From contig NZ_BBOJ01000007.1 in assembly GCF_000974445.1 (NCBI RefSeq), forward strand, positions 1-64,000: a stretch of 64,000 nucleotides of DNA, read 5' to 3'. The translations under genes and the position numbers were made by a program. This DNA is from Lentzea aerocolonigenes (GTDB lineage: Bacteria; Actinomycetota; Actinomycetes; Mycobacteriales; Pseudonocardiaceae). Under the pieces are notes generated by a model. The model made no database searches. It saw only the letters and a list, made by a program, of their open reading frames with translations, and was not told the DNA's origin. The first letter of the stretch is position 1, and each line of letters begins with the position of its first letter. Positions 1 through 64,000 of this stretch are shown in pieces.

Positions 1-626
1 CGGCGCAGGATCAGGCCGGTGACGGTGTCGATCTCGAAGCCGAACGCGTCGATCAGCCGGCACTGCGAGTTCACCCTGGCCCGCAACACCGGGTCCAGCG
101 GGGCCGCCGCGAGCAGGGCACGCCCGCGCACCCCGAACAGGTCGGTGACCGGCAGCCGCAGGCCCTGCTTGGCCAGCACCGCGTGCACGCCCGCTTTCAA
201 CCCCGATCGCCGGCCGACCAGCCGGCACCGGTACCGGACCAGCTCACGTAACTCCCGCACCTCCGGCGGAGCGATCCACGCCTCGGGCAGGCGGCCCATA
301 CGCAGCAGGTCCGCCAGATCGGTGGCATCCCGCACATCGTTTTTCACCCGCCGGGTCGTGAATCCCTTGATCCCCAGCGGATGCGCCAGATGCACGTGCG
401 CACCCGCTTCCGCGAGCACGTCCGCGGCCCAGTACCAGCCATAGGTGGCCTCCAGCACCACCTCCGGCTCCTCACCGGCCTTGGCGATCTCGGCCATCAA
501 CGCCATTGGATCGTTCACGATCCGCACCGCGTCCAGCCGCTCACCCTCAGCGGTCATCCGCACGATCACCGAACGAGATCGGTGCAGATCGATCCCGACG
601 AACTGTTTCCCGTCATACTCAGACAC
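1..626 (-). CDS. IS110-family transposase (3' end outside window)
   Basis: The minus frame starts at a GTG at 626 and stays open to the window edge, giving about 208 N-terminal residues. It carries the DEDD RuvC-like catalytic set of IS110 transposases: Asp13 in GIDLH, Glu59 in VVLEATYGWYW, and Asp97 and Asp100 in KNDVRDATDLADLLR. A helical LVRYRCRLVGRRSGLKAGVH segment typical of the family follows. The C-terminal Transposase_20 domain, with its catalytic serine, would lie left of the window, so intactness cannot be judged. IS110 enzymes move a small element guided by a non-coding bridge RNA encoded beside the gene. The family call is firm; the subgroup is not determined. Confidence 0.88.
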   Translation of the reverse strand, partial: MSEYDGKQFVGIDLHRSRSVIVRMTAEGERLDAVRIVNDPMALMAEIAKAGEEPEVVLEATYGWYWAADVLAEAGAHVHLAHPLGIKGFTTRRVKNDVRDATDLADLLRMGRLPEAWIAPPEVRELRELVRYRCRLVGRRSGLKAGVHAVLAKQGLRLPVTDLFGVRGRALLAAAPLDPVLRARVNSQCRLIDAFGFEIDTVTGLILR

Positions 627-710
627 AGGGGCCTCCCTTGCGTGAGGACTTAGGCAACCCGAGTGTCCGCTCGGGACCCACCAGGAGCGAGGCCCCGCTC
701 CTTCATCGCA

Positions 711-816
711 TCAAGCCCCAATCGCAGTCATGCGTGGTTGCGTTGGGTTGTTCGGCTCACCCCATTGCCGCTTGCCCGATGACGCATAGCCCTGTCCGGC
801 TCGGCTTCGCCATCGC
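711..816. repeat. Left arm of ~105-bp inverted repeat flanking HNH gene
   Basis: Read on the plus strand, this arm matches the reverse complement of 2512-2616 along its whole length, at roughly 80-85% identity by eye and with one single-base gap. Identical blocks include TCAAGCCCCAATCGCA, TGCGTGGTTGCGTT, CCGCTTGCCCG and CTCGGCTTCGCCATCGC. Together the arms enclose the DUF222-HNH gene, suggesting a discrete unit about 1.9 kb long. Confidence 0.85.
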
Positions 817-980
817 GGTTGGTGGGGGCTCGGCTTCGCCGTTGTGACGTTGGTGGCGGGAGGTTCTGCTCGGCTTCGCCATTGCGGTTGGCGGGTGCTT
901 GGCTTTGCCATTGCCGCGTTGTGGTGGGCGATTCAGCTTGGCTGCGCTGTTGTCGCTTGGCTTCGGCTTCGCGAGATTGA
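799..980. repeat. Degenerate tandem repeat, core GCTCGGCTTCGCC
   Basis: About five to six decaying copies of a roughly 30-40 bp unit are seen, with cores near 799, 828, 868, 897, 936 and 955. The first three share the core GCTCGGCTTCGCC, mostly followed by ATTGCGGTTGGYGGG; later copies drift. The first unit is also the inner end of the left inverted-repeat arm. All reading frames across it yield low-complexity peptides, so it is judged non-coding. Confidence 0.75.
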
Positions 981-1218
981 CCCCCATTGGACGTGACCTC
1001 ATTGAATTGACCCCGCGGAACTGTCTCCACGCGGTAGACGTATCACGCGGGAGGAAGAACCGGTCGCCTATGTAGGCGTTGGCCGGTCAGTGTTGGCGAG
1101 GCACCTCGGCGCGGTCGGGCAGTGGTGACGGCGGTGCCTGTCCGTGGGCATGGCGGCAGGCGTCAACGTCGCCTCGCCGTGCTCAGGCGTAGTTGATCAA
1201 CACCGCCTCACAGGTGGT

Positions 1219-1239
1219 CAGGCAGCATCGCTGTGCCTG
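1219..1239 (-). terminator. Possible stem-loop terminator after HNH gene
   Basis: CAGGCA (1219-1224) pairs with TGCCTG (1234-1239) about 12 bases beyond the stop of the HNH endonuclease gene. The stem is short and no T-run is seen, so the call is tentative. Confidence 0.3.
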
Positions 1240-1250
1240 CCTGGCGGCGG

Positions 1251-2444
1251 TCAGGCGATGTTGATCGGGTTGCGTCTTGGCTTTTGTTGGGGGTCGAGCC
1301 AGTCGGGTGCGTAGAAGGTCGGGATGCCGTTGACCATCCTGACGTTCCACTTGCTCTGGTGGATGAGTGTGTGGTGGTGGCGGCAGAGCAGCACTGCGTT
1401 GTCGACGGAGGTGTCGCCGCCATTGGCCCAGTGCTGGACGTGGTGGGCGTCGCAGTGTCTGGGCGGCCTACCGCAACCGGGAAAGGCGCAACCCCGGTCT
1501 CGGGCGACCAGGGTCCGCCGGATCCCGGCCGGGAAGGTGCGGGTCTTGCGACCGATGTCCATCGGCTGACCCTGGCTGCCCAGCAGCAGCGGGATGATGC
1601 CCGCATTGCAGGCGAGCTGGCGGACCTGCTCGGCGGGGATGTGATCGCCGTTGTCGAGCATGCCCTGCCCGACCCGGTTGGCGAGGTCCTCGTGCCGCAT
1701 CGTCACGGTCAGCGTGACCGGCTCGCCGCCGTGCTCGGGCAGCTGGTCGGCGCGCAGCATCAAGTCGATCAGGTCGGCGAGGGCGTCGCCTTCGCGTTCG
1801 GAGCGGCTGCGCTCGTCTGGGCCTTGCCCGGTGTCGGGGCGGGGCTTGGCCAGCGGATCCAGCAACGCCTCGTACTTCGCACCGGCGACCTTGTCCAGCT
1901 TCGCCCGGATCTCCAGCCGCCCGTTCTTCCACTGCATCAAGTGCTGATTCGTCGGCGGCGCGGGCTCAGGATCACGCGGCTCCGGATCGTTCTGGTAGAG
2001 GCTGTAGGCCAGTTTCGCACCCAGGGTGCGGACTGTGGCGGGCTCGAAGTCGCGGGCGTACCCCACCACCGTGACTTCATGTTCGGCGGGCACGGTCTTC
2101 ATCACCGCCGCGACCGCCGCGACGTGGTCGACCGACAGCGCGCCCTCGGCCACCGCCTCCGCCGTGAGCGGAAGCTTAGGAGCGAGTTCGCTGCCGGTCG
2201 GGGTGATCTCATTCGTCAGCAGCGCGGCAGTGTCGATCCACCGCTTGGCGACGTGAATGTCCCAGCGGACGACGTGCCGCAACACCTTCGGCAAATCCTT
2301 GTAGCCGAGCTCGCTCGCGGCTCCGCGCCGATCCAATTCGGCGACGATCTGCAACGCGGCATTCTCACGGACCCGGATTTCCGTCACCTCGTCGACGAGA
2401 CTGCGGAGCAGCTCGTCGGTGGAGAGGAGGCGGGTTTCGATCAC
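1251..2444 (-). CDS. DUF222 / HNH endonuclease (13E12-repeat family)
   Basis: This 397-residue protein has a helical DUF222 region (about residues 15-290) and a C-terminal HNH nuclease module (about 315-365). The nuclease shows CAFPGCGRPPRHCDAHHV followed by NGGDTSVDNAVLLCRHHH, giving the His-Asn-His residues and the CxxxC/CxxH metal ligands. Relatives are multicopy in actinobacteria, including the 13E12 repeat family of Mycobacterium tuberculosis. The nuclease looks complete. It is the only gene inside the ~105-bp inverted repeat at 711-816 and 2512-2616, which suggests it belongs to a repetitive, possibly mobile unit. Its substrate and biological role are unknown. Confidence 0.92.
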   Translation of the reverse strand: MIETRLLSTDELLRSLVDEVTEIRVRENAALQIVAELDRRGAASELGYKDLPKVLRHVVRWDIHVAKRWIDTAALLTNEITPTGSELAPKLPLTAEAVAEGALSVDHVAAVAAVMKTVPAEHEVTVVGYARDFEPATVRTLGAKLAYSLYQNDPEPRDPEPAPPTNQHLMQWKNGRLEIRAKLDKVAGAKYEALLDPLAKPRPDTGQGPDERSRSEREGDALADLIDLMLRADQLPEHGGEPVTLTVTMRHEDLANRVGQGMLDNGDHIPAEQVRQLACNAGIIPLLLGSQGQPMDIGRKTRTFPAGIRRTLVARDRGCAFPGCGRPPRHCDAHHVQHWANGGDTSVDNAVLLCRHHHTLIHQSKWNVRMVNGIPTFYAPDWLDPQQKPRRNPINIA

Positions 2445-2511
2445 GTGTTCTAATCTACCGCAAGATCACGACCAGATAACGGGTAAAGCCGCACACGATA
2501 GGGTGAACCAA

Positions 2512-2616
2512 GCGATGGCGAAGCCGAGTCGAACCGGGCAATGCGAACGCGGGCAAGCGGTAATGAGGTGGGCCGAACAACGAACGCAACCACGCACGCG
2601 TGCGATTGGGGCTTGA
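2512..2616. repeat. Right arm of ~105-bp inverted repeat flanking HNH gene
   Basis: This is the reverse-complement partner of 711-816 and starts about 70 bases upstream of the HNH start codon, so it may also overlap the gene's promoter region. Its outer end (GATTGGGGCTTGA) is shared with a separate long hairpin at 2601-2725, so the same terminal sequence occurs three times in the region. Confidence 0.85.
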
Positions 2617-2725
2617 CTTTGGGAGCGAGGTGCTAGCCTTTTCGGATCGGGCGGGTGCGGAGCATCCGACCTTTTCCGCCCGACACAGCGCCTCGCAAGG
2701 GCCCCGAAGTCAAGCCCCAATCGCA
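2601..2725. repeat. Long hairpin with 19-bp perfect outer stem
   Basis: TGCGATTGGGGCTTGACTT (2601-2619) is exactly complementary to AAGTCAAGCCCCAATCGCA (2707-2725). Inside lie further pairings: CGAGG/CCTCG, CGGAT/ATCCG (2643-2647 with 2664-2668) and a CGGGCGG/CCGCCCG pair. The outer stem reuses the terminal sequence of the HNH-flanking inverted repeat. It could be a nested decayed element end or a strong structured transcript. Confidence 0.75.
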
Positions 2726-2815
2726 ATCGTCGCGAAGCGGCGATGAAATGACCCGGCTCGTCATACAACCCACGCAACCACCACCGCAAAAGCGACCCGC
2801 GCACCCCAGAAAGCC

Positions 2816-3418
2816 TCAGTAAACGCAGGGCGGCCGGTACCCGTCGATCCTCAACCCGCGAAACTCCAGGTCATTGGGCGTCTTACCAACGAACACCAGC
2901 CCACGGGCATCATCAAGGGCCTCGGCAAGCGGATACGCAGGTGCGCCCAGCTCCGGCAAGACGGTCCACCGAGACGGCGCGAAGCTGAAGAACCGAGTCA
3001 CCAGCCGCCCCCGCGTCGACGGGATCTTGGTGACCCACTTGTCACCGCCACTCCAGTGCGAGGCTGGCCGCAGCTGCGCGTACAGGTCGTCCCGAGCGCG
3101 GTAGGTCATCCAGAACCCACGAGACCCACTCAGGTCGGCCTGCGCCTCGAACTGGTTGCCGAGCCACACGACCATGACGTGCCAGTCGTTCGACAAAAAC
3201 TTGATCTTCGCCGAGTAGCCGTGCGACCGAGGAACCAGGATGCTGCCGGTAGCAGGCGAGGTCGCACCCTCGCCACTGGCCAGCCACTGCTGCAACCGAT
3301 CGATGGACGGCGTGTCGCACTCACGGCCGTGAGAGGCCGAGGCAGAAGCGGTCCCGGTCAGAAGGAGCAGCGCGTACGCGATCACCGCGACGCGGCCGAG
3401 CGTTGAGTTCATGCGCAT
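2816..3418 (-). CDS. Secreted hypothetical protein, carbohydrate-binding-like fold suspected
   Basis: This is a 200-residue protein with an N-terminal signal peptide (hydrophobic stretch about residues 9-27, then Ala-Ser-rich cleavage region). The mature part is rich in aromatic residues (WHVMVVW, GFWMTYRARDDLY, HWSGGDKW) and beta-prone, with two Cys (ECD near residue 34; PPC at the end) that could form a disulfide. The closing LRIDGYRPPC and the spacing of tryptophans recall small jelly-roll carbohydrate-binding modules, but no family was recognised. It is transcribed divergently from the M28-like peptidase gene. Confidence 0.72.
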   Translation of the reverse strand: MRMNSTLGRVAVIAYALLLLTGTASASASHGRECDTPSIDRLQQWLASGEGATSPATGSILVPRSHGYSAKIKFLSNDWHVMVVWLGNQFEAQADLSGSRGFWMTYRARDDLYAQLRPASHWSGGDKWVTKIPSTRGRLVTRFFSFAPSRWTVLPELGAPAYPLAEALDDARGLVFVGKTPNDLEFRGLRIDGYRPPCVY

Positions 3419-3495
3419 CTGGCGGACGGTAGCGGAAATTGGTATGAACCATTCCGTTCACTGTTGACGCCGGCACGGTTACCCAGGACAGCGGA

Positions 3496-3514
3496 TTGTG
3501 AGCCCTGTTCACAA
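3496..3514. promoter_or_regulatory. Inverted repeat TTGTGA-N7-TCACAA in divergent promoter region
   Basis: A perfect 6-bp inverted repeat sits 9 bases before the GTG start of the M28-like gene, within the spacer shared with the divergent secreted-protein gene. It resembles a CRP half-site pair but has a 7-base rather than 6-base spacer, so the binding protein is not assigned. Confidence 0.4.
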
Positions 3515-3522
3515 CAACCACT

Positions 3523-4989
3523 GTGTGCCTGGTGCACTCCGCCAGATGCATTGCATTGTTCAGCGTCATAACGGTTCTGACCGTTCAGCTCACCGCGCCG
3601 GCCGCAGCGTCGGAGGGCTGCTCCCCCACCATCGACGAGCGGAAGTTCGCCTCGGCCTCCACCTTGCGCGCGTTGAACGCCACCGTTGCCGCGTTCGGTG
3701 TCCGGTCGACCGGAAGCCCTGCCCACCAGCGCCTGATCTCCTGGCTGGAGCGTCACGTCGACCGGCTTCCCGGTGTGTCCGTGCGGTCCGAGCACTTCGG
3801 GATCCAGCGGTGGCAGCCCGGGCCCGGGCTGCTCGTGTCGGACGGCGTGGTTCCGGTCGCCGCCGCGATTCCCTACTCCGCGCCCGGTTTGCGCTCGGGT
3901 GAGCTGGTCAGGTTGCCCGCCGGCACGCCGATCACCGCAGCCAACGCGCGCGGGAAGGTGGTGCTGCGCGACTTCCCGGCCGTCGACCGCGGGTATCTCG
4001 CCGAGCCGTTCCTCAACCAGGACATGGTCGACGCGGGGCTTGCCGAGGCCGCCGGGGTGGTCGTCGCGTTTCCGTTTCCGCACGAGCAGGTGAAGGGCTA
4101 CTGGGATCCTCATCTCGGCACGCACTACCGGGTGCCCGGTGTGTTCGTCGGGGCGGACGCGGCGGCGAAGCTCCAGGCCGGCGCCCAGACTACGGTCGGG
4201 GTTCTCGCGGCACGTGTACCGGCTGTGACGCGGTCGTTGGTCGCCACGCTGCCCGGCATCAGCAACGAGCGGATCGTGCTCGACACCAACACCGACGGTG
4301 TGGGGTGGGTGCAGGAGAACGGAACGGTCGCGCTCCTCGCCCTCGCCGAGCACTTCGCCCGCCTGCCGTTGCGGTGCCGGCCGCGGACGATCGAGTTCGT
4401 GTTCGCCACGGGGCACCTGCACCGGCCCGCCGAGGGCAGCGAGTTCCGGGCGCGGGCGCTCGACGCCGAGTACGACTCCGGGTCCGTGGCGTTCGCGTTC
4501 GTGCTGGAACACCTGGGCACGCGGGAGTTCCTGCCCGGCAACGGTTCTCTTCAGCCGACAGGCGCGGCGGAGCCGTCGGGGTGGTTCGCGGGCAGTCCCG
4601 CACTGACCCAGGCCGCTTTCACGGCGCTGTCCGGAAGGAGCGTGGATCGCACGTTCGTCCTGCCCGGCGCCGACGTCCCGGTGCCGGACAGGACGCCGCC
4701 GCAGTGCTCGTTCGGTGGCATCGGCACGCACTTCCACTCGCACCTGATCCCGACGATGGCGATGATCTCCGGTCCGTGGACGCTCTGGGCGCCCGCGTTC
4801 GGCGCCGAGGCCGTCGACCACGAACGGATGCGACGTCAGGTGCTCGCCGCCGGTGACGCCATCACGGCGCTGAGTCCCCTACCGCGGGACCAGATCGCAG
4901 GGCCGTACACCGACCTTCGAAGAGCGCGGGCCGGTGGCGCGCCGACGTGTTCGCACGACCTGCCGCCGGAGTGGGCACCTAGACCCTGA
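3523..4989 (+). CDS. Secreted M28-like peptidase homologue with PA domain
   Basis: This 488-residue protein has a signal peptide (about 1-29, ending PAAAS), a protease-associated insert (about 115-225, with GKVVLRDFP and RVPGVFVGADAAAKL) and a region aligned by eye with the M28 aminopeptidase core (about 240-450). The zinc-binding positions look altered. The usual HxD, D and EE motifs read as DTNTDG, QENGTVALL and ATGHLHRP, while a late His-rich THFHSH is kept. The protein may therefore be a non-canonical metallohydrolase or have lost peptidase activity. The GTG at 3523 is chosen because it gives a complete signal peptide. The gene ends 11 bases inside the convergent EEP-family gene. Confidence 0.7.
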   Translation: MCLVHSARCIALFSVITVLTVQLTAPAAASEGCSPTIDERKFASASTLRALNATVAAFGVRSTGSPAHQRLISWLERHVDRLPGVSVRSEHFGIQRWQPGPGLLVSDGVVPVAAAIPYSAPGLRSGELVRLPAGTPITAANARGKVVLRDFPAVDRGYLAEPFLNQDMVDAGLAEAAGVVVAFPFPHEQVKGYWDPHLGTHYRVPGVFVGADAAAKLQAGAQTTVGVLAARVPAVTRSLVATLPGISNERIVLDTNTDGVGWVQENGTVALLALAEHFARLPLRCRPRTIEFVFATGHLHRPAEGSEFRARALDAEYDSGSVAFAFVLEHLGTREFLPGNGSLQPTGAAEPSGWFAGSPALTQAAFTALSGRSVDRTFVLPGADVPVPDRTPPQCSFGGIGTHFHSHLIPTMAMISGPWTLWAPAFGAEAVDHERMRRQVLAAGDAITALSPLPRDQIAGPYTDLRRARAGGAPTCSHDLPPEWAPRP

Positions 4990-5755
4990 TCAGCGCCTGC
5001 ACCGGCAGGTGGTCGGACGGGTACTGGCCGTCGCGGTGGTAGGTGTTGATCGCGGCGGCCTCGACGGTGACGCCGCGGGTGAGGATCCAGTCGATGCGCG
5101 GGCCGTCCGGGACGAGCGGGCCGTAGCCGTGGAACGTCCCGTACGCCGGGGTGGTCTGAGGGCCCGCGAGCCACGAGTCCTCCAGCCCGTCGGTCAGCAC
5201 GGAGTACGTCGGTGACGCCGTCGCCACCGCGTTGAAGTCACCGGTGAGCACGACCGGCAGCTTCAGCGTGTCGATCCGCTGGTGGACGAACTCCGCGCTG
5301 CGCAGGCGGGAGTTCTCCGACTCGTGGTCGAAGTGGGTGTTCACGACGACGAACTGCCTGCCCGTCGCGCGGTCGGCGAACCGGACCCACGTCACCATGC
5401 GGATCACGTTGTTGCCCCACGAGCGCGAGCCCACGACGTTCGGCGTCGCGGACAGCCAGTGGTGGTCGAACTCGAGCGGCTCCAGCCGGAGCGTGTCGAA
5501 GAAGATCGCCATGAACTCGTCGTGGCTGCCGCCCGCACGGCCGAGCCCGACCCAGTCGTAGTGGTCGGGCAGGTCGTGGGCGATGTCGAGCAGCTGGCCG
5601 TACAGGCCTTCTTGCGTGCCCAGCACCGCGGGCAGCTCGTTGAGCAGGAGCTGGGCCATCACGGGTCGCCTGGCGCGCCACGAGTTCGGCTCGGCGTCCG
5701 AGGCGTAGCGCAGGTTGAACGACATGACGGGCAAGGTCGACATCCGACTGAGCAT
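4979..5755 (-). CDS. Endonuclease/exonuclease/phosphatase family protein
   Basis: A 258-residue single-domain member of the DNase I-like EEP superfamily. Motifs in order: MSFNLRY (metal/active-site Asn), GTQEGLY (metal-binding Glu), VNTHFDHES (catalytic His), LTGDFNA (Asp/Asn) and YPSDHLPV (Asp-His pair). All key residues are present, so it should be an active metal-dependent phosphoesterase; similar stand-alone proteins act on phosphate esters or nucleic acids. No signal peptide is evident, suggesting it is cytoplasmic. A second start at 5743 (MSTLPVMSF) is equally possible; neither has a clear Shine-Dalgarno. It lies downstream of the EF-G paralogue but behind a strong terminator. Confidence 0.88.
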   Translation of the reverse strand: MLSRMSTLPVMSFNLRYASDAEPNSWRARRPVMAQLLLNELPAVLGTQEGLYGQLLDIAHDLPDHYDWVGLGRAGGSHDEFMAIFFDTLRLEPLEFDHHWLSATPNVVGSRSWGNNVIRMVTWVRFADRATGRQFVVVNTHFDHESENSRLRSAEFVHQRIDTLKLPVVLTGDFNAVATASPTYSVLTDGLEDSWLAGPQTTPAYGTFHGYGPLVPDGPRIDWILTRGVTVEAAAINTYHRDGQYPSDHLPVQALIRV

Positions 5756-5759
5756 GGCA

Positions 5760-5787
5760 CAGGCCGGCTTCAGTTGAAGCCGGCCTG
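5760..5787 (-). terminator. Strong hairpin terminator between EF-G paralogue and EEP gene
   Basis: CAGGCCGGCTTC (5760-5771) and GAAGCCGGCCTG (5776-5787) form a perfect 12-bp stem with an AGTT loop, 8 bases beyond the stop codon of the EF-G paralogue. No T-run follows, as is common in high-GC actinobacteria. Confidence 0.8.
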
Positions 5788-5795
5788 CGTTCCAC

Positions 5796-7781
5796 CTACG
5801 CCGGCGCGTAGCCGGTCGGGCGGGCCGAGAACGTGCCGCGGCCCTGCGTCCGGCTGCGCAACCTCGTCACGTACCCGAACATCTCGGCCAGCGGCACGCT
5901 CGCCGTGACCACCGTCGTACCGGCCCTCGCGACGGAACCGAGGATCCGGCCCCGGCGCGAGGCGAGGTCACCCAGCACGCCACCGAGGTACTCCTCCGGC
6001 ACGGTGACCGTGACCTCGGCGATCGGTTCGAGCAACGTCATCGCGCCCGCCTTCAAGGCCTCGCGCAGGCCCAGCCGGCCGGCCGTGCGGAACGCCATCT
6101 CCGACGAGTCCTTGACGTGCGTGGACCCGTCGGTGAGCGTCACGCGCAGCCCGGTCACCGGGTGGCCGAGCGGTCCCTCGGCCAGCGCGTCGCGGCAGCC
6201 CTGTTCGACCGCGCGGACGAACTCCTGCGGCACGCGCCCGCCGGTGACCGCCGAGCGGAACTCGAACCCGGTCTCCAGCGGCTCGGTGTCGATGACGACG
6301 TGAGCGAACTGGCCGGCACCTCCGTCCTGCTTCACGTGCCGGTAGACGAATCCCGTGACACCGGCGGCGACGGTCTCGCGGTAGGACACGCGCGGGCGTC
6401 CCGTGGTGATCTCGATGCGGTGGGTCGTGCGCGCCTTCTCCACCGCGACCTCCAGGTGCAGCTCGCCGAGGCCCGACAGCACCGTCTGGCCGGTCTCCGG
6501 GTCCGTCGCCACGCGCAGGGACGGGTCCTCGTCGACCAGGTGCGCGAGCGCCTCGGTCAGCCGCGCGTTGTCCGCGCTGGTCCGCGTCTCCACGGCCACG
6601 GACACGACGGGGTCGGCCGACACCGGCGGTTCGAGGAGCAGCGGAGCCGTTGGCGCGCACAGGGTCGTCCCCGTGCGAGCCGACTTCAGCCCCACCAGCG
6701 CCACGATGTCACCCGCGACGGCGCAGTCGACCGGCGTGTGCCGATCGGCCTGCACCCGCAGGATCCTGCCGATGCGTTCGTTCCTGCCGCCCACCTGGAC
6801 CGTCTCTCCCTTGTGGAGGGTGCCCGAGTAGACGCGGACGAACGTCAGCCGCCCGGTGGCGGTGGCGTTCACCTTGAACACCAACGCCGCGAACGGCGCG
6901 TCCGGATCCGGTACCCGTTCCTCGCCGTCGACGCCGCGCACCGCCGGAACGTCCACAGGGGACGGGAGGTACGCGATCACCGCGTCCAGCAACGGTTCCA
7001 CACCCCGGTTCCGGTACGCCGAGCCGCACAGCACGACGGTTCCGAGACCTCGCCGAGTCAGTTCCTTCAGCGCGTTTCTCAGGGTCTGCTCGGACAGTCC
7101 TCCGGCGAAGAACTCCTCCACGACTTCGGGATGCAGTTCCGCCACCGCCTCCTCCAGCAGGTGACGGCGCCGTTGTGCCTCTGCCAGCAACGTTTCCGGC
7201 ACCGGCCCTTCGGTCAGGGAGTCCTCCCAGGTGAGTGCGACCATCCGCACCAGGTCGACGACGCCGGCGAACCCGTCCTCGGCACCGATCGGCAGCTGCA
7301 CGACGAGCGGCACGGTGTGCAGCCGCGTTCGCAGCGACTCCACGGCCGTGTCGAGGTCCGCGCCGGGCCGGTCGAGCTTGTTGACGAACGCGATCCGCGG
7401 CACGCCGTGCCGGTCCGCCTGCCGCCACACCGACTCGCTCTGCGGCTCGACGCCCGCGACACCGTCGAACACGGCGACAGCGCCGTCGAGGACCCGCAGC
7501 GACCGTTCGACCTCGTCGGAGAAGTCGACGTGGCCGGGCGTGTCGATGAGGTTGATGCGATGACCGTCCCACGTGCAGCTCACGGCCGCGGCGAAGATCG
7601 TGATGCCGCGGTCGCGTTCCTGCGGGTCGAAGTCCGTGACGGTCGTGCCGTCGTGGACCTCACCGCGCTTGTACGTGGTGCCGGTGGCGAACAGAACCCG
7701 TTCGGTGAGGGTGGTCTTGCCCGCGTCGACGTGGGCGAGGATGCCCAGGTTGCGGACGGCGTTCAACGTGGTCGTGCGCAT
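5796..7781 (-). CDS. Elongation factor G paralogue (translational GTPase)
   Basis: This 661-residue protein has the full EF-G domain order. The G domain shows AHVDAGKTT (about 16-24), RGITI, DTPGH and NKLD. A beta-barrel domain II follows, then domain III ([11 protein letters not shown]), domain IV ([24 protein letters not shown]) and domain V. It is shorter than housekeeping EF-G (about 700 residues) and the gene stands alone, away from rpsL-rpsG-tuf, so it is read as a second copy. EF-G paralogues may act in ribosome recycling, stress translation or resistance to translation-targeting drugs. A short ORF with a strong ribosome-binding site lies upstream (7850-7948), compatible with translation-coupled control. 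Confidence 0.9.
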
Positions 7782-7849
7782 GGCTGAGTGCCTTTTCGTG
7801 GTGAAAGGACGTGCAGGTCAGCGCGATGAGCCGACGAACGGCGTGTTCG

Positions 7850-7948
7850 TCAGACGCTCCGGTGCCCGGCGCGCAGCGGGCAGCCGGGGTGCGAGGACAC
7901 GAGGATCACGTCGAAGCGGGACGGGAGGACGACAACGGCGGTACGCAC
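7850..7948 (-). CDS. Candidate 32-residue leader peptide upstream of EF-G paralogue
   Basis: A GTG-initiated frame of 32 codons (begins VRTAVVVLPSRF, ends GCPLRAGHRSV) stops 68 bases before the EF-G paralogue. It is preceded by GAGGAGGGA at 6 bases spacing, a better ribosome-binding site than most in this window. Size, position and service of a translational GTPase fit an attenuation-type leader, but no family match is recognised and no alternative hairpins were worked out. A longer overlapping frame (7818-8012) lacks such a site. Confidence 0.4.
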   Translation of the reverse strand: MRTAVVVLPSRFDVILVSSHPGCPLRAGHRSV

Positions 7949-8021
7949 GGCCGGTCCCTCCTCGTCGCTCGGTGATGTTGATCGTGGAGTGTAGACACAC
8001 GAACGCTCGCACGACAGCGGT

Positions 8022-8654
8022 TTATCGACTCAGCAGCGCCTGGGTCTTCTCCGCGACAGTGCTAACAACCGGCCACAGCTCGTTGTTCCGCCAGTTGGCC
8101 ACACCGGCCGTCGCGATGGTGTCCAGGAGTTCGCGCAGCTCGTGGACCGCGTCCACCTCCTGCTGGTCGCGGAACACGTCGCCGAGCTCGAACGAGAGCC
8201 GCGGGTTCATGACGTCCTGGACGGCCCACTGCTGCAGGACGTGTCCCGGCAGCACCTGAGCGAGCCGGTAGTAGAAGTCGGCGCGCTTCAACGGCCGGCG
8301 CACCCCCGCGTGGATGGCCGCGTCACGTGCCCACCACTCGACGACCTTCTCCGCTTCCTCCCGCGACTCCCACTGCCGCAGCTCGCGCCGCTTCAACGGC
8401 TTGGTGAGCTGGCGCTGCACGGCCGGCTGGTAGACCCCGCGCACGCGGAAGTTCGTCAGGTGCACGCGCGGCAGGACCATCTGGGACACCGGTCCGGGGC
8501 TGCCGCGGTGCCGGCCGACCACGACGACGTCCTGCCCGCCGTCACCCCACTGCGGTGGCAGCACCCACACCTTCGTGCCGGCCGAGAAGTGCTTCAGGTC
8601 GGTGGCGGCGACGTTCGCGACCACGCACCACCCCAGGAGTTCGTCCACCGTCAC
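8022..8654 (-). CDS. Hypothetical protein, 210 residues
   Basis: This cytoplasmic protein was not recognised. The N-terminal half is basic and beta-rich (VWVLPPQWGDGGQDVVVVGRH, VHLTNFRVRGVYQP); a charged linker (KPLKRRELRQWESREEAEK) leads to a helical C-terminal half with many Trp and Tyr. There is no signal peptide or membrane segment. It is divergent from the GDSL esterase gene (45 bases apart) and lies upstream of the EF-G leader region in the same direction. Codon use is normal for the window, supporting a real gene. Confidence 0.72.
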   Translation of the reverse strand: MTVDELLGWCVVANVAATDLKHFSAGTKVWVLPPQWGDGGQDVVVVGRHRGSPGPVSQMVLPRVHLTNFRVRGVYQPAVQRQLTKPLKRRELRQWESREEAEKVVEWWARDAAIHAGVRRPLKRADFYYRLAQVLPGHVLQQWAVQDVMNPRLSFELGDVFRDQQEVDAVHELRELLDTIATAGVANWRNNELWPVVSTVAEKTQALLSR

Positions 8655-8699
8655 AGTCTGCGGCGGAACACCGTTTCGACGCTCGCCGTTTTACGGGAC

Positions 8700-9287
8700 A
8701 TGCGTCTGCGTTTGCTCGGTGACTCCATCGCCGCGGGCGTCGGCAGCACGCGTGGAGAGGACACCCTCGGCCCACTGCTCGCCGCACGTCTCCGCGCGGC
8801 AGGACACCACGTCGACCTGAGGGTCCACGCCGTGCCCGGTGCCCGCTCTGCCGACCTGAAAGCGCAGGTCCGGACCGCGATCGCGGGCGGAGTCGACCTC
8901 GCCGTGATCGTCATCGGCGCGAACGACCTGACCAGGTTCGTCCCCGCCCACGTCGGCGCGCAGCAGCTGCACGACGCCGTCGCGGACCTGCGCGGTGCGG
9001 GTGCGCGGGTCGTCGTCAGCACCGCGCCCGACCTGAGCGTGGTCGCGCACGTACCGCCCGCGTTGCGCGCCGTCGTGTCGACCGTGAGCCGCGACTACGC
9101 CCAGGCGCAGCTGCAGGCCGTCATCCGGGCGGGCGGAGTCGTCGCGCACGTCGAACGTGCCGTCTCGGCTCGGTTCGCCGCTGATCCGGCGTTGTTCGCC
9201 ACCGACCGCTTCCACCCGTCCGCCGCCGGCTACCGCGTCATCGCCGAGGCGCTCGCGCCCGCGGTCGAGGCAGTTCTGCAAGCCTGA
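8700..9287 (+). CDS. SGNH/GDSL-type esterase
   Basis: A 195-residue single-domain hydrolase. Block I is GDSIAAGVG with the catalytic Ser9; block III is IGANDLTRF; block V is [10 protein letters not shown], supplying Asp169 and His172. The size and compact fold match cytoplasmic lysophospholipase/arylesterase-like SGNH enzymes; no signal peptide is seen. The ATG at 8700 starts immediately before the family's usual first strand (MRLRLLGDS); longer upstream reading is antisense to the neighbouring gene. The substrate cannot be deduced. Confidence 0.88.
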
Positions 9288-9330
9288 CCGATTGCGATCA
9301 CGGCACGCGCGTCGTACTGTCCGCACTAAG

Positions 9331-9343
9331 TTCAAGCATTGAA
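9331..9343. promoter_or_regulatory. Candidate xyl operator TTCAA-GCA-TTGAA
   Basis: A perfect 5-bp inverted repeat lies 15 bases upstream of the xylA start codon, between it and any promoter. The nearby ROK-type regulator is the obvious candidate ligand, but this is inferred from position only. Confidence 0.45.
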
Positions 9344-9358
9344 CGAATGAGGTGGATC

Positions 9359-10507
9359 ATGACGGCGCCCACTCCGGCGGACAAGTTCTCCTTCGGTCTC
9401 TGGACCGTGGGCTGGCCGGGTCGCGACCCGTTCGGCGACGCCACGCGGCCGGACCTGGACGTGGTCGAGGCGGTGCAGCGGCTGGCCGAGCTCGGGGCCT
9501 ACGGGATGTCGTTCCACGACGACGACCTGTTCGGGTTCGCGGCGACCAACCGGCAGCAGCAGATCGACCGGCTCAAGGCCGCGCTCGACGAGACCGGCCT
9601 GGTCATCCCGATGATGACGACGAACCTGTTCACCCACCCGGTGTTCAAGGACGGCGGATTCACCAGCAACGACCGCGGTGTGCGGCGGTTCGCGCTGCGC
9701 AAGGTGCTGCGCAACATCGAGCTGGCGGCCGAGCTCGGCGCGAAAACCTACGTGCTGTGGGGCGGCCGTGAGGGCTCCGAGTACGACACGGCCAAGGACG
9801 TGCGGGCGGCGCTCGACCGGTACCGCGAGTCCATGAACCTGCTGACCCAGTTCGTCACGGACCGGGGCTACGACATCCGGTTCGCGCTCGAGCCGAAGCC
9901 GAACGAGCCGCGCGGCGACATCCTGCTGCCGACGATCGGGCACGCGCTCGGGTTCATCTCGACGCTCGACAAGCCGGAACTCGTCGGGCTCAACCCCGAG
10001 GTCGGGCACGAGCAGATGGCCGGGCTCAACTTCGTGCACGGCATCGCGCAGGCGTTGTGGCAGGGCAAGCTCTTCCACATCGACCTCAACGGTCAGCGCG
10101 GCATCAAGTACGACCAGGACCTGGTGTTCGGCCACGGCGACCTGATGAACGCGTTCGCGCTGGTCGACCTGCTGGAGACCGCCGGCTACGACGGTCCGCG
10201 GCACTTCGACTACAAGCCGTCACGCACCGAGGACATCAAGGGCGTGTGGGACTCCGCCGCGGCGAACATGCGGATGTACCTGCTGCTCAAGGAGCGCGCC
10301 GCCGCGTTCCGCGCCGACCCAGAGGTGCAGGAGGCGCTGCAGGTCGCGGGCGTCGCCGACCTGGGCAAGCCGACCCTGAACGACGGGGAGTCCTACGACG
10401 ACCTCCTCAAGGACGACAGCTTCGACCCGGAGAAGGCGGCCGAGCGCGGCTTCGGGTTCGTGCGGCTGAACCAGCTCGCGCTCGAGCACCTCGCGGGAGC
10501 GCGCTGA
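9359..10507 (+). CDS. xylA: Xylose isomerase
   Basis: This enzyme converts D-xylose to D-xylulose in the cytoplasm. The sequence is the compact actinobacterial type, 382 residues from the chosen ATG. Motifs are SFHDDDLFG (catalytic His and Asp), [11 protein letters not shown] (metal-binding Glu), [11 protein letters not shown] and [17 protein letters not shown] (metal-binding Asp cluster). The ATG at 9359 is preferred over one four codons earlier because AGGTGG sits just before it. It is followed after one base by xylB, so the two form an operon; the ROK repressor gene is next. Confidence 0.97.
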
Positions 10508-10508
10508 C

Positions 10509-11891
10509 ATGACGCTCGTCGCGGGCGTCGACTCCTCGACGCAGTCGTGCAAGGTCGTGGTGCGCGAGGCGGAGACCGGCGAGCTCGTCCGGGAGGGCCG
10601 CGCCACGCACCCGGACGGCACCGAGGTGCACCCGTCGCACTGGTGGGACGCGCTGCAGTCCGCGCTGTCGGACGCCGGAGGGCTCGACGACGTCGCGGCG
10701 CTGAGCGTGGCGGGCCAGCAGCACGGCATGGTCTGCCTCGACGAGGACGGCGAGGTCGTGCGGGAAGCGCTGCTGTGGAACGACACCCGTTCCGCAGCGG
10801 CCGCGGCCTCCCTGACCGACGAACTGGGCGCGCAGCAGTGGGCTGAGCGGATCGGCCTGGTGCCGGTCGCGTCGTTCACGATCACCAAGCTGCGCTGGCT
10901 CGCCCAGCACGAACCGGCCAACGCGGCGCGCACCGCGGCGGTCTGCCTGCCGCACGACTGGCTGACGTGGCGGCTGCGCGGCACCGGGGACCTGGGCGAC
11001 CTGGTCACGGACCGCTCGGACGCGTCCGGCACCGGCTACTTCGACTCGGTGACGGACAAGTACGTGCCGGACCTGGTGTCGCTGGCGCTGGGCCGTTCCG
11101 ACGTGGCGCTGCCGCGCGTGCTCGGTCCCGCCGAGTTCGTCGACGGCCCGGTGCGGCTCGGCGCGGGTGCCGGGGACAACGCGGCGGCGATGCTGGGTGT
11201 CGGCGGCGGCGCGGACGTCGTGGTGTCGCTCGGCACGTCCGGCGTCGTCACGGCGACGAGTGAGGTGCGGGCGTCGGACGCGTCCGGGATCGTGGCGGGC
11301 TTCGCGGACGCCACGGGCCGGTACCTGCCGCTCGCGTGCACGTTGAACGCCGCCCGCGTGCTGGACGCGACCGCCCGGATGCTGGGCGTCGACCTCGCGA
11401 CGCTGAGCTCGCTGGCGCTGTCCGCCAAGCCCGGCGCGGAAGGCGTGGTGATGGTGCCGTACCTGGAGGGTGAACGGACGCCGAACCTCCCGGACGCGAC
11501 GGGTGCGCTGCACGGCCTGACGCTGACGAACGCCACACCGGCGAACATCGCGCGTGCCGCCGTGGAGGGCATGTTGTGCGGGCTCGCGGTGGGGCTCGAC
11601 GCGTTGGCCGAGCAGGGTGCGGACGTCACCGGTGTGCGGCTGGTGGGCGGGGCGGCGGTCTCGCCCGCGGTGCGGGAGATCGCGCCGGTCGTGTTCGGGG
11701 TGCCGGTGACCGTGCCGGCGCCGGGTGAGTACGTCGCGGACGGTGCGGCCCGGCAGGCGGCGTGGACGCTCGCCGGTGGGGCGACACCGCCGGAGTGGAC
11801 GCTCGCGGAGAGCCGGCGGTACGAGGCGGACGCGGTGCCGGAGGTGCGGGCCCGGTACGCGGACGCGGCGCAGAAGTACCTGAGCCGATGA
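10509..11891 (+). CDS. xylB: Xylulokinase
   Basis: A 460-residue FGGY-family kinase that phosphorylates D-xylulose with ATP to give D-xylulose 5-phosphate for the pentose phosphate pathway. N-terminal [13 protein letters not shown] is the phosphate loop, VAGQQHGMV the sugar-site signature, [10 protein letters not shown] the second phosphate motif and [13 protein letters not shown] the FGGY C-terminal signature. It starts two bases after the xylA stop, indicating tight co-expression. A perfect 10-bp hairpin 16 bases downstream probably ends the operon. Confidence 0.96.
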
Positions 11892-11907
11892 GCAGCGCCG
11901 AGGAGGT

Positions 11908-11939
11908 GCCGCACCCCTGCAAGCCCGGCGGGGTGCGGC
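11908..11939 (+). terminator. Terminator after xylAB
   Basis: GCCGCACCCC (11908-11917) and GGGGTGCGGC (11930-11939) form a perfect 10-bp stem with a 12-base loop between xylB and the ROK regulator gene. It separates the operon from its regulator. Confidence 0.75.
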
Positions 11940-11970
11940 TCCCCCGGTCGTCACCGCGATACTGGGCGCG

Positions 11971-13110
11971 ATGACCACCGTCGACCACCTGCGACAGGTT
12001 CGCCTCGGCAACCTGCGAACGGTCCTGCTCGCACTCGTCGACCGTCCCGGCTCGCGGGCCGACCTCGCGGCCCGCACCGGTCTCACCAAAGCCACCCTCT
12101 CCAACCTCACCGAACCGTTGCTGGCCAACGGGATCCTCCTCGAGGAGCCCGCGGCCCTCACCGGCATGGGCAGGCCGTCCAAGCCACTGCGCTTCCACCC
12201 GGACGGACCGGTCGCGATCGGCGCGGAGATCAACGTCAGCCACCTCGCCGTCGAGACCCTCGGCCTCGACGGCGAGACCCTCCAGCGCCACCTCGTGCCC
12301 ACCGACATCCGCAAATCCACGCCGGACGAGGTGCTCGACCGCGTCGCCGAGCTGATCAACCAGATCTCCGGACCGCGCAAGCACCTCGGCGTCGGCTTGG
12401 CGATCCCCGGCGTGGTGCACGACGGCGTCGTCGTCCGGGCCCCCAACCTGCCGAAACTCGTCGGCGCGCCACTCGCCGAAGGGCTGCGCCGCCGCCTCGG
12501 TCTCGACGTCGAGCTCGACAACGAGGCCAACGTCGCGGCGCTCGCGCACCTGTGGCCTCACCACCTCGCCGGCGAGGACTTCGTGCACGTCTCCGCCGAC
12601 GTCGGCATCGGTGCGGGCGTGGTCCTCAACGGCGAGGTGTACCGCGGTGTCAGCGGGTTCGCGGGCGAGCTCGGGCACGTCGTGATCGAACGCGACGGTG
12701 TCCGGTGCACGTGCGGCAGCCGGGGCTGCGTCGAGCGGTACGCGGGTCTCGACGTCATCCTGCGCGAGGCGGGACGACGCCGGCTCGACTCGCTCCAGAA
12801 AGCACTCGACGCGGGTGATCCCAAGGCGCTCAAGGCGGTCCGCGACGCCGGAGAGGCGCTCGGGGTCGGACTGGCGACGCTGATGAACCTCTTCGACGTG
12901 CCGACGGTCGTGCTCGGCGGCAGCTACGCCGTGCTGCACGAGCACCTCAGCGCCGCCGTCCAGTCCGAAATGGACGGCCGGGTGCTCGCCGGCGGCGAGC
13001 GGCACACCCGGTTGATCGCCTCACCCCTCGGCGAGTTCGCCGTGGCGCGGGGTGCGGCGGGACTGGTCACCCGGCGCGCCGTGCACCAGCCCGAGCGCCT
13101 TTTCGCATAG
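11971..13110 (+). CDS. ROK-family transcriptional repressor, probable XylR
   Basis: This 379-residue protein has an N-terminal winged helix-turn-helix (about 10-65, ADLAARTGLTKATLSNLTEPLL) and a ROK sugar-kinase-like domain. The ROK part includes GVGLAIPG, the nucleotide-site motif SADVGIGAGVV, GFAGELGHV and the zinc-binding cluster CTCGSRGC (about 248-255). Such proteins repress sugar operons and release DNA on binding the sugar. Position after xylAB suggests it is the xylose repressor. GATACT at 11958-11963 lies about one -10 distance before the ATG, so its transcript may be leaderless. Confidence 0.88.
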   Translation: MTTVDHLRQVRLGNLRTVLLALVDRPGSRADLAARTGLTKATLSNLTEPLLANGILLEEPAALTGMGRPSKPLRFHPDGPVAIGAEINVSHLAVETLGLDGETLQRHLVPTDIRKSTPDEVLDRVAELINQISGPRKHLGVGLAIPGVVHDGVVVRAPNLPKLVGAPLAEGLRRRLGLDVELDNEANVAALAHLWPHHLAGEDFVHVSADVGIGAGVVLNGEVYRGVSGFAGELGHVVIERDGVRCTCGSRGCVERYAGLDVILREAGRRRLDSLQKALDAGDPKALKAVRDAGEALGVGLATLMNLFDVPTVVLGGSYAVLHEHLSAAVQSEMDGRVLAGGERHTRLIASPLGEFAVARGAAGLVTRRAVHQPERLFA

Positions 13111-13384
13111 CCAGTCCGCCCAGGCCGGCGGCGGCCAGCCCCACGACCAGGGAGAGGTAGCCACCGACGATGCCGTAGCCGGTGCCGGGGCCGCCCTTGG
13201 CCATGAGCACGACCAGCAGGCCGATCACCGCACCGACGGCACCCGTCCCCACCGCCACGACGGCACCCCGTCCACGCCTCAGAGCCAGCACGCCCAGCAC
13301 AACTCCGACGATTCCGATCGCGGCGCCCACCAGCGACCAGGCACGTCCCGCGGTCATCTCATATGCAGCAACAGCAAGATTCAT
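13067..13384 (-). CDS. Small membrane protein, DUF6223-like
   Basis: About 105 residues from the ATG at 13384 (MNLAVAAYEMTAGRAW), with three hydrophobic segments broken by GRGAVVAVGTGAVGAV and the Gly-rich loop AKGGPGTGYGIVGGY. The latter resembles the conserved loop of DUF6223 membrane proteins. An upstream start (13441) would add a basic leader of unlikely composition. The gene runs convergently into the ROK regulator, overlapping it by 44 bases. Function is unknown. Confidence 0.65.
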   Translation of the reverse strand: MNLAVAAYEMTAGRAWSLVGAAIGIVGVVLGVLALRRGRGAVVAVGTGAVGAVIGLLVVLMAKGGPGTGYGIVGGYLSLVVGLAAAGLGGLAMRKGARAGARRAG

Positions 13385-13516
13385 GGCAAGAGCATGTCTT
13401 CGGCGCCCACCGCGAGTCGTCGTGCGCGCGCAGACAACCACTACTGCGCTCGTAGTAGATCAACAGTCCTCCCCGTGCAGGATCTACCAGCGCGAACATC
13501 GGATTAAGGTGCACGC

Positions 13517-14599
13517 ATGAACGCGCGTTGGCTGGACTGGGTGATCGCCGCCGGAGTGGCGGCGAGCCTCGTGACCGCCGGGCACCCCGCCACCGGGCCC
13601 GGTTACGCGTTGCTGGCCGCGAGCGGGCTCGCGCTGGCGGCGCGCAGGACGGCGCCGGTCGCGGTGCTGGCCGCCACGGGACTCCTCGCGCTGGGCTACC
13701 AGGCGACCGGCGCCGACGTGCCGGTGATCGCGTTCCTGTTCGCGGTCTACTCGACGATGAGGGCTGGCCACCGGGTCGTCACGCTCGTTGGCTCGGTCCT
13801 GATGCTCGCCGCGCTCCCCGTCGCGGCGCTCCTCTCGCCCCGCGACCTCACCACCTACGAGGCGTTCGCGCAGACCCGGGACGTCCTGCAGATCGCGTGG
13901 CTCATCGCCGCCGCGGCCGCCGGTGAAGCGCTCAGGCAGGCCGAGCGCAGGGCCGACGAGGCCGAACGCACCCGCGAGGAGACCGCGCGCCGCCGTGCCA
14001 ACGAGGAACGCCTGCACATCGCGCGCGAGCTGCACGACTCGCTCACCCACCAGATCTCGGTGATCAAGCTCCAGGCCGAGGTCGCGGTCCACCTGGCGCA
14101 GAAGCGCGGCGAGGACGTGCCGGAAGCCCTCGTGGCCATCCGGGACGCGGGCCGGGAGGCGGCCAGGGAGCTCCGCGCGACGCTGGAAGCGCTCAGAGAC
14201 GACGACAAGAACCCGCCGCACGGCATCGACGACGTCGCCGAGCTGGTGCAACGCGCCCGAGCCACCGGTCTCGACGCGCAGCTGACCATCGAGGGCCGCA
14301 ACACCGACGTGCCGGCCGCCGTGGAACGCACGGCGTACCGGATCGTGCAGGAGTCGCTGACGAACATCGCCCGCCACGCCGCCGCCGCGACCGCGCAGGT
14401 CCGCATCGACTTCCGTCCCGACGCGCTGCTCATCCGTGTCGACGACGACGGCAAGGCCTCTCCCAAGACGTCCGAACCGGGCGTCGGACTGCTCGGCATG
14501 CGTGAACGCGTCACCGCACTCGGCGGCAGCCTCCAGGCCGCACCGCGCACCGAGGGCGGGTTCACCGTGCAGGCCGAACTCCCGGTGGCACAGCCGTGA
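13517..14599 (+). CDS. Two-component sensor histidine kinase, NarL-system type
   Basis: This 360-residue kinase has four to five N-terminal membrane segments (about 1-130), a charged coiled linker (about 135-170), and a HisKA_3 dimerisation domain with phospho-acceptor His173 in ARELHDSLTH. The C-terminal ATPase domain shows AYRIVQESLTNIARHA (N-box), DDDG (G1) and GVGLLGMRERV (G2). There is no extracellular sensor domain, so the signal is probably membrane-derived. The stop overlaps the response-regulator start by 4 bases, defining the cognate pair. An ACTAC-N7-GTAGT inverted repeat near 13442-13460 lies in its promoter region. Confidence 0.94.
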   Translation: MNARWLDWVIAAGVAASLVTAGHPATGPGYALLAASGLALAARRTAPVAVLAATGLLALGYQATGADVPVIAFLFAVYSTMRAGHRVVTLVGSVLMLAALPVAALLSPRDLTTYEAFAQTRDVLQIAWLIAAAAAGEALRQAERRADEAERTREETARRRANEERLHIARELHDSLTHQISVIKLQAEVAVHLAQKRGEDVPEALVAIRDAGREAARELRATLEALRDDDKNPPHGIDDVAELVQRARATGLDAQLTIEGRNTDVPAAVERTAYRIVQESLTNIARHAAAATAQVRIDFRPDALLIRVDDDGKASPKTSEPGVGLLGMRERVTALGGSLQAAPRTEGGFTVQAELPVAQP

Positions 14600-15249
14600 T
14601 CCGCGTGCTCCTGGTCGACGACCAGCCGTTGATCCGCAGCGGCTTCCGCGCGTTGCTCGACGCGGAGGACGACATCGAGGTCGTGGCAGAAGCGGCGAAC
14701 GGCTCCGAAGGCGTCGACCAGGCCCGGCGGCACCTCCCGGACATCGCGCTGATCGACATCCAGATGCCGGACGTCGACGGCATCGAGGCGACCAGGCGCA
14801 TCGCCGCCGATCCGGCCCTCGCGGCCGTCCACGTCGTGATCCTGACCAACTACGGCCTCGACGAGTACGTCTTCCACGCGCTGAAGGCAGGCGCGGCAGG
14901 GTTCCTCGTGAAGGACGTGCAGCCGGAGGACTTCCTGCACGCCGTCCGGGTAGCGGCCCGCGGCGACGCACTGCTCGCCCCGTCGATCACCCGCCGGCTG
15001 ATCGACCGGTACGTCAGCCAGCCGCCGCGGCAGAACGTGAGCCTCGGGCAGCTCACCAACCGCGAACGGGAAGCCGTCGTGATGGTCGCTCGTGGTCTGT
15101 CGAACGACGCGATCGCGGCGGCCATGGTGATCAGCCCGCTCACCGCCAAGACGCACGTGAACCGCGCGATGACCAAGCTGCACGCACGGGACCGCGCGCA
15201 GCTCGTGGTCATCGCCTACGAGTCGGGCCTGGTGGTGCCGCAGGCCTGA
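14596..15249 (+). CDS. NarL/LuxR-family response regulator
   Basis: A 217-residue regulator with a receiver domain (about 1-120) containing the acidic pair DD at 8-9, phospho-acceptor Asp54 in LIDIQMPDVDG, Thr in ILTN and Lys in FLVKDV. The C-terminal LuxR-type DNA-binding domain (about 150-210) reads LTNREREAVVMVARGLSNDA and TAKTHVNRAMTKL. It starts at a GTG inside the kinase gene's last codons, so translation is coupled. Targets are unknown; its own operon or the pentapeptide gene downstream are possible. Confidence 0.95.
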   Translation: MIRVLLVDDQPLIRSGFRALLDAEDDIEVVAEAANGSEGVDQARRHLPDIALIDIQMPDVDGIEATRRIAADPALAAVHVVILTNYGLDEYVFHALKAGAAGFLVKDVQPEDFLHAVRVAARGDALLAPSITRRLIDRYVSQPPRQNVSLGQLTNREREAVVMVARGLSNDAIAAAMVISPLTAKTHVNRAMTKLHARDRAQLVVIAYESGLVVPQA

Positions 15250-15291
15250 TGAACACGGGCTGGTCTGCGGTGTAACGCAGGTGAAGCCGAG

Positions 15292-15325
15292 CTCCGATCA
15301 GGTAGGCGAACCCGCGTGATCGGAG
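15292..15325 (+). promoter_or_regulatory. Hairpin sequestering the ribosome-binding site of the next gene
   Basis: CTCCGATCA (15292-15300) pairs perfectly with TGATCGGAG (15317-15325). The right arm contains most of the GGAGG (15322-15326) that serves the TTG start at 15333, so the folded RNA would hide the ribosome-binding site. It could equally be a protein-binding inverted repeat. Confidence 0.5.
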
Positions 15326-15332
15326 GTCAGCT

Positions 15333-16538
15333 TTGAGCTTCCCCAGGCGCCTCGTCGCCGTCGGGCTCGTGGGCACGGTGCTGATCCTGATCAGCCTGAT
15401 CACGTTGACCAGCTGGCAGACCTGGGCCGGGATCGGCGACTTCCTCTGGCAGAACCGCATCCGGATCCTGCTGATCGGCCTGGGCTCGTACCTCCTGTTC
15501 GTCGCGATCAGGAACACCCGCCGGTTGATGGTCCGCCGACCGCGGTCGCCCGCGTTGAGACCCGCGGTCGTCGTCGGCGCCGGGGTGATCGTCGCCGCCG
15601 TCGGCTGGGGTGCGACGAGCTGGCTGCTGGCGGAGGCGAACAAGGCGCCTGCGGACGCCCGGCCGCAGGCCCGAGTCGAGGCGATCAAGACGGGCCTGAG
15701 CATCGGCGCGGGCACCGGTGGTGTGTTCGCGCTGCTGCTGGCGGTTCGGCGGCAGTGGCACCAGGAGATCACCGCCGCGGACACCAACCTCGACGCCTCG
15801 GAGAAGCGGATCACCGAGCTGTACACGAAGGCGGTCGAGCAGCTCGGCTCGGACAAGGCACCGGTTCGGCTGGGCGGCCTGTACGCGTTGGAACGGCTGG
15901 CGCAGAACAACGAGTCACAACGCCAGACCATCGTGAACGTGTTCTGCGCCTACCTGCGCATGCCCAACACCTACGAGTCGGCCAGTGACCAGGCGCAGGA
16001 GCGGGAGGTCCGGCTGACCGCCCAGCACCTGATCCGTGATCACCTGCACGCCGCGCAGAAGGGGTTTCCGCCGTCCACGTTCTGGCCCGGCATCCGCATC
16101 GATCTCACTGGTGCAGTCCTGGAGGATTTCAGCCTTGCCGGTTGCCAGGTCGGTCCGGCGAACTTCACCGACGCGACCTTCACCGGGACCGCCACGTTCG
16201 CCGAGGCCGATCTGCGCGGTCACGCCCTCTTCGCTCGAACGCGCTTCGAAGGATTCGCTCTCTTCGACGACACGACCTTCCCCATGGGCATCACGGACTT
16301 CGTCTCGGCCACCTTCACCGGACCCTGTTCATTGGACGGCGCTTCCTTCGGCACGGTGTACTTCCACAGCGCGACCTTCAAATCCAGCGTGACCGGCACG
16401 ATCCACGCCTCCGAGGTGTATGGGCAACCAGGCACGGTCTACCTTTGCCCGCAGCCCGACCCGTTTCACCGCGATCCCTGCCCACCGCCGCCGAAACCGC
16501 CGGTGGACGGGGTTCAAGTCGCCCCGCAGGCCGGGTGA
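15333..16538 (+). CDS. Membrane pentapeptide-repeat protein
   Basis: This 401-residue protein starts at TTG with GGAGG six bases before it. Two or three membrane helices lie in the first 145 residues. A conserved linker of this actinobacterial family follows (EQLGSDKAPVRLGGLYALERL, then QRQTIVNVFCAYLRMP). About residues 250-350 hold degenerate pentapeptide repeats of the A(D/N)(L/F)xx type (ANFTDATFTGTATFAEADL), which build a right-handed beta-helix. The tail is Pro-rich. Function is unknown. The 3' end overlaps the convergent patatin gene by 25 bases. Confidence 0.8.
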   Translation: MSFPRRLVAVGLVGTVLILISLITLTSWQTWAGIGDFLWQNRIRILLIGLGSYLLFVAIRNTRRLMVRRPRSPALRPAVVVGAGVIVAAVGWGATSWLLAEANKAPADARPQARVEAIKTGLSIGAGTGGVFALLLAVRRQWHQEITAADTNLDASEKRITELYTKAVEQLGSDKAPVRLGGLYALERLAQNNESQRQTIVNVFCAYLRMPNTYESASDQAQEREVRLTAQHLIRDHLHAAQKGFPPSTFWPGIRIDLTGAVLEDFSLAGCQVGPANFTDATFTGTATFAEADLRGHALFARTRFEGFALFDDTTFPMGITDFVSATFTGPCSLDGASFGTVYFHSATFKSSVTGTIHASEVYGQPGTVYLCPQPDPFHRDPCPPPPKPPVDGVQVAPQAG

Positions 16539-17347
16539 ACGGGCCCAGGCAGACACCCGGCGGCCAGCCAGTCACGCGTGCTGACGAACGCCGCGTCGAT
16601 CAACTCCTGCGCCCGCCCGAAGTCCCCTGGTGACACCCGCAACGGGCACAACGACGGCACCACCCGCAGGTCAACGGAATCCCGATACCGCTCCACGTCC
16701 AGCGCCAGCCGGTGGTTGACCAGCAACGTCAACGCCTGCAACGCGACCCCGATCGCACTGCGCGGCGGCGACGTCAACGCACACGCGTACCCGGTCGGGA
16801 GCACCCACACCTGGTCCGCCCCCAGCTCGACCGCGTGCGACACGGGATTGTTGTTCACCGCGCCGCCGTCCATCAGGTAGCGGCCGTCGAGCTGCAGCGG
16901 CGGGAACACCGCGGGGATCGCGGTCGAGGCGAGCACCGAGTCGACCGCGTTTCCCTTGGAGAGCAGCACTTCCGCGCCCGACAACACGTCGGTGGCGCCC
17001 ACGTGCACCGGGATCGCCGTGCCGGTCAGGTCGATCGAGCCCAGCGACCGTTCCAGCACCCGGCGCAAGGAGGACTGCGGCACCAGGTGGTCGCGGAACC
17101 CCAGCAACCCGAGTAAGCCCTGCACCGGCCGAAGAGGGAAGACATCCGTCCGCCTCAACGAGACCCACAAAGACACGAGAGAGTCCACATCGGACGGATG
17201 CAACGCGAACCACACGGCGTTGGCCGCGCCCACCGAGGTGCCGACCATGAAGTCCGGGCGGACATCGGCTTCGGTGAGCGCGGCCAGCATGCCGACCTCA
17301 ATCGCGCCCAAGCTCCCACCGCCTGCGAGCACGAACGCGGTCGCCAT
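16514..17347 (-). CDS. Patatin-like phospholipase
   Basis: This 277-residue protein is a patatin acyl hydrolase using a Ser-Asp dyad: oxyanion loop LAGGGSLGA (8-15), nucleophile Ser38 in GTSVG, and catalytic Asp in MDGGAVNNNP (about 160). No signal peptide follows the chosen ATG at 17347, so it is probably cytoplasmic and acts on phospholipid or acyl esters. That start has GAGGAGGATGAGGAC before it and begins directly with the first strand; the frame extends 43 codons further upstream without family features. It is divergent from the GH63-like gene. Confidence 0.9.
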   Translation of the reverse strand: MATAFVLAGGGSLGAIEVGMLAALTEADVRPDFMVGTSVGAANAVWFALHPSDVDSLVSLWVSLRRTDVFPLRPVQGLLGLLGFRDHLVPQSSLRRVLERSLGSIDLTGTAIPVHVGATDVLSGAEVLLSKGNAVDSVLASTAIPAVFPPLQLDGRYLMDGGAVNNNPVSHAVELGADQVWVLPTGYACALTSPPRSAIGVALQALTLLVNHRLALDVERYRDSVDLRVVPSLCPLRVSPGDFGRAQELIDAAFVSTRDWLAAGCLPGPVHPACGAT

Positions 17348-17493
17348 GTCCTCATCCTCCTCGCCGGGCAGGCGAACAAGCGAGGGGCCAACTCCTCCGC
17401 GACGGGTGGCGGCACGGCCCCGAACCATCCGCACCGGATGAACCGGCGCACCCGATCGTCCGGCGAGCCTGAACACCCCAGCGGAGACGAGAG

Positions 17494-20049
17494 GTGGGCG
17501 ACGTGGTCAGTGCGGAGAAGCAGAGGCTCAACGAGGCCGGTCCGTGGCGGAGGTGGGGGCCGTACCTGAGCGAACGGCAGTGGGGCACGGTCAGGGAGGG
17601 GCACGATCCGAGTGATGCCTGGACGTCGTTCACCCACGAGCAGGCGCGGTACCGGGCCTACCGGTGGGGTGAGGACGGGCTGGCGGGGTTCAGCGACGAC
17701 CGGCAGCGGGTCTGTCTCGCGGTGGCGTTGTGGAACGGCGAGGACCCGATCCTCAAGGAGCGGTTGTTCGGCCTGACCAACGGCGAGGGCAACCACGGCG
17801 AGGACGTCAAGGAGTGCTACTACTACCTCGACGCCACGCCGACGTCCTCGTACCTGCGGATGCTCTACAAGTACCCGCAGGCCGAGTTCCCTTACGAGGA
17901 CCTGGTCGCCACCAACGCCGCGCGCACCCGGCTCGAGCCCGAGTACGAGCTGCTCGACACCGGGGTGTTCGACGACGACCGCTACTTCGACGTCGTCGTG
18001 GAGTACGCCAAGGCCGGGCCCGAGGACGTGTTGATGCGCATCACCGCGCACAACCGCGGGCCCGAGGACGCCACGCTGCACGTCCTGCCCACGCTGTGGT
18101 TCCGGCACACGTGGTCGTGGGGCGGGGACATCCGGCAGCCGACGCTGCACGTCTGCGAGCCGGGCACGGTCCGCGCGGAGCACCCCGACCTCGGCGTGCG
18201 GTGGTGGTACGTGGCACCGCCGGCGCCGATCCTCGTGACGGAGAACGAGACCGACAACGAGCGGGTGTTCGGTTCGCCCAACGCCACCCCGCACGTCAAG
18301 GACGGCATCGACCGGTTCGTGGTCCACGGCGACACCACCGCGGTCACGCCCGACGGTGTCGGCACGAAGGCCGCCGCCCACCACGAGCTGCGCATCCCCG
18401 CCGGACGCAGCGCCACGATCAGGGTCCGGATGACCGACACCAGTCTCCAGGACCCGTTCGACGGCTTCGACGCGACGATCACCCAGCGCCGAGAAGAGGC
18501 CGACGACTTCTACGACGAGGTCCTCGGCGGCGATCCGCGCGGTGACGAACGGCTCGTGTGCCGGCAGGCGCTCGCGGGACTGCTGTGGTCGCGGCAGTTC
18601 TACGCGTTCGACGTCGAGCGCTGGCTCACCGAACGCGGCACCGATCCCCTTGGGGCCGACCAGAACTGGCGGCACCTCGCCGCCGAGGACGTCATCGTCA
18701 TGCCGGACAAGTGGGAGTACCCGTGGTTCGCCGCGTGGGACCTCGCCTTCCACGCGGTGCCGCTGGTGATCGTCGACCCGGAGCTCGCGAAGGAGCAGAT
18801 CGAGCTGCTGCTCACCCGCCGCTACCTGCACCCCAACGGCCAGATCCCCGCCTACGAGTGGAACTTCGGCGACGTCAACCCGCCGGTGCACGCGTGGGCC
18901 GCGTGGTTCGTCTACCAGTACGACCACGACAAGGACTTCCTGGCGCGGGTGTTCCCGCCGTTGCTGCGCGCGTTCAGCTGGTGGCTCAACCGCAAGGACG
19001 CCGACGGCAGGAACCTGTTCCAGGGCGGGTTCCTCGGGCTCGACAACATCGGCGTGTTCGACCGCAGCGCTCCCCTGCCCACCGGCGGGCGCATCGACCA
19101 GGCCGACGGCACCGCGTGGATGGCGTTGTACTGCCAGAACCTCATCCAGATGGCGCTGGAGCTGGGTGAGACCGAGCAGGCCGCGACGCTGCTGGAGAAC
19201 CTCGCGTGGATCGCGGCGGCCACCGGTCACGTCGGCAGCGGGTTGTGGGACGAGGAGGACGGCTTCTTCCACGACGTGCTGCGCCACCCGGACGGCACCT
19301 CCACGCCGTTGAAGATCCGGTCCGCCGTCGGGCTGCTGCCGCTGGCCGCCGCGACCGTGATCGGGGCGGACGTGCGGCGCGAGCACCCCGAGCTGATCGA
19401 CGGCATGCGCGAGTTCCTCGACCGGCACCCGGCGGTGCGGGCCGCGTTGTGGGGACACGGCGCGCAGGCCGACGCCGAGGGCCCGGTGCTGTTCGCGTTG
19501 TTCGACGAGAGCCGCCTGCGCCGGATCCTCGCGCGGATGCTCGACCCGGAGGAGTTCCTGAGCCCGCACGGGATCCGCTCGCTGTCGCGCTGGCACGCCG
19601 AGCACCCTTTCGAGATCACCGTCGACGGCGTCGAGCACCACGTCGGCTACCTGCCCGCCGAGTCCGACAGCGGCATGTTCGGCGGCAACTCCAACTGGCG
19701 CGGACCGGTGTGGCTGCCGATCAACGTGCTGGTGATCAGGGCGTTGCTGCACCTGCACGAGTACTTCGGCGACGGCTTCACGGTCGAGTGCCCGACCGGG
19801 TCGGGACGTCACCTGAACCTGCGGGAGGTGGCGCGGGACATCGGCGAACGGCTGCTGGACACGTTCCTGTTCGGTGTGGACGGTCGCCCGGTCCACGGTG
19901 GACAGACGCGGTACCGGGACGAGCACTGGCGGGACCTGCCGTTGTTCTACGAGTACCTCCACGGCGACAACGGCGCGGGCATCGGCGCCAGCCACCAGAC
20001 CGGGTGGACCGCGCTGATCGCCCTGCTGCCGCGGGAGGTGGCGCGATGA
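17494..20049 (+). CDS. GH63-like glucosidase
   Basis: An 851-residue cytoplasmic glycoside hydrolase with an N-terminal beta-sandwich (about 1-280) and an (alpha/alpha)6 barrel (about 300-850). The barrel shows [30 protein letters not shown] and [12 protein letters not shown], typical of MGH1/GH63-type enzymes that trim alpha-glucosidic linkages. In these families the acid/base is the Asp of the WD motif and the base a late Glu. There is no signal peptide, so it likely acts on internal alpha-glucans or trehalose-like sugars. A second GTG at 17503 is also plausible as the start. Its stop overlaps the GH13 start (ATGA). Confidence 0.85.
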
Positions 20050-21428
20050 GCTGGCCGGACCAACCCGTCATCTACGAGATCAACACCGCGGTGTGGCTGG
20101 GCGAGCTCTCGCGGGCCGCGGGCAGGGAGATCACGCTCGGCGACGTGCCGTCGTCCGCCTGGCACGAGGTCACCCCGGCCGGGGTGGACGCGGTGTGGCT
20201 GATGGGCGTGTGGGAGCGCAGCCTGCTGGGGCTCGCGATGGCCAACGCGAACCCCGGTCTGCGGGCGTCGTTCCACGAGGTGCTGCCAGATCTGCGCCCG
20301 GAGGACGTCACGGGGTCGCCGTACTGCGTGCAGCGGTACGTGGTGGCTGAGGCGTTCGGCGGCGACGAAGGCCTGGCGAAGGCTCGGGCCGAGCTCGCGG
20401 CGCGTGGTGTGCGGCTGGTGCTCGACTACGTGCCGAACCACGTGGCGCCGGACCACCCGTGGGTGCTGAAGCATCCGGAGTTCTTCGTGCGCGACGACAA
20501 CGGCGATCTGGAACGGGGACGGGACCCCTACTTCCCCGCCTGGCCGGACGTCGTGCAGCTCGACGCCTTCTCCCCCGCGCTGCGGTCGGCGGCGACGATG
20601 ACGCTCAGCTCGGTCGCGGCCCGGTGCGACGGCATCCGCTGCGACATGGCCATGCTCGTCACCAACGAGGTCTTCGCCCGCACGTGGAACCGGACGCCGC
20701 CGGAGCAGGACTACTGGCCGGAGATCATCGGCGGGCTGCGGGCGGAACACCCGGAGACCGTGCTGATCGCCGAGGCCTACTGGGACATGGAGTGGGCGTT
20801 GCAGCAGCAGGGCTTCAACTTCTGCTACGACAAGCGCCTCTACGACCGGTTCATCAGCGGCGAGGGGCTTCGCGACCACCTGCGGGCCGATTTCGGCTAC
20901 CAGTCACGGCTCCTGCGGTTCCTGGAGAACCAGGACGAGCCGCGCGTCGCGCACGAACTGCCGCCCGCCGCCGCCCGTGCCGCCGCGGTGGCGATCGCGA
21001 CGCTGCCGGGAGCGACGCTGTGGCACGAGGGCCAGTTCGAGGGCAGGCGCGCCCGGCCGCCGGTGTTCCTCACCCGGCGGCCGGACGAGCCGCTCGACCA
21101 CGACCTCGCCGCCTGGTACAGGCGGCTGCTCGCGATCGTGCACGACCACCGGGTGCGGCGCGGTGACTGGCGCCTGCTCGAGACCGAGGGCTGGCCGGAC
21201 AACCAGTCGTGCCGGCAGCTGCTGACGTGGACGTGGACAGCGGCCGACGGCACCCGGCACGTCGTGGTCGTGAACTTCTCCGATCGTCCTGCTCAGGGAC
21301 TGCTGCCGGTGGAGCTGCACCGCTACACCGATCTGCTCGACGGCATGGTCTACGAGCAGGACGACGATCTCAGTCCCCTGTACGTGGCGCTGGGGCCTTG
21401 GGGATGTCATCTCTTCGCGGCGGCCTGA
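20046..21428 (+). CDS. GH13 alpha-amylase family glycosidase
   Basis: A 460-residue (beta/alpha)8 enzyme. Conserved GH13 regions: LVLDYVPNHVAPDHPW (region I), DGIRCDMAML with nucleophile Asp (region II), LIAEAYWDMEW with acid/base Glu (region III), and NQDEPR with the third Asp (region IV, usually NHD). The active site is therefore complete. It has no signal peptide and lacks the large B-domain of secreted amylases. It overlaps the GH63-like stop codon by four bases, so the two are translated together, suggesting they act on the same internal alpha-glucan. Its 3' end overlaps the convergent AI-2E permease gene. Confidence 0.88.
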   Translation: MSWPDQPVIYEINTAVWLGELSRAAGREITLGDVPSSAWHEVTPAGVDAVWLMGVWERSLLGLAMANANPGLRASFHEVLPDLRPEDVTGSPYCVQRYVVAEAFGGDEGLAKARAELAARGVRLVLDYVPNHVAPDHPWVLKHPEFFVRDDNGDLERGRDPYFPAWPDVVQLDAFSPALRSAATMTLSSVAARCDGIRCDMAMLVTNEVFARTWNRTPPEQDYWPEIIGGLRAEHPETVLIAEAYWDMEWALQQQGFNFCYDKRLYDRFISGEGLRDHLRADFGYQSRLLRFLENQDEPRVAHELPPAAARAAAVAIATLPGATLWHEGQFEGRRARPPVFLTRRPDEPLDHDLAAWYRRLLAIVHDHRVRRGDWRLLETEGWPDNQSCRQLLTWTWTAADGTRHVVVVNFSDRPAQGLLPVELHRYTDLLDGMVYEQDDDLSPLYVALGPWGCHLFAAA

Positions 21429-22380
21429 GCAGGGCCGCCGCCCACCCCGCCGCCGGGTCGACGTCGACCAGCAGCACCTTCACCAGCACGGTGAGCGGTA
21501 CCGCGAGCAACGCGCCGAGCGGGCCGAGCACCCAGGCCCAGAACACCAGGGCCAGGAAGGTGACGGTGGTCGACAGCCCGGCGGCGTCCCCGGTGAACCT
21601 GGGCTGGATCAACGACTGCACCACGAAGTTCAGCACTCCGTAGAACACCAGTACGGCCACCGCCCGGCGCGGGCCGTGCTGCAGCAGTGCCAGCACGGCC
21701 GGTGGCGCGACGCCGAGGAGGAACCCGATGTTGGGGATGTAGTTGGTGACGAACGACAACACGCCCCACAGCAGCGCGAGCGGAATGCTCAGCAACGCGA
21801 GCGCCACCGTGTCCAGCACCGCCACGACGAGCCCGAAGACCGTCGTGACGACGAGGTAGCGGCGGCTGCGGCGGACGAACTCGGTGAACGCCTCCCGCAG
21901 GTGCGGCCGGTCCACCGCGATGTCGGCCAGCCGCGAGTTCGCCCAGCCCACCTCGACCCCCAGGAACAGCAGCAGGGCCAACAGGAACACCAGGCTCGTG
22001 GTGAGGCTCGTCAGCTCGGTGAGCAGCCCGCCGATCGCGCCCATCAGCTGGCCGCGGTCGAGGCCGTTGATCGCCCGTTCGGCGCGCACGACCAGCTCGT
22101 CTCGCGCGAACTCCGGGAGCATCGACGCGAGCCGTGCGCCAGACACCGCGACCGTGACCGCCACGACCGCCAGCACGCCGTAGACCAGCACGACCACGGT
22201 GAGCGTCGCGAGCCACGGCGGCGCGCCGCGGCCGCGCAGCCACCGGTGCACGGGACTGATCGCGATGACGACCAGCAGCGCCAGCATCGCCGGCGCCACC
22301 AGCCACGCGACCGCCCGCACACCGGCGACCACGACGACCGCGGCCGCGCCACCGAGCAGGATCGTGAGTGCGCGTGGCAT
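21370..22380 (-). CDS. AI-2E family transporter (PerM-type permease)
   Basis: A 336-residue integral membrane protein with about seven to eight hydrophobic segments. Family features include the N-terminal helix pair, the central amphipathic stretch SMLPEFARDELVVRAERAINGL, and C-terminal motifs LSFVTNYIPNIGFLLG and LIQPRFTGDAAGLSTTVTFLALVFW. The family has been linked to export of AI-2 or ions, but most members are uncharacterised. The ATG at 22380 shares one base with the stop of the DUF7144 gene, so the two form an operon. A longer reading frame upstream (to 22641) runs through that gene in another frame. Confidence 0.88.
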   Translation of the reverse strand: MPRALTILLGGAAAVVVVAGVRAVAWLVAPAMLALLVVIAISPVHRWLRGRGAPPWLATLTVVVLVYGVLAVVAVTVAVSGARLASMLPEFARDELVVRAERAINGLDRGQLMGAIGGLLTELTSLTTSLVFLLALLLFLGVEVGWANSRLADIAVDRPHLREAFTEFVRRSRRYLVVTTVFGLVVAVLDTVALALLSIPLALLWGVLSFVTNYIPNIGFLLGVAPPAVLALLQHGPRRAVAVLVFYGVLNFVVQSLIQPRFTGDAAGLSTTVTFLALVFWAWVLGPLGALLAVPLTVLVKVLLVDVDPAAGWAAALLRPPRRDDIPKAPAPRTGD

Positions 22381-22796
22381 CAATGCCGTGACGGTTCGTA
22401 GGTCGTCGTTGTCGTGGACTTCGCCTCGGAACCGTGGACCACGACGGCCCAGATCACCGTGACGCACAGGGCGATGACGATCGTGGACCAGACCGGGTGA
22501 ATCGACACGAACATCAGCTGCGCGACCGCGTTGACGACCGCGAGCACCACCGCGACCACTCGCGCCCACGCGGCACCGGACATCAGCGCGCCGCCCGCGA
22601 GCGCCACCAGGATCCCGATCAGAAGGGTGATCCAGCCCCACGCGGTGATGTCGAAGACGAGCACCTGCTCCTCGGTCACGACGTAGTACTCACCGCGGAA
22701 CAACGCCACCAACCCCTCGATGGCGTTGAACGAGCCCATGACGATCATCATGATGCCCGCGAACCAGATCCAGCCGAGCCAGCCTGTCTCCCGCAT
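22380..22796 (-). CDS. DUF7144-family membrane protein
   Basis: A 138-residue protein with four membrane helices. The pattern GWIWFAGIMMIVMGSFNAIEGLVALF, then EEQVLVFDITAWGWITLLIGI, and a final HPVWSTIVIALCVTVIWAVVVHG is typical of the DUF7144 family, whose members occur near stress genes in actinobacteria. The start at 22796 is chosen for GGAGG four bases before it; a frame from 22832 adds an unlikely leader. It is translationally linked to the AI-2E permease gene and divergent from the GH15 gene. Confidence 0.8.
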   Translation of the reverse strand: MRETGWLGWIWFAGIMMIVMGSFNAIEGLVALFRGEYYVVTEEQVLVFDITAWGWITLLIGILVALAGGALMSGAAWARVVAVVLAVVNAVAQLMFVSIHPVWSTIVIALCVTVIWAVVVHGSEAKSTTTTTYEPSRH

Positions 22797-22857
22797 CGTG
22801 CCTCCGTTGTCCGGAATGGGTTGTGCGGCCACCGTGACACCGGCGCGCGGTGCGGAT

Positions 22858-22910
22858 CTTCACCCGTTCCGCGCGAGAGGCGGCGGGGTCCTCCGTCCCG
22901 GCGGGTGAAG
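22858..22910. promoter_or_regulatory. Inverted CTTCACCCG motifs in divergent promoter region
   Basis: CTTCACCCG (22858-22866) and GGCGGGTGAAG (22900-22910) face each other between the DUF7144 and GH15 genes. The same CTTCACCCGCC sequence recurs before the release-factor-like gene (28826-28836). A shared regulator of this block is possible. Confidence 0.4.
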
Positions 22911-22944
22911 ACCTGTCGTGGCCTCGCCGGTGACTGTCGATCCC

Positions 22945-24765
22945 ATGACGACACAACCCCCGTACCCGCTGATCGCCGACCACGGCCTGATCGGCGACCT
23001 GCAGACCGCCGCGCTGGTGTCCACCGACGGCACCGTGGACTGGTTCTGCGGCCCGCGGTTCGACTCGCCCGCGGTGTTCGCCTCGCTGCTCGACCGCCAG
23101 CGCGGCGGGTTCTGCCGCATCGCGCCCGCGGGTCGCACCGGACGTCAGCTGTACTTCCCCGACACCGCGGTGCTGATCACCCGGTTCATGACCGACGAGG
23201 GCACGGGTGAGGTGATCGACTTCATGCCGCCGCTGCCCGACCACGACGCGACCGACCGGCACCGGCTGGTGCGGATCGTGCGGTGCGTGCGCGGCCGCAT
23301 GACGTTCGAGGTCGACGTGGCGCCGCGGTTCGACTACGGCCGCCGCGCCCACCGCGCCAGGATCACCGGCGACGGGGTGGTCTTCGAGTGCGGCCAGTCC
23401 GGCCTGGTGGTGCACGCGGTGCGCGAGCCCGGCGATCCGCGGCTGGTGTCCGGGGAGATCACCGCGACGCAGGACCTGCACGCGACCCTCTCCCTGGTGG
23501 AGGGGCAGACCCGCGGTGTCGTGCTGGAGTCCGGCGCCGCGGGTCCGCCGCGTGCCGTCACCTCCGCGCAGGCGCGTGAGCTGTTCGACGCGACCGTGCT
23601 GTTCTGGCACGGCTGGCTCGCCCAGTCGGCCTACCGCGGCCGGTGGCGCGAGGCGGTCGACCGGTCGGCGATCACGTTGAAGCTGCTCACCTACGCGCCG
23701 ACCGGGGCGTTGGTCGCGGCGCCGACCGCCGGTCTGCCCGAGCAGCTCGGCGGTGAGCGGAACTGGGACTACCGCTTCACGTGGGTCCGTGACGCGTCGT
23801 TCGCGGTGTCGTCCTTGCTGCGCCTGGGTTTCACCGAGGAGGCGACGGCGTTCGGGCGGTGGCTCACCCAGCGGTGCGAGGAGGGCGGCCCGTTGAAGGT
23901 GATGTACGCGGTGGACGGGTCCGCTGATCTCAAGGAGCACGTCCTGGAGCACTTCGAGGGGTACCGCGGGTCGTCACCGGTGCGGGCGGGCAACGGCGCG
24001 GCCGACCAGCTGCAGCTCGACATCTACGGCGAGTTCCTGGACAGCGTGTACGCGGCGCACCTCTGCGGTGTGCGCGTGTCGCACCGGGGCTGGCACGCGG
24101 TGGTCGAGCAGCTGGAGTGGCTGGCGCAGAACTGGGACCAGCCGGAGGAGGGCATCTGGGAGACCCGCTCCGGTCGTGCCGACTTCACCTACGGCCGGGT
24201 GATGAGCTGGGTCGCGTTCGACCGGGCGATCCGCATCGCGTCCGCCGAGGGCAGGCCGGGGCCGGTCGAGCGGTGGCGTTCGATCCGCGACCGGATCTAC
24301 GGCCAGGTCTGGGAACGCGGCTGGGACCGCCGGACGGGTGCGTTCGTGCAGCGGTACGGAGCATCAGCGTTGGACGCGTCGCTGCTGCGGCTGCCGCAGG
24401 TCGGGTTCGTCGCGCCGCGCGACCCGGTGTGGCTGGACGCGTTGGCGGCCATGGAGTCCCTCGTCCACGACAGCCTCGTGCTGCGCTACGACACCGAGGC
24501 CGCGCCGGACGGGCTGCGCGGGTCGGAGGGCACGTTCTCGTTGTGCACGTTCAACTACGTCTCCGCGCTGGCGTTGTCCGGACGGACCCGCGAGGCGCGG
24601 CTGGTGTTCGAGAAGATGCTCACCTACGGCAACCACCTCGGGCTCTTCGCCGAGGAGATCGGCCTGAACGGCGAACAGCTGGGCAACTTCCCGCAGGCGT
24701 TCACGCATCTGGCCCTCATCGACGCGGCCGTCACCCTCGACGAACAGCTCACCCCGCGCGGGTGA
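22945..24765 (+). CDS. GH15 glycosidase (glucoamylase/trehalase type)
   Basis: About 606 residues, cytoplasmic. An N-terminal beta-sandwich (ADHGLIGDLQTAALVSTDGTVDWFCGPRFDSPAVF) is followed by an (alpha/alpha)6 barrel. The barrel shows GGERNWDYRFTWVRDASF, the catalytic segment QLDIYGEFLDSVY, IWETRSGRADFTYGRVM and EGTFSLCTFNYVSALAL. Actinobacterial proteins of this type include trehalases, so trehalose or alpha-1,4-glucan are the likely substrates. The ATG at 22945 is chosen because the family begins there; a GTG nine codons earlier (22918) is possible. It shares its upstream region with the divergent DUF7144 operon. Confidence 0.9.
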   Translation: MTTQPPYPLIADHGLIGDLQTAALVSTDGTVDWFCGPRFDSPAVFASLLDRQRGGFCRIAPAGRTGRQLYFPDTAVLITRFMTDEGTGEVIDFMPPLPDHDATDRHRLVRIVRCVRGRMTFEVDVAPRFDYGRRAHRARITGDGVVFECGQSGLVVHAVREPGDPRLVSGEITATQDLHATLSLVEGQTRGVVLESGAAGPPRAVTSAQARELFDATVLFWHGWLAQSAYRGRWREAVDRSAITLKLLTYAPTGALVAAPTAGLPEQLGGERNWDYRFTWVRDASFAVSSLLRLGFTEEATAFGRWLTQRCEEGGPLKVMYAVDGSADLKEHVLEHFEGYRGSSPVRAGNGAADQLQLDIYGEFLDSVYAAHLCGVRVSHRGWHAVVEQLEWLAQNWDQPEEGIWETRSGRADFTYGRVMSWVAFDRAIRIASAEGRPGPVERWRSIRDRIYGQVWERGWDRRTGAFVQRYGASALDASLLRLPQVGFVAPRDPVWLDALAAMESLVHDSLVLRYDTEAAPDGLRGSEGTFSLCTFNYVSALALSGRTREARLVFEKMLTYGNHLGLFAEEIGLNGEQLGNFPQAFTHLALIDAAVTLDEQLTPRG

Positions 24766-24801
24766 GGACTGCCGCCGCCGTTGTCTCGCACAGTTTCGGC
24801 C

Positions 24802-25287
24802 ATGGCCACTTTGACCGTGTGGAAGTTCGACACCTCCGACGGGGCGCGCAACGCGCTCGACCTCCTGCAGAAACTCCAGGAGCAGCAACTGATCACCATC
24901 CGCGACACCGCGTACGTCTACTGGGAGGCCGATGCGAAACGCCCGAAGACCAAGGAGCTCGGCAAGCTCACCGGCGCGGGTGCGCTCGGCGGCGCGTTCT
25001 GGGGTCTGCTGTTCGGGCTGATCTTCTTCATCCCGGTGCTCGGCGCGGCGATCGGGGCCGGCGTCGGCGCACTGGCCGGATCGTTGTCCCGCGCGGGCAT
25101 TGACGACGACTTCGTCCAGGACGTGAGGGAGAGCGTCACGCCGGGCACGTCGGCGTTGTTCGTCATGTCGGAGAACGCGGTCGTCGACCGGGTGGCCGAC
25201 CAGTTCAAGCAGACGGGAGCCACGCTGATCACCACGAACCTCTCGACCGAGCAGGAGAAGCTGCTGAAGGAGACGTTCACCTCGTGA
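24802..25287 (+). CDS. DUF1269-domain membrane-associated protein
   Basis: A 161-residue protein beginning MATLTVWKFDTSDGARNAL. The central Gly/Ala-rich hydrophobic segment (GALGGAFWGLLFGLIFFIPVLGAAIGAGVGALAGSL, about 60-95) is the DUF1269 signature; soluble alpha/beta parts flank it, with FVQDVRESVTPGTSALFVM near residue 115. Relatives are small stress-associated proteins of unknown action. The start of the potassium-channel gene overlaps its stop, so the pair is co-translated. Confidence 0.85.
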   Translation: MATLTVWKFDTSDGARNALDLLQKLQEQQLITIRDTAYVYWEADAKRPKTKELGKLTGAGALGGAFWGLLFGLIFFIPVLGAAIGAGVGALAGSLSRAGIDDDFVQDVRESVTPGTSALFVMSENAVVDRVADQFKQTGATLITTNLSTEQEKLLKETFTS

Positions 25288-25757
25288 CCTGGGCGGTGGT
25301 GCGACCGGCGGCGACTGTCGGGGTGCTGCTGCTGGTCTACTACCGCCTGCCGATGGACCAGCCGGAGGACGCGTACAGCGTGCTCCGGCTGGTCGCGGCT
25401 CTGCTGCTGGTCGGCGTGGTGTTCTGGTGGCAGGTGCGGACGATCGGGCGGTCCGCACGTCCCGGCTGGCAGGGCGTGCAGGCCCTCGCCCTCGTGATTC
25501 CCCTGTACCTCTTGGTGTTCGCTCAGGCGTGCTTCCTGCTGGCGAGACATCAGCCCGGCAGCTTCACCGTCGCGTTGGACCGGACGGACGCGTTGTACTT
25601 CGTCGTCACGGTGTTCTCCACGGTCGGATTCGGTGACATCACACCGGTTTCGTCGATGGCCCGCGCGCTGGTGACCGTGCAGATGGTGCTGAACCTGCTC
25701 GTGGTGGGAGTGGCGCTGAAGGTCATCCTCGCCGCGGTTCGCCGTCGCTCCGGATGA
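25284..25757 (+). CDS. Small potassium-channel-like protein
   Basis: A 157-residue membrane protein with about four hydrophobic segments and a pore region STVGFGDITP (about 118-127) containing the TVGFGD potassium selectivity filter. No cytoplasmic RCK/TrkA domain follows, so it would assemble as a simple tetrameric pore. It starts with GTG overlapping the DUF1269 stop, suggesting the two proteins work together, perhaps in osmotic or pH stress given the alpha-glucan enzymes nearby. Confidence 0.87.
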   Translation: MTWAVVRPAATVGVLLLVYYRLPMDQPEDAYSVLRLVAALLLVGVVFWWQVRTIGRSARPGWQGVQALALVIPLYLLVFAQACFLLARHQPGSFTVALDRTDALYFVVTVFSTVGFGDITPVSSMARALVTVQMVLNLLVVGVALKVILAAVRRRSG

Positions 25758-27012
25758 ACAGCGCGAAGACGAGCCCGACGACGGCGAACAGCACGAGCAA
25801 CGTGAGTGCCGCCCGGTAGGGGTGTCCGGCGCCGGTGAGGACCGAGCCGACGAGCGCGGTGCCGAACGAGGACCCGAGGTTCGACACCGCGCGCGACACC
25901 CCGGACACGTCCGCCTGGTCGGCGTCGGGCCACCGCGACTGCACGACGTTGACCGACGCGGTCAGCATGATCCCGATGCCCGCGCCGAGCAGGAACAGGC
26001 CGACCGGTTGCTGGAGCGTGCCGGCGATCGTGAGCACGAACCCGGCGCGGATCAACGTGCGCTGGGCGTACTTGCGGGCGAACCGGCCCGCGAGAGCCGA
26101 GGTGACGAGCATGCCGGCGGTGGCGGGCAGCAGGGCGACGCCGGTCTCGATCGCGCTCAGACCCTGTTGCTGCTGCAGGTGCACGGACAGCACGAAGAAC
26201 GTGCCCTGCAACACCAGCCACTGCACCAGCTGCGTGCCGAGGCCGAGGTTCGAGGTGCGGTCCTTGAAGAGTTTCGGCTCGCACAACGGGTTGCTGCTCC
26301 GGTTGATGTGCCAGGCGAACGCGGCCAGCACCACCGCGCCCGACCCGATCAGCAGCCACGTTGTGCCCTGCCAGCCGTTCACGTTGGTGCGCAACACACC
26401 CAGCACGAGCAGGAACAGCCCCGCACCCGACAGGAACGCGCCCAGGAGGTCGAACTTCCCCGGCGTGCCCGCGGTCTTCGGCAGGTTCCTGGCGAGCACG
26501 ATGATCACCGCCACCACCAGCACCTGGACGCCGAACGACGCGCGCCAGCTGAACGTGCTCGTGATCAGCCCACCCAGCAACGGTCCCGCCGCCGCACCCA
26601 GCCCGCCCGCCCCGGACACCACGCCGAATCCTCTGGCCCGAGCCGTCGGGTCGGTGGCGAGCGCAGTGACGAGGATGTAGATGGGCGGGATCATCAACGC
26701 CGACCCGACGCCTTCGAGCAGCGCGTAGCCGACGAGCAGCAGGCCGGGACCGGGGGCGAACGCGGCGAGCAGCGCGCCGGTGCCGTAGATCGTGAGGCCC
26801 AGCACGAAACACCGGCGGCGGCCCCACAGATCGGTGAGCTTGCTGCCCGGCACCATCAGCGCGGCCATGACGAGCGTGAACATCGTGATGGTGGTCTGGA
26901 CGCCGGTGATCGTCGTGCCGAGGTCGTGCGCGATGGTGCTGATGGCGACGTTCATGTTGGTGGCGGCGTAGCTCGCGATGAACTGGGCCAGCGCCAAGGG
27001 GAGGATCTTCAC
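25723..27012 (-). CDS. Major facilitator superfamily transporter
   Basis: A 429-residue transporter with about 12-14 hydrophobic helices, of the DHA (drug:proton antiporter) kind. The first loop has GSKLTDLWGRRRCFVLGL (motif A), and the fifth helix region has GFGVVSGAGGLGAAAGPLLGG (motif C), pointing to an exporter. A perfect 10-bp inverted repeat lies 24 bases upstream of its ATG. It ends convergently inside the potassium-channel gene (35-base overlap). The substrate is unknown. Confidence 0.9.
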   Translation of the reverse strand: MKILPLALAQFIASYAATNMNVAISTIAHDLGTTITGVQTTITMFTLVMAALMVPGSKLTDLWGRRRCFVLGLTIYGTGALLAAFAPGPGLLLVGYALLEGVGSALMIPPIYILVTALATDPTARARGFGVVSGAGGLGAAAGPLLGGLITSTFSWRASFGVQVLVVAVIIVLARNLPKTAGTPGKFDLLGAFLSGAGLFLLVLGVLRTNVNGWQGTTWLLIGSGAVVLAAFAWHINRSSNPLCEPKLFKDRTSNLGLGTQLVQWLVLQGTFFVLSVHLQQQQGLSAIETGVALLPATAGMLVTSALAGRFARKYAQRTLIRAGFVLTIAGTLQQPVGLFLLGAGIGIMLTASVNVVQSRWPDADQADVSGVSRAVSNLGSSFGTALVGSVLTGAGHPYRAALTLLVLFAVVGLVFALFIRSDGEPRRG

Positions 27013-27035
27013 CGGCCACCGCCCGCGAAACCGTC

Positions 27036-27058
27036 TTGATGAAGGGAACCTTCATCAA
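27036..27058. promoter_or_regulatory. Perfect 10-bp inverted repeat TTGATGAAGG-GAA-CCTTCATCAA
   Basis: The repeat lies between the end of the DivIVA-like gene and the MFS start, 24 bases upstream of the latter. It could be the operator of the MFS gene or the transcription stop of the upstream gene; the 3-base loop and lack of T-run favour an operator. No regulator gene is adjacent. Confidence 0.5.
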
Positions 27059-27088
27059 CGTTGGTGCGGGCCCGTTCGGGGGACGCCG

Positions 27089-27793
27089 TCACACGCCCTC
27101 CCCCACCCGCAGGTGCCCGGCTGCCTTGCCCAGCAACGAGTGCACGACCCGCAGCACGTCCGCCACCCGGTCCCGGTGCTCGCGCAGCACCTCCACCTGC
27201 CGTGCCGCCTCCCGCAGCATCCGATCCGCCCGCATCCGCGCGGTCTCCTCGATCAGCTGGGCGTCGCGCAGGGATTCCTTGCGCCGCAACGCCAGCGCCA
27301 GCTCGAAGTCCTCCTGGACCTGGGCGCGCTGCCTGGCCGCGGCCTCGTCGAGCGCGAGGCGCCGCGCCTCGCCCTCACGGACCAGCCGCGTCATGCGTTC
27401 GCGGGTGGTGGCGAGCAGGTCGCGGTGCTCGGCGTGGGTCTGCTGCGCGGAAGCCCAGACGTGGTCCTCGATCGCGCCGGCCCGCTCGACGATCGCGGCG
27501 GCCTCCGTCAGGGCCGCGTCGACGGCGTGCCGGAGACGTTCGCCCACCGCCTCGGGTGACAGCGGCTGACGGCACAGGCGGTCGATGCGGTCGCGCAACG
27601 CCCGGTTCTCCTCGCGCGCCGCCTCCAGGTTGCGGGCGAGCGACACGGCTCGTGCCTCCGCCGCGTCGCGATCGGCTGCCAGCAGGGTGAAGTCCCGTTC
27701 GGCCTCGCCCACGTAGTACTGGACCTGGTCGCGGCGGTAGCCGAGCCACGCGACGTCGAACCCGGTGCGCAGCGGCAGGAGCTCGGTGGTCAT
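27089..27793 (-). CDS. DivIVA-like coiled-coil protein
   Basis: A 234-residue protein. The N-terminal motif RTGFDVAWLGYRRDQVQYYV resembles the DivIVA/Wag31 membrane-curvature region (FxxxxxGYRxxQVDxFL). The rest is long coiled coil rich in Arg, Glu and Ala (about 30-225). In actinobacteria DivIVA family proteins organise polar growth and septation, but this one is more diverged and lacks the typical C-terminal tail. Its ATG overlaps the stop of the release-factor-like gene by four bases, so the two are co-translated. Confidence 0.75.
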   Translation of the reverse strand: MTTELLPLRTGFDVAWLGYRRDQVQYYVGEAERDFTLLAADRDAAEARAVSLARNLEAAREENRALRDRIDRLCRQPLSPEAVGERLRHAVDAALTEAAAIVERAGAIEDHVWASAQQTHAEHRDLLATTRERMTRLVREGEARRLALDEAAARQRAQVQEDFELALALRRKESLRDAQLIEETARMRADRMLREAARQVEVLREHRDRVADVLRVVHSLLGKAAGHLRVGEGV

Positions 27794-28791
27794 GAGCGCA
27801 CCAGGGCCAGGCGCGCGCGGCACAGGCCGCCGATGTTCTGGAACGGCGCGGACGGCACTCCAGCGGTGATCACGTGCACCCGCGTGCCGCTCAACAGAGC
27901 GGCGCGGACCGCCACGTCGGCGAGCAGGCCGCAGCGACGGGACGGGGACCACCCCCTCGCGACGTCGGTGGGAGCGGGGCCGTACCAGGCGGTGGCCGTG
28001 ACGTCCTCCGGGTAGCCGACGATCAGATCGTCCAGACGGCCCGCGGCGAGAGCGTTGAGGGTGTCGTCGACGCCCTCCACCGAGAGCTGCCGGACACGAC
28101 CGCGTTCGTTGAAGTCGGCCAGCACGCCTTCGACGGACGACCGGGCGGCCGCGCGGGTCTCGGCGGCGATGCGGTTCGGGGTGAGGTCGCGACCGGTCCA
28201 GCGGACCACGACGTCGCGGCGGACGGGGGCGGGCAACGCCTCCCACAGCGTGCCCACCACCTCGTCCTCCCCCGCGACCACCAGGAGCCTGGCCTCCTGG
28301 CGGTCGAGCATCTCCGCGCACGCGGCGGCGGCGGACCGCACGCCTTCTGGCCACTGCGGTTCCGGGTAGTTCAACGAGATCCGTTCGGTGCCGCCCACGA
28401 GGTCCGCGCTGCACCGCCCGGCGGTCACGGCGACGCGCGGCGGGCGTTCCTGCAACCAGGCGAGCACCGGCAGGACGTGGGCCGGTGAGCTGAACCAGGC
28501 GAGGTCCAGATGGCGCAGGCCCGGCGTGTGGAAGACGCGTGCCGGCAGTTCCTCCCCCGCGAACGCCACGAGCGTGTCCGCCGTCGGGTACAGGGATCGG
28601 GCCCGGTGCAGCACTTCGCCGATCGTGTCGACCAGTTCCGGGCCGGCGCCGTCGCTGCGCAGCTGGTCCGCCAGGCGCAGCCAGCGCGCCCGCCACGACC
28701 TCAGCGGGCTCGATCCCAGGTAGACGGAGGCGACGGGACGAGCGGGACGGACGACGTCGATCAGGTCGCGCAGCGCGAGTCGATGGCTCAT
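27790..28791 (-). CDS. Bacterial eRF1-like protein (Rv2629/baeRF family)
   Basis: A 333-residue protein with the layout of the bacterial archaeo-eukaryotic release factor family. It has an N-terminal alpha/beta domain (RPVASVYLGSSPLRSWRARW), a middle RNase H-like domain (LVVAGEDEVVGTLWEALPAPVRRDVV) and a C-terminal L7Ae-like part (FNERGRVRQLSVEGVDDTLNAL, then ALLSGTRVHVI). Relatives include mycobacterial Rv2629, a dormancy-linked protein; a role in ribosome rescue or peptidyl-tRNA hydrolysis is suggested for the family but not proven. It is first in a two-gene operon with the DivIVA-like gene. Confidence 0.72.
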   Translation of the reverse strand: MSHRLALRDLIDVVRPARPVASVYLGSSPLRSWRARWLRLADQLRSDGAGPELVDTIGEVLHRARSLYPTADTLVAFAGEELPARVFHTPGLRHLDLAWFSSPAHVLPVLAWLQERPPRVAVTAGRCSADLVGGTERISLNYPEPQWPEGVRSAAAACAEMLDRQEARLLVVAGEDEVVGTLWEALPAPVRRDVVVRWTGRDLTPNRIAAETRAAARSSVEGVLADFNERGRVRQLSVEGVDDTLNALAAGRLDDLIVGYPEDVTATAWYGPAPTDVARGWSPSRRCGLLADVAVRAALLSGTRVHVITAGVPSAPFQNIGGLCRARLALVRS

Positions 28792-28825
28792 GAGGCACAG
28801 GTTCTGCGGGCGGGCACATCCGCTG

Positions 28826-28845
28826 CTTCACCCGCCGCAGGTGAA
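28826..28845. promoter_or_regulatory. CTTCACCCGCC motif with inverted GGTGAA half
   Basis: CTTCACCCGCC (28826-28836) is followed by GGTGAA (28840-28845), forming a TTCACC-N7-GGTGAA-type inverted repeat about 35 bases upstream of the release-factor-like gene. The 11-base core is identical to one before the GH15 gene. Confidence 0.42.
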
Positions 28846-28926
28846 CCCCCGCGCCGCTACCGCCCGCGGAGGGGGAGGCCACACACGTGTCCGGGCGAGC
28901 AACGTCGGTGCTGGAGGTGACCGATC

Positions 28927-29151
28927 TTGAGACGTGAACCCAACCGTTCTCGTTCCCGGCGCATCGTGTTCGTCGTGGCCGTGCTCCTCGCCGTCGTCGC
29001 CACGGGCAGCAAGGAGGAGTGCGGTCCGCCGAGGACGACCGGGACGCTGGCGACGCTGTCGTTGCTCCCCAGGCTGATGGGCGTACTGGGACGGGGGCTG
29101 TGGCTGATTTCCGTTTCCAGCGGTTCGATCACGCGATCATGCCCTGACTAA
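28927..29151 (+). CDS. Doubtful small ORF, 74 residues
   Basis: A TTG start is preceded by GGAGGTG at about eight bases. The predicted peptide has a basic N-terminus and one hydrophobic stretch (RRIVFVVAVLLAVVATGS), like a short secretion signal, followed by an undistinguished tail. It ends 22 bases before the LuxR regulator. No family is recognised and an antisense frame is also open, so it may be chance. Confidence 0.28.
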   Translation: MRREPNRSRSRRIVFVVAVLLAVVATGSKEECGPPRTTGTLATLSLLPRLMGVLGRGLWLISVSSGSITRSCPD

Positions 29152-29173
29152 TCCCATCGGGAGACAAAACGCG

Positions 29174-31765
29174 ATGTCCGACAGTTCGGAGTGCGAGCCT
29201 CACAGCCCCGAGACCGGCCAGGCGAAGCTGCGCGTGCCCACCGCGGCGACACCTCTCGTCCGACGCGGAGCTCTGCTATCCACAGTGGACGACCACGTGT
29301 CGTCCGCGCCGGTCACGGTGGTGACAGGCCCTGCGGGGTGCGGCAAGACGACGCTGCTCGCCGAGTGGGCGCGCCGCCGTGGCGACCGCGTGGCGTGGCT
29401 GACGCTCGACGAGCACGACAACCAACCGGCGCGGCTGCGGGCCGCCATCCGTGACGCTCTCGGCCTCACGGACGCGATCCCGTTGACCGAACCGGCTTTC
29501 TCCTCCGCCGTCGTCGCCGCGTTCGACCAGGTGCCCGCTTCGGTGTGCCTGGTGCTCGACAACGTGCACGAGATCCGCGACGCCGAGGCGCTCGCGAGCA
29601 TCGACCTGCTCACCCGCCGACCACCGGACCGGTTGCGCCTCGTGCTGCTGGGCCGTTTCCCTCCTGCCCTGCACCTCGGCCGCCTGCACCTGGAAGGGCG
29701 GCTGCGCGAGGTGCTGCCGGACGAGTTCGCGTTCGGGCGCGGCGAAACCGAGGCACTGCTCGCGGCGCACGGCGTGGAGCTCTCGCCGGCCGATGTCGAT
29801 CTGCTGCTCAGACGCACGGAAGGGTGGATCGGCGGGTTGCGCTTCGCGGTGATGAACCTGGCGGCGGGATCGGCCAAGCCGGACGAGCTGCTGATGTTCG
29901 CAGGTCTGGACCAGGTCGTGAGCCGCTATCTCGGCGAGGAGGTGCTGGCGCGGCACCCGCAGCGGGTGCGGGACCTGCTCGTCGCGACCAGCGTGTGCGA
30001 CACGGTGAGCGCGGAACTGGCCGGCGCGCTCACCGGTCACCCCAGCCCCGGCGTGGTGCTGGACGCGTTGGAGCGCACCAACTCGTTCGTCAGCAGGCTC
30101 GAGGCGGCGCCGGAGTGGTACCGCTGCCACCCGGTGCTGCGCGCGCACCTGTCCGCGGAGCTGCGCCGGTCCCGTCCGGCGGACGAGATGGCGCTGCACC
30201 GGACGGCGGCGCACTGGTACCACCACAACGACGAACCGGCGGTGGCGTTGCGGCACGCGTTGCGGGCGGGCGACGACCAGCTGACAGCGGAGATCGTGGA
30301 GCACTCGGTGCTGCAAGAGGTGCTGAGGGAGGGCAGCGGCCGGTTGCGGGCGGTGGTCGACGCGGTGCCCGTCCACGTGCTCGCGCGGCCTCAGGTGGGT
30401 GTCGTCGCGGCGCTGGTCGCGATGGACGCGGGTGACGTCGCGGCCGCGGACCGGGTGCTCACCGGGCTCGGCGGCGAGTCGCTCGCGTTGCGGCAGGACA
30501 GGGTGCGGGTGCTGCACGCGACGGCGTTGTTGCGGCGGGGCCGGTTCGACGCGCGGCTGGGTGAGGCGTTGCGGGTGATGGCACGCACGGCGGCGGGGCG
30601 TGGCGGCACCGACGCGGAGGTGGCGGCGTTGCTGAACCGCGGGGTCGCGGCGATGTTGTCGGGTGATCACGCGGGTGCGGAACACGATCTGGTGCGGGCG
30701 TCGGCGATCGCGCGGCAGGAGCGGTTCGACCACGCGGTGCTGGACTGCCAGGTCCATCTGGCGGCACTGACGAGCGCGTCCGGGGACATCCGGGCCGCGG
30801 CGAGGCAGGCGGGTGAGGCGCTGGAGTTCGCCGCCGAGAAGGGCTGGCAGTCGCACTTCGTCTGCGCGCTCGCCTACACCCTGGTCGGGGTGCAGGCGTA
30901 CCTGAGGCTGGACGACGCCCGCGCCGTGGAGCTCGCGGGCCGCGCGGTGCTCGCGCTGGGCGACCGTCCCGATCCGGCGACGTCACTGGCAGTGTCCACA
31001 TTGGACGCCGCGGTGTCGTTCCCGACGGCGGGCGACCCGCGCGCGGTCGTCGGCCGGGTCCGCGAGCAGTGGCAGGACGTCGCCGGCAGACAAGTCGTAC
31101 CACCCGTCATCGCGCACATCGCCCCGGCCGTGCAACGGATCGCCCTGCGCTCGGGAGACGAGCAGTGGGCGTCGGCGATGCCCGAACAGGTGGAGGCGAT
31201 GTTCGGTCCGTGCGGCGAACAGGCGGTGCTGCGCGCGGTCGTGCACACCCATCACGCCCGCGTGTCCCAGGCACGCAAGGCCGTCGAACCGTTGCTGTCG
31301 GGCGATCTGCCCGCCCTGGCGGTCCCGACGGTCGTCGACGGCTGGTTGCTGGAGGCCGTGCTCGTCGACCGTTCCGGCGACCAGCGACGCGCGCACGAGG
31401 CCGTGACCCGAGCGCTGGCCGCCGCCGAACCGGTCGGCGCGCTGCGCCCGTTCCTCAACGCCGGCAAGCCGGTGCGCGACCTGCTCGCGCGCGGCGCCGG
31501 ACGCTTCGGCAGGCTGGAGTCGTTCGCCACCACCACGATGACCGCGCTGCCGGCCGCGTCGACGGCCTCCACCGACGTGCTGACCAGCCGTGAACGCGAC
31601 CTGCTCCTCGAACTGCCGTCGATGCGCACGACCGAGGAGATAGCCGACTCGCTGTTCGTGTCGGTCAACACGGTGAAGACGCACCTGCGCGGCATCTACC
31701 GCAAGCTCGGCGTGAACCAGCGCCGCGACGCGGTGCTCGCGGCCAGGCGGCTGGGCCTGATCTGA
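29174..31765 (+). CDS. Large ATP-binding LuxR (LAL/MalT-type) transcriptional regulator
   Basis: An 863-residue regulator. A STAND-type NTPase near the N-terminus carries Walker A GPAGCGKTTLLAEW (about 51) and Walker B CLVLDNVHEI (about 127). A long helical repeat region (about 350-780, TPR-like) follows, and a C-terminal LuxR helix-turn-helix (about 800-860: LTSRERDLLLELPSMRTTEEIADSLFVSVNTVKTHL) closes the protein. The best-known relative is MalT, which activates maltose genes on binding maltotriose. The alpha-glucan enzymes upstream are therefore plausible targets, though this is inference. A degenerate region follows. Confidence 0.9.
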   Translation: MSDSSECEPHSPETGQAKLRVPTAATPLVRRGALLSTVDDHVSSAPVTVVTGPAGCGKTTLLAEWARRRGDRVAWLTLDEHDNQPARLRAAIRDALGLTDAIPLTEPAFSSAVVAAFDQVPASVCLVLDNVHEIRDAEALASIDLLTRRPPDRLRLVLLGRFPPALHLGRLHLEGRLREVLPDEFAFGRGETEALLAAHGVELSPADVDLLLRRTEGWIGGLRFAVMNLAAGSAKPDELLMFAGLDQVVSRYLGEEVLARHPQRVRDLLVATSVCDTVSAELAGALTGHPSPGVVLDALERTNSFVSRLEAAPEWYRCHPVLRAHLSAELRRSRPADEMALHRTAAHWYHHNDEPAVALRHALRAGDDQLTAEIVEHSVLQEVLREGSGRLRAVVDAVPVHVLARPQVGVVAALVAMDAGDVAAADRVLTGLGGESLALRQDRVRVLHATALLRRGRFDARLGEALRVMARTAAGRGGTDAEVAALLNRGVAAMLSGDHAGAEHDLVRASAIARQERFDHAVLDCQVHLAALTSASGDIRAAARQAGEALEFAAEKGWQSHFVCALAYTLVGVQAYLRLDDARAVELAGRAVLALGDRPDPATSLAVSTLDAAVSFPTAGDPRAVVGRVREQWQDVAGRQVVPPVIAHIAPAVQRIALRSGDEQWASAMPEQVEAMFGPCGEQAVLRAVVHTHHARVSQARKAVEPLLSGDLPALAVPTVVDGWLLEAVLVDRSGDQRRAHEAVTRALAAAEPVGALRPFLNAGKPVRDLLARGAGRFGRLESFATTTMTALPAASTASTDVLTSRERDLLLELPSMRTTEEIADSLFVSVNTVKTHLRGIYRKLGVNQRRDAVLAARRLGLI

Positions 31766-31845
31766 CTTGGCCCCTTGGGGCACGGCGGCCCTGAGCGCCA
31801 CACTTGATCCACGCGAACCCCGCCGACACGATCGCCAGGTTCGTC

Positions 31846-32349
31846 TCACTCGCAATCGCGAGCCGCTTCCGCGCCAACGGCACCCCCGGCCGTGCGCTGC
31901 TCAGCGCTGCGCACGACCGGGCGGGGTGCCGCCACCTGCCGGAGCTTCGCCACTTCGGACGCGGCGAGCAGGAACGCGCCGAAGTTGGAGGTGTCGTCGC
32001 GCCTCACCGGCTGATGGCCGGACGGCTGCTTCCCGATGCCCCGCACGTACCCGAGTCGGCCGCTTCCTTAGAGCGCGACGCGCACCATCCCGTTCCAGCC
32101 CGTCATCGCGACCGGCCGACAGGTGGCCGCGTTCAGCACACCCACCCAGGCCGGCCCGCAGGTGAAGAACGCCGTGCCGCTGGTCTCCGGGCCGGGACAG
32201 TTGGTCGGGTCGCCGAGGTTGCCCCCGGCTGCCCGCCGCGCCTGCGCGAGCCTGGCGGCCATGTGCCTGAAGTCGTTGAGGTAGCCGCCGCGGTAGGGCG
32301 CCAGGCAGCGCGTGCAGAGCCGCACGACGACACCGGTGAGGCAGCCCAC
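31846..32349 (-). pseudogene. GH105-family (unsaturated glycuronyl hydrolase) remnant
   Basis: A GTG-started frame from 32349 reads a C-terminal GH105/GH88 fragment: NLGDPTNCPGPETSGTAFF, then GWNGMVRVAL, and is stopped by TAA at 32068-32070. The same frame continues after the stop with GRLGYVRGIGKQPSGHQPV and DDTSNFGAFLLAASEVAKL, matching the end of the family. These motifs are normally contiguous with an intact N-terminal (alpha/alpha)6 barrel of about 200 residues, absent here. Truncation plus an in-frame stop make it a pseudogene. The working enzyme would have cleaved unsaturated uronic residues from pectin-type oligosaccharides. The truncation point adjoins the repeat array. Confidence 0.62.
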
Positions 32350-32357
32350 AGATCATC

Positions 32358-32500
32358 CGGAAACACCAGGGGCCGAGGTGCCGTTGTAAAGATTGGTCGG
32401 TGTGGTCCGTGTCCCCCGGGCCTCACCTGAATCGCCTTCGCGGAAGACCGTCCGGCTGGTACCGCGTCGAGCCACTCGCCGAGAGGCGACCGCCGCACCG
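32358..32500. repeat. Repeat A, copy 1 (~145 bp direct repeat)
   Basis: Matches 32814-32958 in the same orientation. The most conserved part is GCCTTCGCGGAA, ACCGTCCGGCTGG, CCGCGTCGAGCCA and CGCCGAGAGGCGACC; the outer part (GGAAACAC, GCCGTTG, GGTCGGTG) is looser. The end contains a short CGCC-GAGA-GGCG palindrome. Confidence 0.75.
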
Positions 32501-32523
32501 ACCACCCGAAGCCCGCCCCAGGA

Positions 32524-32658
32524 CGTCACACCCCCTCAACGACCTGGCGGCACACCGCCCTCAAGCCGCCTACCCCCAAGACGGCTTGAGGGCCACCCGC
32601 TTCCCTTGCACAGCCACGGTTTCCTGCGTCACACGGGTGAGCGCGCACACAGAACACC
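32524..32658. repeat. Repeat CB, copy 1, with 11-bp perfect hairpin
   Basis: Matches 32677-32814 in the same orientation (shared TTGCACAGCCACGGTT, ACACAGAACACC and others). It contains a perfect stem: CCCTCAAGCCG (32558-32568) with CGGCTTGAGGG (32582-32592), loop 13 bases. All frames lack convincing coding signal. Confidence 0.78.
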
Positions 32659-32676
32659 GAAGCTCGCCACCAGATC

Positions 32677-32814
32677 GTCATCCCCCAACGGACGACCTGG
32701 TGGCACCCAGCCCTCGAGCCGTCCACCTCCCGCAGGCGACTTGAGGGCAACCCGCTTTCCCTTGCACAGCCACGGTTCCCTGCATCACACAGGTGAGCGA
32801 GCACACAGAACACC
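32677..32814. repeat. Repeat CB, copy 2, hairpin partly conserved
   Basis: Second copy of the unit at 32524-32658. The hairpin arms are CCCTCGAGCCG (32711-32721) and CGACTTGAGGG (32737-32747): nine Watson-Crick pairs, one G-T wobble and one mismatch, so the stem survived divergence. Confidence 0.78.
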
Positions 32815-32958
32815 TGGAAACACAACGGATCCCCGCGCCGTTGAACACAACGGTCGGTGCGGAACGAGTCCCTGGGCCCCAACACAAGAGCCTTCGCGGA
32901 ACACCGTCCGGCTGGAGCCGCGTCGAGCCACCCGCCGAGAGGCGACCACCACGACCTG
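32814..32958. repeat. Repeat A, copy 2
   Basis: Same orientation as copy 1 (32358-32500), directly abutting the second CB unit. Together they give the order A-CB-CB-A. Confidence 0.75.
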
Positions 32959-32976
32959 CCCCCAGGCTGCCGTTCT

Positions 32977-32995
32977 CCCCCGGTCAGCGTGGGGG
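32977..32995 (-). terminator. Possible terminator of the DNA ligase gene
   Basis: CCCCC (32977-32981) and GGGGG (32991-32995) around a 9-base loop lie 12 bases beyond the ligase stop. The stem is short and there is no T-run. Confidence 0.4.
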
Positions 32996-33006
32996 CTTCC
33001 CACTTC

Positions 33007-35001
33007 TCAGGCGACCCCGGCGGCGATCAGCTTCTTCCAGATCTCGCCCTGGTCGACCACCTCGACGCCGAGCTTCTCCGCCTTCGTCAGCTTGCTCGCC
33101 CCGACGCCCTCGCCGGTGATCAGCATGTCCGTGGTCGAGGACACCGACGACGCGGCCGTTGCGCCAGCGCGTTCGCACATCTTCTGGAACGTCGGGCGGG
33201 TGACCTTCTCGCCGGAGCGCGGGTCGCTGATCGAGCCCGTGATGACGACCGACTTGCCCTCCAGGGGTGCGCCGGCCACCACGACGGGTGGCAGGTCCTC
33301 CTCGCGGACGTCGAGGGAGACGCCGCGTTCGCGGAGGCGTTCGATCTCCGGGCGCAGGCGGGCCAGGTGCTGGTTCAGGGACTCGGCCACCTTCTGACCG
33401 ATGTCCTCCACGTCCACGAGCTTCTCCACGCCCGCGTCCGCCACCTCTTCGAGCGAGCCGAAGCCCGCGCGGCACAGGCGGGCGGCGGTGCCCTCGGAGG
33501 CCATCGGGATGGACAGGCCGATGAGGGCGCGGCGCAGGCCCACGGAGCGGCTGCGTTCGATCGACTCGATCATGCGGGTGGCGGAGACCTCGCCCACGCG
33601 GTCGAACTCCAGCAGGCGTTCCTTGGTGAGCGTGTAGAAGTCCGACGGGTTCACCAGGTCGCCGGTCTCGGCCAGGCGCTCGATCCAGACCTGGCCGATG
33701 GCGTCGATGTCGGCGGCGGCGCGGGAGGACCAGTGGATCAGGCGGCGCACGGTCTGGGCCGGGCAGACCGCGTTCGTGCAGAACAGCTCGCGGCTGTTGC
33801 CCTGCTCGGTGAGCGGCTGCGCGCACGACGGGCACTCCGACGGCGGCACGATCTCCCGCTCGGCTCCCGTGCGCTTGGACTCGTCGAGCACGCCCGCGAC
33901 GAACGGGATCACGTCGCCCGCGCGGCGGACCAGGACCGTGTCGCCGATCTTGATGCCGCGCGAGCGGATGACCTCCTGGTTGGCCAGGGTCGCGCGGGTC
34001 ACCGTGGTGCCGCCGACGAACACCGGCTCCAGCCACGCCACGGGAGCGATCTTGCCGGTCTTGCCCACGTCCCACACGACGTCCATCAGCACCGTCGTCT
34101 TCTCCTCGGCGGCGAACTTGTACGCGATCGCGCCGCGCGGTGAGCTCGAACGGGTGCCCGCGGCGGCGAACGCGTCACGGTTGGCCAGGCGCAGCACGGC
34201 GCCGTCGAGGTCGTAGTCGAGGCTGTTGCGCGCCTGCTCGATGGCTCCGATGAGCTCCTGGGCCTCCGCAGCGGAGGAGCAGTGCTTCATGTCCGCCACG
34301 CTGAAACCGAGCTTGCGCAGACCGGCGTCCAGGTCGGCGTCGGCGGTCTCCGGGTCCGTCGTCAGGTCGAACGCGAAGAACTGCATGCGGCGGCCCTCGA
34401 CCGCCTTCGGATCCTTCGCGCGCAACGTGCCCGCGGCGGCGTTGCGCGGGTTGATCAGCGGTTTGTCCGGGTTCTTCCTGTTGTACGCGTCGAAGGTCGA
34501 GCGCAGCATCACGCACTCGCCGCGCACCTCGACCCGGCCGGGCGCGTCGACCTTGTCCGGCACGCCGTCGCACAACGCGCGCGTCAGGAACGTGACGTCG
34601 TCACCCGTCGTGCCGTCGCCGCGGGTGACCGCGCGGGCCAACCGGCCGTTCTCGTAGACCAGCGCGAGCGACAGCCCGTCCAGCTTCGGCATCACCACGA
34701 CCGGCTGGCCGGGGAACCGGGAGAAGAACGACTCGACCTGCTCGGGCTTGTTCGCCTTCTCCAGCGACAGCATCGGCCGCGAGTGCCGCACCGGCGCGTG
34801 CAGCACCGACGGCGCGCCCACGTGGTCCAGAGGGTTGTCCTCCGGAGCCAGCTCCGGGTGCTCGGCGACCAACGCGCGGAACTCGTCCTCGATCGCGTCG
34901 TACTCGGCGTCCGCCACCAGCGGCTCGCCCTGGTAGTACGCGTCACGCAGCTCGACGATCCGCGCGGCGAGCTCCTGAATCCGGTCCCCAGCTGCACTCA
35001 T
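33007..35001 (-). CDS. ligA: NAD+-dependent DNA ligase, divergent type
   Basis: This 664-residue protein has the LigA domain order. The Ia domain (YYQGEPLVADAEYDAIEDE) binds NMN. The adenylation domain has Lys106 in MPKLDGLSLALVYENG. An OB fold follows, then a Cys4 zinc finger (CPSCAQPLTEQGNSRELFC, then CPAQ), helix-hairpin-helix repeats and a C-terminal BRCT domain (GKSVVITGSISDP). It seals nicks using NAD+. Several positions depart from typical LigA: the conserved HVGE-type HhH loop reads PMASEG, and the N-terminal YY is followed by QGEP. It may be a second, specialised ligase rather than the replicative enzyme. The ATG at 35001 is preferred over a TTG ten codons earlier. Confidence 0.9.
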   Translation of the reverse strand: MSAAGDRIQELAARIVELRDAYYQGEPLVADAEYDAIEDEFRALVAEHPELAPEDNPLDHVGAPSVLHAPVRHSRPMLSLEKANKPEQVESFFSRFPGQPVVVMPKLDGLSLALVYENGRLARAVTRGDGTTGDDVTFLTRALCDGVPDKVDAPGRVEVRGECVMLRSTFDAYNRKNPDKPLINPRNAAAGTLRAKDPKAVEGRRMQFFAFDLTTDPETADADLDAGLRKLGFSVADMKHCSSAAEAQELIGAIEQARNSLDYDLDGAVLRLANRDAFAAAGTRSSSPRGAIAYKFAAEEKTTVLMDVVWDVGKTGKIAPVAWLEPVFVGGTTVTRATLANQEVIRSRGIKIGDTVLVRRAGDVIPFVAGVLDESKRTGAEREIVPPSECPSCAQPLTEQGNSRELFCTNAVCPAQTVRRLIHWSSRAAADIDAIGQVWIERLAETGDLVNPSDFYTLTKERLLEFDRVGEVSATRMIESIERSRSVGLRRALIGLSIPMASEGTAARLCRAGFGSLEEVADAGVEKLVDVEDIGQKVAESLNQHLARLRPEIERLRERGVSLDVREEDLPPVVVAGAPLEGKSVVITGSISDPRSGEKVTRPTFQKMCERAGATAASSVSSTTDMLITGEGVGASKLTKAEKLGVEVVDQGEIWKKLIAAGVA

Positions 35002-35058
35002 GAAGGGGACGTTACCGGGGAGCACCGACAATTTCGTGCAGCCGCGATCGAGCGCTGC

Positions 35059-35529
35059 TCAAGCCCCGTTCACGCGCTCCCAGAGCCACCCGAACCGGTC
35101 AATGCGCCACAACTGGGCGCCCACGACCAGCGTCGCCCCGAACACCGTCGGCCACACCTGGAGCGCCACCAGACCCCAGATGATCAGCGCGAACCCCACC
35201 GACCCCGCCGCCACGAGCAGCCGCAGCACCGCGCGGTGGTCAGGAGGTATCGCCACCCGCTTCTCCAGCCAGGCGCGCTCGCCGTAGATCCCGCGCTCCG
35301 TCCAGCTGCGCGGCGCGGAAACCGGCGGGAACACCTTCACGTTCAGCCAGAGCCACACGACCACGACGAAGATCGGCACCAGGCACCACGCGCCGATCCA
35401 CGTCCGGCTCCAGATCGCGAGCAGCATCGCCGGGATCGCCGCGAACCGGGTCCACACGCTCCACGGGTTCGCGTGCCGCCGCCACGCCTCGTCGTCCATC
35501 CGGAACGCACGAGCCACGGACTCAACCAT
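35059..35529 (-). CDS. DUF6653-family membrane protein
   Basis: A 156-residue protein beginning MVESVARAFRMDDEAWRRHANPWSVWTRF, the signature of DUF6653. Four membrane helices follow in two pairs (AAIPAMLLAIWSRTWIGAW / PIFVVVVWLWLNV and LRLLVAAGSVGFALIIWGLV / VFGATLVVGAQLW), separated by a cytoplasmic loop with ERGIYGERAWLEKR. Function is unknown. Its start overlaps the TetR stop by 8 bases, so it is probably the main target and partner of that regulator. Confidence 0.82.
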   Translation of the reverse strand: MVESVARAFRMDDEAWRRHANPWSVWTRFAAIPAMLLAIWSRTWIGAWCLVPIFVVVVWLWLNVKVFPPVSAPRSWTERGIYGERAWLEKRVAIPPDHRAVLRLLVAAGSVGFALIIWGLVALQVWPTVFGATLVVGAQLWRIDRFGWLWERVNGA

Positions 35530-36100
35530 CCCCCACCCCCTTGAAGGCCGACAGGAACCTGTCGTCGGCGAACAGACCGTGCGTCAGCATCTCCAGCCCG
35601 GCCACCGCACCCCGCACGGCCACGGAGGTCTCCGCCGGATCACCACCGAGGTGCCGGCCGACGTGCCCGCTGAGCACCAACGGCGCCAGCAGCCAGGCCA
35701 CGTACGTCACGGCACGAGCGCGCGCGTCCGAGCCGGGCCGGACCCACCCCTCCGCCTCGCCCTTCGCCAGCCACGACTCGGTGCGCGCGACGATCGAGTC
35801 GAACAGCGCCGAGGCGCTCTCGGTGCCGTCGAGCAGCGAACGTGCCAGGTAGCGGCGCACGGGCGTGGCGGCCTGCAGGACCTCGGCGAGATCGGCCTCG
35901 GAGTCCACGCCTTCGAGCGCGTACTCGTCGCACGCCTGCCTGAGCCCGTCCTTCGACCCGAAGTGGTGCAGCACCAGGGCCGCCGACACACCGGCATCCG
36001 CGGCGACCGCGCGCACGGACGTCCCCGCCACGCCGTCGGCACCGAACCGCGCCAAAGCGGCATCTCTGATCCGGGCGCGCGCCGTCAGGTCTGAACGCAT
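35522..36100 (-). CDS. TetR-family regulator
   Basis: About 192 residues from the ATG at 36100. The helix-turn-helix (about 5-50) reads RIRDAALARFGADGVAGTSV and AADAGVSAALVLHHFGSKDGL; the C-terminal ligand domain is helical. Two CTGAAC/GTTCAG-type operators exactly 20 bases apart overlap and precede its start codon, indicating autorepression. It is co-translated with the DUF6653 membrane protein, its likely regulatory target. Confidence 0.9.
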   Translation of the reverse strand: MRSDLTARARIRDAALARFGADGVAGTSVRAVAADAGVSAALVLHHFGSKDGLRQACDEYALEGVDSEADLAEVLQAATPVRRYLARSLLDGTESASALFDSIVARTESWLAKGEAEGWVRPGSDARARAVTYVAWLLAPLVLSGHVGRHLGGDPAETSVAVRGAVAGLEMLTHGLFADDRFLSAFKGVGDG

Positions 36101-36106
36101 GTTCAG
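36091..36106. promoter_or_regulatory. TetR operator 1, CTGAAC-GCAT-GTTCAG
   Basis: A perfect 6-bp inverted repeat spans the TetR start codon (36098-36100). Binding here would block transcription or translation initiation of the regulator operon. Confidence 0.65.
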
Positions 36107-36110
36107 AGTA

Positions 36111-36126
36111 TTGAACAAACGTTCAG
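36111..36126. promoter_or_regulatory. TetR operator 2, TTGAAC-AAAC-GTTCAG
   Basis: The inner TGAAC-N4-GTTCA matches operator 1, and the centre-to-centre distance is 20 bases, about two helical turns. This fits two dimers on one face of DNA. Confidence 0.65.
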
Positions 36127-36136
36127 CCCGCGCAAG

Positions 36137-36367
36137 TCAGTCCCGCGGCCCCCGCAGCGTCAGGACCACCCGCAGCACGTGCTCGACGGCGGCGGGGAAC
36201 ACCGCGCCTCTCAGTTCGTCGCGGTGCGCGAGCGTCAGCCCGGCGAACTCGAGCATCCGCTCCGGCCCCACCCGCCCGACCACGAGCGCGGCGACCTCCT
36301 CCAGGTCGAGGCCCGGATTGTCGAGGCGGGTCAACGCGAACTCGACGATCAGCTCGTCATCGGTCAC
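36137..36367 (-). CDS. Small hypothetical protein, 76 residues
   Basis: An acidic, helical protein (starts VTDDELIVEFALTRLDNPG; contains RVGPERMLEFAGLTLAHRDEL). The GTG start at 36367 has GGAGG about seven bases before it. It begins 10 bases after the MerR regulator's stop, so the two are an operon. No family is recognised; composition and codon use are normal for a real gene. Confidence 0.6.
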   Translation of the reverse strand: MTDDELIVEFALTRLDNPGLDLEEVAALVVGRVGPERMLEFAGLTLAHRDELRGAVFPAAVEHVLRVVLTLRGPRD

Positions 36368-36377
36368 CGGTCACCTC

Positions 36378-36752
36378 CTACGGCGCGAGCATCCTCTTGA
36401 AGTCAGGACACTCGACCAACGGCTCGTGCGTGCACGTGGACGCGTGTTCGAGACTTTCACGCATCCGCTGCAGACGAGCGATGTCCTCACCGAGAGTCGC
36501 GACCTTCTCGGCGATGGTCGCCTGCAACACGGCGTCGCCGGCCCTCGCCACCAGGAACCGCCTGATCTCCGCCACCGAGAAGCCGGCGCGGCGGGCGCAG
36601 TTGATCAGCGTCAACCGTTGCAGCACCTCGGGTTCGTACGTGCGGCGCAGCCCGTTGCGGCCGCTCGACGTCAGCAGGCCCTTCTTCTCGTAGAACCGCA
36701 GAGCCGACGGTGCGAGCCCTGACTTCTCCGCGACTTCGGCGATGTCCAGCAC
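36378..36752 (-). CDS. MerR-family regulator, SoxR-like
   Basis: A 124-residue regulator starting at GTG 36752. The winged helix-turn-helix (about 1-70) reads DIAEVAEKSGLAPSALRFYEKKGLL and RRTYEPEVLQRLTLINCARRAGF, followed by a dimerisation coiled coil (about 75-110). Two C-terminal cysteines (STCTHEPLVECPDF) are present, but not the CxxCxCxxxxxC cluster of true SoxR, so an iron-sulfur sensor is unlikely. An inverted TCGAGG repeat lies just before its start. The cognate signal is unknown. Confidence 0.86.
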   Translation of the reverse strand: MLDIAEVAEKSGLAPSALRFYEKKGLLTSSGRNGLRRTYEPEVLQRLTLINCARRAGFSVAEIRRFLVARAGDAVLQATIAEKVATLGEDIARLQRMRESLEHASTCTHEPLVECPDFKRMLAP

Positions 36753-36755
36753 GCT

Positions 36756-36772
36756 TCGAGGCTATCCCTCGA
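36756..36772. promoter_or_regulatory. Inverted repeat TCGAGG-N5-CCTCGA before MerR gene
   Basis: A perfect 6-bp inverted repeat lies 4 bases upstream of the MerR GTG start. It is a natural candidate for autoregulation by MerR-type distortion of the promoter. Confidence 0.5.
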
Positions 36773-36869
36773 TCTTGATGTTCCTCGAACATTTCCCGAA
36801 CCACGCCCGGTTCCGGCTCCGGCACCGTATCGCCCCGAACGGTTCTTCCGATCTTGTGAGGGGGCTTCC

Positions 36870-37892
36870 ATGAAGCTGAGACACGTGGTTTTCGGTGTGA
36901 CGACAGCAGTCGCGCTCTTGTTAGGCAGCGTCCCGGCGTCGGCCGGCGCCGCGCCGGGGCGTCTCTCGGTGTCCGGCGCCGAGGTGATCGATCCGTCCGG
37001 AAACCCGATCGTGCTGCGGGGCTACAACTGGGGGCACTGGGGCACGGTCCAGCCGCAGGACGCGGGCGACCACGTCGCGGCGGGCGCCAACTCGGTCCGG
37101 ATCCCGTTGCGCTGGTGGGGAGTCTGGAAGGACGACGTCGACAGCCGCGACCCCGATCCGGGCAATCCCAGCCACATCAAGCCAGGACACCTGGCGGTGC
37201 TCGACCAGATGATCGAGCAGGCGAGCTCCTCCGGCATGTGGATCACGCTGTTCGTCGACTCGAACTACGGGCAGGGCGCGGGCGGGCGGCCTGACAACTT
37301 CTGGACCAACCCCGTGATGAAGCAGCAGTTCAAGGAGGTCTGGCAGTTCCTCGTGCGGCGCTACAAGACCAAGCCGCACATGGGCGCGTTCGAGATCCTG
37401 CCCGAACCGAAGCCGGTCGGCCAGAGCGACGGCGAGGTGAAGGCGTTCTACGACGAGATGATCGCCGCGATCCGCACGATCGACCGCAGGACGCCGGTCG
37501 TGGTGGGACCCAACGACAACTACAGCTGCAGCCGTCTCGACGGCGCCCACACGACGGTCGACCCGAAGGTCATCTACACCTGCAACTACTTCATCTTCGA
37601 GAACCCGCTCAACCGGATCGGCCAGATCACCGGCTTCCGCGCCAGGCACGACGTCCCGGTGTGGATCAACCAGATCGGCATCGAGAGCGGCGACACCGAC
37701 GCCAAGGCGAAGGCCCGCGAAGTGCTCGGGGCCTTCGACACCAACCGGATCGGCTGGGCGTGGTGGACCTACCGGCTCAACGGCACCAACGCCTTGACGC
37801 ACGGCATCTACTACCTCGACCCGAACGCCCCGGACGGCTGGGCGGTCAAGAAGGACTGGCTGAGGCTGGTGAACGGCTACCTCGCCGCATGA
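36870..37892 (+). CDS. Secreted GH5-family endoglucanase/glycanase
   Basis: A 340-residue exported enzyme: signal peptide (about 1-27, AGAAP cleavage region), then a single (beta/alpha)8 domain. GH5 landmarks are VLRGYNWGHWG, NSVRIPLRWWG, the acid/base Glu in AFEILPEPKP and the nucleophile Glu in NQIGIESGD. The NEP triad reads as LPEP here, so the enzyme belongs to an atypical GH5 subgroup. There is no carbohydrate-binding module, and no CebR-type operator is seen upstream, unlike the cellulase genes at 51-57 kb. It overlaps the convergent acyltransferase gene by 47 bases. Confidence 0.85.
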   Translation: MKLRHVVFGVTTAVALLLGSVPASAGAAPGRLSVSGAEVIDPSGNPIVLRGYNWGHWGTVQPQDAGDHVAAGANSVRIPLRWWGVWKDDVDSRDPDPGNPSHIKPGHLAVLDQMIEQASSSGMWITLFVDSNYGQGAGGRPDNFWTNPVMKQQFKEVWQFLVRRYKTKPHMGAFEILPEPKPVGQSDGEVKAFYDEMIAAIRTIDRRTPVVVGPNDNYSCSRLDGAHTTVDPKVIYTCNYFIFENPLNRIGQITGFRARHDVPVWINQIGIESGDTDAKAKAREVLGAFDTNRIGWAWWTYRLNGTNALTHGIYYLDPNAPDGWAVKKDWLRLVNGYLAA

Positions 37893-38838
37893 CCGGCTCC
37901 TCCACGTAACGCCAGCTGAGCGCCGCCGCCACGATCGTGAGGACCGCCGCGATCGGCCCGGCGGCGGCGCCCAGCTCCGGCCGCAGCCACAGCGTCAGCG
38001 GGTAGTTCCACAGATAGGCGCCGTAGGACAGCACTCCCAGCGCCACCAGCGGACGGACCGGCGTCGCCACCTCCTCCCACTTCGACCACGCCAGCAGCAG
38101 CACCGCCGTGCAGCCCGCGATCGCCGGACCCGCCACCAGGTACGTCAGCACGTGGCCGCGCAACGGGATCACCGACAGCACCGACAGGCCCGCCAAAGCG
38201 ATCGGCACCGCCCAGCGCGGGACGCGGGTCAGCTTCAGCCTCGTCGCCGCGCCGATCACGAAGCACACGAACCACGACGTCGGCAGCGCGTAGGCGTTGT
38301 CGGCGTCGGGCCACAGCCAGACCAGCGTCGCCGTGCACGCCGCAAGTGCTCCGAGCGCCGTCACGACCAGCACCGCGCCGGTCCGGTCGCGCACCCACGC
38401 GAACGCCAGCAACGCCGGCCACAGCAGGTAGAACTGCTCCTCCGTCGCGAGCGTCCAGCTGTGGAACGCCGCCGGGCTCACCCCGCCGATCGGCAGGTTG
38501 CCGGTGAACGTCAGCAGCACCGCAGCCGTCCGCACCAGTTCGTCGCGCTCCCCCAACGGGTCGAACACGAGCGTGACCACCACGAAGACAACCGTCAGCG
38601 CTGCCAACGCCGGCAACAGCCTGCGCGCCCGCCGCAGGTAGAACCGCTTGAAGTCGACGCGCCCCCTGCTCTCCAGCTCCCCGGTGAGCACGCCGGTGAT
38701 CAGGTAGCCGCTCAACGTGAAGAACACGACGACCCCGACCACACCGGCACCGGGGAACACGTCGGGAAACGCGTGCCGCAGCATCACGAGCAGAATCGCG
38801 ACGCCGCGCAGCACGTCCAGCCCGGCGATGCGCCTCAC
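37846..38838 (-). CDS. Membrane acyltransferase (acyltransferase_3 family)
   Basis: A 330-residue protein with about 10 hydrophobic segments. The family's catalytic segment is GLDVLRGVAILLVMLRHAFP (Arg-His), followed by FTLSGYLITGVL and RRARRLLPALAAL; LATEEQFYLLWPALL and SYGAYLWNYPLTLW are other conserved stretches. Members O-acylate cell-surface polymers. The VanT serine/alanine racemases of enterococci have a related membrane domain fused to a racemase. The GTG start at 38838 overlaps the Ddl stop by four bases, so it is translated with the cell-wall genes. Confidence 0.88.
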   Translation of the reverse strand: MRRIAGLDVLRGVAILLVMLRHAFPDVFPGAGVVGVVVFFTLSGYLITGVLTGELESRGRVDFKRFYLRRARRLLPALAALTVVFVVVTLVFDPLGERDELVRTAAVLLTFTGNLPIGGVSPAAFHSWTLATEEQFYLLWPALLAFAWVRDRTGAVLVVTALGALAACTATLVWLWPDADNAYALPTSWFVCFVIGAATRLKLTRVPRWAVPIALAGLSVLSVIPLRGHVLTYLVAGPAIAGCTAVLLLAWSKWEEVATPVRPLVALGVLSYGAYLWNYPLTLWLRPELGAAAGPIAAVLTIVAAALSWRYVEEPVMRRGSRSPASASPS

Positions 38839-39788
38839 CGCACCGCTCCCCTGATGAGCTTGTCCAGCAGGTCCGGATAGGACAGTCCGGCGGCCGCGAA
38901 CATCTTGGGCACCTGCGACTCCGCCGTCATGCCCGGCATGGTGTTGACCTCGTTGAGCACCAGGCCGTCGTCGGTGAGGAAGAAGTCGACGCGCGCCAGC
39001 CCGCGGCACCCGAGCGCCTCGTAGACCTTCAGGGCGGCGTCTTCCAGGGCCTTCAGCTCGGTGTCCGCCAACGGCGCCGGGATGAGGAACTCGGCACTGC
39101 CGTCGTACTTCACGGTGGTGTCGAAGAGACCGGGCACCTGGATCTCCAGCGGTGGCCCTGTCCTGCGCCCTTCGTCCGGGTCGTCGAGTACCGCGATGTC
39201 GATCTCCCGGCCTTCGAGCACCTCCTCGACGAGCACCCTGTCGTCGAGCTCCAGCGCCTGGCGGACAGCGGGTTCGAGCTCCCCCTCCTGCTCCACGAGC
39301 CGCACCCCGAAGCTCGACCCCGCCGCCACCGGCTTCACCACGACAGGGCCGGTGAAGTCCACAGTGGACGCGTTGGTGACCAGCCTGCCCCGCGCCGTCC
39401 GCACCCCGACGGCCTCGGCGACGAGCTTGGTGGCCCACTTGTCCATCGCGAGCGCACCGGCCCGCAACGGCGAGCCCACGTACGGAATCCCCGCCAGCTC
39501 GCACAACCCGGCCAGCGTGCCGTCCTCCCCCAACGGCCCGTGGACCAGCGGCAGCACCACGTCGCAGCTCGCCAGCACGTCGAGCGCGGCGGCGAGGCTG
39601 CCGGACGCCGACGTGTCCAGGACCTGCCCGCTCTGTCCGCACCAGCGGCCGTCGCGACCGATCGTGAGCGCCACGACCTCGTACTTCGCCGGATCGAGCG
39701 CGGCCCGCACCGACGCCGCCGACGCCACGGACACGTCGTGCTCGCAGTTCTGTCCGCCGCCGATCACGGCAACGCGGATTCCCTTCAC
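38835..39788 (-). CDS. D-alanine-D-alanine ligase family enzyme
   Basis: A 317-residue ATP-grasp ligase that joins D-alanine to a second D-amino acid in the cytoplasm. It has VAVIGGGQNCEHDVSVASA (N-terminal Glu-His), HGPLGEDGTLAGL, VVKPVAAGSSFGV (ATP loop), the omega-loop segment FDTTVKYDGSAEFLIPA retaining the Lys-Tyr of D-Ala-adding enzymes, and the metal site DGLVLNEVNTMPGM. The Lys-Tyr argues against a VanA-type D-lactate ligase; D-Ala or D-Ser acceptors are compatible. It sits between a racemase and an acyltransferase with a VanX-like gene in the same operon, suggesting a non-housekeeping cell-wall role. Confidence 0.93.
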   Translation of the reverse strand: MKGIRVAVIGGGQNCEHDVSVASAASVRAALDPAKYEVVALTIGRDGRWCGQSGQVLDTSASGSLAAALDVLASCDVVLPLVHGPLGEDGTLAGLCELAGIPYVGSPLRAGALAMDKWATKLVAEAVGVRTARGRLVTNASTVDFTGPVVVKPVAAGSSFGVRLVEQEGELEPAVRQALELDDRVLVEEVLEGREIDIAVLDDPDEGRRTGPPLEIQVPGLFDTTVKYDGSAEFLIPAPLADTELKALEDAALKVYEALGCRGLARVDFFLTDDGLVLNEVNTMPGMTAESQVPKMFAAAGLSYPDLLDKLIRGAVR

Positions 39789-39843
39789 AGCTGCACCCCG
39801 GATTCAGGTTTGGTTTTGGTCAACACTGAAGTAATAGAGACGA

Positions 39844-40953
39844 TCATCCGACCAGCCGCCGCACCCGCGGGCCGATGCCGGTCACGACCTCGTGCGGGAT
39901 GGTCCCCGCCCACCGCGCCCAGTCCGCGACCGTCGGTTCGCCCCGCTCCCCCGGCCCGAACACCACGGCCTCGTCCCCCGGCGCCACGGCGTCGTCCCCG
40001 ACGTCCACCACGACCTGGTCCATCGAGATCACCCCGACGACCCGCCGGCGCCGTCCCGCGAGCCACACCTCCGCGGCCCCCGAAGCCGCCCGCGGCAGCC
40101 CGTCCGCGTACCCCACCGGCAGCAGCGCCAACGTCGTCGCACGGTTCGTGACGTGCGCATGTCCGTAGCCGACGCCGGTCCCCGCGGCCACCCGCCGCAC
40201 CTGGACCACCGGTGCGGTGAACCGCAACGCGGAACGCAGCCGGGTGCTCCCGGACGGGTCGATCCCCACCAGCCCGGCCCCGATCCGGACGACGTCCAGA
40301 TGCGTGCCGGGGTCCGTCAGCGCCGCGCTCGTGGCCGCCAGGTGCCGCACCGACGGCAGCAACCCGGCCTGGCGCGCCATCTCGACGCCGCGCAGCAACG
40401 CACGCTTCCCGGACTCATTCGCTCCAAGCGTGTCGGCACACGGCAGATGTCCCATCACTCCGACGACCGAGACCTTCCCGGCCAGTTCCGCACGACGAGC
40501 GGCCGACATCAACGCCAGCCACTCCTCCGGCGCGGCGCCGTCGCGCGCCATCCCGGTGTCCAGCTGGAGGTGCACGCGCACCGGACCGGCCCGTTCGACC
40601 GCGGCCAGGTGCTCGAGGCTCGGCACGCTGAGGTCGATCCCGTACCGCACCGCCTGGTGCACGTCGACGTCGACCGGGTTGAGCCAGCTGAGCACCGGAA
40701 CGTCCACACCGGACTCCCGCACCGCCACCGCCTCGGCGAGCGACGTGACGCCGATCCACGTCGCACCGGCGGCGACCGCCGTCCGGGCCACGTCGCCGAG
40801 ACCGTGCCCGAACCCGTCCGCCTTCACCACGGCCATGACCTCGCCGCGAGCCAGCGCCACGAACCGCCGGGTGTTGTCCGCCACCGCAGCGAGATCGACG
40901 GAGAGCGAGGGTGACGCCGACGCCTGGCGCAGGCGCGTCACGAGCGCGCCCAC
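39844..40953 (-). CDS. Alanine racemase-type PLP enzyme
   Basis: A 369-residue fold-III PLP enzyme. The N-terminal barrel carries the catalytic lysine in AVVKADGFGHG; HLQLDTGMARDG and GYGHAHV follow, and the C-terminal beta domain has the second base near VGVISMDQVVVDVG. It interconverts L- and D-alanine, or L- and D-serine if VanT-like. In housekeeping enzymes the key Tyr is in AVVKANAYGHG; here the sequence reads KADGFGHG, with Phe replacing that Tyr. It overlaps the VanX-like gene by 16 bases and precedes ddl by 56 bases. Confidence 0.9.
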   Translation of the reverse strand: MGALVTRLRQASASPSLSVDLAAVADNTRRFVALARGEVMAVVKADGFGHGLGDVARTAVAAGATWIGVTSLAEAVAVRESGVDVPVLSWLNPVDVDVHQAVRYGIDLSVPSLEHLAAVERAGPVRVHLQLDTGMARDGAAPEEWLALMSAARRAELAGKVSVVGVMGHLPCADTLGANESGKRALLRGVEMARQAGLLPSVRHLAATSAALTDPGTHLDVVRIGAGLVGIDPSGSTRLRSALRFTAPVVQVRRVAAGTGVGYGHAHVTNRATTLALLPVGYADGLPRAASGAAEVWLAGRRRRVVGVISMDQVVVDVGDDAVAPGDEAVVFGPGERGEPTVADWARWAGTIPHEVVTGIGPRVRRLVG

Positions 40954-41555
40954 GCAGGCACCTCCACCGGTCCGTAGACAGCGTTGTCAGCGCCGCTCAG
41001 CAACGCCCAGTAGCGGTCGCCGTAGGACCAGTGCCACCACTCGGTCGGGTAGTTGACCAGGCCGGCGCTGCTCAACGCGTCCGCCAGCACCGTCCGGTTG
41101 CGGCGTGCCTCGGCGTCCACCGGCGCGGCGAAGAAGCACGCGCCGTCGCTCTCCTCGGGCGTGGCGTCGACCTCCGTGCCCATCCACAGCTCGACACCCG
41201 ACGTCGTGACGAGCGTGAGGTCGACCGCCGCACCGGCGACGTGCGGGGCGACGGCCAGCGGCGCCACGAACCGGCTGGACAACCGGTCCAGCTCGACCGC
41301 GTCGGCCGCGGGGTGGAGCTCGCGCAGCTCGGCCGTGTACCGCTCGATGATCGCGCTCTGGTCGGCGGCGCTGCGGTGCCCCTCGACCACGCGCAGGTCC
41401 ACACCGGACGGAAGCAGCGCGCGGGCCACGTCGAGCCGCCGCGCGAGGCCCTCGCGCACCAGCACGCCGGGCGCGAAGTCCAGTGGTACCAACGGATCCC
41501 CGTTGTCGAGCACGCGAACGGCGCGCACGACCGGATCTGCGAGCAGGATGGTCAT
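40938..41555 (-). CDS. VanX-like D-Ala-D-Ala dipeptidase
   Basis: A 205-residue M15D-type zinc dipeptidase. APHVAGAAVDLTL supplies the His and Asp of the SxHxxGxAxD motif, and PTEWWHWSYGDRYWA supplies the catalytic Glu and zinc His. No signal peptide is present, fitting cytoplasmic hydrolysis of D-Ala-D-Ala. In glycopeptide-resistant bacteria such enzymes remove the normal dipeptide so that an altered one is incorporated. It is first in the minus-strand operon with racemase, ligase and acyltransferase. No VanH dehydrogenase or VanRS pair adjoins it. Confidence 0.9.
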   Translation of the reverse strand: MTILLADPVVRAVRVLDNGDPLVPLDFAPGVLVREGLARRLDVARALLPSGVDLRVVEGHRSAADQSAIIERYTAELRELHPAADAVELDRLSSRFVAPLAVAPHVAGAAVDLTLVTTSGVELWMGTEVDATPEESDGACFFAAPVDAEARRNRTVLADALSSAGLVNYPTEWWHWSYGDRYWALLSGADNAVYGPVEVPAWARS

Positions 41556-41614
41556 GTGGCCAAACTAGGAACGCGCGGCCACGGCGAACTCGTCCTCGCG
41601 GCCACCCCCTCACG

Positions 41615-41654
41615 CCGAACGGCCGGTTCGACGACGTCCACATCGGCCGTTCGG
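41615..41654. repeat. 10-bp inverted repeat CCGAACGGCC-N20-GGCCGTTCGG
   Basis: Perfect 10-bp arms with a 20-base spacer lie between the divergent VanX-like and MBL genes. They could be a dyad regulator site or a bidirectional hairpin. Confidence 0.45.
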
Positions 41655-41664
41655 CCGAGGGCTT

Positions 41665-41686
41665 GACTTGAACCGCGATTCAAGTC
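41665..41686. promoter_or_regulatory. Operator-like dyad GACTTGAA-N6-TTCAAGTC
   Basis: Perfect 8-bp arms start 35 bases upstream of the MBL ATG. TTGACT (41663-41668) overlaps the left arm and resembles a -35 box, so a repressor bound here would block the promoter. No regulator gene adjoins it. Confidence 0.6.
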
Positions 41687-41699
41687 GCATCCTCTGCAC

Positions 41700-42494
41700 A
41701 TGAAGATCCACCACCTGAACTGCGGTTCCGTGCGCCGGATCGAGCCGACCTACGAAGGTCTGCCGAGCGCGCACGCCGTGAACCACTGCCTGCTCGTGCA
41801 CACGGACAGCGGACTCGTGCTCGTCGAAACAGGACTCGGCCTCGACGACGTCCGCAGTCCGGAAGACACCCTCGGCGCGGCCTGGGTGGAGATGGCCCAG
41901 CCGGTGCTGGACGAGCAGGAGACCGCGATCCGCCAGATCGAACGGCTCGGGTACGACCCCGCCGACGTCCGCGACGTCATCGTCACGCACCTCGACGTCG
42001 ACCACTGCGGAGGCCTCCCGGACTTCCCGCACGCCACGGTCCACGTCCTGGCCGCCGAACTGCGCGCGGCGATCGCGGAGGCGCCGAGCCGCCGCTACCG
42101 CCCGGCGCACTGGGCGCACGGTCCACAGTGGCGCACCTACGAGTCCGCGGACGGCGAGTGGTTCGGCTTCCCCTCCATCCAGCCCCACGGCCTGCCCGAG
42201 GAGATCAAGCTCGTCCCGATGGGCGGCCACACCGCGGGCCACACCGGCGTCGCCGTGCACGACGGCTCACGGTGGTTGTTGCACTGCGGCGACGCCTACT
42301 ACTACCACCGCGAACTGGATGAACACCCCGAACCGCACCCGATTCTCGACATCGTGCAGACCGGGTCCGAAGTCGACCACGACCAACGCGTCAGCACCCA
42401 GGACCGTTTGAGGGCGCTGGCCCGCGACCACGCGAGCGAGGTGACGATCTTCAGCGCACACGACCCGTGGGAATTCGGCAGACTGGCGTCGTGA
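41700..42494 (+). CDS. MBL-fold metallohydrolase (lactonase-like)
   Basis: A 264-residue metallo-beta-lactamase fold protein. The signature VTHLDVDHCGGL provides the HxxxDH metal ligands (His replaced at the first HxH position by Asp spacing typical of lactonases), GGHTAGHTGVAV the third His and CGDAYYYH the bridging Asp. SAHDPWEF near the end supplies the last His. The pattern resembles N-acyl-homoserine-lactone hydrolases and related esterases. The first bases form a short leader after an 8-bp dyad operator. The stop is 22 bases before the NAD kinase gene. Confidence 0.85.
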   Translation: MKIHHLNCGSVRRIEPTYEGLPSAHAVNHCLLVHTDSGLVLVETGLGLDDVRSPEDTLGAAWVEMAQPVLDEQETAIRQIERLGYDPADVRDVIVTHLDVDHCGGLPDFPHATVHVLAAELRAAIAEAPSRRYRPAHWAHGPQWRTYESADGEWFGFPSIQPHGLPEEIKLVPMGGHTAGHTGVAVHDGSRWLLHCGDAYYYHRELDEHPEPHPILDIVQTGSEVDHDQRVSTQDRLRALARDHASEVTIFSAHDPWEFGRLAS

Positions 42495-42515
42495 CTCGAC
42501 AAAGGACGAACTGAC

Positions 42516-43367
42516 GTGCACGCCGCCGGCCTGGTGCTGCACCCGCAACGAGACTCCGCCGCCGCCGTCGAGGCAGTGCTCGGCTGGGCGGCGAACCGCG
42601 GTGTCGAGATCCTCGGCATCTCCGACGAGATCCAGCGACTCCGCTGCGAGGCCACCCCGGTCTCGCCGGAGGAGCTGGGCCGTCGCGCCGACCTGGTCGT
42701 GAGCCTCGGCGGCGACGGAACGATGCTGCGCGCCATGCGCCTGGCCGACGGCGAACGCGCCCCGGTCCTGGGCGTCAACCTGGGCAAACTCGGCTTCCTG
42801 GCCGAGGTCGACGTCCCGGATCTGCCGGCCGCTCTGTCCGCTATTGACGCCCACGACTTCACCGTCGAGCCGCGCCTGGCCGTCGACGCGGTCTTCGGCG
42901 ACCAGAAAGTCACGGCGTTCAACGACATCGCCGTGGTCCGCATCCCCGGTGAGGGCAGCGCACGGGTCGCCGTCCGCGTGGCCGGCCAGCCGTTCGTCAG
43001 CTACGCGGCGGACGCGGTCATCGTCGCGACCCCGACCGGCTCGACCGCGTACAGCTTCTCCGCGGGCGGCCCGATCACGAGCCCGTCCGTCGAGGCCCTC
43101 CTGGTCACCCCGGCCGCACCGCACTCCGCCTACAGCCGGGGCGTCGTGCTGTCCGTGCGGGACGACGTGGAGCTCGACCTCCTGCCGTCCAGCGGCCGGT
43201 TGGCGGTCGAGGTGGACGGCATGGTCGCGGGCTACGTCTCATCGGGCGACCGCGTGTCGTTGCGCGCCCGCCCCGCCGCCGCCCGCGTGGTGCGGCTGGG
43301 GATGACGACGTTCTACCAGCGGGCGCGGCGCAAGCTGCAGCTCACGGACTCGGCGGAGCTGACGTGA
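42516..43367 (+). CDS. nadK: NAD+/NADH kinase
   Basis: A 283-residue kinase converting NAD(H) to NADP(H). SLGGDGTMLRA carries the GGDGT motif; NDIAVVR and ATPTGSTAYSFSAGGPI are the NAD-binding signatures, and VDGMVAGYVSSGDRV closes the C-terminal domain. It lacks an N-terminal extension and starts at GTG 42516. It lies 22 bases behind the MBL gene, so the two may be co-transcribed. It may be an extra copy beside the housekeeping enzyme, but this cannot be judged here. Confidence 0.95.
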   Translation: MHAAGLVLHPQRDSAAAVEAVLGWAANRGVEILGISDEIQRLRCEATPVSPEELGRRADLVVSLGGDGTMLRAMRLADGERAPVLGVNLGKLGFLAEVDVPDLPAALSAIDAHDFTVEPRLAVDAVFGDQKVTAFNDIAVVRIPGEGSARVAVRVAGQPFVSYAADAVIVATPTGSTAYSFSAGGPITSPSVEALLVTPAAPHSAYSRGVVLSVRDDVELDLLPSSGRLAVEVDGMVAGYVSSGDRVSLRARPAAARVVRLGMTTFYQRARRKLQLTDSAELT

Positions 43368-43478
43368 GGCTGCGCGACCCCGCGCGCGATCAGAACCGCG
43401 GGATCAAGGGAGCGGTCTGGCCAACTGCGGCCCGTCAACTCACTCGTTGAGGCGGGCTTCTCGACCTAGGCTGCACCC

Positions 43479-43500
43479 CTGCCCGGCGAGCGCCGGGCAG
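43479..43500 (+). promoter_or_regulatory. 5' leader hairpin before alpha/beta hydrolase
   Basis: CTGCCCGGC (43479-43487) and GCCGGGCAG (43492-43500) form a perfect 9-bp stem with a GAGC loop, 17 bases before the start codon. It may stabilise the transcript, bind a regulator, or terminate upstream transcription. Confidence 0.5.
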
Positions 43501-43517
43501 CAGATGGGGGTCTGAGA

Positions 43518-44459
43518 ATGTCAGAGTTGAGCAGACGCGGTGTGTTCGCGCTGGGCGCGGGCGTCGCACTCGGAGCAGGCACCGGAGTCGCGGCCGCCGA
43601 CACGAACCGCGAGGCGGACCTGCCCGGTTTCAAGCACAACTACGCGCAGGTCAACGGCGTGCGCCTGCACTACGTCACGGGTGGGCGCGGTGAGCCGCTC
43701 GTGCTCCTGCCGGGCTGGCCGCAGACGTGGTGGGAGTACCACCAGATCATGCCCGCGCTCGCCACGAGGTTCCGGGTGATCGCGGTCGACCTGCGCGGGA
43801 TGGGCGGGTCCGAGAAGCCCGCGGGCGGCTACGACAAGAAGACGATGGCGGCCGACATCCACGCGCTCGTGAAGCACCTGGGGTACGAGAAGGTCGGCCT
43901 CGCCGGGCACGACATCGGCAGCCAGGTCGCGTTCAGCTTCGCGGCCAACTACCCGGCCGCCACGCGCAAGGTCGCGTTCATGGACGTGCTGCACCCCGAC
44001 GAGGGTTACTACCAGCTCCCGCTGCTGCCGCCGCCCGGCCAGTTCAGCCTCTGGTGGTTCGCGTTCAACCAGGTGCAGACGCTGCCCGAACAGCTGCTGG
44101 CCGGACGGTTCCGCCACCTGATCGACTGGCTGTTCGCGAACACCGCGTTCAACCCGGACGCGATCGACGAGCGGTCGCGGCAGATCTACGCGCGGGCCTA
44201 CAACTCGCCGGACGCCATCCGCGCGAGCAACGGCTGGTACCAGGCGTTCCACCAGGACATCGCCGACGGCAAGACCTACGCCAAGCTGACGCCACCGGTG
44301 CTGGGGCTGGCCTCGGTGCTGTCCATCGAGCAGTTCAGGGCGGCGCTGCCGAACTTGGCCACCGATTTCAAGGCCGTGCAGATCGACGGCGCCGGGCACT
44401 GGCTCGCGGAGGAGCAGCCCGACGCCGTCGCCCGTGAGCTCACGCAGTTCTTCTCCTAG
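43518..44459 (+). CDS. Tat-exported alpha/beta hydrolase, epoxide-hydrolase-like
   Basis: A 313-residue protein. The N-terminus MSELSRRGVFALGAGVALGAG is a twin-arginine signal. The core has LLPGWPQTWWEYHQIMPAL (oxyanion loop, PGWP for the usual HGWP), DLRGMGGSEKP, the nucleophile elbow AGHDIGSQVAF with Asp as nucleophile, and the catalytic His in DGAGHWLAEEQP. Asp as nucleophile indicates an epoxide hydrolase or dehalogenase-type mechanism. It ends convergently inside the MFS gene (20-base overlap). Confidence 0.88.
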   Translation: MSELSRRGVFALGAGVALGAGTGVAAADTNREADLPGFKHNYAQVNGVRLHYVTGGRGEPLVLLPGWPQTWWEYHQIMPALATRFRVIAVDLRGMGGSEKPAGGYDKKTMAADIHALVKHLGYEKVGLAGHDIGSQVAFSFAANYPAATRKVAFMDVLHPDEGYYQLPLLPPPGQFSLWWFAFNQVQTLPEQLLAGRFRHLIDWLFANTAFNPDAIDERSRQIYARAYNSPDAIRASNGWYQAFHQDIADGKTYAKLTPPVLGLASVLSIEQFRAALPNLATDFKAVQIDGAGHWLAEEQPDAVARELTQFFS

Positions 44460-45807
44460 GGATGAACGCCGCGACCGCGCACGCCAGCAGCGCGGTCGCG
44501 GCACCCATCCCCATGATCAGCTTGAAGCTGAACGGAACCGTCACCTGCGTCAGCACCACGCCCGCCACCGCGCTGGAGACCGACGTGCCGATCGCGCGCA
44601 TCAACGTGTTGAGGCTGTTCGCGGCGGCGGTCTCCGACGTCGGCACAGCCGACATGATCAGCGCGGGCATCGCGCCGTACGCCAGGCCGATGCCGGCGCC
44701 CATCACCGCCGACACGACGACGAGCTGCCACACCGCGGACATCAGGATCACGCCCGTGCCGTAGCCCAGCGCCACCACGACCGTGCCGAGCATCAGCGTG
44801 GCGCGCGGACCACGGGCCGTCGTGATCCGCGCGGACACCGGTGCCATCAGCATCATCACCAGGCCGGACGGGACGAGCACCAGGCCCGTGACCAGCAGCG
44901 ACTGGCCGAGTCCGTGGCCCGTGGACGCCGGGAGCTGGAGGATCTGCGGCAGCACCAGTGACTGCGCGAACATCGAGAACGCGAACACGGCCGACGCGAC
45001 GTTGGTCAGCAGCACCTGACGGCGGGCCGTGGTGCGCAGGTCGACCAGCGGCTGGGCCGACCGCAGCTCCCACCAGCCCCACAACCCCAGCGCCACCGCC
45101 GCGCCGACGAACAACCCGGTCGTGGCGGCGCCGCTCCACGTCGAGGCTTTGGACACGCCCAGGAGCAGGCAGACCAACGCGACGGAGAGCCCCAACGCAC
45201 CCACGAGGTCGAAGCGGCCTCCACTGCGCACCGCCGACTCCGGCACGCAGGTCAGCACCGCCGCCAGCACGATCACGCCGGCCGCGGCCGAGGTCCAGAA
45301 CAGCAGGTGCCAGTCGCTCTGCTCGGCCAGGAACGCCGCCGCGGGCAGGCCGAGCGCGCCGCCGACGCCCAGTGAGGCGCTCATCAGGGCGGTCGCCGAC
45401 GCCAGTCGTTCGGCCGGCAGCTCGTCGCGCATGATGCTGATGCCGAGCGGGATGACCCCCACGGCGAGCCCTTGCACGACGCGTCCGGCGATCAGCGGGA
45501 CGAGCGAGTGGCTCAGCGCCGCGATCACCGAACCCGTCACCAGCATGACCAGGCTCACGACGAGCATGCGGCGCTTGCCGTACATGTCGCCGAGCCGGCC
45601 GACCACGGGTGTCGCCACCGCGCTGGCCAGCAGCGTCGCGGTGATCAACCAGGTCGTGTCCCCCGGCGACGAGCCCAGGAGCTGCGGAAATCTCGGCAGC
45701 AGCGGGATGACCAGCGTCTGCATCAGCGACACGACGATGCCGCCCATCGCGAGCACGGCCACGACCACGTTGGGGCGCGTCACCGGACGCGTTTCTTCGA
45801 GGAGCAC
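44440..45807 (-). CDS. MFS transporter, DHA2-like multidrug exporter
   Basis: A 455-residue transporter with about 14 hydrophobic helices. The first loop has GRLGDMYGKRRMLVVSL (motif A), and LMSASLGVGGALGLPAAAFL is the motif C region of exporters. A TAAGTCA/TGACTTA dyad lies just upstream in the spacer shared with the divergent P450 gene. It may export the product or substrate of the neighbouring P450 system; the TetR gene at 47104 is a candidate regulator. Confidence 0.9.
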   Translation of the reverse strand: MLLEETRPVTRPNVVVAVLAMGGIVVSLMQTLVIPLLPRFPQLLGSSPGDTTWLITATLLASAVATPVVGRLGDMYGKRRMLVVSLVMLVTGSVIAALSHSLVPLIAGRVVQGLAVGVIPLGISIMRDELPAERLASATALMSASLGVGGALGLPAAAFLAEQSDWHLLFWTSAAAGVIVLAAVLTCVPESAVRSGGRFDLVGALGLSVALVCLLLGVSKASTWSGAATTGLFVGAAVALGLWGWWELRSAQPLVDLRTTARRQVLLTNVASAVFAFSMFAQSLVLPQILQLPASTGHGLGQSLLVTGLVLVPSGLVMMLMAPVSARITTARGPRATLMLGTVVVALGYGTGVILMSAVWQLVVVSAVMGAGIGLAYGAMPALIMSAVPTSETAAANSLNTLMRAIGTSVSSAVAGVVLTQVTVPFSFKLIMGMGAATALLACAVAAFIPRRRTA

Positions 45808-45817
45808 GCCATCAGTC

Positions 45818-45837
45818 TAAGTCAGTCGCTTGACTTA
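45818..45837. promoter_or_regulatory. Operator-like dyad TAAGTCA-N6-TGACTTA
   Basis: Perfect 7-bp arms lie 11 bases from the MFS start codon in the divergent MFS-P450 region. Spacing and symmetry fit a TetR or MarR dimer. Confidence 0.58.
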
Positions 45838-45896
45838 ATTCACGTGGGTGGGCAAGTTGGAAGAGAGAACAGCTCCCACCACGAAGGAACTCCCGA

Positions 45897-47099
45897 ATGT
45901 CCGAAGTAGACGAACTGCCCCGGTTCCCGTTCCCCGTCGACGCCGCGCTGGAGCCACCCGCCGAATGGGCCGAGCTGCGCGCGAAATGTCCCGTGGCGCA
46001 CGTCCAACTCGCCAGCGGTGACGAAGCGGCGCTGATCACCCGGCACGCGGACGTCAAGACGATCCTGTCCGACCCGCGGTTCACCAGGCCGACCCGCGGC
46101 GACGACGCCGCGCGCATGACCGACACCGAGGAAGGCGGCATCTTCAACAGCGAGATGTCGGCGGTGATCCCCCAGCACGGCGAGGCGCACCTGGCGTGGC
46201 GCCGCAGCATCGGCAAGTGGTTCACCGCCAAGCGGATGAACGCGCTGCGCCCCGGCATCGCGGCGATGGCCGAGCAGCTGATCGACGACATGGTCGCCAA
46301 GGGCGCGCCCGCGGACCTCAAGGCGAGCCTCGGTTTCCCGCTGCCCGTCTGGGTCATCTGCGACATGCTCGGCGTGCCCGACGCCGACCGCGACCGGTTC
46401 TCGCACTGGTCGGACGCGATGCTCAGCATGACCCGCTTCTCCGCCGATGAGATGAAGGCGGCGGAGCTGGAGTTCGGGATGTACATGGCCGCGCACATCG
46501 CGGCGAAGCGGGAGAACCCCGGCGACGACCTGCTCAGCGCGCTGATCGCGGACCCGGAGCCGATGTCCGACGTCACGCTGATCGCCACCGGCATCGGACT
46601 GCTGGTCGCGGGCCACGAGACGACCGCGAACATGATCACGAAGATGGTCGCGATGCTGCTGGAGGACCGCGGCCGGTGGGAGTCGCTGCTCGCCGACCCG
46701 GCGCTGGTGCGCACCGCCGTCGAGGAGTCGATGCGCATGGACGCCAACGCGGGTCTCGGCATGGCCCGCTACATCACCGAGGACGTCGAGATCGGCGGCA
46801 CGGTTCTGCCGCGCGGCACCACCGTGATGTGCAGCATGGCCGCGGCGAACCGGGACGAGGACGCGTTCGAGCGGGCGTCCGAAATGGACCTGGCCCGCAC
46901 TCCCAACCAGCACCTGGCGTTCGGCGCGGGTGCCCACGCGTGCCTCGGTCAGCCGCTGGCGCGCACCGAGCTCCAGGTCGTGCTCGAAGTGCTGCTCCGC
47001 AAGCTCCCGTCGCTCGACCTGGCCGTCGGAGTGGATGATCTGCGTCGAGTCGAGGGGCTCGTCGTGGGCGGGCTCGTGGAACTACCGGTGCGATGGTGA
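45897..47099 (+). CDS. Cytochrome P450
   Basis: A 400-residue soluble class I P450. The I-helix has AGHETTAN (oxygen-binding Thr), the K-helix EESMR (ExxR) and the haem loop FGAGAHACLG with the cysteine ligand. N-terminal membrane anchors are absent. The ferredoxin and reductase that feed it electrons are encoded just downstream, after the TetR gene. The substrate cannot be deduced; the linked hydrolases and exporters suggest degradation or detoxification of a small hydrophobic compound. Confidence 0.96.
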   Translation: MSEVDELPRFPFPVDAALEPPAEWAELRAKCPVAHVQLASGDEAALITRHADVKTILSDPRFTRPTRGDDAARMTDTEEGGIFNSEMSAVIPQHGEAHLAWRRSIGKWFTAKRMNALRPGIAAMAEQLIDDMVAKGAPADLKASLGFPLPVWVICDMLGVPDADRDRFSHWSDAMLSMTRFSADEMKAAELEFGMYMAAHIAAKRENPGDDLLSALIADPEPMSDVTLIATGIGLLVAGHETTANMITKMVAMLLEDRGRWESLLADPALVRTAVEESMRMDANAGLGMARYITEDVEIGGTVLPRGTTVMCSMAAANRDEDAFERASEMDLARTPNQHLAFGAGAHACLGQPLARTELQVVLEVLLRKLPSLDLAVGVDDLRRVEGLVVGGLVELPVRW

Positions 47100-47103
47100 C
47101 GTG

Positions 47104-47763
47104 ATGAACAAGGTCGACGACAACCCGTCGAGGGCGGAGCGGGCGCACGCAACGCGTGAGCTGATCCTGACCGCGGCCGAACGCCTGTTCGCCGAGCACG
47201 GGGTGCTGGCTGTCTCGAACCGGCAGGTCAGCGAGGCCGCCGGACAGGGCAACAACACGGCCGTCGGCTACCACTTCGGCACCAAGGCCGATCTCGTGCG
47301 CGCCATCGCCCGCAAGCACCTGGCGCAGATCGAGGAGCGCCGCCAGGAGGTGCTCGCCCGGATCGGTGACAGCACGGACGTCCGGGACTGGCTGTCGTGC
47401 CTCGTGCGGCCGGTCACGGACCACCTGGCGGAGGTGGGCAGTCCCACCTGGTTCGCCCGGTTCGGCGCGCAGGTCATGACGGATCCGACGCTGCGGCCGA
47501 TCATCGTCGACGAGACGCAGTCGTCGCCGTCGATGGTGCGGGTCCTGGCGGGCCTGGAGACCTGCCTGCGGCACCTGCCGGACGACGTGCGGGCCGAGCG
47601 GTTCGACATGTCCCGGCAGCTGCTCGTGCACATGATCGCCGAACGCGAGCGCGCCCTCGCCGACAACACCCCCACGCCGCGTGCCAGCTGGCACGACGCC
47701 GCGACCGGCCTCGTCGACGCCCTCGTCGGGATGTGGCTCGCGCCGGTCACCAACGACTCGTAG
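47104..47763 (+). CDS. TetR-family regulator of the P450 locus
   Basis: A 219-residue protein. The helix-turn-helix region (about 15-65) reads TRELILTAAERLFAEHGVLAVSNRQVSEAA and TAVGYHFGTKADLVRAI; the ligand domain follows. It starts 5 bases after the P450 stop and ends 16 bases before the ferredoxin start, so it is inside the operon and probably senses the P450 substrate. The dyad at 45818-45837 is a plausible target. An upstream in-frame extension into the P450 gene is not used. Confidence 0.9.
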   Translation: MNKVDDNPSRAERAHATRELILTAAERLFAEHGVLAVSNRQVSEAAGQGNNTAVGYHFGTKADLVRAIARKHLAQIEERRQEVLARIGDSTDVRDWLSCLVRPVTDHLAEVGSPTWFARFGAQVMTDPTLRPIIVDETQSSPSMVRVLAGLETCLRHLPDDVRAERFDMSRQLLVHMIAERERALADNTPTPRASWHDAATGLVDALVGMWLAPVTNDS

Positions 47764-47778
47764 TGAGGAACACCGAAC

Positions 47779-47973
47779 GTGAAGATCACCGTCGACCAGG
47801 ACAAGTGCTGCGGCGCCGGAACGTGCGTGCTGCTCGCCCCTGACGTGTTCGACCAGCGCGATGAGGACGGCATCGTGGTGCTGCTCGACTCCCAGCCGCC
47901 GGCCGGGCTGCACGCGCTCGTGCACGAGGCCGCGAGCGTGTGCCCGGCCTCCGCCATCGCGGTGAGCGAATGA
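47779..47973 (+). CDS. 3Fe-4S-type ferredoxin
   Basis: A 64-residue P450 ferredoxin. KCCGAGTCVLLAP and CPASAI give three cluster cysteines, with Gly at the position of the fourth, the arrangement of actinobacterial 3Fe-4S ferredoxins. It passes electrons from the reductase to the P450. Its stop overlaps the reductase start (ATGA), so the two are co-translated. Start is GTG. Confidence 0.94.
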   Translation: MKITVDQDKCCGAGTCVLLAPDVFDQRDEDGIVVLLDSQPPAGLHALVHEAASVCPASAIAVSE

Positions 47974-49118
47974 CGCTGATCGTCGGCGCCTCGGCCGCCG
48001 GTCTCGCGACCGCCGAAGCGTTGCGCCGCAAGGGGTACACCGGCCGTCTGACGATCCTCGGCGCCGAGCCGCACCTGCCGTACGACCGGCCGCCGCTGTC
48101 CAAGCAGGTCCTGTCCGGCACGTGGGAACCCGCGAAGGCCCAGCTCCGGCCGGCCGAGGCGCTCGCCGCCCTGGACGCCGAGTTCGTGCTCGGCGACCCG
48201 GCCGTACACCTCGACGTCTCCGAACGGGCCGTGCACACGGCTTCCGGTCGCGTGCTCAAGGCCGACAACGTCGTGCTGGCAACGGGTCTGCGCCCGCGCA
48301 CGTTGCCGGGCCAGCGCACGCTCCGGACGCTCGACGACGCGGTGGCGTTGCGCGCAGACCTGCTGAAGGCCAAGCGCGCGGTCGTCGTCGGCGACGGTGT
48401 GCTGGGTGCGGAGATCGCCGCGACCGCACGGCAGATGGGCGTCGCGGTGACGCTGGCAGGCCCGCAGCAGGCGCCGATGGCGCTCCAGCTCGGGCCCGTG
48501 GTCGCCGAACTGCTCGCCGAGCTGCACACCGCGCAGGGTGTCGACCTCAGGCTCGGCGCCGCCGTCACCGGGGTCGAGGACGACGGCGTGCTGCTGGAGA
48601 CCGGTGAGGTGCTGCCCGCCGACCTCGTCGTGGTGGCGTTCGGCTCCGCTCCGGCGACGGACTGGTTGCAGGACAGCGGACTCGTGCTCGGCAACGGCGT
48701 CGTCTGCGACTCCCGCTGCCGTGCCGCCGACGGCATCTGGGCCGTCGGCGACGTCGCCCGCTGGCACCACGAGACGCTCGGCAGGCTGGTGCGGCTGGAG
48801 AACCGGACGAACGCCACCGAGCAGGCCATCGCCGTCGCCGGCAACGTCCTCGGCGCCGACCAGCCCTACACACCCGTGCCGTACTTCTGGACCGACCAGT
48901 TCGACGCGAAGATCCACGTCCACGGGTTCGTCGCGCCGGGAGCGTCCGTTGTGGAGGGAAGTCTGGCCGAACGTCGTTTCGTGGTGCGCTATCACCGCGG
49001 CGGCGAGGTGGTCGGCGTGCTGGGCTGGAACATGCCCAAGCATGCCAGGCTGCACCGCCAGGAGATCACTCCGAGTTGTCGCGCACCCGTCGCAGCATCA
49101 ACGCCAAGTAGAGCCTGA
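47970..49118 (+). CDS. FAD-dependent ferredoxin reductase
   Basis: A 382-residue pyridine-nucleotide disulfide oxidoreductase of the ferredoxin/rubredoxin reductase type. The N-terminal FAD motif is LIVGASAAGLATAEAL; YDRPPLSKQVLSG is a family signature, RAVVVGDGVLGAEIAATA the NAD(P)H motif, and DGIWAVGDVARW the second FAD motif. It supplies electrons from NAD(P)H to the ferredoxin. The ATG at 47970 overlaps the ferredoxin stop. The 3' end overlaps the convergent PucR gene by 53 bases. Confidence 0.95.
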   Translation: MTLIVGASAAGLATAEALRRKGYTGRLTILGAEPHLPYDRPPLSKQVLSGTWEPAKAQLRPAEALAALDAEFVLGDPAVHLDVSERAVHTASGRVLKADNVVLATGLRPRTLPGQRTLRTLDDAVALRADLLKAKRAVVVGDGVLGAEIAATARQMGVAVTLAGPQQAPMALQLGPVVAELLAELHTAQGVDLRLGAAVTGVEDDGVLLETGEVLPADLVVVAFGSAPATDWLQDSGLVLGNGVVCDSRCRAADGIWAVGDVARWHHETLGRLVRLENRTNATEQAIAVAGNVLGADQPYTPVPYFWTDQFDAKIHVHGFVAPGASVVEGSLAERRFVVRYHRGGEVVGVLGWNMPKHARLHRQEITPSCRAPVAASTPSRA

Positions 49119-50055
49119 ACCGTCCCGAGGCCGAGTCGAGCTCGAACCCGAGCGCCGACTCGGCCCGGGCCAGGCGTGCCGTCATCGTGCTGTGGTGACG
49201 GTGCAACGCGGCCGCGGCCTGCCGCACCGAACCGGTCGCGCAGAGCGCGTCGAGTGCGATGATCATGCCCGGTTCCGCAGCGAGCCCGTCGAGCGCGCGG
49301 ACGTCCGGAAGTGCCGCGATGTCCGCGCGGTCGAGCCGCTCGGCGAGGAGGCCGAGGCTGCCGAGCTTTTCCCACCACACGACCGGCTCACCGTCCGATG
49401 TGTACCGCAGCGCGGTGCGCGCGGCCTGCCACGACTTCGCGGCGTCGATCGCGGGCAGCAGCGGGCCGATGCCGAGGCGCCCGGTCACGTCCGGCACCTC
49501 CGTCGTGAGCACCGCCTTGACCGAACCCAGCTGCGCCGACCGGCCGGCCACCTCACCGGTCGCCGCGAGCACGCGCAACGGTGCCGTGGCGCCGATGCCG
49601 AGCAGGTGCAGGGCCCGCGACCGTTCCGCGGTGCCGACGCCTTCGGAGAGGACCAGTTCGACGAGCGCGGGATCGCCGAGCTCCGGCAGCGGAACGCTCG
49701 AGTGGTCGAGCAGGACGGCGGCGGCGATCGCGAACCGTTCGAGCAGCATGTCGTCCAGAGGTGCCGGCGAGCCCTCGCGCGCGACCCAGACCTCGACGCC
49801 GCCCTCCAGCGGCCGCACCGCCGCGCGCGCCGGCACCGGCCCCGTCGTGACGGCACCGCCCGCGTCGGCCCGCAGGCACAGTCCCTGTCCCGGCGCGTGC
49901 AGGCCGACCGGGCAGCCGGCGAGCTCGGACGTGCTGCGCACCAGGGTGTCGAGGCCCGCGCGCTCGGTGATGAGGCGATCGAAGAACCCGATCACCCGCA
50001 CCGCGTTCTCCGCGTCGGCGTCCAGCCCGGACAACCTCAGCAACAGGCCTCTCAT
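49066..50055 (-). CDS. PucR/CdaR-family transcriptional regulator
   Basis: A 329-residue regulator with an N-terminal sensory region (about 1-130), a central GGDEF-like/CdaR region (about 140-260, including TARTALRYTSDGEPVVWWEKLG) and a C-terminal PucR helix-turn-helix (about 275-325: ALCATGSVRQAAAALHRHHSTM and RLARAESALGFEL). It is divergent from the esterase gene at 50154, separated by 98 bases, the usual layout for a regulator and its target. The ATG at 50055 begins just before the family's first helix. Confidence 0.88.
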   Translation of the reverse strand: MRGLLLRLSGLDADAENAVRVIGFFDRLITERAGLDTLVRSTSELAGCPVGLHAPGQGLCLRADAGGAVTTGPVPARAAVRPLEGGVEVWVAREGSPAPLDDMLLERFAIAAAVLLDHSSVPLPELGDPALVELVLSEGVGTAERSRALHLLGIGATAPLRVLAATGEVAGRSAQLGSVKAVLTTEVPDVTGRLGIGPLLPAIDAAKSWQAARTALRYTSDGEPVVWWEKLGSLGLLAERLDRADIAALPDVRALDGLAAEPGMIIALDALCATGSVRQAAAALHRHHSTMTARLARAESALGFELDSASGRFRLYLALMLRRVRDNSE

Positions 50056-50153
50056 CCCGTCACCATAACCCCGACAGGTGGCTGGTGAGGTGCCCCGAAC
50101 GCCCGCCACGTGTCGGCTGCCCGTCCCGCCGTCCAGAGCCGAGGATCGCTTCA

Positions 50154-51097
50154 TGAGCTACGCCATCGACCCCGAACTGCTCCCCTGGCTCGACATGCTG
50201 CCGGGTGTGGTCCTGAAGGACTACGACGCCCTCCTGACCGCTCGTGCCGGGCAGGCCCAGCTGAGCGAAATCATGCCGTCCTACGAGCCGGCGAACCAGA
50301 TCGACGTCCGCGACACGACGGTCCCCGGCCCGTCCGACGCCCCGGACGTGCCGGTCCGGATCTACACCCCGGCGAACCTCGAGGCACCCGTGCCGGGCCT
50401 GGTGTACATCCACGGCGGCGGGTTCGTGCTCGGCGACCTCGACATGTTCCACGCGCACGTGCTGCGGCTCGCCGACGAGCTCGGCATCGTCATCGTGTCG
50501 GTGGACTACCGGCTCGCGCCCGAACACCCCTTCCCGGCACCCGTCGAGGACTGCTACGCGGCGCTGAAGTGGGTCGCGGCCAAGGCGGAGGAGCTCGGCA
50601 TCGACCCGGCGCGGATCGGCGTCGGCGGCGAGAGCGCCGGTGGCGGCCTCACCGCGGGAACCGTGCTGCTGGCGCGCGACCGCGGCGGCCCCGAGCTGTG
50701 CTTCCAGTACCTCGGCATCCCCGAGCTGGACGACCGCCTCGACACGGAGTCGATGCGCGACTACGTCGACACCCCGCTGTGGAACCGCCCCAACGCGATC
50801 TTCAGCTGGGCCAGCTACCTCGGCGCCGAGCCCGGCGACGTCTCCCCCTACGCCGCCCCGGCCCGTGCCACCGACCTCGCCGGCCTGCCGCCCGCCTTCG
50901 TGACGACCTGCCAGTACGACCCGCTGCGGGACGAGGGCATCGAGTACGCCCGCCGCCTCGCGCACGCCGGCGTGCCGACCGAGCTCCGCCACTACCCCGC
51001 CACGTTCCACGGTTCCTCGTTCATCGAGAGCGCGGCGATCACCCGCCGGATGTTCGCCGACGAGGTGGAGGCGTTGCGCCGCGGTCTTCGCGTCTGA
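50154..51097 (+). CDS. Alpha/beta hydrolase, hormone-sensitive-lipase (family IV) esterase
   Basis: A 314-residue cytoplasmic esterase. VYIHGGGFVLGD provides the HGGG oxyanion hole, YRLAPEHPFPA is conserved, GGESAGGGL holds the nucleophile Ser (GESAG), and TCQYDPLRDEG with FHGSS supply the Asp and His. GAGG and an ATG at 50154 set the start. It probably hydrolyses short-chain acyl esters under PucR control. A clear rho-independent terminator follows. Confidence 0.93.
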
Positions 51098-51106
51098 CCC
51101 GCACGT

Positions 51107-51141
51107 ACCCGCGCGCCCTCTGCGGACGCGCGGGTTCTTTT
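51107..51141 (+). terminator. Rho-independent terminator after esterase
   Basis: ACCCGCGCG (51107-51115) pairs with CGCGCGGGT (51127-51135), followed directly by the T-rich tract TTCTTTT. It is the clearest intrinsic terminator in the window. Confidence 0.85.
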
Positions 51142-51208
51142 GTTCGACAGTCGATTCGTCGAATTTCGCGATTTCCGCGGCGCCGTGGTCGAAATGATTG
51201 TTGAAATG

Positions 51209-51257
51209 TTGACGCCCAGCTGAACACCGCCCTACGGTTTTGGAAAGCGCTTTCCAA
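51209..51257 (+). promoter_or_regulatory. Promoter and LacI-type operator of the GH5 cellulase gene
   Basis: TTGACG (51209-51214) and TACGGT (51233-51238) are spaced by 18 bases. Immediately downstream, TTGGAAAGCGCTTTCCAA (51240-51257) is a perfect 18-bp palindrome covering the expected start of transcription. Its centre GCGC and LacI-like symmetry match the CebR sites nearby, but the flanks differ (GGAAA/TTTCC instead of GGGA/TCCC). Confidence 0.75.
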
Positions 51258-51276
51258 TTCCCGGGGAGAAACACCC

Positions 51277-52467
51277 ATGGTCTCGAAAGCACGGAAGATC
51301 AAAGTCGCTCTTCTCACCGCCGCGCTGGCCATCGCCGGATCCGGCCTGACGAGCCCGGCAGCGGCGGACGTGCAGCTCAACGCCGCGCAGATCGTCTCCG
51401 ACATGGGGGCGGGCTGGAACCTGGGCAACCAGCTGGAGGCCAGCTCGAACGGAGTTCCGAACGAAACGGCGTGGGGTCAACCCGTCATCACGCAGGCGCT
51501 CGTCGACAAGGTGAAAGCCGCCGGGTTCAAGACGATCCGAATCCCGGTGTCCTACCTGAACAAGATCGGGCCCGGCCCGAACTACACGATCGACGCCGCG
51601 TGGCTGAACCGGATCCAGCAGGTCGTGAACTACGCCTACAACCGCGGCCTGCACGTGCTCATCAACATGCACGGCGACGGGTACAAGACCGTCAACGGCG
51701 CGTGGCTCATCTGCGACGCGGGCAACCAGACGGCGATCAAGGACAAGTACCAGAAGGTCTGGCAACAGATCGCGACCAGGTTCGCGAGCTACGACCAGCG
51801 CCTGATCCTCGAGTCGATGAACGAGAACTTCGACGGGCAGTGGGGCGCGCCGACGCAGCCGTGCTACTCGAACATCAACGCCTACAACCAGATCTTCGTG
51901 GACACCGTGCGCAGGGCCGGCGGGAACAACAGCTCGCGGTGGCTGCTGGTGCCGGGCTGGAACACGAACATCGACTACACGACGGGCAACTACGGCTTCG
52001 TGCTGCCGACCGACCGGTACCGCTCGCCGTCCATCCCCAGCACCGAACAACGGCTCATGATCTCCGTGCACTACTACGACCCGTGGGACTTCACGGGCGA
52101 GGAGAGCACCAAGATCACGCAGTGGGGACGCGGGGCGACGAACCCGGCCAAGAAGTCCACGTGGGGCCAGGAGGACTTCCTGGACGCGCAGCTGAAGAAG
52201 GTCTACGACAAGTTCGTCACCAAGGGCTACCCCGCGGTCGTCGGTGAGTACGGCGCGATCGACAAGGCCTTCGCCGACTCCTCGAACCCCCGGTACCGCG
52301 CGGACTACGTGCGTGCCGTCGCGGCCACGGCCAAGAAGTACGGTGCGGCTCCCGTCTACTGGGACAACGGTTACAACGGCCAGTACGGGTTCGGGTTGTT
52401 CGACCGGGCGTCCGTCACCGTGACCCAGCAGGGCATGATCGGCGCCATTCTGAGCGGAGTCGCCTGA
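51277..52467 (+). CDS. Secreted GH5 endoglucanase
   Basis: A 396-residue exported cellulase: signal peptide (about 1-30, ending PAAAD), then a single GH5 catalytic domain. Landmarks are MGAGWNLGNQLEA, FKTIRIPVSYLNK, HVLINMHGDGY, the acid/base Glu in LESMNEN, ISVHYYDPWDF and the nucleophile Glu in VVGEYGAID. It should cut internal beta-1,4-glucan bonds outside the cell. There is no carbohydrate-binding module. The palindrome at 51240-51257 implies repression by a LacI-family protein. A terminator hairpin follows. Confidence 0.94.
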   Translation: MVSKARKIKVALLTAALAIAGSGLTSPAAADVQLNAAQIVSDMGAGWNLGNQLEASSNGVPNETAWGQPVITQALVDKVKAAGFKTIRIPVSYLNKIGPGPNYTIDAAWLNRIQQVVNYAYNRGLHVLINMHGDGYKTVNGAWLICDAGNQTAIKDKYQKVWQQIATRFASYDQRLILESMNENFDGQWGAPTQPCYSNINAYNQIFVDTVRRAGGNNSSRWLLVPGWNTNIDYTTGNYGFVLPTDRYRSPSIPSTEQRLMISVHYYDPWDFTGEESTKITQWGRGATNPAKKSTWGQEDFLDAQLKKVYDKFVTKGYPAVVGEYGAIDKAFADSSNPRYRADYVRAVAATAKKYGAAPVYWDNGYNGQYGFGLFDRASVTVTQQGMIGAILSGVA

Positions 52468-52834
52468 TCACGTGACTGTTCGACGCCTCGTCCGAGTCGG
52501 GCGGGGCGTCGAACGGTCAGTTGCCTGGTCACGAGCAACTCTCAACGGGCTTCCCGTGCGCGCCGACGGGTCGTCCGCTGCGTCTCCAGTCGCCGCTGGG
52601 TCTCGCCGACACCGCCGCACGGACGAGCCCGCTCACCCCGGACGGCGTTCCCAGCCGTACCCGCTCACGCAGTCAACGTTTGAAGCCCCCGGCGACACCG
52701 CTCACCCTGCCAGCGTCTCCGGCACCCAGCCGACGCCGCTCACCACGGCAGCGTCTCCGGCTCCCGGCCGACGCCCGCGCTCACCCCGCCGGCATTCCGA
52801 GCCAGCTGACCGACGCCCCCGGCCGCAGCCGCGC
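52468..52834. other. Non-coding spacer with tandem repeat
   Basis: These 367 bases hold the GH5 terminator (52478-52514) and a decaying tandem repeat around GCTCACC (52631-52840). No gene is supported; open frames are Pro/Arg-rich and featureless. Confidence 0.6.
52478..52514 (+). terminator. Terminator hairpin after GH5 cellulase
   Basis: GTTCGACGCC (52478-52487) pairs perfectly with GGCGTCGAAC (52505-52514), with a 17-base loop, starting 11 bases beyond the stop. Confidence 0.7.

Positions 52835-52840
<6 letters not shown>
52631..52840. repeat. Degenerate ~38-bp tandem repeat, core CGCTCACC
   Basis: GCTCACC or GCTCACG recurs at 52631, 52663, 52700, 52738, 52779 and 52833 (steps 32-54 bases). 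The third and fourth units are closest, sharing GGCAGCGTCTCCGGC-like and CCGACGCC sequence. The last unit touches the 3' end of the homocysteine methyltransferase gene. Confidence 0.6.
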
Positions 52841-57102
<4,262 letters not shown>

Positions 57103-57179
57103 CGATCTTCGGAGCGGGGCGTTCTGCGCGCCCAGGCGTCCCGCGCCGAGCCCAACCCCGGCCACTGGCCGGCCCTCCC

Positions 57180-57211
57180 GCGTCCCCGGTACAGCGGCGT
57201 ACCGGGGACGC
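57180..57211 (+). terminator. Terminator after GH9 gene
   Basis: GCGTCCCCGGTA (57180-57191) and TACCGGGGACGC (57200-57211) form a perfect 12-bp stem with an 8-base loop. Confidence 0.82.
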
Positions 57212-57283
57212 GCTCTCACGGCCGACACGCGGCCGGTTCGGTCGAGTTCGAACTGACGGCCGCTGACTCCTACGATGTGCGGC

Positions 57284-58306
57284 ATGACGGAGATTGACCG
57301 GCAGCGACGACCCGGCCCGCGGATCGATGAGGTCGCCCGGCTGGCCGGTGTGTCCAAGTCGACGGTCTCCAGGGTGATCAACGACGAGCAGTACGTGAGC
57401 GCCAAGGCCCGCGACGCCGTGCACACGGCGATCACCCGGCTCAAGTACAGCCCGAACCACGCCGCCCGGTCCCTCGCGGGCAGCAAGGCGAACGCCATCG
57501 CGCTGATCGTGTCCGAACAGGGCAGCAGGGTGCTCGGCGACCCGTTCTTCGCGGGCGTGCTGCGCGGCGTGCACGCGGAGCTCTCCGGGCGGCGCATCCA
57601 GCTGCTGCTGATGCTCAGCCGGCCGGAGGACCACGACGACCTCCTCGGCTACCTGGCGGGCGGTCACGTCGACGGAGCGCTGCTGGTGAGCCTGCACGGC
57701 GACGACCCGTTGCCGAACCTGCTGCACGAGATCGGCCTGCCGGTCGTCGTCGGCGGCCGCCCGCTCGGCACCGCCTCCGTGCCGTTCGTTGACTCCGACA
57801 ACTTCACCGGCGGCCTGGACGCCGTGCGCCACCTGGTGTCGCTGGGCCGCAACAGGATCGCGACCGTCGCCGGCCCGCGCGACATGGCGGCGGGCCTCGA
57901 TCGGCTCAGCGGCTGGCGCCGGGGCCTCGGCGAGGCGAAGCTCTCCGCGGACCTCGTGGTGGAGGCCGACTTCACGCCGGAGAGCGGCGCCCAGGCGATG
58001 ACCGAGCTGCTCGACCGCGCGCCGGACATCGACGCCGTCTTCGTCGCCGCCGACATCATCGCGCTGGGCGTGTTGCAGGTCCTGCACGCCCGCGGCAGGC
58101 GGGTCCCGGAGGACGTGGCGGTGGTCGGGTTCGACGACTCGCTGCTCGCCTCGACCGCGACGCCGCCGCTCACCACGGTGCGGCAGGACGTCGAACAGCT
58201 CGGCCGCACGATGACGTGGCGGCTGCTGGGCGAGCTCGCCGGCGAGGAAGGGCTGCCGCCGTCGCTGTTGCTGCCGACCTCTTTGGTGCGTCGCGCGAGC
58301 GCCTAG
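57284..58306 (+). CDS. LacI-family regulator, CebR paralogue
   Basis: A 340-residue repressor. The LacI helix-turn-helix (about 12-60: EVARLAGVSKSTVSRVINDEQYVS, then YSPNHAARSLAG) is followed by a periplasmic-binding-protein-like sensor domain ending GFDDSLLASTATPPLTTV. It is strikingly similar to the CebR gene at 63142 across the whole visible length, including an identical recognition-helix core SKSTVSRVIN. It lies between the cellulase genes and cebE. TACGAT at 57271-57276 could be its -10 box. No TGGGAGCGCTCCCA box is seen at its own promoter. Confidence 0.93.
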   Translation: MTEIDRQRRPGPRIDEVARLAGVSKSTVSRVINDEQYVSAKARDAVHTAITRLKYSPNHAARSLAGSKANAIALIVSEQGSRVLGDPFFAGVLRGVHAELSGRRIQLLLMLSRPEDHDDLLGYLAGGHVDGALLVSLHGDDPLPNLLHEIGLPVVVGGRPLGTASVPFVDSDNFTGGLDAVRHLVSLGRNRIATVAGPRDMAAGLDRLSGWRRGLGEAKLSADLVVEADFTPESGAQAMTELLDRAPDIDAVFVAADIIALGVLQVLHARGRRVPEDVAVVGFDDSLLASTATPPLTTVRQDVEQLGRTMTWRLLGELAGEEGLPPSLLLPTSLVRRASA

Positions 58307-58520
58307 GAAATCAGCGCGTACGACAGGTCGGAGCACTCGTCAGGGCCGAACGGCACGGCGCTGTTGCTGCATGCGCCGAGCCGATCCACGCGCCTGCCAG
58401 AGCGCCGCCGTCACCCGTTGGTCCGTGCGTCCACATCGTCCTTCGGCTGCCTGGACCACACGTCGCTGACGCGGTGCGTGCCTGAGGAAGCACTCAGTGT
58501 TAACCCATCGGACACACTTC

Positions 58521-58534
58521 CGGGAACGCTCCCA
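58521..58534. promoter_or_regulatory. Imperfect CebR-type box CGGGAACGCTCCCA
   Basis: Reads TGGGAGCGTTCCCG on the other strand, differing from the CebR box at two positions. It lies 127 bases upstream of the main cebE operator and could support looping. Confidence 0.6.
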
Positions 58535-58621
58535 GTTGTCCCAACTGTGACCTGAGCCATGAATGGCGAGGTCATCCCGGTGTCAAGGCCCGAAACTGCC
58601 TGGTGCCGCCAGGAGTGTGGC

Positions 58622-58676
58622 TTGACACACGTTTGAATCCAGGGCGACACTCTGCCGCATCTGGGAGCGCTCCCAG
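58622..58676 (+). promoter_or_regulatory. cebE promoter with CebR operator
   Basis: TTGACA (58622-58627) and GACACT (58646-58651) are 18 bases apart. CTGGGAGCGCTCCCAG (58661-58676), containing the exact CebR box, lies 10 bases downstream of the -10, covering the transcription start. Confidence 0.85.
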
Positions 58677-58708
58677 AACCCGCCCGCCGAGACCAGAGGA
58701 GTTCTCCC

Positions 58709-59989
58709 GTGCGACACCGTTGGGTCAGCGTGCTGATCTGTGCCGCCGTGTCCGCCGCCGCCACCACTGCGTGCGGGTCGGGCGGGGCCAGTCAGTCCGG
58801 GGACGGAAAAACCGAACTCACGATCGCCACGTTCAACGAGTTCGGCTACGAGGACCTGTTCAAGGAGTACGAGGCGGCCCACCCGGACGTCAAGATCACT
58901 CAGCGCAAGACCGGACAGGGTCAGCCGCACCACCAGAACCTGTTCACCAAGCTGGGCGCCGGATCCGGGCTCGCCGACATCGAGGCGATCGAGGAGGGCT
59001 ACCTCAGCCAGGTGATGTCGAAGTCCAGCCAGTTCAACGATCTCAAGGAGATCGGCCCGGCGGTCGAGGGAGACCGCTGGCTGAAGTGGAAGACCGAGGC
59101 CGTCACCACCAAGGACGGCAAGCTGATCGGCTACGGCACGGACATCGGCCCGCTCGCGATGTGCTACCGCAAGGACCTGTTCGCGCAGGCCGGTCTCCCG
59201 TCGGACCCGGAGGGCGTGAAGGCGCTCTTCGCCACGTGGGACGCGTACTTCGCGGCCGGTGACCAGTTCATCGCCAAGGTTCCGGGTGTCGCCTGGTTCG
59301 ACAGCGCCGCCCAGGTCTTCAACGCGATGCACAACCAGCACGAGACCGGCTACTACGACAAGTCCGACAAGCTCGTCGTGGACACCAACCCCGACATCAA
59401 GGCCGACTGGACCGCGGTGACCACCGCTGTCTCGAAGGGGCAGTCGGCCAGGCTCGCGGCGTTCAGCCCCGAGTGGAACACCGGCTTCAAGCTCGGCAAG
59501 TTCGCCACCAAGACCTGCCCGTCGTGGATGCTGGGCGTGGTCGAGTCGCAGGCGGGCCCCGAGAACAAGGGCAAGTGGGCTGTCACCGACGCGTTCCCGA
59601 ACGGTGGCGGCAACTGGGGTGGCTCGTACCTGAGCGTGCCGAAGCAGAGCAAGAACGCCAAGAAGGCCGCCGAGCTCGCGGCCTGGCTGACGGCTCCGGA
59701 GCAGCAGATCAAGGCGTTCAAGGCCAAGGGCACGTTCCCGAGCCAGGTCAAGGCTCTGAGCGACCCGGCTCTGCTGGAGCAGACCAACGCCTACTTCGGT
59801 GACGTCAAGGCCGGCGCGCTGTTCGCCACGCAGGCCAAGAAGGTCACGGCCGCGCAGTACAAGGGCCCGGCCGACGGCCAGATCCAGGAGACGGTGTTCA
59901 GCCCGGCGCTGCAGTCGGTCGAGCAGGGCAAGAGCGCCGACGAGGCCTGGAAGACCGCCGTCGAAGGCGCTCAGAAGGCGGCCAAGTAG
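58709..59989 (+). CDS. cebE: Cello-oligosaccharide ABC transporter, substrate-binding lipoprotein
   Basis: A 426-residue family 1 solute-binding lipoprotein. The N-terminus has a signal peptide with lipobox ending at Cys22 (AATTAC-GSGG). The mature protein has the Venus-flytrap pattern: LTIATFNEFGYEDLFKEYEAAHPDVKI, then GAGSGLADIEAIE and WDAYFAAGDQ. Identification as CebE (cellobiose/cellotriose binding) rests on its operon with cebFG and bglC and on the CebR box. GTG start, with GAGGAG upstream. Its stop overlaps the cebF GTG by one base. Confidence 0.92.
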   Translation: MRHRWVSVLICAAVSAAATTACGSGGASQSGDGKTELTIATFNEFGYEDLFKEYEAAHPDVKITQRKTGQGQPHHQNLFTKLGAGSGLADIEAIEEGYLSQVMSKSSQFNDLKEIGPAVEGDRWLKWKTEAVTTKDGKLIGYGTDIGPLAMCYRKDLFAQAGLPSDPEGVKALFATWDAYFAAGDQFIAKVPGVAWFDSAAQVFNAMHNQHETGYYDKSDKLVVDTNPDIKADWTAVTTAVSKGQSARLAAFSPEWNTGFKLGKFATKTCPSWMLGVVESQAGPENKGKWAVTDAFPNGGGNWGGSYLSVPKQSKNAKKAAELAAWLTAPEQQIKAFKAKGTFPSQVKALSDPALLEQTNAYFGDVKAGALFATQAKKVTAAQYKGPADGQIQETVFSPALQSVEQGKSADEAWKTAVEGAQKAAK

Positions 59990-60948
59990 TGACCGCCGTT
60001 CTCTCCAAGGTGGACCGCGGGCGAGCTGACGAGGCTCGCCCGCGGCCCCCGCGGCGACACCGTCTGTCCAAGCTGGACACGAAGGTCTCGCCGTACCTGT
60101 TCGTCGCGCCGTTCTTCCTCCTGTTCGGCGCGATCGGCATGTTCCCGTTGCTGTACACGGCCTACGTCTCCCTGTTCGACTGGGAGGTCGGCGCCGACGA
60201 ACCGACGTTCATCGGGCTCGAAAACTACAAGACGCTGTTCGCGGACGACCAGTTCTGGAACGCGCTGTTCAACACGTTCAGCATCTTCGTGCTCTCCAGC
60301 GGTCCGCAGATCGTCGTCGCGGTCGCGCTCGCCGCGCTGCTGAACGAGAACCTGCGGGCCCGCACCGGCTGGCGGATGGGTGTCCTGCTCCCCTACGTCG
60401 CGAGCCTCGTGGCGCTGACGATCATCTTCGGCAACCTGTTCGGGCCGCAGTACGGTCTGGTCAACGACGTGCTCTCGGCCGTGGGCATCGGTCCGATCGA
60501 CTGGCAGGCCGACACGTTCGGCAGCCACATCGCGATCGCGTCGATGGTCAACTGGCGCTGGACCGGCTACAACGCGCTGATCGTGCTCGCCGCGATGCAG
60601 GCCATCCCCCGTGACATCTACGAGGCGGCGGTCGTCGACGGCGCGAGCGCGCTGCGGCGGTTCTTCAGCATCACGCTGCCGTTGCTGAAGCCGACGCTGA
60701 TCTTCGTGATCGTCACCTCGACGATCGGCGGTCTGCAGATCTTCACCGAGCCCAAGCTGTTCGAGCCGTCCGGCGGCAGCGGTGGCGGCGCGGAGCACCA
60801 GTACCAGACCGTCGTGCTCTACCTGTACCAGTCGGCGTTCCAGGGTCTCGACCTCGGTTACGCCTCCGCCATCGCCTGGGTGCTGTTCCTGATCATCATC
60901 AGCGTCGCCGGCCTCAACTTCTTCCTCACGAGGAGGGCGGTGCGATGA
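59989..60948 (+). CDS. cebF: Cello-oligosaccharide ABC transporter permease CebF
   Basis: A 319-residue inner-membrane permease of the MalF type with six helices after a basic N-terminal tail. The ATPase-docking EAA loop reads YEAAVVDGASALRRFFSITLPLLKPT. It pairs with CebG to form the channel. The operon carries no ATPase gene; in Streptomyces the shared MsiK ATPase serves the Ceb system, so one is expected elsewhere. GTG start at 59989. Confidence 0.92.
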   Translation: MTAVLSKVDRGRADEARPRPPRRHRLSKLDTKVSPYLFVAPFFLLFGAIGMFPLLYTAYVSLFDWEVGADEPTFIGLENYKTLFADDQFWNALFNTFSIFVLSSGPQIVVAVALAALLNENLRARTGWRMGVLLPYVASLVALTIIFGNLFGPQYGLVNDVLSAVGIGPIDWQADTFGSHIAIASMVNWRWTGYNALIVLAAMQAIPRDIYEAAVVDGASALRRFFSITLPLLKPTLIFVIVTSTIGGLQIFTEPKLFEPSGGSGGGAEHQYQTVVLYLYQSAFQGLDLGYASAIAWVLFLIIISVAGLNFFLTRRAVR

Positions 60949-61763
60949 CGAACCGCAGACCGTCTTTCCTGATCTACGGGTTGCTCGGCGCGTTCGTGCT
61001 CGGCTCGGCCTTCCCGTTCTACTGGTCGTTCCTCGTCGCGAGCCGCGACAACGCCGTGCTGACCGGGGACTTCACGCTGATCCCCGGCGGGAACTTCTTC
61101 TCCAACGCCATGCGGGTGTTCGACACCATCCCGTTCTGGAAGGCGCTGGCCAACAGCTTCATCGTCTCCGGGACCGTGACGGTGTCGGTGGTGCTGCTGT
61201 CCACGCTGGCCGGGTTCGCGTTCGCCAAGCTGCGGTTCCGCGGGCGCGGTGCGCTGTTCCTGTTCGTGGTGGCAACGTTGGCAGTGCCCACCCAGCTCGG
61301 CATCATCCCGCTGTACATGGCGATGGCCGAGTTCGGCTGGGCCGGTGAGCTCGAAGCCGTGATCGTGCCGAACCTCGTCACCGCGTTCGGTGTGTTCTGG
61401 ATGAGGCAGTACCTGCTCGACGCCGTTCCCGACGAACTCGTCGAGGCTGCCCGCATGGACGGCTGCAGCCTGTGGCGGACTTTCTGGCACGTCGCTCTTC
61501 CCGCCGCCCGGCCTGCCGCCGCGATGCTGGGCGTGTTCACGTTCATGCAGTCCTGGAACGACTTCCTGTGGCCACTGGTCGTGTTGAACGCCGACAACCC
61601 GACCCTCCAGGTGGCCCTGGAGAAGCTCCAAAGCGGGTACTACGTCGACTACTCGCTCGTACTCGCCGGAACGACACTCGCAACGGTTCCGGTGCTCATC
61701 GTGTTCCTCGTGCTCGGGCGGCAGATCGTCGCCGGTGTGATGCAGGGCGCCGTCAAGGGGTGA
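60945..61763 (+). CDS. cebG: Cello-oligosaccharide ABC transporter permease CebG
   Basis: A 272-residue MalG-type permease with six helices; the EAA loop reads VEAARMDGCSLWRTFWHVALPAARPA. It starts with ATG overlapping the cebF stop and ends 2 bases before the bglC start, keeping uptake and intracellular hydrolysis in step. Confidence 0.92.
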   Translation: MTNRRPSFLIYGLLGAFVLGSAFPFYWSFLVASRDNAVLTGDFTLIPGGNFFSNAMRVFDTIPFWKALANSFIVSGTVTVSVVLLSTLAGFAFAKLRFRGRGALFLFVVATLAVPTQLGIIPLYMAMAEFGWAGELEAVIVPNLVTAFGVFWMRQYLLDAVPDELVEAARMDGCSLWRTFWHVALPAARPAAAMLGVFTFMQSWNDFLWPLVVLNADNPTLQVALEKLQSGYYVDYSLVLAGTTLATVPVLIVFLVLGRQIVAGVMQGAVKG

Positions 61764-61765
61764 AA

Positions 61766-63145
61766 ATGGAGAACATTGTTTTCCCACAGGGTTTTCTGTG
61801 GGGAGCCGCCACCGCTGCGTTCCAGGTGGAGGGTGCGACCGAGCTCGACGGCCGCACCGACTCCATCTGGGACGAGTTCTGCCGGCAGCCCGGCAAGGTG
61901 GTCGGCGGCGACTGCGGTGAACCCGCCGCCGACCACTACCGCCGGTTCGAGCAGGACGTGGCGATGATGGCCGATCTCGGGCTCAAGGCGTACCGGTTCT
62001 CGATCGCCTGGCCGCGGGTGCGGCCGGACGGCGGCGACGTGAACCCGGCCGGGCTCGACTTCTACAAGCGGCTGATCGACACGTTGCTGGAGCACGACAT
62101 CGTGCCGTGGCCGACGCTGTACCACTGGGACCTGCCGCAGAAGCTCGAGGAAGCGGGTGGCTGGGCCAACCGCGACACCGCGTTCCGGTTCGCCGACTAC
62201 GCGGCCGCCACCGTGGAGGCGCTCGGTGACCGCGTCGGTACCTGGACGACGTTGAACGAGCCGTGGTGCTCGGCGTTCCTCGGCTACGCGTCGGGCGTGC
62301 ACGCGCCGGGCCGCACCGACCCGCGCGCCGCTGTCGCCGCCGTGCACCACCTGTTGCTCGGGCACGGGCTCGCCTCCACCACGATCCGGGCCGCGGCACC
62401 GGACGCGAAGGTCGGCATCACGCTGAACATGTACCCGATCATCCCGGTCGACCCGAGCGATCCTTCGGACCTCGACGTCGCGCGCAGGCTCGACGGGTTG
62501 CAGCAGCGGATCTTCCTGGACCCGTTGCTGCGCGGCGAGTATCCCGCCGACATCCTCGCGGACCTCGAGCCGTTCGGGTTCGGCGAGCACGTGCGCGACG
62601 GCGACCTCGGCGTGATCTCCGCACCGATGGACATGCTCGGCGTCAACTACTACACCGAGCACTACGTCAGCTCGTCGCCCAACGGCAGCGAGCCCGGTCC
62701 GTCGCCGTGGGTGGGCGTGCAGCACGCGTCGTTCCCCCGCCGTGACGCGCCCAGGACCGACATGGACTGGGAAGTTCATCCGGACGGTCTCACCACCGTG
62801 CTGCTGCGGCTGCACCACGACTACCCGCGGCTTCCGCTCTACATCACGGAGAACGGCGCCGCGTTCCGCGACGACTTCTCCGGCAACGGTGCGATCGACG
62901 ACGTCGACCGCACCGGCTACATCGCCTCGCACCTGCGCGCCGCTCACACGGCGATCAAGGCGGGGGTCGACCTGCGGGGCTACTTCTGCTGGTCGCTGCT
63001 GGACAACTTCGAGTGGGCCGAGGGGTACGCGAAGAGGTTCGGCATCGTCCACGTCGACTACGCCACCCAGATCCGGACCCCGAAGATGAGTGCGAGGTGG
63101 TTCAGCAGGGTGGCCCGCGACAACGCGCTCGTCAGCGTCTCATGA
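61766..63145 (+). CDS. bglC: GH1 beta-glucosidase
   Basis: A 459-residue cytoplasmic GH1 enzyme that cleaves imported cellobiose and short cello-oligosaccharides to glucose. GFLWGAATAAFQVEGA is the N-terminal signature, TTLNEPWC holds the acid/base Glu, and LYITENGAAF the nucleophile Glu; SLLDNFEWAEGYAKRFGIV is the conserved C-terminal segment. No signal peptide is present. The ATG at 61766 is preferred over a long upstream extension in the cebG gene. By removing cellobiose it would restore CebR repression. Confidence 0.96.
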   Translation: MENIVFPQGFLWGAATAAFQVEGATELDGRTDSIWDEFCRQPGKVVGGDCGEPAADHYRRFEQDVAMMADLGLKAYRFSIAWPRVRPDGGDVNPAGLDFYKRLIDTLLEHDIVPWPTLYHWDLPQKLEEAGGWANRDTAFRFADYAAATVEALGDRVGTWTTLNEPWCSAFLGYASGVHAPGRTDPRAAVAAVHHLLLGHGLASTTIRAAAPDAKVGITLNMYPIIPVDPSDPSDLDVARRLDGLQQRIFLDPLLRGEYPADILADLEPFGFGEHVRDGDLGVISAPMDMLGVNYYTEHYVSSSPNGSEPGPSPWVGVQHASFPRRDAPRTDMDWEVHPDGLTTVLLRLHHDYPRLPLYITENGAAFRDDFSGNGAIDDVDRTGYIASHLRAAHTAIKAGVDLRGYFCWSLLDNFEWAEGYAKRFGIVHVDYATQIRTPKMSARWFSRVARDNALVSVS

Positions 63146-64000
63146 CGGAAGGCAGGAGTCGCCGCCCCGGCCCGCGCATCGAGGAGGTCGCGCGCGTGGC
63201 CGGGGTGTCGAAGTCCACCGTCTCCCGGGTGATCAACGGAGAGAAGTACGTCAGCGAGCGGTCACGCCTGGCGGTGCACCGCGCGATCGCGATGCTCGGC
63301 TACAGCCCGAACCACGCCGCGAGGACCCTCGCGGGCAGCAGGGCCAACGCGATCGCGCTCGTGATCTCCGAACTGGGCAGCCGGGTGCTCGCCGACCCGT
63401 TCTTCGCCGGCGTGCTGCGCGGGGTGCACGCCGAGCTGGCGGGCCGGCACGTCCAGCTGCTGATGATGATGAACCAGCCGCTCGACGGCGAGGACCAGGT
63501 CGCCTACCTCACCGGCGGGCACGTCGACGGCGCGCTGGTGGTGAGCCTGCACGGCGAGGATCCGTTGCCGCGCACGCTGCACGAGACGGGGCTGCCCATC
63601 GTGGTGGGCGGCCGCCCTCTCGCGGGCGGCGCCGTCCCGTTCGTCGACTCGGACAACTTCAACGGCGCGTTGCAGGCGGTGCGCCTGCTGGTTTCCCTGG
63701 GCCGCACGAAGATCGCCACGATCGCGGGCCCGCACGACATGGCCGTCGGCATGGACCGGCTCAGCGGGTGGCGGTGCGGGCTCGCGGAGCACGGCATGTC
63801 CGTGGCCCTGGTGGTGCACAGCGACTTCACGCCGGAGAGCGGCGCGCTGGCGATGGAGGAGCTGCTGCGCAGAGCACCCGATCTCGACGCGGTGTTCGTG
63901 GCGGCCGACATCATGGCGCTGGGCGCGTTGAGAGTGCTGCAGGCGCGCGGTTACCGGATCCCCGACGACGTGGCGGTCGTGGGGTTCGACGACTCGGTGC
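63142..64000 (+). CDS. cebR: LacI-family repressor CebR (cut by window end)
   Basis: The first 286 codons are present. The helix-turn-helix (EVARVAGVSKSTVSRVINGEKYVS and YSPNHAARTLAG) is followed by the sensor domain (FVDSDNFNGALQAVRLLVSLG; FTPESGALAMEELL), ending in VGFDDSV at the window edge. It overlaps the bglC stop by four bases (ATGA), the usual cebEFG-bglC-cebR order of Streptomyces-type loci. It represses cellulase and uptake genes at TGGGAGCGCTCCCA until cellobiose binds. Its closeness to the gene at 57284 suggests a local duplication. Confidence 0.93.
   Translation, partial: MTEGRSRRPGPRIEEVARVAGVSKSTVSRVINGEKYVSERSRLAVHRAIAMLGYSPNHAARTLAGSRANAIALVISELGSRVLADPFFAGVLRGVHAELAGRHVQLLMMMNQPLDGEDQVAYLTGGHVDGALVVSLHGEDPLPRTLHETGLPIVVGGRPLAGGAVPFVDSDNFNGALQAVRLLVSLGRTKIATIAGPHDMAVGMDRLSGWRCGLAEHGMSVALVVHSDFTPESGALAMEELLRRAPDLDAVFVAADIMALGALRVLQARGYRIPDDVAVVGFDDSV

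Follow-up and report, generated by a model that had tools for sequence, protein, structure and literature searches.

Four genes occupy the minus strand of the Lentzea aerocolonigenes window (the whole stretch of 64,000 nucleotides that was analysed) from position 41555 down to 37846, in the order M15 peptidase, Alr-type racemase, Ddl-type ligase and AT3 acyltransferase; all four were found at the positions and on the strand given in the first-pass annotation. The first gene (40938..41555, minus strand) encodes an M15 metallopeptidase of 205 amino acids (PF01427; 57.5 bits against a Pfam cut-off of 27), a candidate D-Ala-D-Ala dipeptidase of the VanX/DdpX-like kind. The second (39844..40953, minus strand) encodes a PLP racemase of the Alr fold (PF01168/PF00842), in which His354 replaces a conserved Tyr and whose N- and C-terminal Ala_racemase domains score 173 and 142 bits against cut-offs of 24.1 and 25; its start is more likely the GTG at 40941, giving a GTGA overlap. 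The third (38835..39788, minus strand) encodes a putative D-Ala-D-X ligase of the Ddl-type ATP-grasp fold with Gln292 (PF07478/PF01820; 178 and 94 bits for the C- and N-terminal domains against 24 and 34.6), and the fourth (37846..38838, minus strand) a membrane acyltransferase of 330 amino acids (AT3, Acyl_transf_3; PF01757, 109 bits against 31), whose start was set by a GTGA overlap and homologues of 330 amino acids. Since GTGA overlaps are present at the M15/Alr (about 40941) and Ddl/AT3 (about 38838) junctions and 55 nt lie between the Alr and Ddl genes, we regard the four genes as one operon.

As judged by homology, a D-Ala-D-Ala dipeptidase is encoded in the cluster: the M15 score exceeds its cut-off and the catalytic residues Arg61, His105, Asp112, Glu172 and His175 are kept in 54 of 54 M15 rows. 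No signal peptide was seen by eye in this protein, which scores 34 bits with the VanX model against a cut-off of 320. The Arg25...His36 pair of AT3 is kept in all 33 rows, and four operon-type or plasmid AT3 proteins gave no match to any VanT model.

No two-component system adjoins the operon in 14 Lentzea loci or among eight flanking genes; the only such pair in the window is of the NarL type and lies about 23 kb from the operon. Close VanR-O or VanS-O proteins were not found in the Lentzea genome, where the best matches reach 272 and 186 bits. An inverted repeat, CGAACCGGCCGTTCGG (41615..41630, minus strand), located 59 bp upstream of the dipeptidase start, is a candidate operator. The repeat is exact in 10 of 17 rows and present with at most two mismatches in 13 of 17; taken alone it is not beyond chance, a match with at most two mismatches being found in 26 of 100 window shuffles.

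Accessory status and recurrence of the operon

That the operon ligase and racemase might be the only copies in the genome, a circumstance raised against the reading in the first-pass annotation, was ruled out. The Lentzea genome contains two Alr (the operon copy and one more) and three strong Ddl matches (the operon copy and two other ddl-like genes), and at least two Alr and at least two Ddl places are present in all 20 genomes tested, which represent 20 of the 80 loci described below. The operon is accessory in the Lentzea genome. For a paired control, each of the 20 genomes contributed one Alr and its top-scoring Ddl from outside the operon, and Lentzea its own non-operon copies (one Alr, two Ddl); further Alr matches of one genome (G019) and further Ddl matches of several were left out.

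Of 294 relatives detected, the best 80 supplied the loci. The Alr and Ddl genes are adjacent in 79 of them and the remaining locus is cut at a contig end, which rules out a chance neighbourhood of the two. A peptidase is present in 69 of the 80 loci (M15 in 53, VanY-like in 16). Two-component systems occur in 53 loci and AT3 in 32; in nine, neither of the two was found. Because these counts came from tblastn with few queries, distant peptidases, AT3 or kinases would have been missed. In the one Actinomadura locus (L072) where VanRS-like genes were named by model, the neighbours score 447 bits for VanR-O (cut-off 505), 417 for VanS-O (720) and 232 for VanY-N (250), each far above the next model yet under the curated cut-off. 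The racemase-ligase pair recurs across many other actinobacteria, the changes in one enzyme being matched by those in the other.

The presence of AT3 in the operon could suggest that the enzymes make a D-dipeptide for a secreted natural product, with AT3 as the acylating enzyme. We consider this very improbable, as AT3 was not found in 48 of the 80 relatives (some of these loci being incomplete) and no biosynthetic gene was seen among the eight flanking genes scanned, two of which are without a match.

Substrate-pocket residues of the racemase and ligase

Lys44, Arg137 and Tyr263 are kept in 80 of 80 racemase rows. Residue 354 is His in 78 of the 79 rows with a residue at this position and Asn in one (L082), whereas it is Tyr in all 21 other Alr copies examined; the change from Tyr to His sets the racemase family apart from these housekeeping copies. 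The position of Tyr354 (GsAlr numbering) governs specificity, and Y354N yields an Ala/Ser racemase (PMC5025676); the VanT of E. gallinarum has Asn here (PMC3485190). The first-pass annotation did not include the His354 change and pointed instead to KADGFGHG. This motif is indeed present, but Phe48 was rejected as the key residue, position 48 varying between F (59 of the 80 family rows), Y (20) and L (one). The operon racemase passes the general alr model (227 bits, cut-off 168) and stays under the cut-offs of the VanT models NF033131 (187 of 460 bits), NF033132 (111 of 900) and NF033133 (67 of 750). In a tree of 26 of the 80 racemases, the operon family and housekeeping Alr form separate groups (100/100).

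In the ligase, Gln292, which we take to sit in the second-substrate loop, is present in 81 of 81 family rows and in none of 22 other Ddl-like proteins. Lentzea has His and Gln where the housekeeping-type residues are Tyr (Alr 354) and Met, Ala or Leu (Ddl 292), and the changed residues of both enzymes are predicted to lie at or near the substrate pockets. Such locations are also what drug-insensitive isozymes of the D-cycloserine targets might show; the targets of this drug are exactly Alr and Ddl (PMC5717164) and Ddl variants can confer such resistance (PMC7691350). This explanation is quite improbable, however, as it leaves the M15/VanY peptidases, AT3 and the VanRS-like regulators unaccounted for.

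Ser158 and Tyr228 are kept in all 81 ligase rows and are, by motif, the equivalents of DdlB Ser150 and Tyr216, which are conserved in Ddls making only D-Ala-D-Ala (PMC7691350). The ligase also scores above the cut-offs of the general Ddl models (NF002528, 299 against 262 bits; TIGR01205, 282 against 245.65). Together with the passed alr cut-off, these features would fit an ordinary second Alr-Ddl set that supplies D-Ala-D-Ala when the wall is stressed or takes part in recycling with the dipeptidase. We find this unlikely because His354 and Gln292 are fixed in the family yet absent from the non-operon copies examined in these genomes, and because the dipeptidase of the operon would destroy what the ligase had made. 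With D-Ala-D-Ala as the sole ligase product, a neighbouring D-Ala-D-Ala dipeptidase would create a futile cycle.

A D-Lac type (vanHAX) was ruled out by Lys227-Tyr228, kept in 81 of 81 ligase rows where VanA has FRIH, and by the D_ala_D_lac model (232 bits, cut-off 550). The D-Ala-D-Ser ligase models NF000207 (218 bits against 520) and NF000091 for VanG (244 against 495) also stay under their cut-offs, and no D-Ser-ligase cut-off was reached among the matches listed for the ligase (25 of 53 families). Operon ligases (26 of 81) and housekeeping Ddl form separate groups in the ligase tree (100/100); in this tree, which is without VanC and VanG, the family lies nearer to actinobacterial Ddl than two VanA/VanI-type rows (98/77, an unstarred branch). 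In a vanG-labelled record from Clostridia, the ligase is closest to ordinary Ddl and VanG (4fu0) ranks tenth. Rows labelled vanG or vanT by the database occur among the matches listed (60 of 577 and 60 of 434). For VanC-type ligase residues, no match was found in PMC12004154.

In Micromonospora, a single protein (P0094) has AT3 fused to an operon-type racemase in the VanT order, with Asn at 354; it is the only AT3-racemase fusion among 120 listed relatives of the racemase half of L093. Its AT3 has no similarity to Lentzea AT3 detectable by BLASTP, and no plasmid record was found to match the greater part of the fusion. An Alr-Ddl fusion on a plasmid carries both His and Gln, and in the racemase tree its racemase half falls on the side of the housekeeping Alr. 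Among 44 proteins in which both domains occur, residues 354 and 292 are His-Gln in 21, Leu-Leu in 10, His-Leu in five and other pairs in eight; they tend to change together, and the Leu-Leu rows, with nearly one common motif, may represent one lineage. This joint change, the difference of the racemase His from the Asn of VanT and that of the ligase Gln from the Arg of VanA-type rows would fit remodelling to D-Ala-D-X in which X is not serine (D-Thr, D-Asn or Gly, for example). We regard a residue other than serine as rather unlikely, since Asn in place of His in L082, P0094 and P0116 points to serine.

Relation to known systems and a proposed precursor-remodelling route

Like the vanC/vanG-type clusters of Firmicutes, the Lentzea operon combines a ligase, a D-Ala-D-Ala peptidase, a racemase and an AT3 domain, and two-component systems are present beside its relatives. 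It differs in that AT3 and racemase are separate genes, His stands in place of Asn, the ligase keeps Tyr and has Gln, and no family cut-off is reached. AT3 and an Alr-type racemase occur together in VanT as well, and in P0094 they are fused; in Lentzea they are split, as the first-pass annotation had recognised, and AT3 matches no VanT model, the comparison being made through models. The vanL cluster, of the enterococcal D-Ala-D-Ser type, has separate membrane and racemase genes and is a precedent for a split VanT; the NCBIfam 'VanT-L catalytic subunit' model gives Lentzea 67 bits of 750. Clusters of vanRSY, racemase and ddl are rare, have been named in Allonocardiopsis, Murinocardiopsis and Geodermatophilales, and were suggested to produce D-Ala-D-Ser (Andreo-Vidal et al. 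2021, PMC8698665). These share the racemase and Ddl, and VanY-like and VanRS-like genes lie beside relatives of the Lentzea ligase from the same ligase group, whereas Lentzea has M15 and AT3 instead of VanY and VanRS. The passages on these clusters describe no M15-AT3 form or residue signature, Lentzea and Nocardioides do not occur in the main text of that paper, and no report of the His354/Gln292 residues or the AT3 form was found in the literature.

On balance, we think that the operon probably remodels peptidoglycan precursors to D-Ala-D-X, with D-Ser as the most likely X. The racemase would supply some further D-amino acid, either alongside D-Ala or in its place and most likely D-Ser; the ligase would couple this amino acid to D-Ala, and the dipeptidase would clear normal D-Ala-D-Ala. 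MurF could then add D-Ala-D-X to the precursor, and the affinity for glycopeptides would be lowered, the D-Ala-D-Ala end being the binding site of vancomycin. Altered precursors had been suggested in the first-pass annotation; accessory status, changed pocket residues, the VanR-O-, VanS-O- and VanY-N-like neighbours in Actinomadura and the P0094 fusion agree with that suggestion, while the VanT, D-Ser-ligase and VanX cut-offs, unreached among the models listed, and the retained Ser158 and Tyr228 do not. Also counting against the remodelling reading are the lack of a two-component system beside the Lentzea operon and of close VanR-O or VanS-O proteins in its genome, the 48 loci in which AT3 was not found, the nine in which a two-component system was not found either, and the position of the plasmid fusion's racemase half in the tree.

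AT3 may be the separate counterpart of the VanT membrane domain, helping to supply substrate or acylating the product outside the membrane. AT3 would be tied more than once to racemases of a putative D-Ser type: in VanT of Firmicutes, in the operon of Lentzea and Nocardioides, on a Streptomyces plasmid and in the Micromonospora fusion. A tentative and somewhat doubtful explanation for the tie is that D-Ala-D-X precursors receive an acyl group at the outer face, for instance on the serine hydroxyl; the membrane part of VanT would then do more than transport serine and be an acyltransferase. Because they are separate genes in Lentzea or Nocardioides, AT3 and racemase can be removed or assayed singly.

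The Lentzea host is a soil bacterium, and it is among soil actinobacteria that the primary source of van-like genes most likely lies (PMC8698665). Ten van types have been listed (PMC4229326). If our reading is true, the operon would represent a distinct type of precursor remodelling in soil actinobacteria, defined by its ligase and racemase and lying outside these ten.

Organization of the operon and its genomic setting

A Pfam scan places an M15 (VanX-like) dipeptidase, an Alr-fold racemase, a Ddl-fold ligase and an Acyl_transf_3 (AT3) membrane acyltransferase on the minus strand, from 41555 down to 37846, in agreement with the first-pass annotation, and the acyltransferase and racemase parts are two genes, as it had proposed. 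Two of the three gene junctions are GTGA overlaps and the third is a gap of 55 nt, which indicate that the four genes form one operon. For AT3, a start at 38838 gives 330 aa, the length of many of its closest homologues. Arg25 and His36 are kept in all of the operon AT3 proteins (33/33) with the RX10H spacing, a catalytic AT3 motif. Pfam scanning of eight flanking genes identified a metallo-beta-lactamase-fold protein, NAD kinase, alpha/beta hydrolase, cellulase, and TetR and MerR regulators; two of the eight had no Pfam match. No two-component system adjoining the operon was found among these eight genes or at 14 Lentzea loci. The loci nearest to the window operon in the search for relatives are from Lentzea species.

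The first-pass annotation had named, as the case against its reading, a ligase and racemase that are the sole copies in the genome and make nothing but D-Ala-D-Ala. The genome (10.69 Mb) contains a second Alr and two further strong Ddl matches, and the operon is accessory. A second M15 protein (contig C45) is 39% identical to the window dipeptidase and below the Pfam cut-off, and neither an Alr nor a Ddl match was found in the 3.1 kb around it. In 20 relatives' genomes chosen from the 80 loci described below, at least two Alr C-domain places and at least two Ddl N-domain places are present in every case (20/20 for each).

Recurrence and distribution of the gene family

The best 80 of 294 ligase relatives, from one scan of genome contigs, were compared as loci. 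Alr lies directly upstream of the ligase in 79 of the 80, the remaining locus being truncated by a contig end. Of the 80 loci, 53 encode an M15 dipeptidase and 16 a VanY-like peptidase; neither was found in 11/80, some of which are incomplete. AT3 is located downstream in 32/80 and a two-component system nearby in 53/80 (38 NarL-type and 15 OmpR-type); both occur together in 14/80 and neither was found in 9/80. In the Actinomadura locus L072, picked as an example, the two regulators reach 447 bits with the VanR-O model and 417 with VanS-O, well clear of the 175 that each gets from its next model, and the peptidase reaches 232 with VanY-N. These three scores are below the respective curated cut-offs (505, 720 and 250). 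In L050, a Nocardioides example, the kinase is of the HisKA_3 type and the regulator of the LuxR type, and none of the families shown for them is a Van model. The Aeromicrobium sp. 9AM genome (L134) has a VanA-like protein as its best non-operon Ddl match and so apparently carries a D-Lac-type ligase in addition to its racemase-ligase operon.

With a profile built from 18 family ligases, members were identified in 33/297 genomes and 9/46 genera of the window's taxonomic family and in 16/24 same-genus genomes. Only two of 396 genomes in a phylum sample, the own genome included, hold one (540 and 512 bits; next-best match 287 bits), and the distribution is patchy. In trees of 26 of the 81 family ligases and 26 of the 80 family racemases, each enzyme forms one group separate from the housekeeping rows (support 100/100 for both). 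The family ligases are closer to actinobacterial Ddl than the two VanA/VanI-type rows, in a tree composed without VanC and VanG (branch 98/77, unstarred, long branches flagged).

Residues at or near the substrate pockets in the family and its relatives

Position 354 (GsAlr numbering) of the racemase is His in 78 of the 79 rows with a residue and Asn in L082; L015, where the gene is interrupted in the draft, has no residue here. All of 21 other Alr proteins (20 relatives' genomes and the own genome, one apiece) have Tyr at this position, and Lys44, Tyr263 and Arg137 are kept in 80/80 family racemases. Published work describes Tyr at 354 as setting alanine specificity, Y354N as producing an alanine/serine racemase and E. 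gallinarum VanT as having Asn (PMC3485190, PMC5025676).

The family ligases carry Gln at position 292 in 81/81 rows. Its presumed counterpart in DdlB is Leu282, a residue of the second-substrate pocket. Of 22 other Ddl-like proteins (the best-scoring non-operon match of 20 genomes and two from the own genome), none has Gln here; the residues are Met, Ala or Leu, apart from Arg in one VanA-like protein. Met, Val or Ala fills the site in 28 further best-scoring non-members from the phylum sample, and no Alr match was found in the loci of about 4 kb around them.

A Streptomyces anthocyanicus linear plasmid (L093) encodes a single 728-aa Alr-Ddl protein with His at 354 and Gln at 292, followed by an AT3 gene and then a GNAT gene. 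Its ligase half clusters with the family (100/99) and its racemase half lies on the housekeeping side of the unrooted racemase tree (100/100). The annotation of five other plasmid loci carrying a related racemase was examined: two on Streptomyces linear plasmids (L166, L167) have a long alr gene and then GNAT, another from Streptomyces has a 528-aa alr without a GNAT or AT3 neighbour, and one from Arthrobacter has a lone alr. No AT3-type acyltransferase is annotated in the five, one of whose records carries no annotation.

For the L093 racemase half, the 120 best of 2194 relatives were compared at position 354: 97 have His, 10 Leu, 7 Gln, 2 Asn and four another residue, of which one is Tyr. 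Of these 120, 44 extend over the ligase site, and there the 354-292 combinations are His-Gln in 21, Leu-Leu in 10, His-Leu in 5 and others in 8. The Leu-Leu pairs belong to Alr-Ddl fusions, some named Actinospica (P0052, P0059, P0066, P0070, P0071, P0076, P0077, P0078, P0082 and P0089), and suggest the use of another substrate. P0094, a protein of Micromonospora sp. URMC 103 and one of the 120, joins an AT3 to a racemase in the VanT order and has Asn at 354. By BLASTP its AT3 has no detectable similarity to the window AT3 (best E 0.47) and the L093 AT3 is weakly similar to the window AT3 (E 2e-06); therefore, from a comparison of these three AT3 proteins, one or more of the AT3-racemase pairings appear to have arisen separately.

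Candidate regulation and proposed function

An inverted repeat, CGAACCGGCCGTTCGG (41615-41630, minus strand), is a candidate operator 59 bp upstream of the dipeptidase start. It is exact in 10/17 related loci; 13/17 rows have it with at most two mismatches, 59-61 bp from that start. One such match within the window is within the range of chance. At about 13874-15234 on the plus strand, about 23 kb from the operon, lie a kinase and a regulator of the NarL type (regulator 42% and kinase 26% identical to their Nocardioides counterparts), and no link between this pair and the operon was found. The Lentzea operon may be under the control of a regulator whose gene lies elsewhere. A palindrome, CTTGAACCGCGATTCAAG (41667-41684), is seen near the divergent metallo-beta-lactamase-fold gene, and TTGAA-N6-TTCAA sites upstream of the operon also occur in L016, L017, L018, L020 and L022.

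The window racemase and ligase pass the general alr and Ddl NCBIfam cut-offs; in every row shown, the scores stay below the cut-offs of the VanT, D-Ser ligase, D-Lac ligase and VanX models. Ser158 and Tyr228, kept in 81/81 ligase rows, are by motif the equivalents of DdlB Ser150 and Tyr216, which PMC7691350 gives as conserved among Ddls making only D-Ala-D-Ala. Their retention and the missed Van-family cut-offs argue against D-Ser. Therefore, we claim that the operon works like a D-Ala-D-X remodelling system but not that it belongs to vanC/G.

In an earlier study, vanRSY with racemase and ddl genes was reported in rare cases and D-Ala-D-Ser was proposed (PMC8698665); Lentzea, Nocardioides and vanT do not occur in its main text. 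No other description of an operon of this type was found in the part of the open-licence literature searched. The membrane domain of VanT is described as an L-serine transporter domain (PMC6182600). The most likely mechanism is that the racemase would convert L-X to D-X, the ligase would join D-X to D-Ala as D-Ala-D-X, the dipeptidase would clear D-Ala-D-Ala and MurF would add D-Ala-D-X onto the precursor, the last step being modelled on enterococcal biology as given in PMC8541618. X is most likely serine.
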